Positions 1 through 51,869 of a DNA stretch of 51,869 nt are shown here, in pieces. The position numbers and the translations under genes are program-made. Below the pieces are notes generated by a model. The model was not told the origin of the DNA and did no database searches. It saw only the letters and a list, made by a program, of their open reading frames with translations. Position 1 is the first letter of the stretch, and every line of letters starts with the position of its first letter. Location of the stretch: NCBI GenBank assembly GCA_020721325.1, contig DYNA01000007.1:1-51869 (forward strand). The letters are read 5' to 3'. The stretch is from Paludibacter propionicigenes (GTDB lineage Bacteria; Bacteroidota; Bacteroidia; Bacteroidales; JAIFNL01).

Positions 1-47
1 GGACAAGCCGGTCAGACCGTAGTCCTTGCCGTCCGACCGGCTTGTCC
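1..47. repeat. GC-rich inverted repeat at window edge
   Basis: Arms of 13 bases (GGACAAGCCGGTC at 1-13 and its exact complement at 35-47) enclose a 21-base loop. The GC content is far above the surroundings. It lies downstream of the minus-strand efflux operon and could act as a terminator stem or be a REP-like element. It may extend past the window edge. No T-run follows on either side. Confidence 0.7.
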
Positions 48-220
48 TCATCTGAAGGCTTTTCGTATTTTCTTAACTAAACGACATTGAATTAAAATTG
101 GCTTAGCACTTATTTGTGCTTTGGTGCAAACAAAAAACGTCTATCGCTTTTAATCTCAGTTGCAATGAATAAGCACTGAAATTCTTAGGCAAACCCCTTG
201 TTTGGTGTACCTGATTTTAT

Positions 221-1336
221 TTATTCATTCAGATTTAAGTAATATCCGCCTTTTATTAAAATTTGTTCTTCTATATTTGTGTCCAAAATTTCTATAAAAT
301 CGTTCTGTTCTCTTCCAATACGAACTTCTTGTTTTTCAAAAACATATTTATCGTTTTCTTGTTTGCTCAAAACCAAAATGTAATATTTGTTTTCGGTTTT
401 AATTACTGCACTTTTCGGCAATGAGTTTACGGTGTCTTTTTGTGTAATTACATCAGCCTCAACGTACATATTTGCAATCAAAAGAGTGTTTTTTTTATCA
501 AAAACCGAAGCATAACAAGGTATGGATTTTGAAACATCATCAATAGAAATTCCTACAGCACTGATTTCGGCATAAATACTGTCTTTTGAGCTTCGCCTTG
601 CTATCCGAACGCTCTGACCCGTTTTTATTTTTGAAATATCGTCGGAAAATATAGCAAGTTTAATTTGGAGCAAATCCGGATTTATTATTTCAAGAAGTTC
701 GCTTTGAACACCTACATCAGCTCCAATGCTGGTTTTTTGATTGAAAACAAAACCCTCTATGGGCGATTTTAACAAATATGATGTTTGAAAATTACCGTCT
801 TCAATTTTATCGGGAGATAAACCTATGGTTTGAATTTTTAATTTTAAACCGTTGTAATTTGCCAAGTTGGCTTTGTATTCGGCTTCGGTCAGCAAAAAGT
901 CTTTTTCGGCAACTGCTTTTTCGTTGTACAATAGTTTGATGCGTTCGTAATCGGCTTTCAATCTTTTTAAGTTTGCCGAAACAACTGCAAATTCTTTTTG
1001 CAAATCAATGATTTCGTTTCCTGCTATTTCTAATAATACCTGATTTTTTTTTATAAATTGACCGTTTTCAAAAAATATGTTTTTAATCAATCCGTTGAGA
1101 GGTGCATTTATTTTTGCATTTCCTAACGGTGTAGTTGTAATTGTACCGGTTGATTTGACAATGCTTTCAAAAACTTGCCTTTCAATTTTGCCCAATTGCA
1201 TAGCATTTTCATCAAATTGCTGTTGCGAAATTTCGATTAAATCCGAAATTTCATCTTGCTTTTCAATCTCTGTGCCACATGAAAATGTTATAAATGAAAA
1301 TATTGCGGCATATACTATAATTCTTATGTTTGTCAT
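221..1336 (-). CDS. RND efflux periplasmic adaptor (CusB/CzcB-like, HlyD family)
   Basis: This is a predicted membrane-fusion lipoprotein that links an inner-membrane RND pump to an outer-membrane channel for metal-cation export. The N-terminus is hydrophobic and ends in a lipobox with Cys20 (FITFSC), so the mature protein should be lipid-anchored. Residues about 70-110 form a biotinyl-lipoyl-like half-motif, followed by a helical hairpin (about 105-165) and then a beta-barrel segment, the family order. The 371-aa length is typical. It starts 5 bases after the pump gene and is its operon partner. Substrate (Cu/Ag versus Co/Zn/Cd) cannot be decided: no Met- or His-rich metal-binding tail is visible. 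Confidence 0.9.
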   Translation of the reverse strand: MTNIRIIVYAAIFSFITFSCGTEIEKQDEISDLIEISQQQFDENAMQLGKIERQVFESIVKSTGTITTTPLGNAKINAPLNGLIKNIFFENGQFIKKNQVLLEIAGNEIIDLQKEFAVVSANLKRLKADYERIKLLYNEKAVAEKDFLLTEAEYKANLANYNGLKLKIQTIGLSPDKIEDGNFQTSYLLKSPIEGFVFNQKTSIGADVGVQSELLEIINPDLLQIKLAIFSDDISKIKTGQSVRIARRSSKDSIYAEISAVGISIDDVSKSIPCYASVFDKKNTLLIANMYVEADVITQKDTVNSLPKSAVIKTENKYYILVLSKQENDKYVFEKQEVRIGREQNDFIEILDTNIEEQILIKGGYYLNLNE

Positions 1337-1341
1337 ATTTT

Positions 1342-4300
1342 TTATTTTGAAAGATAATTAATATCCAATGTTACTGTATTGTATTTGATTAAATTGTCAA
1401 GATAATCTATCTTAATTTGAAGCGCGGTTTCGGTGCTTGTTGCAAATTTCAAGAAATCTATTTCGCCTTTTTCAAAACTGAGCTTTGCCGTTTTGGTAAT
1501 TTCGTTGTACAAGTTATTGCCTGTTTCATTGTAGTTATCTATTTGTTCTTTAAGATTTTGGTGCAAATTTAATAATTCATTTTGTTTCATTTTTAAAAGG
1601 TCAATTTCATATTCGGCAAGGTTTTGGCTTGCGCTGAATGCGATTTTCGATGCTTGTATTTTCGATTTTTGGGCATTGAAAAGAATGGGAACGGAAATAC
1701 CGATTTCAAATCCATGATATTTTTTGGCATTTTCATAAAAATTTGTTCCGAAAAAATAATTGAAAGATACATCGGGCATCAGTTTGTTTTTTTCAATGTT
1801 AATGTTTGCGCCGATGAGTGTTTCTTGTTCTTTTAACCATAAAACATAAGCCGATGATTCTATATTTTTTTGCGTCAAGGGAATTGTTTCAATGGCAGGC
1901 GAAATTGCAAATAAACTGTCGTAACCCATTAATGTTTTGAGTTTTACAAAAGAATTTTCTACATTGTATTTTATTTCGTTCAATTGATTTTTTACTTGTT
2001 GCTGCTTTGCTTTCATGGTGAGCAGGTCAAGATTACTCATGTCGCCATTGCTATTACGAACGGTAGCCACGCGTAAAATATTGATGTAAAGACTATCTAT
2101 TTGTTGGTAAATTTTCAATTTTTCATTGGCAACTTGCAGTTCAATATAATTTAACGATACCTGCTTAATTAAGTTTTCGGTTCTGATTTTGAGTTCGGTT
2201 TCGGCAATGCTATTTTCGGCTTTTTTTACATCAAGTTCGGCTCGGTAAACCCTGGGTAAACTGATGCTTTGCGAGACACCCCAAACTTTCAAAGGATAGT
2301 TGTTTTCAGCAATGTTATTTTGGTCGGTGCCAAAAGTAAAATTTGTTTTTTCAAATGCAAAAGCCGAAGGTAATAATGCCTTTTGTTCATCAACTTTCAG
2401 TGTGTAAGCTTTGATTTCTTTGTTGTTAAGCAAGGCAATATTGATGGCTTGGTTCATTTTCATTTCCTTATTTTGTGCAAAAGCAGCAAACGATGGTATG
2501 ATAATAAAAAGGGTGATAATGCCGTGTTTTGCTCGGATAAATTTTAGCGGAAACAGTTTTATACCCACTACGTTGTAAAAAATTTCAAACATTAGCGGCA
2601 GTGCAATCATTGTAAGCAATGTGGAGGTAAACAAACCACCGATTACAACCGTTGCCAAGGGGCGTTGCACTTCGGCGCCCGCGCCTGTGGATATTGCCAT
2701 TGGTAAAAAACCCATAGCAGCAGCACCGGCGGTGAGCATTACGGGGCGAAGTCGGTTTTTTGTGCCTTGAATGATTAAATCGCGTAAACTTTTTGTCCCA
2801 TCGTGTTTTAGTTCTTTTAAATGTTCGATAAGTACAATTCCGTTAAGGACAGCTATTCCGAACAAAGCAATAAAACCTACGCCTGCCGATACGCTGAATG
2901 GCATTCCGCGCAACCAAAGAAACATGACGCCTCCCACGGTTGCCAAAGGAATTGCAGTGAAAATCATAACTGCATCTTTTAGCGATTTGAATGCAAAATG
3001 TAGAAAAATAAATATCAGAAGAAGTGCCACCGGCACGGCTATCATCAAACGGTTTGTAGCATTTTGCAAATTCTCAAATTGTCCGCCGTAAGTAATGTAT
3101 GTACCCGGTTTGAGTGAGATGTTTTTATTAATTTTGGCTTGAATATCATTTACTACCGATTGTAGGTCTCTGTTGCGCACGTTTACGCTTACTACTACTC
3201 TGCGATGCGTGTTTTCTCTGGATATTTTTGCCGGACCTTCGGCATATTCGATGTTGGCTAATTCCGAAAGAGGTATTTGATTGCCATTGGAAATGGGAAC
3301 TTTCAATTGCTTAATATCTTCAATTTTGGTTCTGTTTTTTTTATCAAATCGGATAACCAAATCGAAACGTTTTTCACCTTCAAAAACCGCTCCGGCTTGT
3401 TCACCTCCAAAGGCAGCGGCAAGGTAGCTGTTGAGTGTCTTAATATCAACTCCGTAAGTTGCTATTTTGGCACGATTGTAGTCTATTTTTATTTGCGGAA
3501 GCCCAGCGGTTTTTTCCAAAATAATATCACTTGCTCCGGGTATTCCTTGAATTAAATCTTTAATTTCCAAAGCTTTTCTATCAATATATTCTAAGTCATC
3601 GCCAAAAATTTTAACGGCAATATCGGAACGAACTCCGGTTATAAGTTCGTTGAAACGCATTTCGATGGGCTGAGTAAATTCATAATCAATTCCCGGAATT
3701 ATCGAAAGAGCTTCTTTAAATTTATCGGCTAATTCTTCTTTGCTATTTGCCGATGTCCATGTTGCGCGGGGTTTAAGTTTGATAATCATGTCTATTTCTT
3801 CCATCGACATGGGGTCGGTAGGAACTTCGGCAGCTCCTATTCGGCTGACAACTTTATCTACTTCCGGGAAATTTTTGAGCAAAATCTGCTCCATTTGGGT
3901 GGTCGTTTCTATGGTTTTTGAAAGCGATGTGCCGGTTTTTAAAACCGGCTGAATAACAAAGTCGCCCTCGTCGAGGGTAGGAACAAATTCTCCTCCTATT
4001 TTTGTAAAAAGAAACGCCGTAAAAATTAATGAAACCATTGCAACTCCAAGCACAATTTTCTTATGTGCGCAAGACCAATGAATTACAGGTAAATATGTTT
4101 TGTGAGCAATACCCATGAACCAATCCGAAATATTTTTCTTTTTCGATTCTGAGGGTTTTAGAAATAAGGCAGATGCCACCGGCAACCATGTTAAACCCAT
4201 TATCATAGCCCCGATGATTGCAAAACAAAACGATAAAGCCATCGGTTTAAACATTTTTCCTTCAACTCCCGTTAAGGAAAGAATTGGGATAAACACAATA

Positions 4301-5682
4301 AGTATAATAATTTGCCCGAATATTGCAGATTTCATCATTTTTGAAGCCCCTTCAAAAGAAATTGTGTCCATAATGCTCAAACGCTGTTCTCCGGTGACGG
4401 AGGCTATTTCATTTCGGCTTACCGAAATTTTAAGTGCTATAAATTCCACTATTATCACCGCTCCGTCAATGATGATTCCAAAGTCGAGTGCGCCAAGGCT
4501 CATCAGGTTAGCATCTATCCCAAAGATGTACATCATTGAAATAGTGAACAGCAAGGCAAGCGGAATCATAGAAGTTATAACAAGTGCTGAGCGAATATTG
4601 CCCAGAAGAAGAATAACCGTAAGCATTACAATTAATGCACCCAATATCAGGTTTTCAACAACGGTAAAGGTTGTTTTGGCTACAAGTTCGCTTCTGTCCA
4701 CAATCGGATTGATGTAAATACCCTCCGGCAAATTTTTCTGAATTTCGGCTATTCGATTTTTAACCTCGGCAATAACCTTCTTTGAGTTTGCATTTTTGAG
4801 CATCATCACTTGCCCCAGTATGGTTTCGCCTTTACCGTTTGCAGTAATTGCACCGTACCTGTTGGCATGTCCGAATTGAACATTTGCTATATTTTTTACC
4901 GTAATTGGTGTTCCGTTAATATTCTTAATTACAATATTTTCAATATCCTCAACCGATTTCACCTGACCGTCTCCGCGTATAAAATAGCTTTGATTTGCTT
5001 TTTCTATGTAAGAGCCACCCGATATGTTGTTATTTGCTTCAATGGCATCAAACACCTCCATCAGGGTAATGTTCATTGCCGCAAGTTCATTTGGATTTAT
5101 CGCAACTTCGTATTGCTTCAAATAGCCGCCCCAGCTATTGATTTCTACAACACCGTTTATTCCCGAAAGTCTTCGTTTTATCACCCAATCCTGAATGGTT
5201 CTGAGGTCGGAGGCTTGGTATTTGTTTTCAAATCCCGCTTTGGTATCGAGCGTGTATTGATAGATTTCCCCCAATCCGGTAGTTATCGGACCCATTTCGG
5301 GTTCGCCAAAGCCTTCAGGTATCTTGGCGGCGGCACTTTTTATTTTTTCGGCTATAAGTTGGCGCGGCAGGTAAGTCCCCAAATTTTCTTCAAAAACAAT
5401 GGTTACTACCGATATACCAAACTTCGATACCGAGCGAATTTCTTTTACACCGGGCAGGTTTGCCATTTCCATTTCAACCGGAGCGGTTATGTATTGCTCT
5501 ATTTCCTGTGTTGATAAATTCCCCGAAGTTGTGATAACTTGCACTTGATTGTTTGTAATATCGGGAACTGCACCTACCGAAATTTTAAAAACAGCGTAGA
5601 GTCCAAAAGCAATTACAGTTAAGGTAAAAAGAATAATGATGAGTTTATTCTTGATGCTAAAGTCTATTATTTTTTCGAGCAT
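1342..5682 (-). CDS. CusA/CzcA heavy-metal RND pump fused to a TolC-like outer-membrane channel domain
   Basis: The 1446-aa product joins two parts of a tripartite efflux system. Residues 1 to about 1045 are a complete HME-type RND permease. It starts with the usual N-terminal membrane helix and GAVPDITNNQVQV-type segment, and has the TM4 proton-relay acids D400 and D406 in DFGIIIDGAVII. At about residue 1050 a second signal-like hydrophobic stretch (ending FAAFAQNK) leads into about 380 residues of TolC/CzcC-like coiled-coil channel. RND-TolC fusions are known in Bacteroidota, so this is a family architecture rather than a frameshift. The adaptor follows 5 bases downstream. A TATTTTTG promoter-like box lies 162 bases upstream. 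Metal specificity is not determined. Confidence 0.92.
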   Translation of the reverse strand: MLEKIIDFSIKNKLIIILFTLTVIAFGLYAVFKISVGAVPDITNNQVQVITTSGNLSTQEIEQYITAPVEMEMANLPGVKEIRSVSKFGISVVTIVFEENLGTYLPRQLIAEKIKSAAAKIPEGFGEPEMGPITTGLGEIYQYTLDTKAGFENKYQASDLRTIQDWVIKRRLSGINGVVEINSWGGYLKQYEVAINPNELAAMNITLMEVFDAIEANNNISGGSYIEKANQSYFIRGDGQVKSVEDIENIVIKNINGTPITVKNIANVQFGHANRYGAITANGKGETILGQVMMLKNANSKKVIAEVKNRIAEIQKNLPEGIYINPIVDRSELVAKTTFTVVENLILGALIVMLTVILLLGNIRSALVITSMIPLALLFTISMMYIFGIDANLMSLGALDFGIIIDGAVIIVEFIALKISVSRNEIASVTGEQRLSIMDTISFEGASKMMKSAIFGQIIILIVFIPILSLTGVEGKMFKPMALSFCFAIIGAMIMGLTWLPVASALFLKPSESKKKNISDWFMGIAHKTYLPVIHWSCAHKKIVLGVAMVSLIFTAFLFTKIGGEFVPTLDEGDFVIQPVLKTGTSLSKTIETTTQMEQILLKNFPEVDKVVSRIGAAEVPTDPMSMEEIDMIIKLKPRATWTSANSKEELADKFKEALSIIPGIDYEFTQPIEMRFNELITGVRSDIAVKIFGDDLEYIDRKALEIKDLIQGIPGASDIILEKTAGLPQIKIDYNRAKIATYGVDIKTLNSYLAAAFGGEQAGAVFEGEKRFDLVIRFDKKNRTKIEDIKQLKVPISNGNQIPLSELANIEYAEGPAKISRENTHRRVVVSVNVRNRDLQSVVNDIQAKINKNISLKPGTYITYGGQFENLQNATNRLMIAVPVALLLIFIFLHFAFKSLKDAVMIFTAIPLATVGGVMFLWLRGMPFSVSAGVGFIALFGIAVLNGIVLIEHLKELKHDGTKSLRDLIIQGTKNRLRPVMLTAGAAAMGFLPMAISTGAGAEVQRPLATVVIGGLFTSTLLTMIALPLMFEIFYNVVGIKLFPLKFIRAKHGIITLFIIIPSFAAFAQNKEMKMNQAINIALLNNKEIKAYTLKVDEQKALLPSAFAFEKTNFTFGTDQNNIAENNYPLKVWGVSQSISLPRVYRAELDVKKAENSIAETELKIRTENLIKQVSLNYIELQVANEKLKIYQQIDSLYINILRVATVRNSNGDMSNLDLLTMKAKQQQVKNQLNEIKYNVENSFVKLKTLMGYDSLFAISPAIETIPLTQKNIESSAYVLWLKEQETLIGANINIEKNKLMPDVSFNYFFGTNFYENAKKYHGFEIGISVPILFNAQKSKIQASKIAFSASQNLAEYEIDLLKMKQNELLNLHQNLKEQIDNYNETGNNLYNEITKTAKLSFEKGEIDFLKFATSTETALQIKIDYLDNLIKYNTVTLDINYLSK

Positions 5683-5843
5683 ATTTAACTATTTATAATT
5701 TTTTTACTTACATTTGGCTGACGGTATAGCCCAAACTTCACATGAATAGCTCCCGATTTTTTCTGCACATAGCAGCCAAAAATATCTGATAAGCAGTGTT
5801 TTGCATTGCTCTATTTGTTAAACTTACTTTTTATTTTTTTTAG

Positions 5844-5851
5844 CAAAAATA
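5844..5851 (-). promoter_or_regulatory. Promoter -7 box (TAnnTTTG) for the efflux operon
   Basis: Read on the minus strand this is TATTTTTG, matching the Bacteroidota -7 consensus TAnnTTTG. It lies inside a dispersed repeat whose copy near 9370 carries the same box upstream of the next minus-strand operon. No clear -33 TTTG was identified. Confidence 0.45.
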
Positions 5852-6057
5852 TACATTTTCGATGGATTATCCTTTTTTTTACATTCTTTTTACGCCTTTC
5901 GGCAAAAAAATTAAAAAATGGAATTTTTTTATTGTAGTGCAACGGAAAAAACATTTTCCAACGGTTGTTTTTAATTAATGTAACAAATTAGTAATCAATA
6001 TTTTAAAAAATAAAATAAAAAAAAGGATTGACTATGTTAAGTGCTTAACCCATTAGG

Positions 6058-6132
6058 CTTATTTTGCTGTGAAAATGAATTTTACTTTTCGCGCATGTTT
6101 TATGAATTTTAAAATAAGAGAATAAGGTTTTA
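6058..6132. repeat. Dispersed repeat family R3, copy 1
   Basis: About 70 bases closely match 43534-43608: both share AATTTTACTTTTC, a GTTTTAT stretch, TTTTAAAATAAG and GAATAAGGTTTT. A shorter relative lies near 16172-16220. The segment can pair GCG-GAAAA with TTTT-CGC into a hairpin. Confidence 0.7.
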
Positions 6133-6154
6133 TTTTTGTTTTGTTATCCTTTTT

Positions 6155-6197
6155 ACTAAGGGAATAAGGTTTTGGAAATCAACCTTATTCGCTTAGT
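6155..6197. repeat. 17-bp imperfect hairpin
   Basis: ACTAAGGGAATAAGGTT (6155-6171) pairs with 6181-6197 with a single mismatch around a 9-base loop. It reuses the GGAATAAGGTT motif of the neighbouring repeat. No T-run follows directly, so a terminator role is uncertain. Confidence 0.6.
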
Positions 6198-6390
6198 AAC
6201 TAAAAATAAAACTCGTTTCCTCCCTTATTCCCTTATTTTTTTTTTAGAAAAAGAAAAAGATTTGAGTTTATTTCTACATTCGTTCAAAAAAAAGAACGAA
6301 CCATTGTTTATTGAATTTGAGTTTATTCGTGGTATAAAAAATAACGAACAATGAATTGAGTTTAAAAAAAAATTCCCAATTTTCGAGAGT

Positions 6391-6942
6391 TTATAAACTA
6401 TACAAAAGCTCTTTAATTTTTCTATCTTTTTCTTCCAGAGCATTTTTAGCATCGTCAAGTTGAGCTATAATTTGCATAAGTTCTTCATTTTGAGAAGTAT
6501 ATTGTTCATTGGCTTCTTTGAGTTCTATTTCAACTCTTTTGCGTATTTCAACTTCTTTTTTCAGATTTTTAATCAAATTGTTGTTTTCAACGTGTATTTT
6601 TACTCGCGCCAAAACATTGTATTTATTAACGGGTTTTGAAATAAAATCGACACCTCCGGCTTCAAAAGCCGCTTGAAGACTTTCGTTATCATTGTTTCCG
6701 GTAATAAAAATAACGGGAGTATATCTGTTTTTAGAATCTTTTTTTAGCAATTTGCAAACTTCATATCCATTCAATCCGGGCATAATTATATCCAATAAAA
6801 TAGCATCAAACTCTTGTACGCGAGCTATTTCTATGCCTTCTTCACCATTTTCCGAAAGCCAAGTATTTATATTATCCATGTTTAAAATTCGCGAAATGTA
6901 CTCGCGTTCCAAAGCCGAATCTTCTATTATTAAAACATTCAT
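6391..6942 (-). CDS. Response regulator: receiver domain plus coiled-coil tail
   Basis: Residues 1-120 form a CheY-type receiver: acidic pair E7-D8, phospho-acceptor D51 in AILLDIIMPG, and K103 in FISKPVN. From about residue 125 a charged heptad-rich helix (to 183) replaces any DNA-binding or enzymatic output, which suggests signalling by protein contact or dimerisation. No histidine kinase is adjacent. A real Shine-Dalgarno (AAGGAG) sits just upstream of the ATG, unusual in this window, and supports the chosen start. Single-gene unit on the minus strand. Confidence 0.88.
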   Translation of the reverse strand: MNVLIIEDSALEREYISRILNMDNINTWLSENGEEGIEIARVQEFDAILLDIIMPGLNGYEVCKLLKKDSKNRYTPVIFITGNNDNESLQAAFEAGGVDFISKPVNKYNVLARVKIHVENNNLIKNLKKEVEIRKRVEIELKEANEQYTSQNEELMQIIAQLDDAKNALEEKDRKIKELLYSL

Positions 6943-7426
6943 AACTCCTTATTTTCTATATATTTAAAAGTAAATGAACTATTTTTGAGTGCAATCTAAA
7001 AAAAAATATGTATCGGATTTGTTTTTGCGAAATTACCGAATTTTAATAATCTTATTTTCAGTTTATTAATTTTAAAAAATGAATATTTATAAACTTAATA
7101 AAATTATTTTTTTTTTAGAATAAATCACTTATTTTATTCCGAAATTTGTTTATAATACGGCTTCAAAGATAAAATATTTTTTCAAAATGTTTATAAATAT
7201 TTACTTTAATTTTTTTGAATAAACTAAAATTTGTAAGTCGTCGCATTAATAACTGCGTGCAATTATTCCAAACTGCTGGTGCTATTTTTTTGTAAAAAAA
7301 TTATTAACATTTTAACGTTGAGAACACTCATCATTAAAAAAGTGTCGTAAGGCACTTTTTTTTAATATTTTTAGCTCACGAATATAAATCTCTGATGTTC
7401 AGGCGCATGGTAAGTTTATTATTCTA
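6943..7426. other. AT-rich intergenic region, no gene seen
   Basis: Long A/T tracts dominate. The only clear structure is the terminator hairpin near 7336-7365, next to the 3' end of the downstream minus-strand gene. Confidence 0.6.
7336..7365 (-). terminator. Rho-independent terminator of the GHKL ATPase gene
   Basis: The stem pairs GTGTC with GGCAC (one G-T pair) around GTAA, flanked by A6 and T8, so it can act on both strands. It lies about 60 bases beyond the stop codon of the minus-strand gene. Near-identical GTGCC...GGCAC stems occur at 46402 and 48136. Confidence 0.75.
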
Positions 7427-9259
7427 TCATTCATCTATAAATTTACTTTTTATTAACGAAAGAAATGCTGAATTTCTTGAGTCAGCGTCTTTGATTACAG
7501 CATCTATATCCCAAATAAAAATACCTATTGGCAAGGTGATTTTGGGGTTTAATTGAATTGTAACAGGTTTTTCTCTATAATACATTTTACCAGATGAATA
7601 CAATTCAGCAAACTCGGCATCTAACTGAATTTCAACATCTTCGTTAAATTCAATAATTCCATAATACCAAATTCGTTGTATTTTATTGTTGTAATATTGC
7701 ATTAATTTCCGTGCTCTTTTATCAAGCTGGGTTAATATTTTCATGTTCTCTTCAAGAGAGATACCACGCTTTTTAAATTCAACAATAACAACATCAAAAG
7801 GAACATTTTCATTTGGATTATTTGAAAAAACTAACGCTAAATCTGGTCTGTCGTCATCTCTTTCGGTATCTTCCTGAGTTATATATTCTACTAAATCGCC
7901 AATTTCCTTATCACTAAGAACAGCTTTGTAAGTCATATATTTATCATCCAACAACCAAGCATTGTTTCTATAAATATCATCAACAAAGTTATTACCGTCA
8001 AACTTTGTTTTCATTGTGGCAAATAAATTATGTAACTCAGCTTCGCTATTTTCTTTGGTTGATTTCTTCAACTTTTCAATGGTCAACTGTCTAAAAAGGA
8101 TATATTCTGTCAATGCTCTTGATGACATGTCAATTGATTTTTCATATTGCTCATCAGACAACGAATTTGCTTCTAAAATTTCCCGCTGCGCTTTAAAAAA
8201 TTCATCTTGTGCATTTCTTAATATTTCAGAACGAGAGCTATATCCTATATTTTCAGAATTAAAGTAACCACTTAAATGAGGATATTTTTTTACAAGATTA
8301 TTTTTTGTTTGTTTATTTCGTTCTTTTATCTGTGGTATTTCAGTTTCTATTAAAGACGCAACTTTCTTTCGAAATAAGGTTTGTACCTGTTTCAATTCAT
8401 TGTCTGAAATATCAAGACTTTGGCGTGAAAAATCAACACGTCCTTTAAACCAATCAGAGAACAATAAAAATATCATTTTATATCCACTCGGAATATTTTC
8501 ATTTTCAATTATTTCAACCTTTTTTGTCCTGTCATCAACTGAAACTGCTGCAATCAAAGCTGTTTCATTAGCATTTACAGATTGTATATGATAATGAAGA
8601 TAAAATTTATCAAACATATTAATTGAGCTATCAAGTTCAACCGTTTTTAAATCCAAAATATCAGATGAAGTAATTGTTTCAATTGATGTAAAATTATCAA
8701 TCTTTGATTGAATTTGTATTGTAATATTGATATTTTGTTGTTTTAAACGAAATAATCGTGGATAAAATTCTTCTAAAATTTTGCTTTTTAAATATATTGG
8801 ATTTATATAATTGTATGCTTTTAACTTTGTAAGTGTGTAATCAGCCATTTTTATCAAAGTCCCGTTATCAGTGTTTTCGCTTGGAACAATATTACTGCTA
8901 TTTTCATTTATATCTTCGGTAAATTTGAAGCTTCTTTTTTTTGAACTGTTAAAAACGCTTTCTATTTCAATTGTATCAAAATAGCAAGGAAATACAAGTC
9001 TTCCTAAACCTTTATGCGAATTTTCATCAACATCAAATAATTTGCAAAACTTCTTAAATCGTTCATCTGTAAAGCCTGTACCATTATCTAAAATATTAAT
9101 ATTTAAAGTTTCAACATCTTTGGCTGAGTTTGCAGAAATTTCAATTTTTATTTCAGTTGCTTCTGCATCCAAAGAATTTGCAATAGCTTCAAAATAAACC
9201 ATTTCTAACGATGAATTTCCAAAAAACATCTTTACTGCTTGACTAAGCTTTACTTCCAT
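7427..9259 (-). CDS. GHKL ATPase fused to a PD-(D/E)XK nuclease-like domain; candidate defence protein
   Basis: The N-terminal about 200 residues are an Hsp90/MutL/MORC-type (GHKL) ATPase: N-box EAIANSLDAEA (24-34), G1 box DNGTGF (58-63) and G2 box KGLGRLVF (83-90). A middle region (about 200-430) is largely helical and unassigned. The C-terminal third contains NNAWLLDDKYM, then a D473 (RPDLAL) - E494-x-K496 (VVIVEFKKR) arrangement, the classical order of PD-(D/E)XK nucleases. This is neither MutL nor Hsp90: it is short, lacks their other domains and has the nuclease in cis. It stands alone between repeats, ending at a strong terminator. A role in DNA restriction or phage defence is inference. 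No matching named defence system was recognised. Confidence 0.75.
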   Translation of the reverse strand: MEVKLSQAVKMFFGNSSLEMVYFEAIANSLDAEATEIKIEISANSAKDVETLNINILDNGTGFTDERFKKFCKLFDVDENSHKGLGRLVFPCYFDTIEIESVFNSSKKRSFKFTEDINENSSNIVPSENTDNGTLIKMADYTLTKLKAYNYINPIYLKSKILEEFYPRLFRLKQQNINITIQIQSKIDNFTSIETITSSDILDLKTVELDSSINMFDKFYLHYHIQSVNANETALIAAVSVDDRTKKVEIIENENIPSGYKMIFLLFSDWFKGRVDFSRQSLDISDNELKQVQTLFRKKVASLIETEIPQIKERNKQTKNNLVKKYPHLSGYFNSENIGYSSRSEILRNAQDEFFKAQREILEANSLSDEQYEKSIDMSSRALTEYILFRQLTIEKLKKSTKENSEAELHNLFATMKTKFDGNNFVDDIYRNNAWLLDDKYMTYKAVLSDKEIGDLVEYITQEDTERDDDRPDLALVFSNNPNENVPFDVVIVEFKKRGISLEENMKILTQLDKRARKLMQYYNNKIQRIWYYGIIEFNEDVEIQLDAEFAELYSSGKMYYREKPVTIQLNPKITLPIGIFIWDIDAVIKDADSRNSAFLSLIKSKFIDE

Positions 9260-9688
9260 TTTCTTATTTTATTTAGCTGATAAAAATAATCTATTTTTCA
9301 TTTAATTAAACAACCGTTTAGCTTATGATTCTTTGAGAATTGTACATGTAAGTTGCTTTTTTTTCCCTGCAAAAATACACATTTCTGATGAATTATTATA
9401 GCATTTTTCGCTTTATTTTTCGCTTTTCGGCAAAAAATAATAAAAATCTTAAAAAATCAGCGTTCCAATTACACGATACACAAAAAAAGATTCACGTATT
9501 TTCAACAACCCTAAAAACAATTCGTGCTTTGGTTGTAAAAAAAAATCCGTTCAAATCAACGTTCCAATTATACAATGCAATAAAAATGCTTATTACAAAC
9601 AAAAAAACTTTGCGCCTTAGCGTGAAAACAAAACCACACAGCCGTTTCAAAACCGCTCAACGGTTAGATTTCAAACGGATTGTTTCGC
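9260..9688. other. Gene-free region made of dispersed repeat R2
   Basis: About 9340-9480 matches 51640-51760 (TTTTCGG-CAAAAAA-TAA...AAAAATC...GTTCCAAT order). 9610-9680 matches 51785-51840 (AAAACAAAACC...CAGCCGTTTCAAAAC...CGGTT). A CAAAAATA box at 9370-9377 reads TATTTTTG on the minus strand, 111 bases upstream of the GHKL gene, and is a plausible promoter. The open frame here is repeat sequence, not a gene. Confidence 0.6.
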
Positions 9689-10795
9689 TTAAAGCCTATT
9701 GTAAACGCTCAATAATTCTTTTTCTTCGTTTTCCCAAGTGTATTCTTGGGCAGCCAATTTCAAATTTTCTTTCCAAATTTGCCTTTTTGCTTCATCATTT
9801 AGCATTTCATCTAAAATTTGAGTTATCTCCATAATACTAAAACCATTGATTTTATGCCCAATGTCGTATTGTTTTAAAACTAAACTCATTTCGGGCAAAT
9901 CGGAAATTAAAACCGGAATTTGAGCTTTAATGTAGTCAAAAAGTCTATTGGGCAATACATACCGATAGCTCAAACCCCTGTCTTCTTGCAATGCAATGCC
10001 TACATCAGCCATTTGAGTATATGCAAAAAGCGAACTAAACGAGATTTTTGATAAAAACATAACTTTTTTAGTGAGATGCAAATCAATGGTTAATTGTTTG
10101 AGTTGTTGTTTAATATCGCCATCGCCAATAATTACAAACAGCGCATTTTCAATGTTTTTCATGGCTCTGATAACATATTCCAAACCGCGTCCCACATTTA
10201 AAGCACCTTGATATAAAATGATTTTTTTCTCTCCAAAAATTTCGCTTTTATTTAATTTAAAAGTTGGAATTTCTTTAAGTGGAAAATTGCGAACTACTTT
10301 CATATCTAAATTGTAAAGTCGCTTATATTCAGAGGCTATTGATTGGCAAACGGTATAAGAATGTTTTACTTTAGGCAAAATAAAACGCTCTATCATCAGC
10401 CAAACTTTTCGGGCATTTCTACCGATGAGTTCCGGCACTTCGGTAAAATATTCGTGCGAGTCGTAAACCAATTTTTTTTGCGTAAGCAAAGTAGCCAAAT
10501 AACCGGCTAAAAGTGTATCCAAATCGTTTGAAACAACAATTTGATGCTTTGAAAACAATAAATAAATAAATAATCGCAGATTAAATTCGGCATAAAACAA
10601 AAAACCACGTTTAAAAATCATGCGAAAACGCAAAGTTTTGTATTTTCGCGGTGGAATACCGTGTGTATTTTTAAATTTTGTACCCAAAAGATGTACTTCA
10701 TAGCCTTCATTGGTTAGCGAAAGGCACACTTTATTCATTCTTTGGTCAGAAAGTAAGTCATTAATGACAGTGAGTATAATTCTTTTTTTTGTCAT
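9689..10795 (-). CDS. Glycosyltransferase family 4 (GT-B fold)
   Basis: The 368-aa protein has two Rossmann-like halves of a GT-B enzyme. The N-terminal acceptor half starts with RIILTVINDLLSDQRMNKV; the hinge leads to a nucleotide-sugar half with LYQGALNVGRGLEYVIRA and FVIIGDGD. Near residues 255-285 is the EDRGLSYRYVLPNRLFDYI region, where GT4 enzymes bind the donor phosphate. Donor and acceptor cannot be told from sequence. It stands alone, not in a visible polysaccharide cluster. Its 3' end overlaps the flank of repeat R2. Confidence 0.85.
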   Translation of the reverse strand: MTKKRIILTVINDLLSDQRMNKVCLSLTNEGYEVHLLGTKFKNTHGIPPRKYKTLRFRMIFKRGFLFYAEFNLRLFIYLLFSKHQIVVSNDLDTLLAGYLATLLTQKKLVYDSHEYFTEVPELIGRNARKVWLMIERFILPKVKHSYTVCQSIASEYKRLYNLDMKVVRNFPLKEIPTFKLNKSEIFGEKKIILYQGALNVGRGLEYVIRAMKNIENALFVIIGDGDIKQQLKQLTIDLHLTKKVMFLSKISFSSLFAYTQMADVGIALQEDRGLSYRYVLPNRLFDYIKAQIPVLISDLPEMSLVLKQYDIGHKINGFSIMEITQILDEMLNDEAKRQIWKENLKLAAQEYTWENEEKELLSVYNRL

Positions 10796-10889
10796 TTTTA
10801 TTTTTTATAAAAAAAAAATTTCAACAAAAAAACATAAAAAATACGGTATATGAAAATATTTTTTTACTTTTGAGTTTTAAAATATTTAC

Positions 10890-10936
10890 AAAAATCGGCA
10901 AGTTATTGTATCAATTTATTAATAAACAGCTTGTTG
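10890..10936 (+). repeat. Dispersed repeat family R1, copy 1
   Basis: Shares TTGTATCAATTT-TTAATAAAC and flanks with 32854-32899 (+) and 51545-51584 (-). Copy 1 and the minus-strand copy agree through TTAATAAACAGCTTGTTG. All copies are intergenic. Confidence 0.7.
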
Positions 10937-11095
10937 AACATTAATTTGTACTTATTTTACAAAAAATAAAAAAACAATGAACATCAATCAATTAAAGACC
11001 AACTTTCGGACTTAAAGTATGAGTTCAATCTAAAAAAACTTTTTTTTTATGTAAAATTGTAAAAGCACTAAGTTATAATTAATTGAAATATAAAA

Positions 11096-11257
11096 CTTTG
11101 CGTCTTTGCGTCTTTGCGTCTTTGCGTGAATTTTTTGTTTTTAACTTTTTTAGACTAAACTCAGGTATTTGATAAAAAAACTTTGCGTCTTTGCGTCTTT
11201 GCGTGAATTTTTTGTTTTTAACTTTTTTAGACTAAACTCAGGTATTTGATAAAAAAA
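11096..11257. repeat. Tandem duplication carrying CTTTGCGT octamers
   Basis: An 85-base unit (11096-11180) is followed directly by a 77-base copy (11181-11257). They are identical except that the first has four CTTTGCGT octamers and the second three. The same octamer appears reversed near 43796-43820. It ends 20 bases before the next start codon, so it may hold that gene's leader or promoter. Confidence 0.85.
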
Positions 11258-11277
11258 TTTCTTTAAAATATAAAAAA

Positions 11278-12948
11278 ATGAGAACAATTAAAAGCACTGC
11301 TTTACTTTTAATTTTGGTTGTTTATTTGGTTTCGTGCCAAGAATTGACCGATAAATTGAACAATAAAAAATCGACCCCAAACACTGAAAACGCTCTGGAA
11401 GATGACGAACCGCAAGAAGATGACGAAGAATGGCAAGACGAAAAAGACACAGCCCAAAGTAGTGAAAATCAAGAAGAATTGAGTTTTCACGAAGAGCTTT
11501 ACGGAAAAAATACAGAAAGTAAGGATTACGAGAAATTAGCCATAGATGATTATAACAATCAGATAGCTAAGTTTATAGCCGGATTGGAAAGTCAAAAATA
11601 TTCCGATTTGCAAACCAAACCGTTTTATCAAAGTCATAAATCGAACATTCAGCAGGCTTGGGCAAGAACCGAAAGTGAAGATTTAGAGCCAATTACGCGC
11701 TGGACTCGCGAAAACGCCATTGCTGGAAATCCGCAATACACGGCTACGGTTTTTTATCCGTTTTCGGGTCCCGATATTTTGTATGCCAATGCTTTTTTTC
11801 CGTTTGCACAAAATTATGTTTTGGTAGGTTTAGAAAAAATTGGCAGTTTGCCTCACATAGAAAGTCTTTCGCAAGATGCTGTTAATGAATACTTAACCGG
11901 AATTAGAGCTTCGCAACGATATTTGAACAAACACGGTTATTACATGACTACTCACATGCAAAAAGATTTTGCACAATCGGAGCTTAATGGAACTATTCAC
12001 TTGATTTTGTATTATTTAGCCTTAACAAAGCACGAAATTTTGGGAGTAGAGGAAATTGCCGTAAACAATTATGGCACGGTTACCGAAAAACAATTGGGGA
12101 ATATTCGCGGAATTAGAGTTGATTTTTCAACAGAAAACCTTAAAAATAAGCAAAGTGTATATTATTTTAAGCTTGATTTGTCGAATGAAAACATGGTAAA
12201 TAATGAAGGATTTTTACGTTTTCTTTCCAATCAATTCGATTTGCATACGTACATGAAATCAGCTTCTTACATTTTGCACGATTCGCATTTTAGTACTGTT
12301 TGCGATTTTATTCTTTCCAAAAGCATAAAAATTTTGCAAGACGACACGGGCGTTCCGTATTACAAATTTAAGAAAACTCCTTTTGAATTGACTCTTTTTG
12401 GAAAATATACATCAACCATTAAAGATTTTAAAAACCATTATCAGCCGGAGCTTAAAAAAGCACTCGATTTGCAAGAGAATAAGCACGAATTGCCATTTAT
12501 TGTGGGTTATAGCTCGTGGTTGGGCGAAACTTTGCTTATGTATGCTACCAAAAACAAGGAAGAGGCAAAGCTTTTAGCCGAAAAAGAGAAAACCAAAAAG
12601 AAGGAAACCATTGCTTCTACCAACGAAAAAAATGTGGTAAAAAATGAAGTAAAAAATGAAGTAAATTCGGAAAAAACGCCGGCGCGAAAACTGGTATATA
12701 AAGTACAATTTCTTTTTTCGGCAAAATATTTTAAAGAAGGTTCTCCGGAATTTAAAGGATTGAAAAATGTAGGTTATTACCAAGAAAATGGTGCTTACAA
12801 ATACACCATTGGCAATGAAATTTCGTCTCAAGATTGCATTTTACTCAAGAAAAAAGCAGTAGAAGCGGGCTTTGAAGATGCTTTTATTGTGGCTTTTTTC
12901 GACGAAAAAAGAATCAGTTTGCACACAGCTAAAAAAATAAGCAATTGA
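11278..12948 (+). CDS. Lipoprotein with C-terminal SPOR-like domain
   Basis: The signal peptide ends in a lipobox (LVSCQE, Cys20), followed by a very acidic Asp/Glu-rich linker to about residue 75. Residues 90-430 are an unassigned folded region. A Lys/Glu-rich linker with repeated KNEV (about 435-470) leads to the last 85 residues, which begin YKVQFLFSA and alternate like a SPOR (peptidoglycan-binding) domain. SPOR domains bind denuded glycan at division sites, so envelope location is likely; the specific job is unknown. ATG follows an A-rich leader with no Shine-Dalgarno. The SPOR call rests on pattern only. Confidence 0.75.
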   Translation: MRTIKSTALLLILVVYLVSCQELTDKLNNKKSTPNTENALEDDEPQEDDEEWQDEKDTAQSSENQEELSFHEELYGKNTESKDYEKLAIDDYNNQIAKFIAGLESQKYSDLQTKPFYQSHKSNIQQAWARTESEDLEPITRWTRENAIAGNPQYTATVFYPFSGPDILYANAFFPFAQNYVLVGLEKIGSLPHIESLSQDAVNEYLTGIRASQRYLNKHGYYMTTHMQKDFAQSELNGTIHLILYYLALTKHEILGVEEIAVNNYGTVTEKQLGNIRGIRVDFSTENLKNKQSVYYFKLDLSNENMVNNEGFLRFLSNQFDLHTYMKSASYILHDSHFSTVCDFILSKSIKILQDDTGVPYYKFKKTPFELTLFGKYTSTIKDFKNHYQPELKKALDLQENKHELPFIVGYSSWLGETLLMYATKNKEEAKLLAEKEKTKKKETIASTNEKNVVKNEVKNEVNSEKTPARKLVYKVQFLFSAKYFKEGSPEFKGLKNVGYYQENGAYKYTIGNEISSQDCILLKKKAVEAGFEDAFIVAFFDEKRISLHTAKKISN

Positions 12949-13297
12949 TTGCAGGCGTGTGGTTTAGCTTAAAATTGGTTGTTAAGGTGTTTTAAAAAGA
13001 AAACGGGCAAAAGTTTGCATTTTAAAACTGAAAGAGCGAGGTAACTTATCGATTATTTAACTTCATTTAATTCAAAATTTGAGAGTTATCGGATTAATCT
13101 GTTAAAAAAACAAATAAATCCGCTTTATGGTCATAATCAACTTCAAATACTTTTATAATATCTGAATTGGACTTGTCTGATTGAAAAATTACTGGCATAA
13201 TTAATTGTTTTAGAATGTTAATATTTCTGCAAATTCTCTTAATTCGCAGCAAACAAAAACTACACAAATAGTACCGTAAAAAAAATAAAATTATTTT
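12949..13297. other. Intergenic, possible remnant of a small gene
   Basis: On the minus strand 13094-13200 encodes a short protein-like tail (MPVIFQSDKSNSDIIKVFEV...) whose upstream frame runs into the repeat array. It could be a decayed or tiny gene; nothing else is seen. Confidence 0.3.
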
Positions 13298-14107
13298 GGT
13301 ATAGTTATCACCAAAACACCTTACAAACTCAAAAAAAAGTGCAGGTATCGTTATCACCAAAACACCTTACAAACTCAAAAAAAAGTGCAGGTATAATTAT
13401 CACCAAAATAACCTACAAATTGAAAAAAAAAGTACAGGTATAATTATCACCAAGTCGTTGTTTCTGTTGCAATATATCAGGTATAGTTATCACCAAGCCA
13501 TCGTTTCTCGTGCAACATAGCTGTTATAACTATCACAAGCCCTTCGTTTCTGTTACAAAGTATCAGTTACAACGTTACCACGCATTTTTTCGAGTTGCAA
13601 GGTATCAGTTATAACGCTACCAAGCACTTTTCAGAACTGAAACATAGCCGATAACATCTATACCAAGCCATTGCAAGTCTGAAAAATGCGTGGTAACGTT
13701 ATCACAAGCCCATTGTAACAGAAACGATGGGCTTGTGATAACGTTACCAAGTATGTTATTTTTCTTAAAAAGGGCAGGTAACGTTATAACAGCTATGTTG
13801 CAACACGAAAAAATGCGAGGTATAGTTATAACTGACCTATATTTTTTTGAAAAAGTATTAGGTATAGTTATTTTTGGCTATTTTCAAGAAAAACGAGTGC
13901 AGGTAGCGTTGTATTTCTATTATTGCAACACCCAAAAAAACTCTTGGTAACGTTATCACCGATATTTTGCATTTTTTGAAAAAATGTAAATAAAGTTAGG
14001 TAGCGTTGTATTTTTTTTTTTGCAAAATCCGAAAAAAACTTTTGGTAAGCTTGTATTTTTTTCTTTGCAAAATCCCAAAAAAACTTTTGGTATGATTGTA
14101 TTTTTTT
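13298..14107 (+). repeat. Array of about 19 degenerate 41-53 bp units with a GGTAnnGTTATCACC core
   Basis: Core starts occur at 13298, 13344, 13390, 13437, 13480, 13523, 13566, 13608, 13650, 13692, (inverted, 13732), 13777, 13819, 13861, 13902, 13946, 13999, 14044 and 14089. Each unit is a roughly 17-base core (GGTATAGTTATCACCAA or GGTAACGTTATCACAAG) plus a looser roughly 26-base part, often with GTTTCTGTTGCAAC-like sequence. Units 1 and 2 are almost identical; later units diverge, and after 13900 the second half becomes TTTGCAAAATCC-AAAAAAACTT. No gene lies inside. Whether it binds a protein, is transcribed or is a plain minisatellite is unknown. Confidence 0.85.
13691..13749. repeat. Perfect 23-bp inverted repeat inside the array
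   Basis: Bases 13691-13713 are exactly complementary to 13727-13749 around a 13-base loop (TGTAACAGAAACG). It is made by core 10 facing an inverted core 11, the only inverted unit of the array. Confidence 0.9.
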
Positions 14108-14113
14108 GGGGGG

Positions 14114-14181
14114 AGTGATACAGGTGACTTCGAGTCATCGTATCACTTGCACAGGGCAGTTTCGCTCAAAGCGACTCTGCC
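14114..14181. repeat. Two adjacent REP-like hairpins
   Basis: AGTGATAC...TATCACT (14114-14147) is followed by GGCAG-TTTCGCT-CAA-AGCGA-CTCTGCC (14155-14181). The second shares AAGCGAC-C-GCCAG with the hairpin at 48455-48485. They lie downstream of the minus-strand LVIVD gene and may help end its transcript. Confidence 0.65.
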
Positions 14182-14228
14182 AGCTATATTTGATAAAAAT
14201 AAAATTTGCAATTAGGATTGTTTTAATT

Positions 14229-15524
14229 CTATTCTACATTGCCCTGTTCAACGGCTATTTTGCTCAGAAGTTTTATATTTTGCAAGTCCGAAAAATCGTA
14301 TTGATACAAACCATCTGCGCCAATGGCTACAAGCAAATGATTGAGCGGAATAACATCGTACATGTTAATCTCTTCAAAATGAGCTAACAAATTGCTTGAA
14401 ATAGTGAGTGGGTCGGTGGCATCATAGACTTTAAGCCCTTGGTCGCCATCGCAAATAAAAAGCGTATTGTTTACACCAATTCCCAATCCGTGTGGCGAGG
14501 TCATCGGATAAGTTTTTAGCAAAATGGGGTTTTTAATATCGGTAATATCAATTACATCGAGCTGATTTTCAAAACCTCCGCAGGCTGTGCCTCCTCTCAG
14601 GGTAACGTAAGCCGTGTTTCCTTTTACCACCACAGGGTCGCACGAGCGAGCGTGTTCAAAACCCGATAAATAAGTTGGCTTAGCGGCATCAAAAATATTG
14701 TACACTTGCATTCCGGTTTGTGTTCCCACAAAAAGTTTGTCGCCCGAAATAAAAACCGTTTCGGCTATGGCACGGGTGGTTATTTTTTCAACCGAAGTGA
14801 AGGTTTGATTAGAAGAAATATCAAAAATTTCCAATTCATAATTTTTCAAAACATAAAAATAATTTTGATAAATAATAAATCGCGCCATAGAACCTCCAAC
14901 TCCACCGCCCGATGCTTCAGCCGGAGCTGATATCCAACCGCCTTCGTTGGCAGAGTAATCCATTTTTTCAAAAAATACAAAATTATCCAAATTGTAATTT
15001 ACGGTATCGGTAACGGTTTCTACTTTCCAATCAATTACAACGCCCTTGTTTTCATCGAGTTGGGCAATCGGATACAGATAATCGATTTCGGGCATAATGT
15101 ACGGAAAAACATTTTCTACGCGGCTCACTTCGCGCAAATTGTTGAAATCGGAAATATCAATAGAAACTAAATCGACATAACTATCGGCGTACAAAAGATT
15201 GTCTTTGATAGCCATATCCACATTGCCCGGAATATTGATAAACGCATGATGTACCGGATTTGCGGGGTTTGAGTTGTCGTAAACATGTATGCCTTTTTGC
15301 TGTTCGTTTACAAAAATGTAATTGTTATAGAAATAAATTTTTCCCGGAACTTTTAAAATGGCATCATTGGGTTGTTGGCTCACATTTACCGAAGCCCGCA
15401 GGTCGGCATAAGACATGTAAACCGGCGTGTAAGCTGTATAAGTGCGTTTTGTAATCATTTTGTCTTCGCACGAAGCAAAAAGAAAAAACACCATTAATAA
15501 TTGCAATAAATTTTTTGTTTTCAT
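14229..15524 (-). CDS. LVIVD-repeat lipoprotein (predicted beta-propeller)
   Basis: The signal peptide ends FLFASC with a lipobox Cys at about residue 19. Residues 45-425 are repeated blade-like units of the LVIVD type: GIHVYDNSNPANPVHHAFI, LEIFDISSNQTFTSVEKI, MQVYNIFDAAKPTYLSGF, LDVIDITDIKNPILLKTY, LKVYDATDPLTI, LYQYDFSDLQNIKLLSKI. The protein is probably a surface or periplasmic propeller; the ligand is unknown. It is monocistronic between the repeat array and an AT-rich region. Length 431 aa fits the family. Confidence 0.88.
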   Translation of the reverse strand: MKTKNLLQLLMVFFLFASCEDKMITKRTYTAYTPVYMSYADLRASVNVSQQPNDAILKVPGKIYFYNNYIFVNEQQKGIHVYDNSNPANPVHHAFINIPGNVDMAIKDNLLYADSYVDLVSIDISDFNNLREVSRVENVFPYIMPEIDYLYPIAQLDENKGVVIDWKVETVTDTVNYNLDNFVFFEKMDYSANEGGWISAPAEASGGGVGGSMARFIIYQNYFYVLKNYELEIFDISSNQTFTSVEKITTRAIAETVFISGDKLFVGTQTGMQVYNIFDAAKPTYLSGFEHARSCDPVVVKGNTAYVTLRGGTACGGFENQLDVIDITDIKNPILLKTYPMTSPHGLGIGVNNTLFICDGDQGLKVYDATDPLTISSNLLAHFEEINMYDVIPLNHLLVAIGADGLYQYDFSDLQNIKLLSKIAVEQGNVE

Positions 15525-15961
15525 TATCTCATTTTTTTTAAGTAATATTTTTTTTTCTATTAACCGATACGAAAATTAAACTTAAAACGCTGCAAAATAT
15601 TTCTTTTTGATAAAAAAAAATCAAAAAAAGAATGTGAAAGCTTTTTTAAATCATGCAAAACAATTTCAGTTATATTCTGAAAGGTCTTTTTTTATTAATG
15701 TTTTCACAAATTTTAAATTTGTTTTTTTTAAGAATTTTTATTATTTTTAAGGTGTTAAAAAATTCATTTTAAAATTGTTTTCATTTGAAATTGAATTATT
15801 TATCTCAAAAATAAATTAAAAATTGTATTATTTTTCCAAAAACTTAAAATTCTAATTGAAAGTATTTTAGTCATAAAAATGAAAAAGACAGTTCGTCTGA
15901 AATATTGTATAAAAAATTTAATTTCAAACATTTACTTATTAACTTTTATAAGAATAAATTT
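15525..15961. other. AT-rich divergent promoter region
   Basis: It separates the minus-strand LVIVD gene and the plus-strand small PID-tail gene. It consists of A/T tracts; no clear TAnnTTTG box or other structure was identified. Confidence 0.5.
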
Positions 15962-16168
15962 ATGAAAAAATTCTTTTTATTGTTCATTTTTACATTTCTC
16001 TTTGGAGTTTTCAATTCTTTTGCTCCACCTCCAGACCCACCAGACGACCCGGGCGACCCAATTACCGACCCGTCAGCCGTTCCTATTGATGGTGGATTGA
16101 TTTTTTTAGCCGCAGCAGGAGCTGCTTATGCGGCTAAAAAAATTAAAGACAAAAAAGATACTCAATAA
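15962..16168 (+). CDS. Small exported protein with PID-type C-terminal sorting tail
   Basis: The 68-aa product has a signal peptide (MKKFFLLFIFTFLFGVFNSF), an acidic Pro/Asp-rich middle (PPPDPPDDPGDPITDP), then VPIDGGLIFLAAAGAAYAAK followed by Lys residues. The PIDGG + short hydrophobic helix + basic end is the layout of the PID-CTERM sorting signal described in Bacteroidota, thought to be processed by a dedicated membrane system. Almost nothing lies between the two signals, so the mature product would be about 25 residues. I use the ATG at 15962 because it starts the signal peptide; an in-frame start 57 bases upstream would bury it. Confidence 0.75.
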   Translation: MKKFFLLFIFTFLFGVFNSFAPPPDPPDDPGDPITDPSAVPIDGGLIFLAAAGAAYAAKKIKDKKDTQ

Positions 16169-16243
16169 AACGGGTTTATTTATTTTGTGGGGAAAAATGA
16201 ATTTTATTTTTTCCTGCATATACTGCAAACGGTTTAATTATTT

Positions 16244-16277
16244 AACTTTTCCAAAGTTCTAAAACTTTGGAAAAGTT
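16244..16277. repeat. Perfect 15-bp hairpin, with a related repeat 85 bases on
   Basis: AACTTTTCCAAAGTT (16244-16258) pairs exactly with 16263-16277. It is followed by TCGTTTGTAGATT, and 16343-16371 repeats the motif (GAACTTTGGCAAAGTAGC then CGTTTGTAGATT). Both lie between the convergent ends of the PID-tail and caspase genes and could end transcription, though no strong T-run follows. Confidence 0.7.
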
Positions 16278-16386
16278 GTCGTTTGTAGATTTTGAATGGT
16301 TATAATTTGAGCTTTTATTTTTATGTAATTGTTTTGTAATTAGAACTTTGGCAAAGTAGCCGTTTGTAGATTATCTAATTTTAAAA

Positions 16387-19300
16387 TTACTTTTGGAGTA
16401 AAATAAGCGGAAAATCCTGTCCAAAGCCAAAGCTTACCGGATATTGAGCTTTGCCTTTGTATTTTTCGGAAAGTTCGGGAACATTTTCGTTTACAAACGT
16501 GCTGATTTCTTGAACCGTTATTTTTTTGTCCAAACCTAAGTTTTCGGCTTTGCCTTGCAAGGCGTATAAAATGGAATAAGTGAATACGCCATGCCCCAAA
16601 GTACCAAATTCAGCGGCAAATTGCTCTGTAGTAGAAGCCGTTAGCCAAAATGTGCCGGTGCTTCGTGCCAATTGTGCAATTGCCTTTTCTTCAGCCACAT
16701 TGCCCATTGAAATCAAAGTTTCTAACAAACCGCCCGAATGACAAGCATCGAATACAAACATCTGCTTGCGTGCTTTTATTTCTTTTGAAAAAACTTTTAA
16801 ATTTCGCGCCGAAATGGCTTTGTTTTCCAATTCTTGAGTCGATTGGTTTACGTTGGTTAAATCGTAAGGAACTAAAAAGAACTGAGATTGAGCATCTTGG
16901 CTCATTATTCCATGTCCGGCATAGTAAAAAATAAAGACATCTTCGGGTTTTACTTTGCTTTTCAAAAGTTGCATTTGCTCTTGAATTTTGGCAAAACTTG
17001 CATTTTCATTGCCTAAAAAAACGGTTTCTATTTTTTCAAACAAACTTTTACTTCCCAATTCTAATTCTTTTTGAAACGAAGTAGCATCGGCTAAAGCATA
17101 ATTGAGCTTATAATCAGGGTTTTGATATTCATTAATTCCTACCACCAACATATAAAGCGATGTAGTGGACTGATTGCCATTAAAGTAAACATCTATTTCT
17201 TGCGGCACGGCTTCTACCTGTTCGGTGTTAAACGCCGTAATTTTCAGTGTGTTTTTTCCATTGAGAAGTTGAATTTTTATTTTTTTAGTGTGAACCTCGC
17301 CTACATCTAAAAAATCGTCCGATTCAATGAGTTTTTGATTGTGAAAAACCCGTATTTCGCTCACTCCCGTACCTTTGTCGTAAACATCTGCCCACAATTC
17401 AATTTCTTGAGTGGTAGCCAAAAGTTCACCTTTTTCGTTTTGCCGAAAGGTTTTGGTTTCTTTATTTGGCGAAATAATTTTTATTTCCGGCGGAAGTTTT
17501 ACCTCAATTTTCGGTTCAACCGTTTCTACTAAATTTTCACCATTAACGTAATCGAAATCGCTTACCGCAAAAATTGTTTCAAACAAGCGCGGTGTAAAAT
17601 ATTGTTCGTAAAAACTTTCCAAAGGAACAATTTGACCGTTTTGTAAATAAAAAAGCAAATCAATACCGGCTGGAGTGCCGTCAAATTTGCCCGAAGGCGT
17701 AACGGCAATAAAATCTTTAGAGTCGCTCATGCTGTAAAGTCTAAGCAATTCGGTGCCGTTTTGAGAACTCCAAAACCGAATGGTAGCATCGGAAGCCGCC
17801 GAAGCAATCCTTCTGCCGTCGGGCGAAAATTCAACATCAAATACTTTTGCAGTGTGTCCGGTTAACGTTTTTTCCAAAGTGCCATTGTTTACATTCCAGA
17901 TTTTGAGCGTGTTATCGTGGCTTGCCGAAACCAATTGGTTTCCATTTGGGTTAAAACTTAAACTCACCACTTTGTCGGTATGCCCGTTGAATTGAAAAAC
18001 GGTTTTTCCGGTTTCTACTTCCCAAAGGCGCACCGAATTATCCCAACTGCCTGTGGCTAAATATTTTCCGTTGGGGCTAAAAGCTACGCATTCCACATAG
18101 CCTTTATGCCCAATGTATTTGAACAATTCGTTTCCGGTTTGAGTATCGTAAAGTCGTGCCGAACCGTCCCACGAAGCAATGGCAAAACTTTTGCCGTCAG
18201 GCGAAAAAACAATGTCGCTTACAATGTCGTTTATATTGGCTGTTCGCAGAATTTGTTTGCCGGTTTCGGCATCGAAAAGTGCCGTTTCTTGATAATTTGT
18301 AGCGGCAATGATTTTGCTATCGGGGCTAATATCGAGGGCGGTAGCTCCAAATACAAAATTCCCCATGGTCTTGGTAACTTGCTTTTTAGACAAATCCCAA
18401 TAGTTCAATACATTAGATGCACTTCCGCTAACCATAAATTTTTGATTGGGACTGAATTTTAAGCACAAAACACTTTTATTGTCGGCTTTTAAAGGTTTCA
18501 AGTCTTTGCTATTTTGGGTATTCCAAATTTTAATGGAACTATTTGAACTGCCCGAAGCCAAAAAGCCTCCATCGGCACTAAAATTGATACACAAAATGTC
18601 TTCGCTATATCCTTTGAACTGTTTAATGAGCGTTCCATCAGCAATTTGTCTAATATTAATTTCGGCTTGAGCATTTCCGATTGCAATTTCTTTTCCGCTT
18701 TCGCTAAAAAGAAGGGAAAATACCACCGAATTTTCTAAAATAGTTAAAAGTTTTGTGCCTTTTTGCCAATCCCAAATGATGACGGTTTTATCGGCGGAGG
18801 CTGTTGCCAAAAATTGATTGTTGGGACTAAAACGCACGCTCCAAACCTCTTGCGTGTGTCCTTTAAGAACGGTTTGCAATTCGCCTGTTTCTGAGTTCCA
18901 AACGGCAACATTTTTGTCGCGGCTTCCGGCAGCTACCCATTTTGAGTTCGGGCTAAAAGCAAGGGCTGCACTGCTCAAGGAAAGCCCCACGAGCGGTCTA
19001 AGCAATTCATTGTTTTGAGCGTTCCAGAGTTTGATTTTATTCTCCCAACTGCTTGTTACAAAATATTTTCCATCGGGCGAAAGGGCAATATTTTCAACCC
19101 AACTGCTGTGTGCTGAAAGCGTGTTCAGATTTTCTCCGGTTTGAGCGTTCCAAATTTTGACCGTTCCGTCTGCTATTGCGGTATAAATTTTAGAACCGTC
19201 TGCACTGTAAGCCACAGCATTAACGGGCATCATTTGTTTTGCAAATTGCATCATTTCGGTTTCTGAATCTACGCTCCAAAGGCGAATGGTTTGGTCGGCA

Positions 19301-19575
19301 CTAACGGAAACCAAATTTTTACCGTTCGGACTAAAAGCTATATCGTTTACAAAAAATGAATGACCGCGAAAAGTTTTAATTTCCTTACCCAAAGCGGCAT
19401 TCCAGAGTTTGATTACACCATCTTTTGAGGCTGAAGCCAAATATTTAAAATCGGGGCTATATTCCAAAGCCGTTATTTCTTTGCTATGCCCTAAATTACT
19501 CATTAATACGGCATCTTGAGCCGATATTTGGTTCAAAATGAGCATTAAAACCACTAACAACAATTGTTTTTTCAT
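16387..19575 (-). CDS. Exported protein with 14 WD40 repeats and a C-terminal caspase-like (C14) domain
   Basis: The 1062-aa product begins with a signal peptide (MKKQLLLVVLMLILNQISAQ), which is why the ATG at 19575 is chosen over one 30 bases upstream. Fourteen WD40 repeats (about 30-630) suit two seven-bladed propellers. An Ig-like segment follows (about 700-800), then a caspase/metacaspase p20 fold from about residue 815 (LYMLVVGINEYQNPDYKL) with catalytic H888 in FYYAGHG and C945 in FDACHSGG; both are intact. With a signal peptide, the protease should act outside the cytoplasm. Substrate unknown. No partner gene adjoins. WD40-caspase proteins are known in multicellular and complex bacteria, but their roles are mostly untested. 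Confidence 0.9.
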   Translation of the reverse strand: MKKQLLLVVLMLILNQISAQDAVLMSNLGHSKEITALEYSPDFKYLASASKDGVIKLWNAALGKEIKTFRGHSFFVNDIAFSPNGKNLVSVSADQTIRLWSVDSETEMMQFAKQMMPVNAVAYSADGSKIYTAIADGTVKIWNAQTGENLNTLSAHSSWVENIALSPDGKYFVTSSWENKIKLWNAQNNELLRPLVGLSLSSAALAFSPNSKWVAAGSRDKNVAVWNSETGELQTVLKGHTQEVWSVRFSPNNQFLATASADKTVIIWDWQKGTKLLTILENSVVFSLLFSESGKEIAIGNAQAEINIRQIADGTLIKQFKGYSEDILCINFSADGGFLASGSSNSSIKIWNTQNSKDLKPLKADNKSVLCLKFSPNQKFMVSGSASNVLNYWDLSKKQVTKTMGNFVFGATALDISPDSKIIAATNYQETALFDAETGKQILRTANINDIVSDIVFSPDGKSFAIASWDGSARLYDTQTGNELFKYIGHKGYVECVAFSPNGKYLATGSWDNSVRLWEVETGKTVFQFNGHTDKVVSLSFNPNGNQLVSASHDNTLKIWNVNNGTLEKTLTGHTAKVFDVEFSPDGRRIASAASDATIRFWSSQNGTELLRLYSMSDSKDFIAVTPSGKFDGTPAGIDLLFYLQNGQIVPLESFYEQYFTPRLFETIFAVSDFDYVNGENLVETVEPKIEVKLPPEIKIISPNKETKTFRQNEKGELLATTQEIELWADVYDKGTGVSEIRVFHNQKLIESDDFLDVGEVHTKKIKIQLLNGKNTLKITAFNTEQVEAVPQEIDVYFNGNQSTTSLYMLVVGINEYQNPDYKLNYALADATSFQKELELGSKSLFEKIETVFLGNENASFAKIQEQMQLLKSKVKPEDVFIFYYAGHGIMSQDAQSQFFLVPYDLTNVNQSTQELENKAISARNLKVFSKEIKARKQMFVFDACHSGGLLETLISMGNVAEEKAIAQLARSTGTFWLTASTTEQFAAEFGTLGHGVFTYSILYALQGKAENLGLDKKITVQEISTFVNENVPELSEKYKGKAQYPVSFGFGQDFPLILLQK

Positions 19576-19831
19576 AGTTAAAAAAGGAAAAATATGTTTC
19601 AACAATAAAATTTGACTGCGTAAAGATACATTAATATCACAATCGTTCGTTATTTTTTTCCATCAATGTACGAATATTTTGAAATTCAACAAATAAAATT
19701 CAGTACAATTTTATTTTTTTTTATTTTACTTAAAATCAGAAAGTTATCTTTTAAATTTATTAGACTTGTTGCAAATTAAAATTCAATACTTTAGCAATTA
19801 AACTATTTTTTCAAATTTGAAAAAAAAATTG

Positions 19832-19839
19832 TATTTTTG
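19832..19839 (+). promoter_or_regulatory. Upstream TAnnTTTG box
   Basis: TATTTTTG matches the Bacteroidota -7 consensus. It would start a transcript at about 19846 that meets a terminator-like hairpin at 19890-19928. Confidence 0.4.
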
Positions 19840-19845
19840 TATCGG

Positions 19846-19935
19846 TTAAGTTCCTGCTTAACTCAAATACGATTTTATATATTGCTTTCATAAGGTTATA
19901 AAGGTTTAGAACACAATTATAACCTTATTTTTTTA
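19846..19935 (+). ncRNA. Candidate small RNA or attenuated leader
   Basis: Downstream of the TATTTTTG box come a small hairpin (GTTAAG-TTCCTG-CTTAAC, 19845-19862) and a perfect 12-bp stem (ATAAGGTTATAA 19890-19901 with 19917-19928), followed immediately by a T-rich run. That is promoter, structure and terminator in about 100 bases. A second box at 20011 can serve the helicase gene independently. Confidence 0.35.
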
Positions 19936-20010
19936 TTTTTACAATTTTTTTTCGTACATATTGCTAAAAAACTCAATTTTTTTTTTCACATAAAATTGTA
20001 AAAAAAACAG

Positions 20011-20018
20011 TAATTTTG
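20011..20018 (+). promoter_or_regulatory. Promoter -7 box of the DEAD-box helicase gene
   Basis: TAATTTTG fits TAnnTTTG, 52 bases before the chosen start codon. Transcription from here begins at or beyond the upstream in-frame start at 20016, which argues for the ATG at 20070. Confidence 0.5.
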
Positions 20019-20069
20019 CTTTTTCTAAAAATATGGAATTTTTATTTTTTATTGTGCAAAAAAGAAAGT

Positions 20070-21335
20070 ATGAAGTTTGAAGATTACAATATAAACGAAG
20101 GCTTAAAGAAAAATATAGCCAAATTGGGCTATATTAAACCAACGGATATTCAGTTTAAATCGATACCTGCTATTCAAAAAGGCGAAGATGTTTTGGCAAT
20201 AGCCCAAACAGGAACCGGAAAAACGGCTGCTTTTGCCATTCCTATCATCGACCTTTTGCATAAGCGAAAAATTGTAGGTAGAAATGATGGCATAAAATGT
20301 GTAGTTATGGAGCCAACGCGCGAATTGGCTATCCAAATTTACGAAACCTTTGACGTTCTTTCGCGTCATACGCGAGTGAAAAGTTTGTGCGTATTTGGAG
20401 GTGTGGAGCAAGACTCACAAATTGCTGCATTGCAAGAAGGTGTGGATATTTTAGTGGCTACTCCGGGTAGAATGTTCGATTTGGTAAGCCAAGGACACAT
20501 CAATTTTAAACGGCTCGAAATTGTCGTTTTAGACGAAGCCGACCACATGCTCGACTTGGGTTTTATAAAAGATATTCGAAATTTAATCCGATTTTTACCT
20601 AAAAACCGACAAACACTTTTCTTTTCCGCTACCATTGACAGCAAAATAAAAGAATTGGCTTACTCACTGGTTCACAAGCCAGTACACATTCAGATTTCGC
20701 CAAAAGACCCAGTGGCAAAAAATGTAAATCATGCCGTTACTTTTATAAAAATGGACGATAAAAGATTTTTTTTAGAACGAATTATCAATGAACACCCTGA
20801 TAGCAAAATATTGGTTTTTGTTAGAACCAAAATAAGAGCCGAAAGAGTTTTAAAAGCTATGGAAAGAATTGATATTAAAACAATTACTTTGCATGGCGAC
20901 AAAGAACAGCAAGAACGCCTAAATGCCCTGAATCTTTTTAAAAAAGGTGAAGTTAAAGTATTGATAGCTACCGATGTAAGCGCACGCGGAATTGATATTG
21001 ACCAAGTAGAATATGTCATTAATTACGATTTGCCCGAAAAACCCGAAAATTATGTGCATAGAGTAGGTCGCACGGGACGCGGAAATTCACGTGGGCAAGC
21101 CATTTCATTTTGCAGCGAAGAAGAAAAACCAATTTTAGATGAAATTCAAAAATATTTAGATAATGAAATTCAAGTACTTGAAATTAATTTGGAAGAATAT
21201 CACCAAACCATTGATTTTTCGGGCGAAACAAAAACCAATTGGAAATCGCTGATGAAAGAAATTAAGCAAATGGAAGAGCAGCATCAAAAAGCGGTTGCTA
21301 AAAAAGCAAAACGCAAAGCAAATAAAAAGAAATAA
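20070..21335 (+). CDS. DEAD-box ATP-dependent RNA helicase
   Basis: The 421-aa protein carries the family motifs in order: a Q-motif region (YIKPTDIQFKSIPAIQ), Walker A AQTGTGKT, PTRELA, TPGRM, DEAD (VLDEADHML), SAT, and the second-domain motifs TDVSARGIDID and HRVGRTGR. The C-terminus is a short Lys/Ala-rich tail likely to bind RNA. Related RhlE/CshA-type proteins unwind structured RNA in ribosome assembly and mRNA decay, often in the cold; which role applies here is not shown. ATG 20070 is chosen because it starts MKFEDYNIN and lies downstream of a promoter box. Confidence 0.93.
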   Translation: MKFEDYNINEGLKKNIAKLGYIKPTDIQFKSIPAIQKGEDVLAIAQTGTGKTAAFAIPIIDLLHKRKIVGRNDGIKCVVMEPTRELAIQIYETFDVLSRHTRVKSLCVFGGVEQDSQIAALQEGVDILVATPGRMFDLVSQGHINFKRLEIVVLDEADHMLDLGFIKDIRNLIRFLPKNRQTLFFSATIDSKIKELAYSLVHKPVHIQISPKDPVAKNVNHAVTFIKMDDKRFFLERIINEHPDSKILVFVRTKIRAERVLKAMERIDIKTITLHGDKEQQERLNALNLFKKGEVKVLIATDVSARGIDIDQVEYVINYDLPEKPENYVHRVGRTGRGNSRGQAISFCSEEEKPILDEIQKYLDNEIQVLEINLEEYHQTIDFSGETKTNWKSLMKEIKQMEEQHQKAVAKKAKRKANKKK

Positions 21336-21486
21336 ATAAGGTTAATTTATTAATAAACAATATTTTAGCTAATAAATCAAAGGCATTTTGCAAAGAATTA
21401 ATACAATGATGTTCAATTCAAAGGCGAAAGACTTATTGATTTAAAGATTTGGTTCTTATGTTCATAAAATATTGTTTATCAATTGT

Positions 21487-22185
21487 TTAAATTATTTGTT
21501 TTTTTTCAAAAAACGATTTACTTTTTATTGCAATAAAATCTTTTAAATAAAAAGGTTCAAAGTAAGCAACATTTTCAAATTGCTGATTTACAAACTTTTC
21601 ATGCGACAAATTTGCCATAAAAGCAGAAGAAGGATAGAATAAATCTGAAAAAAAAGCATTTGAGTGCGTTAAAATTTCTTTGCATTTATCGGCACCGTCT
21701 CCAAAAAAAAGAATCTTGTTTTGGTTTAAAAATTCTAAATACGAATCTGGTGTGATTACATCAGCCGAAATTGGTTTAATCAGCTGATTTTGAGTATTAT
21801 AAAAGGCAGAATAAACTTCCATTCTGCGGGCATCTATCATGGGAGCAAAAAGAGAATATTGATTGTCAAATTTTGAAGCTGCTCCATAAGCCATTGATTG
21901 CAAAGTACTTATACCAATCAAAGGAATGTCTAATCCATAAGCAATTCCTTTTGCCGTTGAAACTCCAATTCGCAAGCCGGTGTACGAACCGGGTCCTTGA
22001 CTTACGGCAATAGCCTTTAAATCAGAGCGTTTACAGTTTGTCTGTTCAAAGAGTTCTTGAATAAAAACCGATAAAAGCGAGGCATGTAAATTTTTTTCTT
22101 CGCTTTGTTTCAAGGCAATGATTTCGCTGCCTTCAGAAAGGCAAACGGAGCAAATTTGTGTTGCCGTTTCTATATTTAAAATCAT
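21487..22185 (-). CDS. tsaB: tRNA N6-threonylcarbamoyladenosine synthesis protein TsaB
   Basis: TsaB is the non-catalytic partner of TsaD, which adds the threonylcarbamoyl group to A37 of ANN-decoding tRNAs. The sequence opens with the ASKHA-fold phosphate-1 motif (ILNIETATQICSVCL) and has the diagnostic SQGPGSYTGLRIGVSTAKG and LIGISTLQSMA segments. At 232 aa it is close to usual TsaB length and lacks the metal-binding histidines of TsaD, as expected. A TATTTTTG box lies 23 bases upstream (22208-22215). Confidence 0.93.
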   Translation of the reverse strand: MILNIETATQICSVCLSEGSEIIALKQSEEKNLHASLLSVFIQELFEQTNCKRSDLKAIAVSQGPGSYTGLRIGVSTAKGIAYGLDIPLIGISTLQSMAYGAASKFDNQYSLFAPMIDARRMEVYSAFYNTQNQLIKPISADVITPDSYLEFLNQNKILFFGDGADKCKEILTHSNAFFSDLFYPSSAFMANLSHEKFVNQQFENVAYFEPFYLKDFIAIKSKSFFEKKQII

Positions 22186-22207
22186 ATTTTTTTAGTTATT
22201 AAAAAAG

Positions 22208-22215
22208 CAAAAATA
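22208..22215 (-). promoter_or_regulatory. Promoter -7 box for tsaB
   Basis: Reads TATTTTTG on the minus strand, 22 bases before the tsaB ATG and downstream of the fecR terminator, so tsaB appears to have its own promoter. Confidence 0.5.
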
Positions 22216-22241
22216 AAACTTCTTTGGTAAAATAAAAAATA

Positions 22242-22257
22242 GCAAAATCAATTTTGC
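22242..22257 (-). terminator. Terminator after fecR-like gene
   Basis: GCAAAAT-CA-ATTTTGC is a perfect 7-bp stem flanked by T/A runs on both strands, 41 bases past the FecR stop codon. Confidence 0.6.
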
Positions 22258-22298
22258 TTTTTTTTAACTAAAAAAAACAATTCATTTTAGGGATAATT

Positions 22299-23141
22299 TT
22301 ATTTTAATATTATCTGATTATTTATTTTATGAATTTGAAGATTGTAGGTTTCGCAAATCACTTGTAAAATAGTTTCCAGATTTTTATTTGAAAAACTTGA
22401 ATGCAGTTTGCGTTGCCCTATTTCACTGTTTTCTATCACAATATTTACTCTGTATGCTTTACTTAAATCTTTAACAACTTGTTGCATTTCAACGTTTTTA
22501 AAATCAAATTCTTTGGTTTTCCACGACAAATAATTTTTATTAGAATTTATATTTTTTTCAAAATTTTGGGTATTTACGGTAACCATTTCGCCGGGTAACA
22601 ATGTCATTTTTTTATTTTCTGTTTTGGCTACTTCTACTTTTCCCGTTGCCACTAAAACTTCTAAATTTTTTTCGGCTACGTGTGTATTTACTGAAAAAGA
22701 AGTTCCTAACACTTTGATTTGAGCTTGTTTGGTTTTAATAATAAAAGCTTTGTTTTTCATTTTGCTGATTTCAAAAAAAGCTTCGCCTTCAAACTCAATA
22801 AGTCTGGTATTTATATTAAAAGTTTCATCGTATTTTATTTTAGCAGAAGCATTGAGCCAAACAATAGAACCATCGGGCAATTGGATTTTTTTTATGGATT
22901 TCTCCAAATTATTTTCTACCGTAACTACTTGATGTTTTAAACCTGTGGTTAAATAATAAAAAGCTAAAAATGAAATACTTAGAACAGCTAATAAAAGAGC
23001 TGCTACTTTATAAAATGGCTTTTGAAACGTAACTTTTGGCTTAGAAGTTTCTAATAAATTGTCCTCTTTTAATCGGGCATACAAATTCTCCCAAGCTTTA
23101 TTGGTATCGAAAGGCTCATTATTGGTTTGTTTGCGAGTCAT
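22299..23141 (-). CDS. FecR family anti-sigma factor / signal transducer
   Basis: The 280-aa protein has a cytoplasmic N-terminus (1-45), one membrane helix (about 46-66: VAALLLAVLSISFLAFYYLTTG), a FecR domain (about 75-175, with LPDGSIVWLNASAKIKY and FEGEAFFEI) and a C-terminal DUF4974-like domain. Such proteins hold an ECF sigma factor until an outer-membrane receptor signals. It starts 25 bases after the ECF sigma gene, its expected partner. Usually a SusC-like TonB receptor with an N-terminal signalling domain follows, but here tsaB does. Confidence 0.92.
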   Translation of the reverse strand: MTRKQTNNEPFDTNKAWENLYARLKEDNLLETSKPKVTFQKPFYKVAALLLAVLSISFLAFYYLTTGLKHQVVTVENNLEKSIKKIQLPDGSIVWLNASAKIKYDETFNINTRLIEFEGEAFFEISKMKNKAFIIKTKQAQIKVLGTSFSVNTHVAEKNLEVLVATGKVEVAKTENKKMTLLPGEMVTVNTQNFEKNINSNKNYLSWKTKEFDFKNVEMQQVVKDLSKAYRVNIVIENSEIGQRKLHSSFSNKNLETILQVICETYNLQIHKINNQIILK

Positions 23142-23166
23142 AATTTTTCACTTTTTTTAATAAAAT

Positions 23167-23688
23167 TCATTCTTTCAAGTTTAACTTAAAAGCCTGCAAA
23201 GCTTTGCTAATGTTGGCTTCTACTGTTTTTATCGAAATGGATAATTTTTCTGCTATTTCACGGTTTTTTAATCCATCGTATCGGCTCAAAATAAAAATTT
23301 TCCGGCAATTTTCCGGCAACAAATGAAGTGTTTGGTCTATTGCCTGAGTCATTTGTTTGAGTTTCATTTCCTCAAAAGGGTCTGTTGCAAATTCCATCGA
23401 CTGAATTTTTACAAACTTTGCGTATTTTTCTTCTACTTTGAAATGTTCAATTTCTTGCAAACAACTGTTTTGCACTACTTTATACAAATATGCTTTCAAA
23501 GAATCGGTAATACTAATTTTTTGTCTATCGCGCCAAAGTTTATAAAAAGTATCTTGTACTTTTTCTTCTGCACTTTCAGCAGAATGAAGGTATTTTTGAG
23601 CAAAAATACAAAGTGGTGCGTACAAATCTCTAAATACACGCTCAAATTCTTTTATATCACCTCGTTGTATCTTTTTAAAATGCTCCAT
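23167..23688 (-). CDS. ECF-type RNA polymerase sigma-70 factor
   Basis: The 173-aa protein has sigma region 2 (about 15-80, FERVFRDLYAPLCIFAQKYL and VQDTFYKLW) and region 4 with a helix-turn-helix (about 115-170, LPENCRKIFILSRYDGLKNREIAEKLSISIKTVE). This is the Bacteroidota FecI-like layout. The paired anti-sigma gene follows. A TAATTTTG box lies 5 bases from the ATG (23694-23701), so its mRNA would be leaderless or nearly so. Target genes are not evident; autoregulation is common in the family. Confidence 0.93.
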   Translation of the reverse strand: MEHFKKIQRGDIKEFERVFRDLYAPLCIFAQKYLHSAESAEEKVQDTFYKLWRDRQKISITDSLKAYLYKVVQNSCLQEIEHFKVEEKYAKFVKIQSMEFATDPFEEMKLKQMTQAIDQTLHLLPENCRKIFILSRYDGLKNREIAEKLSISIKTVEANISKALQAFKLNLKE

Positions 23689-23693
23689 GAATG

Positions 23694-23701
23694 CAAAATT
23701 A
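23694..23701 (-). promoter_or_regulatory. Promoter -7 box abutting the sigma gene start
   Basis: TAATTTTG on the minus strand, 5 bases before the ATG. The predicted transcription start falls at or beside the start codon. Confidence 0.45.
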
Positions 23702-23725
23702 TATTTTTTGTATTAATAAAAAAAT

Positions 23726-23757
23726 GTTCTCCGTATATAAATTAATTTTCGGAGAAC
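23726..23757 (-). terminator. Terminator hairpin upstream of the sigma gene
   Basis: GTTCTCCG (23726-23733) pairs exactly with CGGAGAAC (23750-23757), with T-runs on both sides. On the minus strand it would end transcripts coming from the 24085-25350 gene, isolating the sigma operon. The rest of 23760-24084 is A/T-rich with no gene seen. Confidence 0.65.
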
Positions 23758-24084
23758 GTTTTTTAATTTTTAAATATCTTTTTTTATGAATAAAAATAGG
23801 CCTGATATATTTTTACTAATTTAATAAATTTATTTTTACTGTTTATTATTTTTTATAAATTTAATATTTTACCTATTTATTTTTTTATTAAAAAAAGCTA
23901 TTTATTCTGAATTACAAAAATAAATTCGTTAAATTTATACTCCAAAACTTGTATAACACTGATTGTAAAATACTTAATAAATTCACCGAATAATTAAATA
24001 TTTGTATTTTAAGTAGTAATATAATATTTAACGAATTATTGAAATAATTGAAAAATATTAGTAGTTTAACAGATTTATAATCAA

Positions 24085-25350
24085 TTATTTATTTCTTTTT
24101 AATTGTTTTTCATATTTTTTGAGCGCCGTTTCTATTGAAGCGTCCGGTTCAATAAAATTATGTTCTCCCCAAAAATTATCATCGGTAAAAGCAGTCAATT
24201 CTTCTTCAAAAATAGCCGATTTTAGCAAAGACTCTTTGGATTTGAATTTTTCTATTTTTTCTGAGTTCCAATCAGTTACAGCTATTTCAGACATAATTGA
24301 ATAAGTTGAACTAAATAATCTCTTTTTCCAATTGCATTTGAATTTTACTTCACCACGCGAATAACTAAAGTAATATTTGCCGTCAGTTTGTTTGTAAGTA
24401 GCTAAATAACTGGTAGTTAAAGGTGTTAATTTTAAACCTACCGGTTTGCGTTTTACAAACATTTCGCTTACTTGGTCTTTGTCGGTCAAATCTAAACTAA
24501 ATTCTACCGAAGTAATTGCTAAATTGGTAGTATTAATGTAGTATTTTCCATAATACATCGGATAATCGGTCAATAAAACTTTGGGCTTAAATTCTACTAC
24601 ATAATTTAAAGTTTCATCTATCGTTTTAACATCAATAATGGTATATTCATAATAAGGGCGCAAATTGTCATCAAGCAAAATATAAGGATTTTTTGCAACA
24701 TCAAACAATAGAGCCGTATAAGGTCCACCTTGCAATTTAACAGCAAGAGTATCAGCTTTTTTCACGTTCGAGCTTTTTCTGCCTTTAAAAACTTTAATTT
24801 TGTCTTCTAAGTCTTGATTGTATGAAGCTTTATGAATATCGACCAACGCTTCCGAAATGGCTAAGTAATCACGACCTTGTTTTACAGTTTCTCTATAAAA
24901 ACCGGCAGACATTACGTCATTAATACTATAATTTTCCGGTATTTTTTTTACTACTTTTTCCATCAAAGCCGAAGCTTCTTCGGGACGAACCGTTATTTCA
25001 CTCAAATTTACACTGGTAGGCGTTAGCCAAATAATGTTTTCCTCATTATTTAAAGTACTCAGTGCCAATTTTTTAGAAGTATAACCGATATGCGAAATTT
25101 CTAACTCATTTGCTTTAGAATCGTTTGCCACTTTAATTGTAAATTCGCCTTCTGAATTGGTTACTGTGCCAATATGCGTGCCAACTAAAGTAACACTTCC
25201 AAATACAACATCGGTTTTTGTCTTATTATCTTTTACTTTGGCTTTGTAAACCTTGTAATTATCAGCATCTTGAGCTATGCTTAAATTAACAACAAAGATT
25301 AACACCATTAAACTTGTTGCTTTTGCTAAATGAAAAAATATTGCTTTCAT
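24085..25350 (-). CDS. Exported carboxypeptidase-regulatory-like domain protein
   Basis: A signal peptide (residues 1-27, ending NLSIAQ) is followed by a CarboxypepD_reg-like beta-sandwich (about 35-115: VVFGSVTLVGTHIGTVTNSEGEFTI, LEISHIGYTSKKL). Residues 120-421 are an uncharacterised beta-rich region with many Tyr and Lys. In Bacteroidota this N-terminal domain is common on outer-membrane-associated proteins, including TonB receptors, but no receptor barrel is present here. Function unknown. It lies upstream of the sigma/FecR pair but is separated by a terminator and may be a regulated target. Confidence 0.8.
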   Translation of the reverse strand: MKAIFFHLAKATSLMVLIFVVNLSIAQDADNYKVYKAKVKDNKTKTDVVFGSVTLVGTHIGTVTNSEGEFTIKVANDSKANELEISHIGYTSKKLALSTLNNEENIIWLTPTSVNLSEITVRPEEASALMEKVVKKIPENYSINDVMSAGFYRETVKQGRDYLAISEALVDIHKASYNQDLEDKIKVFKGRKSSNVKKADTLAVKLQGGPYTALLFDVAKNPYILLDDNLRPYYEYTIIDVKTIDETLNYVVEFKPKVLLTDYPMYYGKYYINTTNLAITSVEFSLDLTDKDQVSEMFVKRKPVGLKLTPLTTSYLATYKQTDGKYYFSYSRGEVKFKCNWKKRLFSSTYSIMSEIAVTDWNSEKIEKFKSKESLLKSAIFEEELTAFTDDNFWGEHNFIEPDASIETALKKYEKQLKRNK

Positions 25351-25549
25351 AATTTCTTTTTTTTAATAATTTTTAAATTAATTTTCTAAAAATTTTCAAA
25401 TAAGCTTATTTTGTTTTTAACTTTTATCGATTTTATAGTAAGATAGGTTTAAAGTCGTTTACCCTATCCTAAAAATTGATTTTTTTTATTTTTATAGAAA
25501 AAAAAATAAAAATAAGTTTTAATGAATTAATTATAAAGTTATTAGAAAA

Positions 25550-26557
25550 TTAAAAAGGTGAATGAATAATTTCATTGATAGCTTCAGCCCAAAAAGTGTT
25601 ATCATTTAAACTTTTTACTAAAGTTAAATTTTTTCCTCCATTTTCAATAAAAATATTACGGTATTCGTATTCTATTTCTACTAAGGTTTCCAAACAGTCG
25701 GTAACAAAAGAAGGTGAAATAATTAGCAAATTTTTAATGCCCGATTGGGCTTTTTCAATTATTATTTTATCTGTAAAAGGATAAAGCCAATTTTTATCTA
25801 AACGTGATTGAAAACCAACCGAATACATGTCGGAAGAGAGATTTAAAATTTGAGCCAAAAGGCGTGTTGTTTCATAGCAAGTGGCTTTGTAACAATATTT
25901 TCCGTGTTCAGGCATTGAAACAGAACAAGTGCAATTTTTCTCAAAATGTTTTGGGTGAATCTTATTTATTTGTCTGATAGGCAATCCATGATAAGAAAAT
26001 ATAACATGTTCAAAATCTGATATTTCGTATTTTTGTATTTGCCTTACAAAAGCATTTAAAAAAGCTCGATGATTGTAGAATTGATTGATTATCTTCAAAT
26101 TTGTGAATTTTTGATTGTTCGATAATTCTTTTAAAATCAATTCATTAATAGAACCGGTAGTTGAAGATGCATATTGAGGAAAAAGTGGTAAAAATATCAA
26201 TTCTTTAAAATCTTGAATTTTCAATTTTTCGAGTACGGAGATTAGCGAAGGCTCACCATAACGCATAGCATAAAATATGGTTTCATTTTCTGGAACTATT
26301 TTTTGTAATTTTACTGATAAACTTTTTAAGTAATACAAAATAGGAGACCCTTTTTCTGTCCAAAGTTTTTGATAAAGTTTTGTGGATTTTGAAACTCTAA
26401 AGGGTATAATAATCAGATTTACAAGCAGTAAACGAAAAAAAAACGGTATATCAATGACTCTTTTATCGTTTAAAAATTGACGCAAAAATATTTTAACAGA
26501 CTTTTTATCGGCTTTTTTAGGAGTTCCAACGTTTACTAAAACAATTGCCTTTTTCAT
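25550..26557 (-). CDS. hemH: Ferrochelatase
   Basis: HemH inserts Fe2+ into protoporphyrin IX, the last step of protohaem synthesis. The 335-aa sequence has the family start (KKAIVLVNVGTPKKAD), the catalytic His190 in FSYHGLPIRQ, and the conserved acidic segment VTDCLETLVEIEYE. A Cys-rich stretch (NCTCSVSMPEHGKYCYKATC) sits in the centre. Some ferrochelatases carry an iron-sulfur cluster, but whether these cysteines bind one is unclear. It is the last gene of the five-gene operon, 5 bases after hemG. Confidence 0.95.
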   Translation of the reverse strand: MKKAIVLVNVGTPKKADKKSVKIFLRQFLNDKRVIDIPFFFRLLLVNLIIIPFRVSKSTKLYQKLWTEKGSPILYYLKSLSVKLQKIVPENETIFYAMRYGEPSLISVLEKLKIQDFKELIFLPLFPQYASSTTGSINELILKELSNNQKFTNLKIINQFYNHRAFLNAFVRQIQKYEISDFEHVIFSYHGLPIRQINKIHPKHFEKNCTCSVSMPEHGKYCYKATCYETTRLLAQILNLSSDMYSVGFQSRLDKNWLYPFTDKIIIEKAQSGIKNLLIISPSFVTDCLETLVEIEYEYRNIFIENGGKNLTLVKSLNDNTFWAEAINEIIHSPF

Positions 26558-26562
26558 ATTTT

Positions 26563-27948
26563 TTAATCTTTTTTTATATTTTTAGTCAAACTATCTGCTA
26601 ATTGTTTGGCTTGTTTTACACGGTCAGCCATGCCAATTCCATCGCGCAAATTGCCTGCAATCCATAGACCTTTGTATTCATTTTGAATTTCATCTATTGC
26701 CGTAAATCGTTCTGCCGAAGAAATTTCATATTGTGGGATTGCATTAAAATATCTAAATATTTTTATAAAATCCGGTATATTTTCTGATTTTAGCGTTTCT
26801 TCTATTTCGCTAATAATCAAAACTTTTATCTCTTCATCAGATTTTAAGATTAAATCGGGATTATTTATTCCTCCCATAAAAACGGACAATAAAGCTCCAG
26901 TTTCGGGCGCGCGATTGGGAAAAATAGCCGAAGGAAACAAAATGCCCAACACATTTCTATTTTCGTGGCTGGGAATTAAACCTCCAAAAGCATTCAATTT
27001 CAAGCCTTTCCAATGAGTATAACCCAAAACAACTTGTATAACTCTGGCATAACGAGCATTTGTAATGTTTTTTAATTTTTGTTCGGATACAAAAGGAATA
27101 ATACTTGGCAAATTTGAGCCTGAAACGGTAATAATTACATTTTTCACTTCAAAAACAATTGATTTTCCTTCCAAATCTGTATAATTTAGAATAAAATAGG
27201 CTTCTTTTTTCTCAATTGCAATGTTTTTACAGTTCATTTTTATGTTTTCGTAACCTATTTCGTGGCTTAAAGCTAAAATTAATTGACTTAAACCGCCTTT
27301 AATAGAAAAAACTTCTCTCGAAACTCTTTTTTCTAAGTCCGATTTGGGTTCTTTTGCTTTTTTAATAGCACCTTTAATAAAACTTCCGTAGTTTTGCTCT
27401 AAATTATAAAGTTTTGGCATAGCAAATCGAGTAATCAACATTTCAGGATTTCCTGCATATATGCCTGAAATAAAAGGATTTACAGCATAATCTAAATAAC
27501 TTTTGCCCATTCTGCGTCTAACCATTTGTGCAATCGATTCGTCTTTATTTTTGCCTACTTTGCGGAAAGGTTCACCTAAGATACGAATTTTATCATACCA
27601 AGAAAATAAGGGTGTTGCGAGGGCAGAAATAAGTCCGGTAGGCAAATTATTCCATTTTCCTTTTTTCCAAATCCACCTATTTTTTGCTCCTGATTTTGGA
27701 ATTTCAATCTCTATAAGTGGCTTTAAATCATCGAATAAACTCACTAATTCGGGTGAGCCTATCACACCGGTATTGGGTCCGGCTTCATAAACAAAACCAT
27801 TTTCAATTATAGTTTCGATAACTCCACCCACTCGATTTTTTTTTTCAAAAATATGAACGTTTTTATTCGCTTTATTCAAATAATATCCAATTGTAAGTCC
27901 GGTAAGTCCGCCTCCAATTACGGCATATTCTATTTTGTTGGTTTTCAT
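26563..27948 (-). CDS. hemG: Protoporphyrinogen oxidase, FAD-dependent (HemY/PgoX type)
   Basis: The enzyme oxidises protoporphyrinogen IX to protoporphyrin IX. It opens with the FAD-binding dinucleotide fold (YAVIGGGLTGLTIGYYL, then VHIFEKKNRVGGVIET) and ends with the amine-oxidase-family FAD motif (GLWIAGNLRDGIGMADRVKQ). About 461 aa is normal for HemY-type enzymes. The name hemG follows common Bacteroidota annotation; the fold is not the E. coli flavodoxin-like HemG. The ATG at 27948 is used because it starts the FAD motif and lies 4 bases after the hemN stop; an upstream in-frame start overlaps hemN. Confidence 0.93.
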   Translation of the reverse strand: MKTNKIEYAVIGGGLTGLTIGYYLNKANKNVHIFEKKNRVGGVIETIIENGFVYEAGPNTGVIGSPELVSLFDDLKPLIEIEIPKSGAKNRWIWKKGKWNNLPTGLISALATPLFSWYDKIRILGEPFRKVGKNKDESIAQMVRRRMGKSYLDYAVNPFISGIYAGNPEMLITRFAMPKLYNLEQNYGSFIKGAIKKAKEPKSDLEKRVSREVFSIKGGLSQLILALSHEIGYENIKMNCKNIAIEKKEAYFILNYTDLEGKSIVFEVKNVIITVSGSNLPSIIPFVSEQKLKNITNARYARVIQVVLGYTHWKGLKLNAFGGLIPSHENRNVLGILFPSAIFPNRAPETGALLSVFMGGINNPDLILKSDEEIKVLIISEIEETLKSENIPDFIKIFRYFNAIPQYEISSAERFTAIDEIQNEYKGLWIAGNLRDGIGMADRVKQAKQLADSLTKNIKKD

Positions 27949-27952
27949 AATT

Positions 27953-29329
27953 TTAAACAGTTTTTGAGTATAATTGGGTTTGATTTTTATATTCGGGGTC
28001 AAAAAGTACGGCTATGTTTCTTATAAAAAGTTTTCCGGTATCTGTAATTCGGATTGTATCATTTTCATATTCTACCAAATTATCATTAATTAATTCGGTT
28101 AATTTATCTTCACTAAAACCAGTGATTTTTTTGTGCGTTTGCATTGAAATTTTATATTTATCAGCAAATTTATGTAAATTAAATTCGTTGTTACACATAA
28201 TTTCCGTTATGGTATTTTTTATTATAACTTGTTCTTTATTAATAATATATCCTTTTTCTACAGGCAAAACATTTTTGTTAATACAATGAATATATTCAGA
28301 AATGTCTTTAAAATTTTGGGAGTAACCATTTTCCAATTGACTAATTGCAGAAACACCAAAAGCGTAAACTTGTCCGGTAGTTCTTCGCGTGCAATATCCT
28401 TGGAAATTTCTATGTAAAAGGTTACTTTCTAAAGCTAAATGAAGTTCATCGTTTGGCAAAACGTAATGGTCTAAGCCAATGGCTTTATAACCGGCTTTTA
28501 GCAGTAAATCTCTGGAAATTAAGAACATTTGCATTTTTTCCATTGCAGTAGGTAATCCTTTTTTAACCAAAATCAATTGGTGTTTTTTTACCCATGGCAC
28601 ATGAGCATAAGAAAATGTAACTAATCTATCGGGCTTTAAATCAATGGCTTGCGTTATTGTTTGTGCAAAACTTTGTTCGTTTTGCAAAGGTAAACCATAA
28701 ATAAAATCCAGATTTATAGCTACGCCTTCAAATTGTCTAAAATAATCTATCAATTCCTTAATGGGAATGGCTGACGGACTGCGATTAACATTTTTAAGTA
28801 CTTCATTATCAAAGTCTTGAATGCCGAGACTAAACCGATTAAAACCAGTTTTTATCAGTCGCTCGATGTAGGGGAATGTAAGATGCGCCGGATTGCATTC
28901 GATAGCAATTTCCGGATTTTCGATGAGCGAAAATTGACTTTTTAACAAATCTACAATCTCCTCAATATAAGATACTTGAATGACATTCGGTGTGCCGCCG
29001 CCAAAATGAATTTGTGAAATTTTTCTTTTTCTATCAATCAAAGAAATTACTTTAACTATTTCATTTTTAAGTGCTTCGATATAATCTTTTACAATCTGCT
29101 CGCTTTTTAAAATACACGCATTGCAACCACAGTAATAGCAAATTTTTTTGCAAAAAGGAATATGGATATAAAAAGCAATCGAATTGTCTAACGCGCTATT
29201 AGAGAGCTTAATTAAATCCAAGTAATCGGTTTCGTTGAATTGATTTGTAAAATGATTTGCAGTCGGATAACTCGTATATCTGGGTATAGGAAGATTGTAT
29301 TTTTCTATTAATTTATTATCTATTTTCAT
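27953..29329 (-). CDS. hemN: Oxygen-independent coproporphyrinogen III oxidase (radical SAM)
   Basis: HemN decarboxylates two propionates of coproporphyrinogen III to give protoporphyrinogen IX without oxygen. Cluster cysteines C60, C64 and C67 (PFCKKICYYC) plus a nearby C69 match E. coli HemN spacing, and length (458 aa) is that of true HemN rather than the shorter HemW paralogues. Further family signals are HFGGGTPN and FSLGIQDFDNEVLKNVNR, and the C-terminal HemN domain is present. It overlaps the MFS gene by 14 bases and precedes hemG by 4. Pairing an anaerobic HemN with an FAD oxidase usually linked to oxygen is noteworthy but common in this phylum. Confidence 0.95.
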   Translation of the reverse strand: MKIDNKLIEKYNLPIPRYTSYPTANHFTNQFNETDYLDLIKLSNSALDNSIAFYIHIPFCKKICYYCGCNACILKSEQIVKDYIEALKNEIVKVISLIDRKRKISQIHFGGGTPNVIQVSYIEEIVDLLKSQFSLIENPEIAIECNPAHLTFPYIERLIKTGFNRFSLGIQDFDNEVLKNVNRSPSAIPIKELIDYFRQFEGVAINLDFIYGLPLQNEQSFAQTITQAIDLKPDRLVTFSYAHVPWVKKHQLILVKKGLPTAMEKMQMFLISRDLLLKAGYKAIGLDHYVLPNDELHLALESNLLHRNFQGYCTRRTTGQVYAFGVSAISQLENGYSQNFKDISEYIHCINKNVLPVEKGYIINKEQVIIKNTITEIMCNNEFNLHKFADKYKISMQTHKKITGFSEDKLTELINDNLVEYENDTIRITDTGKLFIRNIAVLFDPEYKNQTQLYSKTV

Positions 29330-30527
29330 TTTTTTTAAATTTTAGAGGAAAGTTATAATAAAGTATAACAATAGCCAGCAGACTCATTAATATTTGAAAG
29401 GAAAAAAGCCCGTTGTAACCAAATTTATCGCCCATTTTACCACTAAAAACGGCTATTATTAAACTACTTAAATGAGTAACAACTATTTGCAATGTAAAAT
29501 CCGTTCCTTCGCGTTGTGGACGAACTTTATCCATAGATGAAGTGTAAACAATAACTGAAGAAAACCCATAAGCTGCCCAAAGTAAGCAAATTGCCATGCT
29601 TATTTGCCAAAAATTGGGAACGAATGAGCTTAAATAGTAAAAATATACACCCACTGATAAATTTGCAAATGAAAAAATGTAAAAAGAAGTAATTCTACCA
29701 AGTTTTTTTATTAGAAATCCACCAAAAAATGCACTAAAAGCGGCGGTAGATGTGCCAATAATTCCAGACATAAAACCAATTTCTTTCACATTATACCCTA
29801 AATCGACCAAATAAGGTTTCAACATTGCCAAAATACCAATTATACCGGAATAATAAAAAACAAGCAATAATAAATGTTTTCTACATACTTTATCGTTGAA
29901 AAAAAGTAAGAGTTCTTTAAGCTTAACTGTTTGTTTTTCTGTAGATTGTGTTTTTTCAACGGGCTTGTAAAACCAAAGCGGAATGACAGCGAAAAGCACA
30001 AATGCAGCCAAAATAAAAAGCAAATTTTGCCAACCGTAATAGTGATAAATCAGCAACAACACACCGGTTCCGAGCAAACTTCCCATAAAACTACCTCCCG
30101 ATTGCATGCTATTTCCCAAACCCCGCTCGCTTTCTTTCAAAATGCGGATTGCAAAAATATCGGTGGCAATGTCTTGGGTAGCCGAAGCTATGAAAGCAAT
30201 GATAATGAGAACGATAATACTTATAAAATCGGTTTGTAAACTAAAAAAACCTATTCCGATAATGATAAAAGCATAAAATAGTTCAGAGAAAAAAATCCAG
30301 TGTTTTAATTGCTTAAAATTACTTGAATAATTATCTACTACCGGAGCCCATAAAAATTTAATTATCCATGGTAGTTTAACCAATTGCAGCAATCCGATGG
30401 ATTCCAAAGAATAATTCTCTTGTCGCATAATAACAGGTACAACGGTAGAAAAAAAACTCATTGGCACAGACTGTGCAATGTATAAACTAAACAGAACCGG
30501 AAATTTTGTCCAATTATTTTTTCCCAT
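29316..30527 (-). CDS. MFS transporter, AmpG-like
   Basis: The 403-aa protein has about 12 membrane helices and the AmpG-type start (FPVLFSLYIAQSVPMSFFSTVVPVIMR), with FLWAPVVDNY in the first cytoplasmic loop and TQDIATDIFAIRIL in helix 4-5. Family members import muropeptides or other large solutes. Its position between a TonB receptor and three haem-synthesis genes suggests it carries a tetrapyrrole or precursor across the inner membrane; that is inference from context. It overlaps hemN and follows the receptor gene by 3 bases. Confidence 0.85.
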   Translation of the reverse strand: MGKNNWTKFPVLFSLYIAQSVPMSFFSTVVPVIMRQENYSLESIGLLQLVKLPWIIKFLWAPVVDNYSSNFKQLKHWIFFSELFYAFIIIGIGFFSLQTDFISIIVLIIIAFIASATQDIATDIFAIRILKESERGLGNSMQSGGSFMGSLLGTGVLLLIYHYYGWQNLLFILAAFVLFAVIPLWFYKPVEKTQSTEKQTVKLKELLLFFNDKVCRKHLLLLVFYYSGIIGILAMLKPYLVDLGYNVKEIGFMSGIIGTSTAAFSAFFGGFLIKKLGRITSFYIFSFANLSVGVYFYYLSSFVPNFWQISMAICLLWAAYGFSSVIVYTSSMDKVRPQREGTDFTLQIVVTHLSSLIIAVFSGKMGDKFGYNGLFSFQILMSLLAIVILYYNFPLKFKKNENR

Positions 30528-30530
30528 TTC

Positions 30531-32615
30531 TTAAAATTTCACGGCAAAATTAGCACCAAATTGTAAAGGTTTATTCCTTTGAGTATAAATTTTGTTCAAA
30601 GCTTCAAACATAAACGCATTATAATCAGAGTTTAACAAATTTTTACCCCAAAAGTCGAGCTGAAAATTTTGTTTTAAAAATGAAATTTTTGCATTTAATA
30701 AAGAATAAGGTTCTTCTTTTAATTTATTATTCAAATCCCAATACAATTCGCCATTTCGATTATAAACGGCACTTATTTTTATTTTATCTATCCATTTCAG
30801 AGGTAGCTTTATTGTTTGTAAAGCCTGAAAAGCAAAGGTATAGCGAGGAATATAAGGTGTAAACTGATGATTATAATTTATAGTTTCATCTTTTACATAT
30901 TCCACAATTTTAGAATAAGTATATCCGTAAGCTATCATAATTTCAAAACCTTTTATCGCTTTGTTTTGCAAAGAAAATTCAAATCCTTTGTTTTCTGAAA
31001 CACCTGCATTATCAAGGTATGAGCCTCTACCGCTGGGTGCTGTTCTATAAATTTGTTGATTTTTTAATTGTGTATAGAAAATAGCAAAATCAGCAAAAAT
31101 TTTGTTATCAAGAAAAGAAGTTTTTCCGCCAAATTCATAATTGTAACTGGTTTCATTTTTAAATGTTAAATGTTCGGGGCGTTCAAAAGTAGTATTAAAA
31201 CCTCCGGCTTTATAACCCGTTGCATACGAAATGAATAGCGAAAACACTTCAAACTCATAGTTTAAAGCTATTTTGGGTAAAAAAATCTCATCTTTAGTGC
31301 TTGGATAGAGCGTATCAATAATTGGTAAAGCTATATTATTTTTTAACGATTCGTAACGGTAGTGCATTTCAGAAGTTTCATAATCGTACCTTAATCCAGC
31401 AGTTAATGAAAGTTTTTTGGTAATTTTAAAATTTGATTGATGGAAAAAAGCTAAACCTTTAACAACGGTATTGTATGATTTCAAATACCATAAAACTTGT
31501 GGATAATAATCGACCCCAACACCCGATTCTGAGGTTTGAACAAATGCAAATCCTCCGACAAGCCAATTGTAACGTTTATTATTTTTTGACCTTAAAATCA
31601 GTTCATTAGCAAACATTTTTTGTATTTGATTTTGTTCTACAAAATATTGTTTTACTTCTGTAAAATCTTGGTCAATTTTCTGAACATCGTCTATGTATTG
31701 AAAAGAAAAAGTATTTGAAAGTTCAAGTTTTTGATTGGAATACTTTGAATTTAAAGCATTTGACAGCATTAAGCGGTCATAAGAACTATATTGGTTGTAA
31801 TTAACAGGCGAAGCAATTTTTAGAGTTGAATCGTAAATTGAATATGGATAACCTCCTTGTTGGCTTTTTTCGAAAGAAAAAATATTTTCAAAATAAAATT
31901 TATCGGTAATTTTATATGCCAAACGATTTCTAAATCCATACGAATTTAGCTTATCAACTTTATTATTTGTATATAAATTGGTATAGAACCCGTCTGAATG
32001 TTGATAATTTGCCGAAATTGAAATGCCTAATTTATTGGAAATCAAACTGTAATGGCTTGCATGGAACTTATAATTTCCATAATTAGCGGCTGTTAAATTA
32101 ATATTTGTACCTTGATAATTTAAAGGCGAACGAGTGATAACATTAATAATTCCTCCCATACTGTTGCGCCCAAAAAGTGTTCCTTGCGGACCTCTCAAAA
32201 TCTCAATTCTTTCTATATCGAAAAAGTCAAATTCAAAAGCCGATTTTTCAAAATATGGAACAAAATCGACATACAAACCTACTGAAGGCGAATTGATTCT
32301 TGAGCCAATCCCGCGAATATAAACGGGCGAAGTCAGTTTTGAGCCATAATCGGGCATTACAAAATTGGGCGATAAAGCACTGAGTTGATTCAATGAGCTG
32401 GCTTGTGTTTGTTCAATTAATTTTATCGGCATAACTGTAACAGATACAGGAAGTTCGCGCAATTTACTTTCATTTTTCGAAGCATTGATAATAATTTCGT
32501 TTAGCTCTATTTTTTTTAAAAGCGAAGTATCTTCTTGTACAATATAACTTGCTTGTGCTGAAATAATTAAATTAAATAAAGAAAAAAATAATATTAAAAT
32601 ATATTGAATTTTCAT
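30531..32615 (-). CDS. TonB-dependent outer-membrane receptor (candidate tetrapyrrole importer)
   Basis: The 694-aa protein has a signal peptide (1-20, ending ISAQA) and a short lead with no STN signalling or carboxypeptidase-regulatory domain. The plug (about 35-170) has the conserved PVYIRGIGSRINSPSVG and RIEILRGPQGTLFGRNSMGG motifs, and a 22-strand-type barrel ends in Phe. It resembles siderophore/haem-type receptors more than SusC. As first gene of the hem operon, it likely imports haem or a porphyrin precursor. No FRAP/NPNL haem motif was noticed, so substrate is unproven. Confidence 0.9.
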   Translation of the reverse strand: MKIQYILILFFSLFNLIISAQASYIVQEDTSLLKKIELNEIIINASKNESKLRELPVSVTVMPIKLIEQTQASSLNQLSALSPNFVMPDYGSKLTSPVYIRGIGSRINSPSVGLYVDFVPYFEKSAFEFDFFDIERIEILRGPQGTLFGRNSMGGIINVITRSPLNYQGTNINLTAANYGNYKFHASHYSLISNKLGISISANYQHSDGFYTNLYTNNKVDKLNSYGFRNRLAYKITDKFYFENIFSFEKSQQGGYPYSIYDSTLKIASPVNYNQYSSYDRLMLSNALNSKYSNQKLELSNTFSFQYIDDVQKIDQDFTEVKQYFVEQNQIQKMFANELILRSKNNKRYNWLVGGFAFVQTSESGVGVDYYPQVLWYLKSYNTVVKGLAFFHQSNFKITKKLSLTAGLRYDYETSEMHYRYESLKNNIALPIIDTLYPSTKDEIFLPKIALNYEFEVFSLFISYATGYKAGGFNTTFERPEHLTFKNETSYNYEFGGKTSFLDNKIFADFAIFYTQLKNQQIYRTAPSGRGSYLDNAGVSENKGFEFSLQNKAIKGFEIMIAYGYTYSKIVEYVKDETINYNHQFTPYIPRYTFAFQALQTIKLPLKWIDKIKISAVYNRNGELYWDLNNKLKEEPYSLLNAKISFLKQNFQLDFWGKNLLNSDYNAFMFEALNKIYTQRNKPLQFGANFAVKF

Positions 32616-33046
32616 AAAATATTATGTTTTTGATTGTTTTTTTGAGTTTTAATCTAAAAATAAACCCTATTTTTTTTCAAATAAATTACTAATTATTTAT
32701 AATTTTTAAAATAAGGTTATGTAATTTATTTATACCTTTTTATGTTTTTTTTGAATTTTTTTTGTTAAAAAAGAACATCTTAAAACTTTAAACGAGCATG
32801 TATGTTATCCAGGAATTGCCTAAATATTTAAAGTTTTTTCTTAATTGAGCTAAAAATCCGAAAGATATTGTATCTATTTGTTAATAAACGGATTTATTGC
32901 GATAAATTCACATTTAACAAACATGATACACGAATATCCGTTTGCTAAAGGCATATTTTCGGATTTAAACATATTAAAAAAAAACAAATTACTTTAAAAA
33001 AGCAACTTCAAATTTTTTTAAATTCAACCGAAAAAGACAAATTTTT
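32616..33046. other. Intergenic region with repeat R1 copy 2
   Basis: AT-rich leader of the hem operon. It contains repeat R1 at 32854-32899 and, near 32940, a TATCCGTTTGCTAAAGG segment partly complementary to it. No gene or clear promoter box was found. Confidence 0.5.
32854..32899 (+). repeat. Dispersed repeat family R1, copy 2
   Basis: Matches 10890-10936 at most positions (AAAAATC, ATTGTATC, ATTTGTTAATAAAC, TTG). Confidence 0.65.
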
Positions 33047-33379
33047 TTAATGAAAACGGAAAAAAGGAGGAGGATTGGGAAAAACCGAAAAACAACAGTG
33101 CTTGGTAATTTTAAAATCATATACATCTCTAAACCAATGGTTTTCGTAGTTTATGAAATATTCTTTTAAAACATTTTTTTGCAATTGAATTGCCGAAACT
33201 TGATGATTTACATCAATAGTTGTAAGTGTAATATTCCGATTTTCAGTAGATTGAACAACCTCAATACGCTCTCTCGCTTGCTCAATATTTTTAGACGAAA
33301 AATACAGCAGCGAAAAAGAATATATAAGCCCTAAAAGTAAATAAGGCATGTGAGTCGCAAAAAAGCCGAAATAAAACAT
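33047..33379 (-). CDS. Hypothetical small membrane-anchored protein
   Basis: The 110-aa product has one membrane helix near the N-terminus (about 10-28: MPYLLLGLIYSFSLLYFSS) followed by a soluble region with a polar Glu/Arg/Gln-rich stretch, then a His/Cys/Pro/Phe-rich end (KHCCFSVFPNPPPFFRFH). I do not recognise a family. Codon usage looks protein-like rather than repeat-derived. It is a single gene on the minus strand between the Crp-family and hem operons. Confidence 0.5.
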   Translation of the reverse strand: MFYFGFFATHMPYLLLGLIYSFSLLYFSSKNIEQARERIEVVQSTENRNITLTTIDVNHQVSAIQLQKNVLKEYFINYENHWFRDVYDFKITKHCCFSVFPNPPPFFRFH

Positions 33380-33630
33380 TAATAAATTTTTATTGCAAAA
33401 GTAGAAAACAAACTTTGAAAAGCAAATTTATTTTAAAAACTTTTTTTAATTTGTCATTATTTTTTTTGATAAGTAATTGAAATATAATTATTTACAAAAC
33501 AAACAAGGAAGTTACATAAATTTTTGTAAATCATTCGTTTTCAAATTCAAATGCGAACAATTTTTAAGTGCAAACTTAATATAAATTTTTGAAATTTACA
33601 TCATTAAATAGTTCTATTGCAATTATTTAT

Positions 33631-34005
33631 TTAAAAAAAGTCATTTAATACTTTTTCTATTCGTTCAAGCGTATAGGGTTTCGACAAAATTGTAGAAAAT
33701 CCACTTTCGGTAAAATTTTTATCGAAATCATTGAGATTGTGAGCAGTAATAGCAATAATAGGAATATCAGAAATTGGCTTAGGCATTTTAGAGCGAATGT
33801 AACGAGCGGTTTCAAAACCGTTCATAACAGGCATTTCTATGTCTAAAAACACTATATCAAATTTTTTAATTTGCATTAAATCAACAGCTTCTTTCCCATT
33901 TGAAGCTTCGCTATACTGCGCACCCAAATTTTCAATAATTTCTACTAAAAGCATTCGATTGATGAAAATATCATCAACTATAAGAATATCAAGATTTTGA
34001 AACAT
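33631..34005 (-). CDS. Single-domain response regulator
   Basis: The 124-aa receiver has acidic pair D11-D12, phospho-acceptor D55 (VFLDIEMPVMNG), and a C-terminal LSKPYTLE with the conserved Lys. No output domain is present. This form (INRMLLVEIIENLGAQYSEASNG) resembles receivers found on hybrid kinases rather than CheY. It begins 12 bases after the Crp-family gene, so the two are co-transcribed. No kinase is adjacent. Confidence 0.9.
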   Translation of the reverse strand: MFQNLDILIVDDIFINRMLLVEIIENLGAQYSEASNGKEAVDLMQIKKFDIVFLDIEMPVMNGFETARYIRSKMPKPISDIPIIAITAHNLNDFDKNFTESGFSTILSKPYTLERIEKVLNDFF

Positions 34006-34017
34006 ATAATTTTTACA

Positions 34018-34692
34018 TTAACCTATTTTAAAAAGTCGCTCCATCATTTCCCTATCGTTAATTTCTATTTCTTTTCCATTTACATCAATGATTTTATCGC
34101 TTTTAAATTCATTGATTAATTTCATCGTGCTATCGAGCGAAATAGCCGAAAGTTCGGAAAGTTCTTTTCGCGAAATAATTTGAAAAATATTTTTATCTTT
34201 AAATTTATCGGAATTCAGATACAATAAACTCCCGGCAAAACGTCCGTGTATCTGTTTATTTCCTACAATATTTATTTTTTCGTAAAGAAATTGATTTTGA
34301 AACTGCTGTTGAGTATAACAAAATTTAAGAAATAAACGATTGGTTTCTAAAACTTCATATACAACACTTGTTTCTATATAGCTTGTTTCCACATTGTTAA
34401 GGGCTATGGCAGAATACACGGTTTTGCTTTCGGAAAAAAGCGAGGGTAAGCCCAAAATTTCATTTTCGCTGACTATGTCGAGTATTAAACTTCGCTCTTT
34501 GTAACCTTCTAAAACCAATTTTACTAAACCCGAATGGATAAAAAAAAGTTGCAAGGCAAGCACACCTTGTTTAAGCATACTTTCGCCTTTTTTATATTCT
34601 ATATAATGCAAATTATCAATAAATAGTTTGCGCTCATCGTTTGAAAAATTGCAAACTTTCATTATATTTTCAATAAACTGAGGTACAGCCAT
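34018..34692 (-). CDS. Crp/Fnr-family transcriptional regulator
   Basis: The 224-aa protein has an N-terminal cyclic-nucleotide-binding-like beta roll (about 15-130: YKKGESMLKQGVLALQLFFIHSGLVKLVL) and a C-terminal winged helix (about 150-220) with an ISRKELSELSAISLDSTMKL recognition region. There is no Fnr-type N-terminal cysteine set, and the cAMP-binding signature is not clear, so the ligand is unknown. First gene of a two-gene unit with the response regulator. Confidence 0.88.
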   Translation of the reverse strand: MAVPQFIENIMKVCNFSNDERKLFIDNLHYIEYKKGESMLKQGVLALQLFFIHSGLVKLVLEGYKERSLILDIVSENEILGLPSLFSESKTVYSAIALNNVETSYIETSVVYEVLETNRLFLKFCYTQQQFQNQFLYEKINIVGNKQIHGRFAGSLLYLNSDKFKDKNIFQIISRKELSELSAISLDSTMKLINEFKSDKIIDVNGKEIEINDREMMERLFKIG

Positions 34693-35217
34693 TTATCCAA
34701 TTTTATATTAAAATGATAAAATATAAGTATTTAGTTATCAATGCTGTTAATTTTTTTTTTAGTTTGAGTAATTTCTTAAACCAAAAATACAAAAAAAGCC
34801 ATATTTTGATTTTTTTTCTATTTTAACAGCACAGAATCATTTGTTTTTTTTTGAATGTGTCAATTTTAATTTAAAAAAAAATAATAATACGTTTAACGAT
34901 ATTTATATAATTTATTAAATAACAACATATTATGATTAAAAGATTAATTAAATTCGAGAATACATATTAAAAAGAAAACATTTTGTCAAAGATATACATT
35001 TTTTTTATATAATTAATAAAAACAAAAAATATTTTTTTTATAAAAATACAATTATTTTTTTATAAAAATACAATTATTTTTTTATAAAAATACAATTATT
35101 TTTTTATAAAAATAAGTTTAAAAAAAAGCTAAATTATATATCATTTTTTTTTTTGATTTATAAAAAAATATATGTAACTTGCGCCAAAGAAAAATATAAA
35201 TTTTATAAAAGAAGATT
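34693..35217. other. Extremely AT-rich region upstream of the chemotaxis cluster
   Basis: It contains the 22-bp tandem repeat (35041-35117) and many A- and T-tracts. A weak TAACTTGC box at about 35175 could be the -7 element of the MCP gene. No gene seen. Confidence 0.55.
35041..35117. repeat. 22-bp tandem repeat of phased A/T tracts
   Basis: The unit TAAAAATACAATTATTTTTT(TA) starts at 35041, 35063, 35085 and (partial) 35107, exactly 22 bases apart. Each unit has an A5 and a T7 tract about half a unit apart, so tracts recur every 11 bp, close to one helical turn. This predicts intrinsically bent DNA about 100-180 bases upstream of the MCP start. Confidence 0.85.
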
Positions 35218-37233
35218 ATGAATTTTAATAATATGAAATTGGGGCAAAAATTGGGAATTAGTTTTGGAATTCTTATAGCTATTTCTGCTATTTTAGGCAT
35301 CTTAGCCATTATTAATATGCAAAATGTTTCAAGTACTTCTCGAGAATTAGCCATTGAATATATACCGGAAGTCAAATTTTCGAACGAACTCGAACGAAAT
35401 TGGCTTTTTTTAATGTACAACATGCGTGGTTATGGTTTTACCGAAGAAGCTAATTTTTACAATTTAGCCAATGGATATTTGGCGCAAGTAAAAACCGAAA
35501 TGCAAAAAATAGATGATTTGCTCACAAAGTCGAATAACTTGGACAAACTCAAAGAGAGCATGGTGCCGGTAAAATCTTCGATAAATCAATATGCCGAATT
35601 GATGCAAAAAACAAGTGATTTGAATAATAAATTAGAAGATTTGCGTTCGCAAATGGATAATAATGCCAATGAATTTATTAACAATTGTAAAAATTTTGTG
35701 GAATTTCAAAATACCGAACTCACCCAAGATTTAGCTGGAAAAAACAACGTAAGTGCCAGAGAACGGGTAGCTGAATTAAATGCTATTAATAAAGTATTAG
35801 ACAAAGGAAATGAATTGAGGGTTTTAAATTTTAAATATCAAGCACTTAGAAATCTTGAAAAATACCAAGACGCAATTACTTCTTTTGATATTTCAAAAGA
35901 AATCCAATTTTTACGCGAAACAACACAGTCTTCAACCGGCATTAGTTATTTGAATGCAGTTGAAAATTCAAGTCGCAATTACGCACAAGCCATGAAAAAT
36001 TTCTTTACAGCATGGAAAGAACGTGAAAAAACTGCCGATGAACGAACCAAAACAGGTACAAGCATTTTAGACCAAGTTAAAACAATTTCATTAGCCGGTA
36101 TTGAACAAACAGAAAGTATTGCAAATAATGCAGTTAGCTTGCTTGGTTCGTCGAGTATAGTAATGATAATCGGATTGTTGATAGCTTTAGCAGTTGGAAT
36201 TTTGCTGGCTATGTACATTACAAAACTGATTACAGAACCCATTAAAAAGGGAGTTGAATTTGCGGTAGCTCTTGCCAGTGGCGATTTAATGCAAAAAATT
36301 GAGGTAGAACAAAAAGACGAAATTGGCGATTTGGCGAAAGCCTTAACAAATATGGCTGAAAAGCTTAAAGAGGTGATAACCAACATAGTAAATGGAGCAA
36401 ACAATATTGCTGCTGCCAGTTTGGAAATGAGTTCCACCTCGCAACAAATGTCGCAAGGTGTATCGGAGCAAGCCTCTTCGGCAGAAGAAGTTTCGGCATC
36501 GATGCAAGAAATGGGCGCAAACATACAGCAAAATACCGATAACGCTCAGCAAACCGAACGTATATCGCGACAAGCTTCGCAGAGCATTCAAAAAGGTAGC
36601 GAAGCCAGCAATAAATCGGTTTATGCCATGCGCGAAATAACCGAAAAAATAGCTATTATCAACGAAATAGCATTCCAAACCAATATATTAGCTCTCAATG
36701 CGGCAGTAGAAGCGGCTCGTGCCGGCGAACACGGAAAAGGTTTTGCGGTAGTGGCTGCCGAAGTACGCAAACTTGCCGAAAAAAGTGCAAAAGCTGCCAA
36801 TGAAATCGATATTGTATCAAAAGAAGGTGTTGAAATTTCAAATAATGCCGGAAAACTTCTTGCGCAAATAGTACCGGAGATAGAAAAAACAGCCAGTTTG
36901 GTGCAGGAAATTTCGGCAGCCAGTGTAGAGCAAAGTTCGGGTGCAAACCAAGTAAATACTGCCATTCTGCAATTGAATCAAGTTACTCAGCAAAACGCCG
37001 CCGCCGCCGAAGAATTGGCTTCGGGTGCCGAAGAACTTTCGAGCCAAGCCGAAATGTTAAAAGATTATGTGGCTTATTTTAAAGTTGATTTGAAGCAAGA
37101 TTACAAAACTTCAAAATATAAATACAAAACTAAAATAGCTCATTCTCAGGCATTTCAGCACAAATCGAAATCAAAGAACATACATTTGAATTTAAGTAAT
37201 AACAAATTGGACAATGAATATGAGGATTTCTAA
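35218..37233 (+). CDS. Methyl-accepting chemotaxis protein
   Basis: The 671-aa receptor has a first membrane helix at about 11-32, a long helical sensor region (about 33-310) of four-helix-bundle type, a second helix at about 313-335, a HAMP domain (336-390) and a cytoplasmic signalling coiled coil. The kinase-contact tip is intact at about 482-520 ([20 protein letters not shown]). The tail ends in a Lys-rich segment with no NWETF-like CheR tether. Neighbouring cheA/cheW/cheY genes fit. The next gene overlaps it by 20 bases. Ligand unknown. Confidence 0.95.
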
Positions 37234-37621
37234 ATCGAAAATAAATATTCTAATTATTGAAGATAGCGAAACAAGCGCAATGCTTATTCAATCTATCTTT
37301 CAAGAAGAAACTCAATACCAGAGCAGCATAGCCCAAAATGCTGCTAAAGCCAAAAGCATGTTGAAAAAAGAAGATTTTGATTTAATTCTTCTGGATTTGA
37401 TGATGCCCAAAGTAGATGGTTATACTTTGCTTGACGAGCTAAAACACGATGAATTGTTAAAATCAATTCCTGTGGTGATAGTCAGTGCCTTATCTACTTC
37501 CGAATCGATAAAAAGATGCAAAGAATTGGGTGCAAAAGCTTATATTTTTAAACCCATTGGGAAAAATAAACTTTTGGAAAAAATAAATCAAATTTTAAAA
37601 GAATTATACGTTTTTGAATAA
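37214..37621 (+). CDS. Single-domain response regulator in the chemotaxis cluster
   Basis: The 135-aa receiver has the acidic pair E16-D17, phospho-acceptor D61 ([14 protein letters not shown]), and [11 protein letters not shown] with the conserved Lys. Its start overlaps the MCP end by 20 bases, and a second in-frame ATG lies 6 bases on, so coupling by translation is likely. Together with the later CheY this gives the cluster two stand-alone receivers; one may be a phosphate sink or drive a different output. Confidence 0.9.
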
Positions 37622-37727
37622 TTTTTTTGGTAAAAAAAAATGGAAAAACTAAAAAAATAATTCAGCAAACAAACAAAATGTTAAACTCCCGAAGAGAAAA
37701 AAAAATAAGTGAAGTGGCAAGCAATGT

Positions 37728-39494
37728 ATGAATGAGCAACAGGAAAATACCAAACCTTCTATTTTTATAACAGACATCATCAATGTTTTTATAGAAATAG
37801 ATACGGAAATAGCTAAACTGCATGAATACTCGGAAAAGGATTTCAAAACCTTTAACGATGTAATGAAAAAATCGCACGAAAATGCAAATCAGATTTCTAA
37901 GTATGCAAATAATATTATAGAATTTTCGAGGATAGAATACAATAAAAATTTAATACAAAAATTAAAAGCAAAATACGAAATTTTAGGAAAAAACTGTTTT
38001 GAATTAAAAGAAAAATTAAAAACTCAAAATTTTATTTTTTCTGAATTTCACGACCGCTTGCGCTATCTGAATTTGATAATTAAAAATTTACGGCAAAACT
38101 TTTTTACTCTAAAATACATATCGGCAAATTTAAAGTTAGAAACTTACGATTTGAATCACGAACCGAATTTTAAATTTGTAATTGAAAAAATAGAAAAAGA
38201 CATCAAACAAACTACCGATTTAATTAAAAAAATAGATGTAAATTTTATTTATCTTCAAAAGCATCTCGAAGAACAAATATCGATAGAATCGGGAGGAATT
38301 TTTGAAACATTTGAGATTATTTCGACCAATTTGGAGCGATTAAAAGGTACTATTGAACTGATAGAAAAAGAATACTTGGAAAGTGAAAAATATTATCCCC
38401 GTATAAAAGACAAAATAAAAGAAGCTTCCGAAAGCATCAATAAAATAGTTATAAAGCTTCAATATCAAGACATTATACGGCAAAAAATGAATCACATGCA
38501 AGTAATTTATAAAAAAATTATCAATTACTTTAATACCATTTCTAAAAATGCCGAAGACAACGAAAACCGTGTTTTGCAATATTATTCAAAAATAGAATAC
38601 ATTGCCAGTTTGCAAGTTGCACAGCTCATTCAAACCAATCGCGAATACGAAGAAGCCATAGAAAGCATCAGCGAACAACTTTTGCAAGTAACTCTAAATG
38701 TGAATGATATATCGTATTATTTGAAAATTTTCACAAACGAAATACCTCAACAAGAAGAAGCATTTATTAATTGGACAAAAAAATATTTGGAACAAATAAA
38801 ATCAGGTATTTTAAAGATACAAAAATCAAAACTTTTATTTTCTGCCGATGTAGATAAATTGAAAAATTTATTTAATGAATTTAAAGATTTGAATTTAGAA
38901 ATTGAAAATCAATCCATTGCAACGGCTACTTATATTTTGTCAATAAAAATAGACGAGAATAAAAGTTTATCTAAGACCTTGAATTTTAGAAAATTACATG
39001 AAATCAGTCAAAATGTACTTAAAATAAGTGAAAATTTTAAAAAAGCTTTTTTAAAAATCAATCCTCAAATATGGGAAATATCGAATTTTAGCGGTTCGAT
39101 ATTCGATTTTAACCCCGAAAACTTGAATAAAATAGAGGATAAAATACAAAAAGTGGAAAATAACGAAAATGCCATGCAAGAAATTCTTAAAAAAAGCATC
39201 GAGCTAACAAAAAGAATTTCGGCACAAGTTATCGATTCCATTCAAGGTGTAAGTTATTACGATATTTTTGAAAAATCGGTAGAACGCATTATTTCAAAAT
39301 TAAATTTTTTGAATGAAAATTTAAAATTTAACAAAACCGAACTCACACAAGAGGATATTGAAAATTTAAAAGATTTTGAAAATATTTATACAATAAAAAC
39401 AGAAAAAGAAATCCATCAATTAATTATTGAAAATCAAAGCTTTGATGTAAGTCAAATCCGAAATGAAGAAGACTCTGACGTAGAATTTTTTTAA
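37728..39494 (+). CDS. Large helical protein with CheZ-like phosphatase motif
   Basis: The 588-aa protein is almost wholly charged helix (coiled-coil) with no signal peptide or membrane span. Around residue 243-256, KLQYQDIIRQKMNHM has the D248-x3-Q252 spacing of the CheZ catalytic helix (E. coli QDFQDLTGQVIKR, D143/Q147). A second related helix near 505-522 (SIQGVSYYDIFEKSVERI) keeps the Asp (512) but has Lys at the Gln position. I therefore suggest a CheY-P phosphatase or a derived scaffold, with one intact and one degenerate site. Family assignment beyond the motif is not possible by eye. Its genes on both sides are response regulator and STAS protein. Confidence 0.6.
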   Translation: MNEQQENTKPSIFITDIINVFIEIDTEIAKLHEYSEKDFKTFNDVMKKSHENANQISKYANNIIEFSRIEYNKNLIQKLKAKYEILGKNCFELKEKLKTQNFIFSEFHDRLRYLNLIIKNLRQNFFTLKYISANLKLETYDLNHEPNFKFVIEKIEKDIKQTTDLIKKIDVNFIYLQKHLEEQISIESGGIFETFEIISTNLERLKGTIELIEKEYLESEKYYPRIKDKIKEASESINKIVIKLQYQDIIRQKMNHMQVIYKKIINYFNTISKNAEDNENRVLQYYSKIEYIASLQVAQLIQTNREYEEAIESISEQLLQVTLNVNDISYYLKIFTNEIPQQEEAFINWTKKYLEQIKSGILKIQKSKLLFSADVDKLKNLFNEFKDLNLEIENQSIATATYILSIKIDENKSLSKTLNFRKLHEISQNVLKISENFKKAFLKINPQIWEISNFSGSIFDFNPENLNKIEDKIQKVENNENAMQEILKKSIELTKRISAQVIDSIQGVSYYDIFEKSVERIISKLNFLNENLKFNKTELTQEDIENLKDFENIYTIKTEKEIHQLIIENQSFDVSQIRNEEDSDVEFF

Positions 39495-39564
39495 AAAACA
39501 TTGTTTTTATAAAAAAGTTTCAATAAAAATAAATAAAAAGTACTTTTTTTTGAGTTTATTTTTG

Positions 39565-39572
39565 TACCTTTG
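39565..39572 (+). promoter_or_regulatory. Promoter -7 box for the STAS gene
   Basis: TACCTTTG fits TAnnTTTG, 45 bases before the ATG. It suggests an internal promoter within the chemotaxis cluster. Confidence 0.45.
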
Positions 39573-39617
39573 TTTCAATTTGAAATACTTTAATACAATA
39601 ATAAATTTGTTAAATAT

Positions 39618-39929
39618 ATGATAGATAGCAATATAAATATCAGCAGCGAGCTTGAAAATGCGCTTGTTAAAATTACAATTAAAAAAGAATTGTCGATAAA
39701 TAATTTGGCTGAAATGAAAGAAAAATTTAAAAAAGCCATCAACGAACATCAACAAATTGATATTATTTTGAAAAAAATAGATTATATTGATTTGCCGGGT
39801 TTGCAACTTTTGGTTTCGGCACGAAAAACGGTTATTAATAAAGGAAAAAAAATAACTTTTTCTTTCGATTTTTCTAAAGAAATGCAAGATATTTTCAATA
39901 ATTCGGGTTTCAATGCTCTTTTAAATTAA
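39618..39929 (+). CDS. STAS-domain protein
   Basis: The 103-aa product has the STAS fold signature (anti-sigma-antagonist/MlaB type): an N-terminal beta pair, helix ELSINNLAEMKEKFKKAI, then IDYIDLPGLQLLVSARK and FNNSGFNALL. At the site where partner-switch antagonists carry a phosphorylatable Ser/Thr (DSSG), this protein has DLPG, so classical phosphorylation control is unlikely. The place in a chemotaxis cluster suggests a binding role with the kinase or the helical protein, which is inference. Confidence 0.8.
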   Translation: MIDSNINISSELENALVKITIKKELSINNLAEMKEKFKKAINEHQQIDIILKKIDYIDLPGLQLLVSARKTVINKGKKITFSFDFSKEMQDIFNNSGFNALLN

Positions 39930-40467
39930 TATTTTTTGATAAGTAATAGTGCAAATATAATCAACACTTTTGTGTTTTTTATTATAATATTGATATTCAA
40001 TACTATATAATCATTCTTTAAAAAAATAAGTGTCGTTTCTTTTTGTATATGTACTTAGCTTTAAATTTTGGTAATTTTTTTATAAAAATAACTAAATTTG
40101 TTTTTTTTAAAAGTTTTTTTTAAAAGTTTTTTTTAAAATAATATAACAATAGAAATCGATTAAAATGCAACAATTTGTTATAAATATTTTTCAAAAATAA
40201 CTTAATTTTGCTCTTTTTTCAAATTTTAGTTACTATTAATTTAAGCTTTTTCAAATTAATTAATCTTAAGTTTAACAAATAATTCATTATTTGACATTAA
40301 AAAAAATAAGGCAAAAGAATTTAATTAAATTCGGAAAAAATTACCTTTTTTTTTCAAAATCAAATATTAAAGTCCATTAAAAAAAGTTTTCTTTCAAAAA
40401 AAAAAATAGTATCTTTGAATTTCAATAAATGAAAACAGCTTTATTATAATTAATATCAAAAAAACTT
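39930..40467. other. AT-rich region upstream of cheY
   Basis: Includes three copies of a 13-base TTTTTTTTAAAAG-like unit (about 40100-40137) and the cheY promoter box. No gene is seen. Confidence 0.55.
40410..40417 (+). promoter_or_regulatory. Promoter -7 box of the cheY-cheA-cheW unit
   Basis: TATCTTTG fits TAnnTTTG, 50 bases before the cheY ATG. Confidence 0.5.
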
Positions 40468-40833
40468 ATGAAAAAATCAATTTTAATTGTTGATGACTCT
40501 GAGAGCATACGCGAAGTAGTAACTTTCACATTGGAAAATGCTGGTTTTGAGGTGTTTGTAGGAACTGACGGCGATGTAGCTACCAAATTTCTCGACGGAA
40601 GACAAATAGATTTGATTATTACAGATTTACACATGCCGCGCATGAACGGCATCGATTTTATAAAATATGTAAGAGCTACCGAACAGTATAAACGTACTCC
40701 CATTTTGTTTTTAACCACCGAATCGCAGGTTGCCAAAAAAATGGAAGCCAAAGAAGCCGGCGCAACGGGTTGGATAATAAAGCCTTTTGTTCCGGGAAAA
40801 TTGCTTGAGGCTTTGAGAAAAGTTCTTAGATAA
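40468..40833 (+). CDS. cheY: Chemotaxis response regulator CheY
   Basis: The 121-aa receiver has D9-D10, phospho-acceptor D53 (IITDLHMPRMNGIDF), a Thr at the switch position (FLTTESQ) and K in GWIIKPFVPGKL. The WIIKPF ending and linkage to cheA and cheW mark it as CheY. In a phylum without typical flagella, its output target may be gliding or pili; nothing here decides this. Confidence 0.93.
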   Translation: MKKSILIVDDSESIREVVTFTLENAGFEVFVGTDGDVATKFLDGRQIDLIITDLHMPRMNGIDFIKYVRATEQYKRTPILFLTTESQVAKKMEAKEAGATGWIIKPFVPGKLLEALRKVLR

Positions 40834-40891
40834 ATTTTTATATCTTTTTTTTAATAAAAATGGCTTAAAATTTTTTTTATAAAATAAAAAA

Positions 40892-42922
40892 ATGGATAGA
40901 TTCCAAAAAAAATACATAGAAGAGGCAAATGATTTGATAATTTCATTGGAAACTGCTTTGCTTTTAATTGAAAAAGACAAAGTAAATCAGGAACTTAACG
41001 AAGAGGTTTTTAGAATTATGCACTCTTTGAAAGGAGGAAGCAGTATGTTTGGTTTTGATAAAATCAGCGAGCTTACTCACCATTTGGAATCTGCTTACGA
41101 CATTGTGCGGTCATCAAAAATTTCGGTTACCGAAGAACTTTTAGATATTTCGTTTTTAGCCGTTGACCAACTGAAATTGTTAATTGTTGAAAACCCAAAT
41201 TTGAATGCGCAAACCATTGAAAAGCAAAGCAACTTACTTCATAAAATTCAAAATGTTTTAGAAAATTTAGAGGCAAAACACGATATAAAAAACAACCAAT
41301 TTATTGAAAATTTAAAGAGTAATAGCGACCGTTTTTACACTTTTTTTGTAAAATTTAAGCCCAATGCCGATGTTTTTGACAACGGCAGCAATCCTTTGTA
41401 TATTCTTGACGAATTGTTGAGCGAAAATATTTGCAAAGTATTTGTAAATGACAGCGATATACCCGAAATAGAGGATTTTGATATTGCAAAAAATTATACT
41501 TCTTGGACAATAATAGTTGCCGGAAAATTATCTCAAACCGACATTCAAAATATTTTTATTTTCATTGAAGACGAATCGGAAGTTTCAATTACTCAAATAG
41601 CTGAAGAAAATCTTTTTAAAAATTCGGAATTTATAAAAATAATCGAGCAATCTGTTTTAAATCAAGAGGCTATATTCAATTTTAGCAGTCAAGGCAAACA
41701 AGAAGTGGTCTTAAAAGAAATGGAAGTGGGTAAACAGCTCAAAACCAGAATAAATGAAACGGTCATTTCGAGTGTAAGAGTGGATTCTGCAAAATTAGAT
41801 GCTTTGTTAAATATTGTAAGTGAGATAGTTACCAATCAAGCTCGATTGAATTTATTAATAGAAGAGAACACAAAGAATACGGCATTAATTAATATAACCG
41901 AAGATTTTAACAAGCTTTCTCGGCAATTGCGCGATATTGCATTCGACATTTCGCTTGTGCCTTTAGAAAGCATCATTGTTCGGTTCAAACGCTTGGTGCG
42001 CGATTTGGCAAATGAACAAAACAAGCAAATCGATTTTTTAACTGAAGGTATTGAAACTGAATTAGATAAAACGATAATAGAGCATCTGGTTGCGCCCATC
42101 ATGCACACCATTCGCAACAGCATAGACCACGGAATTGAACCCAAAAACCAACGATTAGCTCTTGGCAAACCCGAAGTAGGGAAAATAGTGCTAAAGGCTT
42201 ATCATTCAGGTCCCAATGTGGTGGTTCAAATTTACGACGACGGGCGGGGAATAGACCCGGAAGTTATTCAAAAGAAAGCCATCGAAAAAGGATTTATTCC
42301 GGCTTCCGCCAAATTAAGCGACAAAGAAATTGTAAATCTGATATTTAAAGCCGGATTTACAACAGCCTCGCAAGTTACCGATATTTCGGGTAGAGGCGTT
42401 GGAATGGACGTTGTAAAGCGAAAAATAGACGAGATACGCGGCGAAGTGGAAATCGATTCGATAGTAGGCGAAGGCACTACCATTACCATAAAATTACCGC
42501 TTACTTTGTCCATAATCGACGGACTTTTAATAGAAATCAATCAAACAAAATACATTTTGCCTTTGCCCGATGTTCGCAAAATATTTGAAATAGAGCATTC
42601 TAAAATAGTAAATAATTTCATGGGCTTGGTGGTTCACAAAGACCAGCAATATCCTTACATTTATTTGCGCGATGAATTTGAAATTTACACTCCTTCGCCT
42701 CAACTCGAAAGAGCCATAATCGTAAATTACGAAAATAAAAACGTTTGCATTATAGTAGATGATGTTTTAGGTGAATATCAAGCAGTTCTAAAACCTTTGG
42801 GCTATTATTTTCGCAAACAAGAGTTTATTTCAGGTGCTTCAATCTTTGGAGATGGAACGGTTGCCTTGGTTTTAGATACAAATAAAATAATAAAACTTTT
42901 TGCAAAAAAGCAAACTATTTAA
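40892..42922 (+). CDS. cheA: Chemotaxis histidine kinase CheA
   Basis: The 676-aa kinase has P1/Hpt (1-110) with phospho-acceptor H44 in FRIMHSLKGGSSMFGF, a P2-like region (about 140-270), a dimerisation helix pair (about 285-350), and the HATPase domain with N-box HTIRNSIDHGIEP (about 405), G1 DDGRGID (about 448) and G2 SGRGVGMDVV (about 500). A CheW-like P5 domain (about 535-665) ends it. All catalytic motifs are intact. cheY precedes it by 58 bases and cheW follows by 36. Confidence 0.96.
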   Translation: MDRFQKKYIEEANDLIISLETALLLIEKDKVNQELNEEVFRIMHSLKGGSSMFGFDKISELTHHLESAYDIVRSSKISVTEELLDISFLAVDQLKLLIVENPNLNAQTIEKQSNLLHKIQNVLENLEAKHDIKNNQFIENLKSNSDRFYTFFVKFKPNADVFDNGSNPLYILDELLSENICKVFVNDSDIPEIEDFDIAKNYTSWTIIVAGKLSQTDIQNIFIFIEDESEVSITQIAEENLFKNSEFIKIIEQSVLNQEAIFNFSSQGKQEVVLKEMEVGKQLKTRINETVISSVRVDSAKLDALLNIVSEIVTNQARLNLLIEENTKNTALINITEDFNKLSRQLRDIAFDISLVPLESIIVRFKRLVRDLANEQNKQIDFLTEGIETELDKTIIEHLVAPIMHTIRNSIDHGIEPKNQRLALGKPEVGKIVLKAYHSGPNVVVQIYDDGRGIDPEVIQKKAIEKGFIPASAKLSDKEIVNLIFKAGFTTASQVTDISGRGVGMDVVKRKIDEIRGEVEIDSIVGEGTTITIKLPLTLSIIDGLLIEINQTKYILPLPDVRKIFEIEHSKIVNNFMGLVVHKDQQYPYIYLRDEFEIYTPSPQLERAIIVNYENKNVCIIVDDVLGEYQAVLKPLGYYFRKQEFISGASIFGDGTVALVLDTNKIIKLFAKKQTI

Positions 42923-42958
42923 TATAATTTTTTTGTAAAAAAATAAAAAAAAACATCA

Positions 42959-43480
42959 ATGGAAACAAAATTCAATTCTGATAATAAAAATTTAAGTTCA
43001 TACTTATCGTTCAAACTCGATTCTGAGTTTTTTGCTGTAAACGTGCATCAAGTGATTAATATTTTGGAGCTTACAAAAATTACGGAAGTTCCGAAAGCTC
43101 CTTTTTATATGAAAGGTGTGATTAACTTGCGAGGAAAAGTACTTCCGGTAATTGATACGCGACTTAAATTTGGTATGGAAGCTATTGTTTTTACCAAAAA
43201 TACGTGCATTGTAGTTATGGAAATTAATATCAATGGCGAGCGCGTGGAGTTAGGGGCATTGGTTGATACGGTTTTGGAAGTGATAGAAGTTGATAATGAG
43301 AATATTACCTTGCCTCCAAGTTTGGGTAGTAAATACAAATCGGAATTTATAACCGGTATGCTTCATCAAAACGACGAATTTATTATGATGCTCGATATTG
43401 ATAAGGTTTTTTCGAGCGATGATATTATCGAATTTAAAGAATCTGCCGAAGAACCGGAAAAAATATCTCTTCAAGAATAA
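42959..43480 (+). CDS. cheW: Chemotaxis coupling protein CheW
   Basis: The 173-aa protein is a single CheW domain that couples receptors to CheA. Family segments are visible: YLSFKLDSEFFAVNVHQV, the VPKAPFYMKGVINLRGKVLP core, and a closing LDIDKVF. It is the last gene of the cluster. No cheR, cheB or cheD follows, so receptor methylation enzymes, if any, are elsewhere. Confidence 0.95.
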   Translation: METKFNSDNKNLSSYLSFKLDSEFFAVNVHQVINILELTKITEVPKAPFYMKGVINLRGKVLPVIDTRLKFGMEAIVFTKNTCIVVMEININGERVELGALVDTVLEVIEVDNENITLPPSLGSKYKSEFITGMLHQNDEFIMMLDIDKVFSSDDIIEFKESAEEPEKISLQE

Positions 43481-43533
43481 AAAAAAGTTAAATAGACTGC
43501 AAACAGTAACTTTGCCAAAGGTTTAAACTGTTT

Positions 43534-43608
43534 GTTTATTTTGCGCGAAAAATAAATTTTACTTTTCCCGCTTGTTTTATTCATTTTAAAATAAGGGAAT
43601 AAGGTTTT
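43534..43608. repeat. Dispersed repeat family R3, copy 2
   Basis: Partner of 6058-6132, sharing TTATTTTG, AATTTTACTTTTC, GTTTTAT and TTTTAAAATAAG-GAATAAGG in the same order. Confidence 0.7.
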
Positions 43609-43713
43609 GTGGCAAGCAATTAGGCAAAAATATTATTTTTTACTCAATGCTTAATTGCTAAAGCCGAAAATAATTGGGTATATAGCATTCCTATTTCATT
43701 TGTAAAATTTGTT

Positions 43714-43938
43714 GACCACTAATTCACGAATTAGAACGAATTAAATTAGTTTAAAATTAGTGAATTGGTGGTCATATTATTCTTTTTTTATTTTCACGCA
43801 AAGACGCAAAGACGCAAAGATTTTTTTTAATGGGAACACAGATTACACGGATTGGACTGATTTACACGGATTTTTTTTGACCACTAATTCACTAATTTTA
43901 TACGAATTAATTCGTTTTAAATTCGTGCATTCGTGGTC
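43714..43938. repeat. Two palindromic 60-bp units (43714-43773 and 43879-43938)
   Basis: Each unit starts GACCACTAATTCAC and ends GTGGTC followed by ATATTATTCTTTTTTT, with the ends complementary over about 19 bases (some mismatches). The spacer holds CACGCAAAGACGCAAAG and ACACGGATT repeats. It looks like a nested pile of intergenic elements. Confidence 0.75.
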
Positions 43939-44060
43939 ATATTATTCTTTTTTTTGTTTACCACGAATGCACGAATTTTTTTTTTTGTTTTTATTTTTAT
44001 TTGAAATTGTTTTTTATATTTGTGTTTTTACTTTTGAAATAAAAGGTGTGGTTTTTGTTC

Positions 44061-44177
44061 CAATAACCACCACTCTAATTTTAATAAAATATTTATTTGC
44101 AATGTTTTATAAAAACAGAAAGTAAGTATAAAAAAGTAATAACCACCAGTGTAGTGGTGGTTATTGAAACGTTAGAT
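44061..44177 (+). other. Possible attC-like or boundary site before the first cassette
   Basis: It ends in AAC-G/TTAGAT (44168-44177), a perfect GTTRRRY core site. It can fold two ways: 44138-44148 with 44155-44165 (11-bp stem), or 44061-44074 with 44153-44166. No matching R'' box (RYYYAAC) was found upstream, so it may be a secondary or attI-like site rather than a full attC. Confidence 0.4.
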
Positions 44178-44433
44178 GCAATTCATTGATTTTTAACGTT
44201 ATAATTATGTAACTTTGTTAAAAATGCGCTTTAAAATTTATTTTCAAAAGAATTTTGAACAAAGTTACAGAAAAAAAATGAAAAAAACAACACAAATTGG
44301 GAATTTAGTGCAATTTTTTTTTTATGAAAAAATAAATAAACAGCATCTAACATGTGCTTGAGCGTCATTGTTTTGGGAAGTTCGCTTCGCTCCCTACGCA
44401 AACCCCCAAAACAACGCCGCCAAGCACTTCACG
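44172..44433 (+). mobile_element. Integron-style gene cassette 1 (262 bp, nearly gene-less)
   Basis: The cassette starts at TTAGATGC (after G44171) and ends at G44433 inside attC1. The R'' box of its attC, GCATCTAAC (44343-44351), is the exact complement of GTTAGATGC (44171-44179), as required if circularisation joins the cassette's own ends. It contains only a 27-codon frame and an 11-bp inverted repeat (44209-44219/44259-44269). Confidence 0.7.
44278..44361 (+). CDS. Possible 27-aa ORF of cassette 1
   Basis: The frame starts MKKTTQIGNLVQFFFYEK and its TGA lies inside attC1, the usual geometry for a cassette ORF. It is too short and low-complexity to support alone; it may be a remnant of a longer cassette gene. 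Confidence 0.25.
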   Translation: MKKTTQIGNLVQFFFYEKINKQHLTCA

Positions 44434-44440
44434 TTGTGTG
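44343..44440 (+). other. attC-like recombination site 1
   Basis: R'' GCATCTAAC (44343-44351); outer stem GTGCTTG (44354-44360) with CAAGCAC (44421-44427); inner stem TTGTTTTGGG (44368-44377) with CCCAAAACAA (44405-44414); one arm is a base longer, giving an extra-helical base; then R' G/TTGTGTG at 44433. This is the arrangement of an integron attC. R' deviates from GTTRRRY at one position. Confidence 0.7.
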
Positions 44441-44493
44441 CAATTTCCCATAACGATAAAAACAGATAGAAAACAAATTAAAACTAATTTTTG

Positions 44494-44501
44494 TATCTTT
44501 G
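44494..44501 (+). promoter_or_regulatory. Cassette-borne promoter -7 box
   Basis: TATCTTTG fits TAnnTTTG and ends 4 bases before the endonuclease ATG, so the mRNA is predicted to be leaderless or almost so. This also rules out the in-frame TTG at 44491, which lies within the promoter. Confidence 0.6.
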
Positions 44502-44505
44502 CATT

Positions 44506-45372
44506 ATGATAAATAAAGATAATATAAAACAAGTGTTTCAGGAACAATTAGATGTTTTTGCAAAAACATTAAAAGAATATGTTTCTGATGAAGAAAATCA
44601 ATGGACGATTAAAGGTTTTATTGATTTATTTCAAAACATTTATTCAATATCGGCAGATACAAAAATAGTTTCAAAAGTATTGGAAATACATTTGTTTCCT
44701 CGATTTTTAGAATTTGCTCAAAACAATGGTTACGAGTTGATACTTGCAGAACATCAAAATTGGTATCCTGACATTTCATTTGTTTCTAAAACGGACAAAA
44801 ACATAAAATTTGCAGTTGATTTAAAGACAACATACATTTTGAATGATTATCCAGACCATTGCAATGGTTTTACACTTGGTTCTCATGGTGCCTATTTTAT
44901 CGAGCGTGATAAATCTAAAAATATTCAATTTCCATACAATGAATATTTAGGACACTATTGTTTAGGAATTATTTACAATAGAACAGAATTAGACAAACTT
45001 GAAGAAACAAAAATTTATAAACTTGATGATATTAAGAGTATTCCATCTGTAATTAATAATTTCACCTTTTTTGCCATCGAAAAATGGAAAATCGCAAGTG
45101 ATAAGAGTGGTAGCGGAAATACTGAAAATATAGGAAGTGTTCAAAAAATAAGCGATATTATTGCAGGAAATGGAGTATTTAAAAATCTCGGTGAAGAATG
45201 GTTTGACGATTATTGGATGAATTACGGCAAAATTTATACAAAAGATGCTGCCGGTAAGACAAGAAAAATTACTAATCTTCCTGATTTTCTGAAATACAGG
45301 GGTAAAGATATCAATCTTGCCTATCCGAGAGCAAGAAAACTAAAAGATAAGGGGGACGGATATGAAGACTAA
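44506..45372 (+). CDS. Type II restriction endonuclease, EcoRV family
   Basis: The 288-aa protein resembles EcoRV (245 aa) along its length. Catalytic residues are in place: E60 (equivalent to EcoRV E45), D89 in NWYPDISF (D74), D105 and K107 in FAVDLKTTY (D90/K92). FTLGSHGAYFIERDKSKNI and PYNEYLGHYCLGIIY match EcoRV segments. The recognition loop SGSGNTENIGSV keeps the Gly-Ser-Gly-Asn-Thr contacts of EcoRV, changing only the next Thr to Glu, so cutting at GATATC is predicted. The methyltransferase gene overlaps its end by 11 bases. Confidence 0.93.
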   Translation: MINKDNIKQVFQEQLDVFAKTLKEYVSDEENQWTIKGFIDLFQNIYSISADTKIVSKVLEIHLFPRFLEFAQNNGYELILAEHQNWYPDISFVSKTDKNIKFAVDLKTTYILNDYPDHCNGFTLGSHGAYFIERDKSKNIQFPYNEYLGHYCLGIIYNRTELDKLEETKIYKLDDIKSIPSVINNFTFFAIEKWKIASDKSGSGNTENIGSVQKISDIIAGNGVFKNLGEEWFDDYWMNYGKIYTKDAAGKTRKITNLPDFLKYRGKDINLAYPRARKLKDKGDGYED

Positions 45373-46300
45373 GATACACGTTCCACCAATAAAAATACAG
45401 GGCATAAAAACAAAACTTATTCCATGGATTGCAGAAAATGTTGAATTACATGAAGATACACGTTGGATAGAACCGTTTCTTGGTTCAGGTGTTGTCGGTT
45501 TTAATATTGCAAAAAAAAATGCACTCTTCGCCGATAGCAACCCACATACTATCAGTTTCTATCAGAAAATAAAATCAGGAGAAATAAATTCATCACTTGT
45601 AAAACAATTTTTATATAGGGAAGGCGAAATTTTATCGAAAAAAGGACAAGAGCATTATAATTTTGTAAGAGAACGATTTAACAATGAACAAAATCCTATT
45701 GATTTTCTATTTCTTAATCGTTCGTGCTTCAACGGAATGATACGGTTTAACCGAAATCTAAAATTTAATGTCCCTTATGGTCATAAACCAGAACGATTTG
45801 CACAGGCGTATATAACTAAAATAGTTAATCAGATTAAGTATCTTGAACATGCCTTTTCCCTGAATAATTGGGAGTTCAAATGTCAGTCATTTGAAGATAC
45901 TCTAAATGAAGTAAAAGAAGATGATTTCATCTACTGTGACCCACCATACATTGGTCGTCATGTTGATTATTACGATAGCTGGGATGAAACAAACGAACTG
46001 AAACTACATGAATTACTCATAAATTCAAGAGCAAAATTTATGCTTTCAACTTGGGATAATAACGAATATCGTGAAAATGAATATTTAAAAAGTGTTTGGA
46101 ATGATTGTTTTAAATTAAATAAAGAACATTTTTATCATATTGGAGCAAAAGAAACTAATAGAAAACCAATGATTGAAGCTCTGATAACAAATTACAAAAA
46201 ATCGACAAAACCCGAAGTTGAAGAAATGCCTGAAAAAAATTATGTTCAAATGGATTTATTTTCAATGATAGAAAAAATAAGCACACAACATGGCACTTAA
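45362..46300 (+). CDS. DNA adenine-N6 methyltransferase, M.EcoRV/Dam-like
   Basis: The 312-aa alpha-class (Dam family) methyltransferase has motif X (IQGIKTKLIPWI), motif I FLGSGVVGFN (about 40-50), the RSCFNGMIRFN segment and motif IV D193-PPY in FIYCDPPYIGRH. It should protect the endonuclease's site, predicted GATATC. The start overlaps the endonuclease stop by 11 bases and has an AGGGGG-like ribosome site 8 bases upstream. Endonuclease before methyltransferase in one operon is risky on entering a new host; no controller (C) protein gene is visible. The stop codon is inside attC2. Confidence 0.94.
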   Translation: MKTKIHVPPIKIQGIKTKLIPWIAENVELHEDTRWIEPFLGSGVVGFNIAKKNALFADSNPHTISFYQKIKSGEINSSLVKQFLYREGEILSKKGQEHYNFVRERFNNEQNPIDFLFLNRSCFNGMIRFNRNLKFNVPYGHKPERFAQAYITKIVNQIKYLEHAFSLNNWEFKCQSFEDTLNEVKEDDFIYCDPPYIGRHVDYYDSWDETNELKLHELLINSRAKFMLSTWDNNEYRENEYLKSVWNDCFKLNKEHFYHIGAKETNRKPMIEALITNYKKSTKPEVEEMPEKNYVQMDLFSMIEKISTQHGT

Positions 46301-46390
46301 CGTCAGTCGGTTTTGGGGTGTTTTGCCTCGCTACGCTTCGGCTTCGCAAGCCACCCAAAACCGCCGTCGTCAAGCACTTCACGTTGCTCC
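46281..46390 (+). other. attC-like recombination site 2
   Basis: R'' GCACACAAC (46281-46289); the arms CTTAACGTCAGTCGGTTTTGGGG and CACCCAAAACCGCCGTCGTCAAG pair with mismatches and one extra base; the loop holds CGCTACGCTTCGGCTTCG; the site closes with CAAGCACTTCACG/TTGCTCC (46371-46389), of which CAAGCACTTCACGTTG is identical to attC1. Downstream no complementary R'' (GGAGCAAC) was found, so the array appears to end here. Confidence 0.7.
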
Positions 46391-46401
46391 CCAAAAAAAA
46401 T

Positions 46402-46428
46402 AAAAAAAGTGCCGTAAGGCACTTTTTT
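46402..46428 (+). terminator. Rho-independent terminator after cassette 2
   Basis: GTGCC-GTAA-GGCAC stem flanked by A7 and T6, just outside attC2. Same stem type as 7336 and 48136. Confidence 0.8.
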
Positions 46429-46532
46429 AATGATTAATGTTTAACGATTAATGATTTTTTGTATTTCGTCGTTAAACTCTTTTAGAGGTTTTAAGAAAGT
46501 TTCGCAGCCTTTCTCAAAAACTTACAGACCAT

Positions 46533-46563
46533 TTTGTATAGTTGTGGGAAAATAGTATTTTTG
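46533..46563 (+). promoter_or_regulatory. Full Bacteroidota promoter (TTTG-N19-TATTTTTG)
   Basis: TTTG at 46533-46536 and TATTTTTG at 46556-46563 are separated by exactly 19 bases, the textbook spacing. It drives the two-gene operon at 46693-48067 and leaves a leader of about 120 bases. Confidence 0.75.
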
Positions 46564-46569
46564 TAAAAA

Positions 46570-46680
46570 AAAGTAAGTCAAACAGATGGGTAATTTAACG
46601 CTGAGGAAACTTGCTGGGTATGGTTCTTAGGGGACTAAACTATCTGGTGTGGTAACTGAGAACAAACGAAATAAATAATA
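46570..46680 (+). promoter_or_regulatory. Long, less AT-rich mRNA leader with pairing potential
   Basis: It contains GTTCTTAG (46623-46630), which can pair with CTGAGAAC (46656-46663, one G-U pair), plus GGGTATGG and CTGGTGTGG segments. It stands out in composition. No known riboswitch class was recognised. Confidence 0.35.
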
Positions 46681-46692
46681 AAAATTGAAAAA

Positions 46693-47379
46693 ATGATAGT
46701 TAAACATTATGCGATAAATACAAAAAATCAGGAACTTGTGGAAGGTAAAGAATACTTATATTCTGAATACAATTATCCTTTTAGTTCTACTTTGGCTTAT
46801 TGTGCGATAATTACAATTAAGAATATTATAAACGATGAAACGGGTGTTGGATTTGATGCTATTCCTGTTAGACTGTTTAAAAGTAGTTCAAATGAATTGA
46901 GAGAATTTAAAGCTTTTCAAAATCATTCAGTTTCAGATATGTGGAATATTTCAGATTTGAATACTGATATTGATGTAGATGATTTAGATTTATATTATTT
47001 TGCACCTACCCAAAGTGTTAATATTGAACAAAAGCACTTATTCAAATATTTGCAACCAAATGCAATTGAAAGTGTAGAATATACATACAATTTACGACCA
47101 ATTTTTGAAAAATATAAAGATTTGTTAGATAAATTTGAAATAAAGGAAATCAGTCTTAAAGAATTAACAACAAATGCAGTATTGCAGATTATATTGTTAT
47201 TAAATGAAGCGATACAGTCTAAAGATGATAAATTGATAAAAAAATACACCATTTGGCTAAGATTTGCATTTGTGAAATCAATCGTAACAAAAAATGAATG
47301 GTTCGGTAGATGGTTGGAAAAATATTCTCATGATTACATTAAACCAATATATGAATTAATAAACGTTTTAAAAAAATAG
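46693..47379 (+). CDS. Hypothetical protein, partner of the ACP-crystallin fusion
   Basis: The 228-aa soluble protein has no signal peptide or membrane helix. The N-terminal half is mixed, with an acidic patch (DLNTDIDVDDLDLYYF, about 94-110); the C-terminal half (about 130-228) is helical with Lys/Glu and aromatic residues (IKKYTIWLRFAFVKSIV). I recognise no family. Its stop is 4 bases before the next gene, so both are one operon. Confidence 0.6.
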   Translation: MIVKHYAINTKNQELVEGKEYLYSEYNYPFSSTLAYCAIITIKNIINDETGVGFDAIPVRLFKSSSNELREFKAFQNHSVSDMWNISDLNTDIDVDDLDLYYFAPTQSVNIEQKHLFKYLQPNAIESVEYTYNLRPIFEKYKDLLDKFEIKEISLKELTTNAVLQIILLLNEAIQSKDDKLIKKYTIWLRFAFVKSIVTKNEWFGRWLEKYSHDYIKPIYELINVLKK

Positions 47380-47383
47380 CCAA

Positions 47384-48067
47384 ATGATTGAAAAAATAAT
47401 ATTACCGGCAGTAGTTATTACGGGAATAACCCCAACTGGACAAAGCGATATTCATAAAACGAATATTCAAAATGAAGCAAATTTCTATCAAGAAGTAAAT
47501 TGTTTTACAAAGCAAGAAATTCAAGATATTGTTATATCAATTTGTGTAGATAAACTTGGAATTAATCCTAAACGTATAAATTCCAATAGTGATTTTAGCA
47601 AAGATTTGGGAGCAGACTCGCTTGATGTAGTGGAACTTATTATGGAATTTGAAAAGAAATTCAATATTGCTATTCCTGATGAGAAGGCTGAAAATATGTC
47701 TAAAATTGCAGATGCCGTAAATTATATTTATGAACAATATATAAATGCGGTGTCTTTATTTAGTGAGACTGATTTTTCGGGGAATAAAAAGTGTATAATC
47801 AATAAAACAACCGAATATGAGTATAATTCAAAAAACTATACTCTTGTCGATGGTGGTTTAAGTTCGATTGTTGTTCCATCTGGTTATACAGTAATTCTAT
47901 ACACCGACAAAAATTACGAAGGCGAAACAGTGAGAATAATTGCAACAGATAAAAGAGTTGAAATAAAAAACCTTTCAGAATTAAAAGAACATAAAAGTAT
48001 TGAAATTAGCGACCCCAAAATTAAATGGAACGATAATGTAAAATCAGTAACGATTGAAAAAAATTGA
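47384..48067 (+). CDS. Acyl carrier protein domain fused to a beta/gamma-crystallin-like domain
   Basis: The 227-aa protein has an unusual order. Residues 1-40 are a variable lead. Residues about 42-125 are an ACP domain with the phosphopantetheine site S79 in DLGADSLDVVELIMEFEKKF and the usual helix III (AIPDEKAENMSKIADAV). Residues about 128-227 have paired Greek-key signatures (VSLFSETDFSGNKKCII and VILYTDKNYEGETVRI), each followed by a (D/N)-x-x-x-x-S turn (DGGLSS; NDNVKS), close to the calcium-binding motif of microbial beta/gamma-crystallins. ACPs act in the cytoplasm, crystallin domains are often secreted; the mix is odd. It is not the housekeeping acpP (about 80 aa, with fab genes). 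Confidence 0.8.
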   Translation: MIEKIILPAVVITGITPTGQSDIHKTNIQNEANFYQEVNCFTKQEIQDIVISICVDKLGINPKRINSNSDFSKDLGADSLDVVELIMEFEKKFNIAIPDEKAENMSKIADAVNYIYEQYINAVSLFSETDFSGNKKCIINKTTEYEYNSKNYTLVDGGLSSIVVPSGYTVILYTDKNYEGETVRIIATDKRVEIKNLSELKEHKSIEISDPKIKWNDNVKSVTIEKN

Positions 48068-48135
48068 ACCGCTAATATCGCATAGAGCGGGCAATGGCTG
48101 GTAGGTAGCTTGCTTTGTTGCCAAAAAAACAAAAC

Positions 48136-48163
48136 AAAAAAAGTGCCTTGCGGCACTTTTTTT
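48136..48163 (+). terminator. Terminator of the ACP-crystallin operon
   Basis: GTGCC-TTGC-GGCAC stem between A-rich flank and T7, about 70 bases beyond the stop codon. Confidence 0.8.
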
Positions 48164-48327
48164 ATAGTATTTGTTTTAATTTGTTTGAAAACCAAAATGC
48201 TTTTTATTTCGCGGCGTTGCCGCTTTTGTGTTTTGTGTCGTTTTTTGTCCCAGCCCTTGCAGGCTGGGCTAATGTAGTGCGCACCTTTGGTGCTTTTTAA
48301 CGGTGAATGTTTTAACGATGAATGCAA

Positions 48328-48376
48328 AAAACACGTTTCCATGTTCCTAATCGGAACGTTGGAAAGCGTTTTTTTT
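48328..48376. terminator. Bidirectional terminator-like hairpin
   Basis: 48328-48347 (AAAACACGTTTCCATGTTCC) pairs with 48353-48372 with three mismatches around TAATC, flanked by A and T runs. Confidence 0.6.
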
Positions 48377-48401
48377 AACAATTAACGATGAATGGTATAT
48401 T

Positions 48402-48429
48402 GTAGAGACAACGCATGCGTTGTCTCTAC
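48402..48429. repeat. Perfect 28-bp palindrome
   Basis: GTAGAGACAACGCA is followed directly by its exact complement. It resembles, from memory, GTAGAGACG...CGTCTCTAC palindromes abundant between genes in cyanobacteria and some Bacteroidota. Confidence 0.85.
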
Positions 48430-48454
48430 GGTGTGCGCATTTTTTTCAGCATAG

Positions 48455-48485
48455 CTGGCGAGGTCCCTCGAAGCGACCCCGCCAG
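48455..48485. repeat. REP-like hairpin
   Basis: CTGGCGAGGTC pairs with GACCCCGCCAG (one mismatch) around CCTCGAAGC. It shares AAGCGAC-C-GCCAG with the hairpin at 14155-14181. Confidence 0.65.
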
Positions 48486-48706
48486 TTGAGCTGATAGACT
48501 CACTTCGTAAAGTAGAATTAATAATAAACTTGTCGCAAATTAATTTTCAATAGTTTACAATAAGTCTAATAGAAAGAGCAAAAGGAGCGGCTTAAAGACC
48601 TCGTTGCTAAACGCAAAGCCCGCCTAATTCCTAAAAACCGAAAACCAATTTCACATTAGTATATCAATTTACTGTATCAAAATTTTTAAATTAAACATAA
48701 AAAACA

Positions 48707-48714
48707 TATTTTTG
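48707..48714 (+). promoter_or_regulatory. Promoter -7 box of the uvrD-like gene
   Basis: TATTTTTG fits TAnnTTTG. It overlaps an in-frame TTG at 48712, so the true start must be downstream, at ATG 48748. Confidence 0.6.
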
Positions 48715-48747
48715 CAGCGCGAAAAAAAAGAATTAGAACCCAAACGA

Positions 48748-51087
48748 ATGAAAAATATATTAGAAAAATTAAATACAGCTCAGCGCGAAGCAGTTGTAAA
48801 TTACAAAGGTCCTTCATTAGTAATAGCCGGAGCGGGTTCGGGTAAAACACGCGTATTGACTTTTAGAATAGCCTATTTGCTTAGCCAAGGAGTTCGCCCT
48901 TCAAATATTTTGGCTCTCACATTTACCAACAAGGCTGCACGCGAAATGAAAGAACGTATTTCGTCTATAGTAGGCGTAGATACTGCAAAATACTTGGCTA
49001 TGGGAACTTTCCATTCCATTTTTTCGCGCATTTTGCGCACCGAAGCCGATGCCATCAAATACCCTAAAAATTTTACAATCTACGACACGCAAGACGCTCA
49101 GAACTTAATCAAATCCATTATTAAAGAATTGCATTTGAGCGACGAATTGTACAAAGTTTCGGCGGTTTATTCGCGCATATCGAAAGCAAAAAACAATTTG
49201 CTCACTTCGCAGGCTTATTCCATTAATAGTCAGCTATTAATGAACGATGCCAAATCAAAGATGCCCGAATTTCATAAAATTTATGAACTCTATTCGCGGC
49301 GTTGTTTCATGGCGGGTGCAATGGATTTTGACGATTTACTTTTGCTTACCAACGTTCTGTTTCGCGATAATCCCGAAATTTTAGAGCGTTATCAAAAACA
49401 ATATCAATACATTTTGGTAGATGAATATCAAGATACCAATTTTTCACAATATTTAATTATTAAAAAACTTTCCGAAACACATAAAAATTTATGTGTAGTT
49501 GGAGATGATGCACAAAGCATTTATTCTTTTAGAGGTGCGAAAATTGAAAACATTCTCAATTTTCAACGCGATTATGCGCAAGCTAAAACCTTTAAATTAG
49601 AACAAAACTACCGTTCAACTCAAACAATAGTAAATGCTGCCAACAGTTTGATTAAAAAAAATACCCATCAAATTCCCAAAAATACATTTTCCGAAAATCA
49701 GGAAGGTTCAAAAATCGAGGTCATTAGAACCATTACCGACAAAGAAGAAGGATTGCGAATAGCCGGACGAATCATGGAATTTCGTATGAACGAACATTAC
49801 CAATTTTCCAATTTTGCCATTTTGTACCGTACCAATGCTCAATCGCGAATTTTTGAAGAAGCTTTGCGCAAAGCAAATATTCCTTACAAAATTTACGGAG
49901 GACTTTCTTTTTATCAACGCAAAGAAATAAAAGACGTTTTGTCGTATTGCCGATTAATCGTCAATCAGCGCGACAACGAAGCTTTTAAGCGAATAATCAA
50001 TTACCCCAAACGCGGAATTGGCAACACTTCGCTCGATAAACTCGAAGAAGTAGCTCATTCCAACGGCATTAGCCTTTGGGACAGCATCTTTTTTATAAAA
50101 GAAAACGACAAAACCATTCCCAAAGCTGCCATGAGTAAATTTTATGCTTTCGCAGAATTGATTACTCGAATGAAAGCCTTTGCCAGTCAAAACGATGCTT
50201 TTTCAACCATGCGTTTCATTAGCAAAGAAAGCACCATTTTGCAAGAGTTGCACTCCGAAAAAACACCCGAAGGCATTAGCCGATACGAAAACCTGCAAGA
50301 ACTCATTAACAGCATCAAAGCTTTTACCGAAGAAAAAGTTAAAAATGGCGAAACCGCTTTACTTGAAGATTTTCTGAGCGATGTGGCTCTGATAACCGAC
50401 CAAGATACTGAAAAACAGCAAGATTTAGACAGAGTGGTGTTAATGACCATTCACTCGGCAAAGGGATTGGAATTTAAAACCGTTTTTATAGTTGGAGTTG
50501 AAGAAGATTTATTTCCTTCCTTCATGTCAGCCTCTTCGGTGCAGGATTTGGAAGAAGAACGGCGTTTGTTTTATGTAGCCTTAACACGTGCCGAAAAACA
50601 TTTGTGCATTTCGTTTACCGAAAATCGCTATCGCTGGGGGCAGCCGGTATTGTGTAAGCCCAGCCGTTTTTTGAGCGAAATTAATGCGGAATATATTGAA
50701 CTGACCGAACCGGATTATTATCCCGATTCTTTTTCCGAAACCTATAACGATTATTCGTTTTCCAAACCCAAAATTCAAGAAAAAACATTTTCTTTTCAGA
50801 AAAAAGAAACTCAAAATCCGGTTTCGTTTCCTCAAAAGACCATTTCGAGTCCGAAAAATCAGTTTTTTTCTAAAAACAATGAAGCAAAACCCTCCAATGA
50901 CGATGAATTTGTTTCAAATACGGGGCTTTCGGTAGGAAATGTGGTGGAACACGTTCGTTTTGGCAAAGGAATTGTTACGCAAATAGAAGGAAAAGAGCCA
51001 AATGTTAAAGCAAGCATCGATTTTGCAGCTTTTGGCGTAAAACATTTGTTACTCAAATTTGCGAAATTAAAAATATTAAAAAATTGA
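48748..51087 (+). CDS. ATP-dependent DNA helicase, UvrD/PcrA family
   Basis: The 779-aa superfamily 1A 3'-5' helicase acts in repair and in clearing proteins from DNA. Motifs in order: Q-motif LNTAQREAV, Walker A AGAGSGKT (27-34), LTFTNKAAREM (Ia), VDEYQDTN (II), GDDAQSIYSFRGA (III), YRSTQTIVNA (IV), MTIHSAKGLEFK (V) and YVALTRAEKHL (VI). A low-complexity Lys/Ser/Pro linker is followed by a C-terminal VVEHVRFGKGIV Tudor-like segment that contacts RNA polymerase in PcrA/UvrD. The family-level call is certain; pcrA versus uvrD is a naming choice. Confidence 0.96.
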   Translation: MKNILEKLNTAQREAVVNYKGPSLVIAGAGSGKTRVLTFRIAYLLSQGVRPSNILALTFTNKAAREMKERISSIVGVDTAKYLAMGTFHSIFSRILRTEADAIKYPKNFTIYDTQDAQNLIKSIIKELHLSDELYKVSAVYSRISKAKNNLLTSQAYSINSQLLMNDAKSKMPEFHKIYELYSRRCFMAGAMDFDDLLLLTNVLFRDNPEILERYQKQYQYILVDEYQDTNFSQYLIIKKLSETHKNLCVVGDDAQSIYSFRGAKIENILNFQRDYAQAKTFKLEQNYRSTQTIVNAANSLIKKNTHQIPKNTFSENQEGSKIEVIRTITDKEEGLRIAGRIMEFRMNEHYQFSNFAILYRTNAQSRIFEEALRKANIPYKIYGGLSFYQRKEIKDVLSYCRLIVNQRDNEAFKRIINYPKRGIGNTSLDKLEEVAHSNGISLWDSIFFIKENDKTIPKAAMSKFYAFAELITRMKAFASQNDAFSTMRFISKESTILQELHSEKTPEGISRYENLQELINSIKAFTEEKVKNGETALLEDFLSDVALITDQDTEKQQDLDRVVLMTIHSAKGLEFKTVFIVGVEEDLFPSFMSASSVQDLEEERRLFYVALTRAEKHLCISFTENRYRWGQPVLCKPSRFLSEINAEYIELTEPDYYPDSFSETYNDYSFSKPKIQEKTFSFQKKETQNPVSFPQKTISSPKNQFFSKNNEAKPSNDDEFVSNTGLSVGNVVEHVRFGKGIVTQIEGKEPNVKASIDFAAFGVKHLLLKFAKLKILKN

Positions 51088-51146
51088 AATCGTAAAAATA
51101 AATCGTAGTTTATAATTCATAATTCATAAAATAATTTTATAAAAAG

Positions 51147-51455
51147 ATGGCACAAAATACAAAACAAATTACGGAAACCAACAAAAAAAATCCACCAATA
51201 AAACAGGAAGTAAATTCGGTAACTCAAAAAAACGAATTTGCTATAGGCAAGCAAAATTACACTTTGCTTTTGATAGGTTTTGGCATCATTATTTTAGGAT
51301 TTGTTTTAATGATGGGCGGTGGCACCGAAGACCCGAATGTTTTCAATGCCGATGAATTGTTTAGTTTTCGCCGCATTACTTTAGCTCCTATAGTTGTTCT
51401 TTTTGGTTTTGCTTTCGAAATTTGGGCAATTATGAAAAAACCAAAAGAAGAGTAA
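51147..51455 (+). CDS. DUF3098 small membrane protein
   Basis: The 102-aa protein has a polar N-terminus (1-35) and two membrane helices (about 40-60, TLLLIGFGIIILGFVLMMGG; and about 78-96, TLAPIVVLFGFAFEIWAIM) joined by TEDPNVFNADELFSFRR. This is the layout of Bacteroidota DUF3098 proteins, often found near cell-division ftsX and undecaprenyl-diphosphatase genes, but here behind the helicase. Function unknown. Confidence 0.88.
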   Translation: MAQNTKQITETNKKNPPIKQEVNSVTQKNEFAIGKQNYTLLLIGFGIIILGFVLMMGGGTEDPNVFNADELFSFRRITLAPIVVLFGFAFEIWAIMKKPKEE

Positions 51456-51544
51456 TCCATTTTTAGAATTTGAAATTTGCAAATTTTCTTTAATTAAATA
51501 AGAATCATCGTATCAATTGTTTTCAAAATGCTTTTGACTTATTT

Positions 51545-51584
51545 AGCAACAAGCTGTTTATTAACAAATTGATACGATGACTTG
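51545..51584 (-). repeat. Dispersed repeat family R1, copy 3 (inverted)
   Basis: On the minus strand it reads CATCGTATCAATTTGTTAAT then AAACAGCTTGTTGCT, matching 10900-10936. Its core also pairs with 51505-51521 to form a long-range hairpin. Confidence 0.7.
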
Positions 51585-51799
51585 TCGTTTTTTTTAGTTG
51601 GAATACATTTTTTTAAACTTGCGAGAGTTTTATCTTTTTTTTTACGCAAAATACTCATTTTCGCTGTGTTAGTATAGCTTTTTTAGCTTTTTTTCGCCTT
51701 TCGGCAAAAAAATAAAAATCCGCGAAAATCATAACAATCCTAAAAAATCCGTTCCAATCAAAATACCAGAAAACTTTTTATCAGTGCTTAAAAACAAAA

Positions 51800-51840
51800 A
51801 CCGCTCAGCCGTTTCAAAACAGCTAAGCGGTTCTTTATTT
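51800..51840 (+). terminator. Terminator-like hairpin in repeat R2
   Basis: ACCGCTCAGC (51800-51809) pairs with GCTAAGCGGT (51822-51831) with one mismatch, then TCTTTATTT. The same segment order occurs at 9630-9680. Confidence 0.55.
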
Positions 51841-51869
51841 CAAAAAACACTATTTATACTTTAAACTAT

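Follow-up and report, generated by a model that had tools for sequence, protein, structure and literature searches.

We consider it highly probable that the EcoRV-type restriction-modification (R-M) gene pair in the window, i.e., the whole stretch of 51,869 nucleotides analyzed here, lies in a true integron-type cassette, and that its genome holds not one array but an integrase-less integron in dispersed form. Two attC-like sites, attC1 and attC2, delimit one ORF-less cassette and one EcoRV-type R-M cassette, and the features of this locus are as follows.

44007..44170, plus strand: leader, a repeated element with homology up to a C|GTT junction; candidate attI-like acceptor and promoter
44015..44022, plus strand: TATATTTG box, conserved among full leader copies; putative promoter function
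44138..44165, plus strand: leader hairpin AATAACCACCA-GTGTAG-TGGTGGTTATT, five bases before the junction, covarying over 11 copies
44172..44433, plus strand: cassette 1, without notable ORF, carrying inverted-orientation TAACTTTG promoter-like boxes
44349..44435, plus strand: attC1, core AAC...GTT, R'' reaching left to 44343; 82.3 bits with covariance model R2, of which it is a training site
44434..46383, plus strand: cassette 2, EcoRV-type R-M, with start/R'' complementarity and the same ends in the related locus L067
44506..45372, plus strand: EcoRV-type endonuclease, 288 aa (PF09233, E 8e-115), promoter-like TATCTTTG directly upstream
45362..46300, plus strand: D12-class N6-adenine methyltransferase, 312 aa (PF02086, E 5e-44; PDB relatives DpnM/Dam)
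46287..46385, plus strand: attC2, core AAC...GTT, R'' reaching left to 46281; 74 bits with R2, of which it is a training site

Sites and cassettes in the window

Both window sites were confirmed as attC-like, in line with the first-pass annotation, which had placed two such sites on either side of the endonuclease-methyltransferase pair: coordinates and sequences agree with it, and both sites fold on the bottom strand. Measured against dinucleotide shuffles, the bottom strand of attC1 folds with a z-score of −5.4 (top strand −3.2) and that of attC2 with −4.2 (top strand −0.95), and the bottom-strand folds were equalled by 0 of 200 shuffles. Both sites carry inverted R''/R' boxes, AAC...GTT and a crossover point at G|TT, with which the class-wide alignment agrees, and a G follows the bottom-strand AAC in the site class, as in most attC sites (PMC2727003). 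A search of Rfam returned no relevant match to the attC-like sites. The 15-mer common to attC1 and attC2, CAAGCACTTCACGTT, to which the annotation had also pointed, does have exactly two exact copies within the window, but when up to three mismatches were allowed two matches were reached in 37 of 100 shuffles, and taken alone it is then weak evidence; the strong evidence for the window sites is structure and complementarity.

In an integron cassette, the first bases complement the R'' box of the cassette's own attC. The start of cassette 1, GTTAGATGC (44171), pairs at nine of nine positions with R'' GCATCTAAC (ending at 44351), and that of cassette 2, GTTGTGTGC (44433), does so with GCACACAAC (ending at 46289), so the exact complementarity claimed at first pass holds for both window cassettes. 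Cassette 1 or its attC end recurs in the same genome (contigs C80 3485-3864, C30 3642-3862, C222 1-118 and C174 7634-7696), and the copies on C222 and C174 stand just before defence-type cassettes. Cassette 1 may be a mobile promoter cassette.

The endonuclease matches the EcoRV structure 1eo3 (E 4e-37) with the PD...D-x-K catalytic residues aligned, and the methyltransferase gene overlaps the endonuclease gene and ends, as had been noted before, with a stop codon inside attC2 (46298-46300). By family, catalytic residues and the adjoining adenine methyltransferase, the pair is classified as an EcoRV-type type II R-M system, with GATATC as its putative target for cutting and methylation. Relatives were found at 75 loci, widespread in Bacteroidota and elsewhere, so the R-M type itself is not unusual, whereas its packaging in a cassette is: clear attC sites occur at only two of the 75 loci, and these are the two closest relatives (L067 and L132, at 85-87% protein identity), both from other Bacteroidales MAGs. 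At L067 an attC lies on each side of the R-M, and the cassette ends are identical to those of cassette 2, i.e., the R-M cassette is a precise unit in different contexts. An extra small ORF precedes the endonuclease in both of these relatives (L067 585-956, L132 88-426); it has no Pfam match, and neither the window nor any of the other 73 EcoRV-type loci has it (E 1e-3). The R-M at L135 5999-7112, in a Gammaproteobacteria MAG, is 77-80% identical to the window at the DNA level and lacks ~585 bp between its two matched parts, apparently through a deletion.

The attC-like site class and its boundaries

We used two covariance models: R1, from six sites of the window's own genome (which match by construction), and R2, a wider model of 45 sites; both were built from such sites, and the scores of training sites are therefore circular. 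R1 found further sites on contigs C4, C30, C176, C222, C174, C210, C228, C80, C122 and C221, and at least 14 sites in total were located by covariance model in the genome of the window, which answers the proposal that the rest of the genome be searched for more. Within the order, R2 gave matches in 22 of the 290 genomes searched. An alignment of the 45 sites, which was fitted to the structure and hence leans towards it, shows both partners changed in 20 of its 23 pairs (163 such cells, where shuffles give 51). The check by an attC-type covariance model thus came out in favor of the sites, with strong matches in this and other genomes and strong covariation, for a model that is self-built. The bottom strand is the more stable in 38 of 40 sites, and in 39 of 45 the longer arm is L'' rather than L', which bears out for the class the extra base that had been read in the paired arms. 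Published attC sites likewise show a folding bottom strand, additional bases in the L'' arm and a terminal structure that varies (PMC2727003), and the sites studied here have these features in common with them. Some attC ends are degenerate (C30, C80 and C176), and several contigs end inside or close to attC sites.

Complementarity between start and R'' extends beyond the window. Among 14 consecutive site pairs (from the window's genome, genome G017 and L132), all six variable bases match in 10 and at least five in 11, while a control that took the downstream neighbor instead gave 2 of 14. The non-matching pairs lie on C222 (4/6), on C210 (2/6) and in G017 (one pair, 2/6). This last genome belongs to a different family and has multi-cassette arrays with near-perfect start/R'' matching.

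A repeated leader and its cargo

A DNA search that started from cassette 1 and its surroundings led to about 12 copies of the leader in the genome of the window, full or hairpin-only (the latter on C64, C36 and C229). Nine copies share ~165 bp, from the TATATTTG box to the hairpin, with homology stopping at GTT, and the sequences that follow are mostly unrelated to each other. In the window's genome, no recognisable cassette stands behind the copies on C198, C36 and C229. Two more copies were found in another family of the order (genome G057). The TATATTTG box resembles the Bacteroidota −7 promoter box (TAnnTTTG), and a sigma-70 promoter scan gave no excess over shuffles, as is expected for Bacteroidota. 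In the hairpin, 92% of cells are paired over the 11 copies, with 10 two-sided changes against 5.1 in shuffles. Palindromic repeats (accactaattcacgaatt...) lie between CheW and the leader (window 43710-43990), and REP-associated tyrosine transposase-like genes were seen near two leaders (L172 3199-3834 on C141, L173 1982-2335 on C203). The leader, with its promoter-like box, stands where a complete integron would have its attI acceptor, and judging by the junctions it may be an attI-equivalent acceptor. In the literature searched, chiefly open-access, no description of dispersed leaders was found.

The junctions also allowed prediction. When R'' was predicted from the nine bases after the leader, it was found at attC-like hairpins with nine of nine matches on C203, C22 and C228 and eight of nine on C211; the attC on C203 was then scored by the models, and that on C22 was identified by complementarity, not by a model. 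In G057, the cassette headed by a leader has an R'' that matches at nine of nine bases, and what stands behind the attC of this first cassette recurs directly behind the leader at a second locus. Similarly, a GTTATTCCGGCA-starting sequence of the window's genome stands behind the leader hairpin on C64 and behind attC on C4 and C210 (twice). In these leader-versus-attC comparisons, the sequences agree at 85-95% on the right side of the junction, and at 0.42-0.46 over 60 bp, i.e., chance, on the left. The boundary check proposed at first pass came out in favor at other loci, whose boundaries coincide with C|GTT. An empty site at the window locus was sought in genomes G001 and G002 and none was found, since homology stops at CheW, past which the nearest relatives are not syntenic. 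The GTTATTCCGGCA repeat lies at L021 1838-2100, L043 1345-1700 and 3891-4250, and L178 (minus strand, from the hairpin junction), and a related stretch lies at window 46590-46660. Further on, the repeat carries CTTGCTGGGTACGGTTCTTAGGGG, reminiscent of group II intron sequence, and in C210 it has no complementarity to the R'' of the cassette it precedes.

That all these hairpins are ordinary terminators or REP-like repeats, with boundaries that coincide by chance, is hardly credible. Read in the minus-strand direction, the leader hairpin does resemble a terminator, and palindromic repeats abound in the genome, but such elements leave the variable start/end complementarity, the C|GTT junctions and the strand asymmetry unexplained, and the prediction of R'' from leader junctions contradicts them.

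The cassettes at leader loci hold mainly predicted anti-phage defence genes. Cargo behind leaders or beside attC sites includes, in addition to the EcoRV-type R-M, type I HsdM/HsdS, Eco57I-type (IIG) and GmrSD (type IV) systems, DUF1016/YhcG nucleases, HSDR_N proteins, AAA_21/AAA_15 ATPases, RloB, Fic and RhuM; where the assembly breaks off before the cassette ends, as on some contigs, cassette membership is provisional. Some G017 cassettes look similar in cargo, and a defence role is not obvious for the first cassette of G057. Of the other window proteins, the 29 that were scanned seldom matched the defence library, with a UvrD-type helicase in the lead. Downstream in the window, an Acido-Lenti-1 RNA scores above the Rfam gathering threshold (48249-48294, 43.8 bits), and in the protein at 47384-48067 an acyl-carrier-like domain (PF00550) is joined to a region that weakly matches peptidase inhibitor I36.

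The integrase and comparison with known systems

No IntI over the TIGR02249 cut-off was found in the assembly of the window's genome (91% complete, 254 contigs), in agreement with the earlier remark that no integrase was in sight; a genome-wide intI search had been called for there. The only two PF00589 proteins of this assembly, in open frames of 326 and 305 aa, both look Xer-like. Within the order, IntI exceeded the cut-off in five of 295 genomes and in 0 of the 22 attC-bearing (R2-positive) genomes, 14 of which are at least 90% complete; the two sets thus do not overlap, but since the training genomes of R2 lacked IntI and other attC types could escape it, mutual exclusion is not claimed, and with drafts that are incomplete the missing IntI is not proof of absence. 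Two further candidates were rejected as integrases: a 671-aa protein on C183 of genome G018, which looks XerC-like and whose match skips profile positions 181-237, and C325 3336-3515 of G017 (L183), only a 63-aa C-terminal tyrosine recombinase fragment directly behind attC-like sequence.

In the mechanism that we propose, a folded single-stranded attC would have been recombined at G|TT, which would have inserted the R-M cassette behind the ORF-less cassette, itself placed behind the short leader. The ~12 leader copies at separate loci, mostly followed by one or a few mainly defence cassettes, would serve as attI-equivalent acceptors whose promoter may drive the first cassette. Recombination would have been carried out by an IntI-type tyrosine recombinase that has meanwhile been lost or that works from elsewhere, and the cassettes would protect against phage. 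A further reading, which is quite possible and which we advance tentatively, is a multi-platform integron, where each of the ~12 small, promoter-bearing attI-like leaders would be a separate site for the landing and expression of mobile defence cassettes, with an integrase not encoded in this genome, or an unrecognised recombinase, working on them in trans.

The same loci could be ordinary integron remnants, left when an array with intI was broken by rearrangement and lost its integrase, with the leaders as disused, scattered attI duplicates. The absence of IntI from this genome, the truncated or apparently empty leaders and the degenerate attC ends on C30, C80 and C176 all fit such a history. 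We find it doubtful, because full leaders differ in downstream sequence, junctions are exact and complementarity is mostly intact, cassettes of another family stand behind a related leader, and IntI over the cut-off is missing from every one of the 22 attC-bearing genomes. This last count, with its 14 genomes of at least 90% completeness, also speaks against an integrase that is present but was not assembled or binned, an unlikely explanation even though the MAG is incomplete and fragmented, repeats break integron contigs, several contigs break off within or close to attC sites, and IntI does occur in the order. Use of the attC-like hairpins by another recombinase (e.g., XerC/XerD) or an unrelated single-strand transposase is distinctly improbable: the two Xer-like proteins are the only PF00589 members of the genome and the REP-associated transposase-like genes stand close to the C141 and C203 leaders, but the structural features match those of published attC sites (PMC2727003).

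Should the dispersed integrase-less integron be real, antiphage genes would be captured by an integron-type process in Bacteroidales-type genomes, from which complete integrons have seldom been described, and searches for intI plus clustered attCs would overlook part of it. Such a system would offer a test case for an attI-like platform in many copies without a resident integrase, and the leader would be a precise marker for candidate defence genes, namely the first genes behind it. Bacteroidota are listed among the phyla with integrons (PMC9668308), and the IntegronFinder 2 survey had a single complete integron in Bacteroidetes proper, that of Salinibacter (PMC9024848). Assignment of the host itself to Bacteroidales is based on the named relatives of the cassette and on the promoter-like boxes.

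With two sites within 2 kb and no intI, the window corresponds to a CALIN, which has at least two attC sites and no integrase; in its default setting, IntegronFinder 2 lists CALINs from two attCs upwards only (PMC9024848). The CALIN-like reading made at first pass is thus supported but incomplete, as the locus is one of ~12 headed by the same leader and mostly filled with defence genes. CALINs likewise hold attC-delimited cassettes without a linked or detected intI, whereas here the sites are single or paired at many loci, each headed by the repeated leader. Defence cassettes are known from the Vibrio integron, and the sedentary chromosomal integrons of Vibrio also carry defence genes as attC cassettes with a promoter upstream of position one, but in one large array with IntI (PMC12409362), in contrast to the many small loci without a detected IntI described here. 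Gene-less promoter cassettes of integrons (PMC6557892, PMC11014356) resemble cassette 1, whose promoter activity is putative, in being ORF-less and standing before a gene cassette. The R-M pair itself shares with the EcoRV system the endonuclease family, the aligned catalytic residues and a neighboring D12 adenine methyltransferase, and, unlike most of the EcoRV-type relatives found, it is carried in a cassette.
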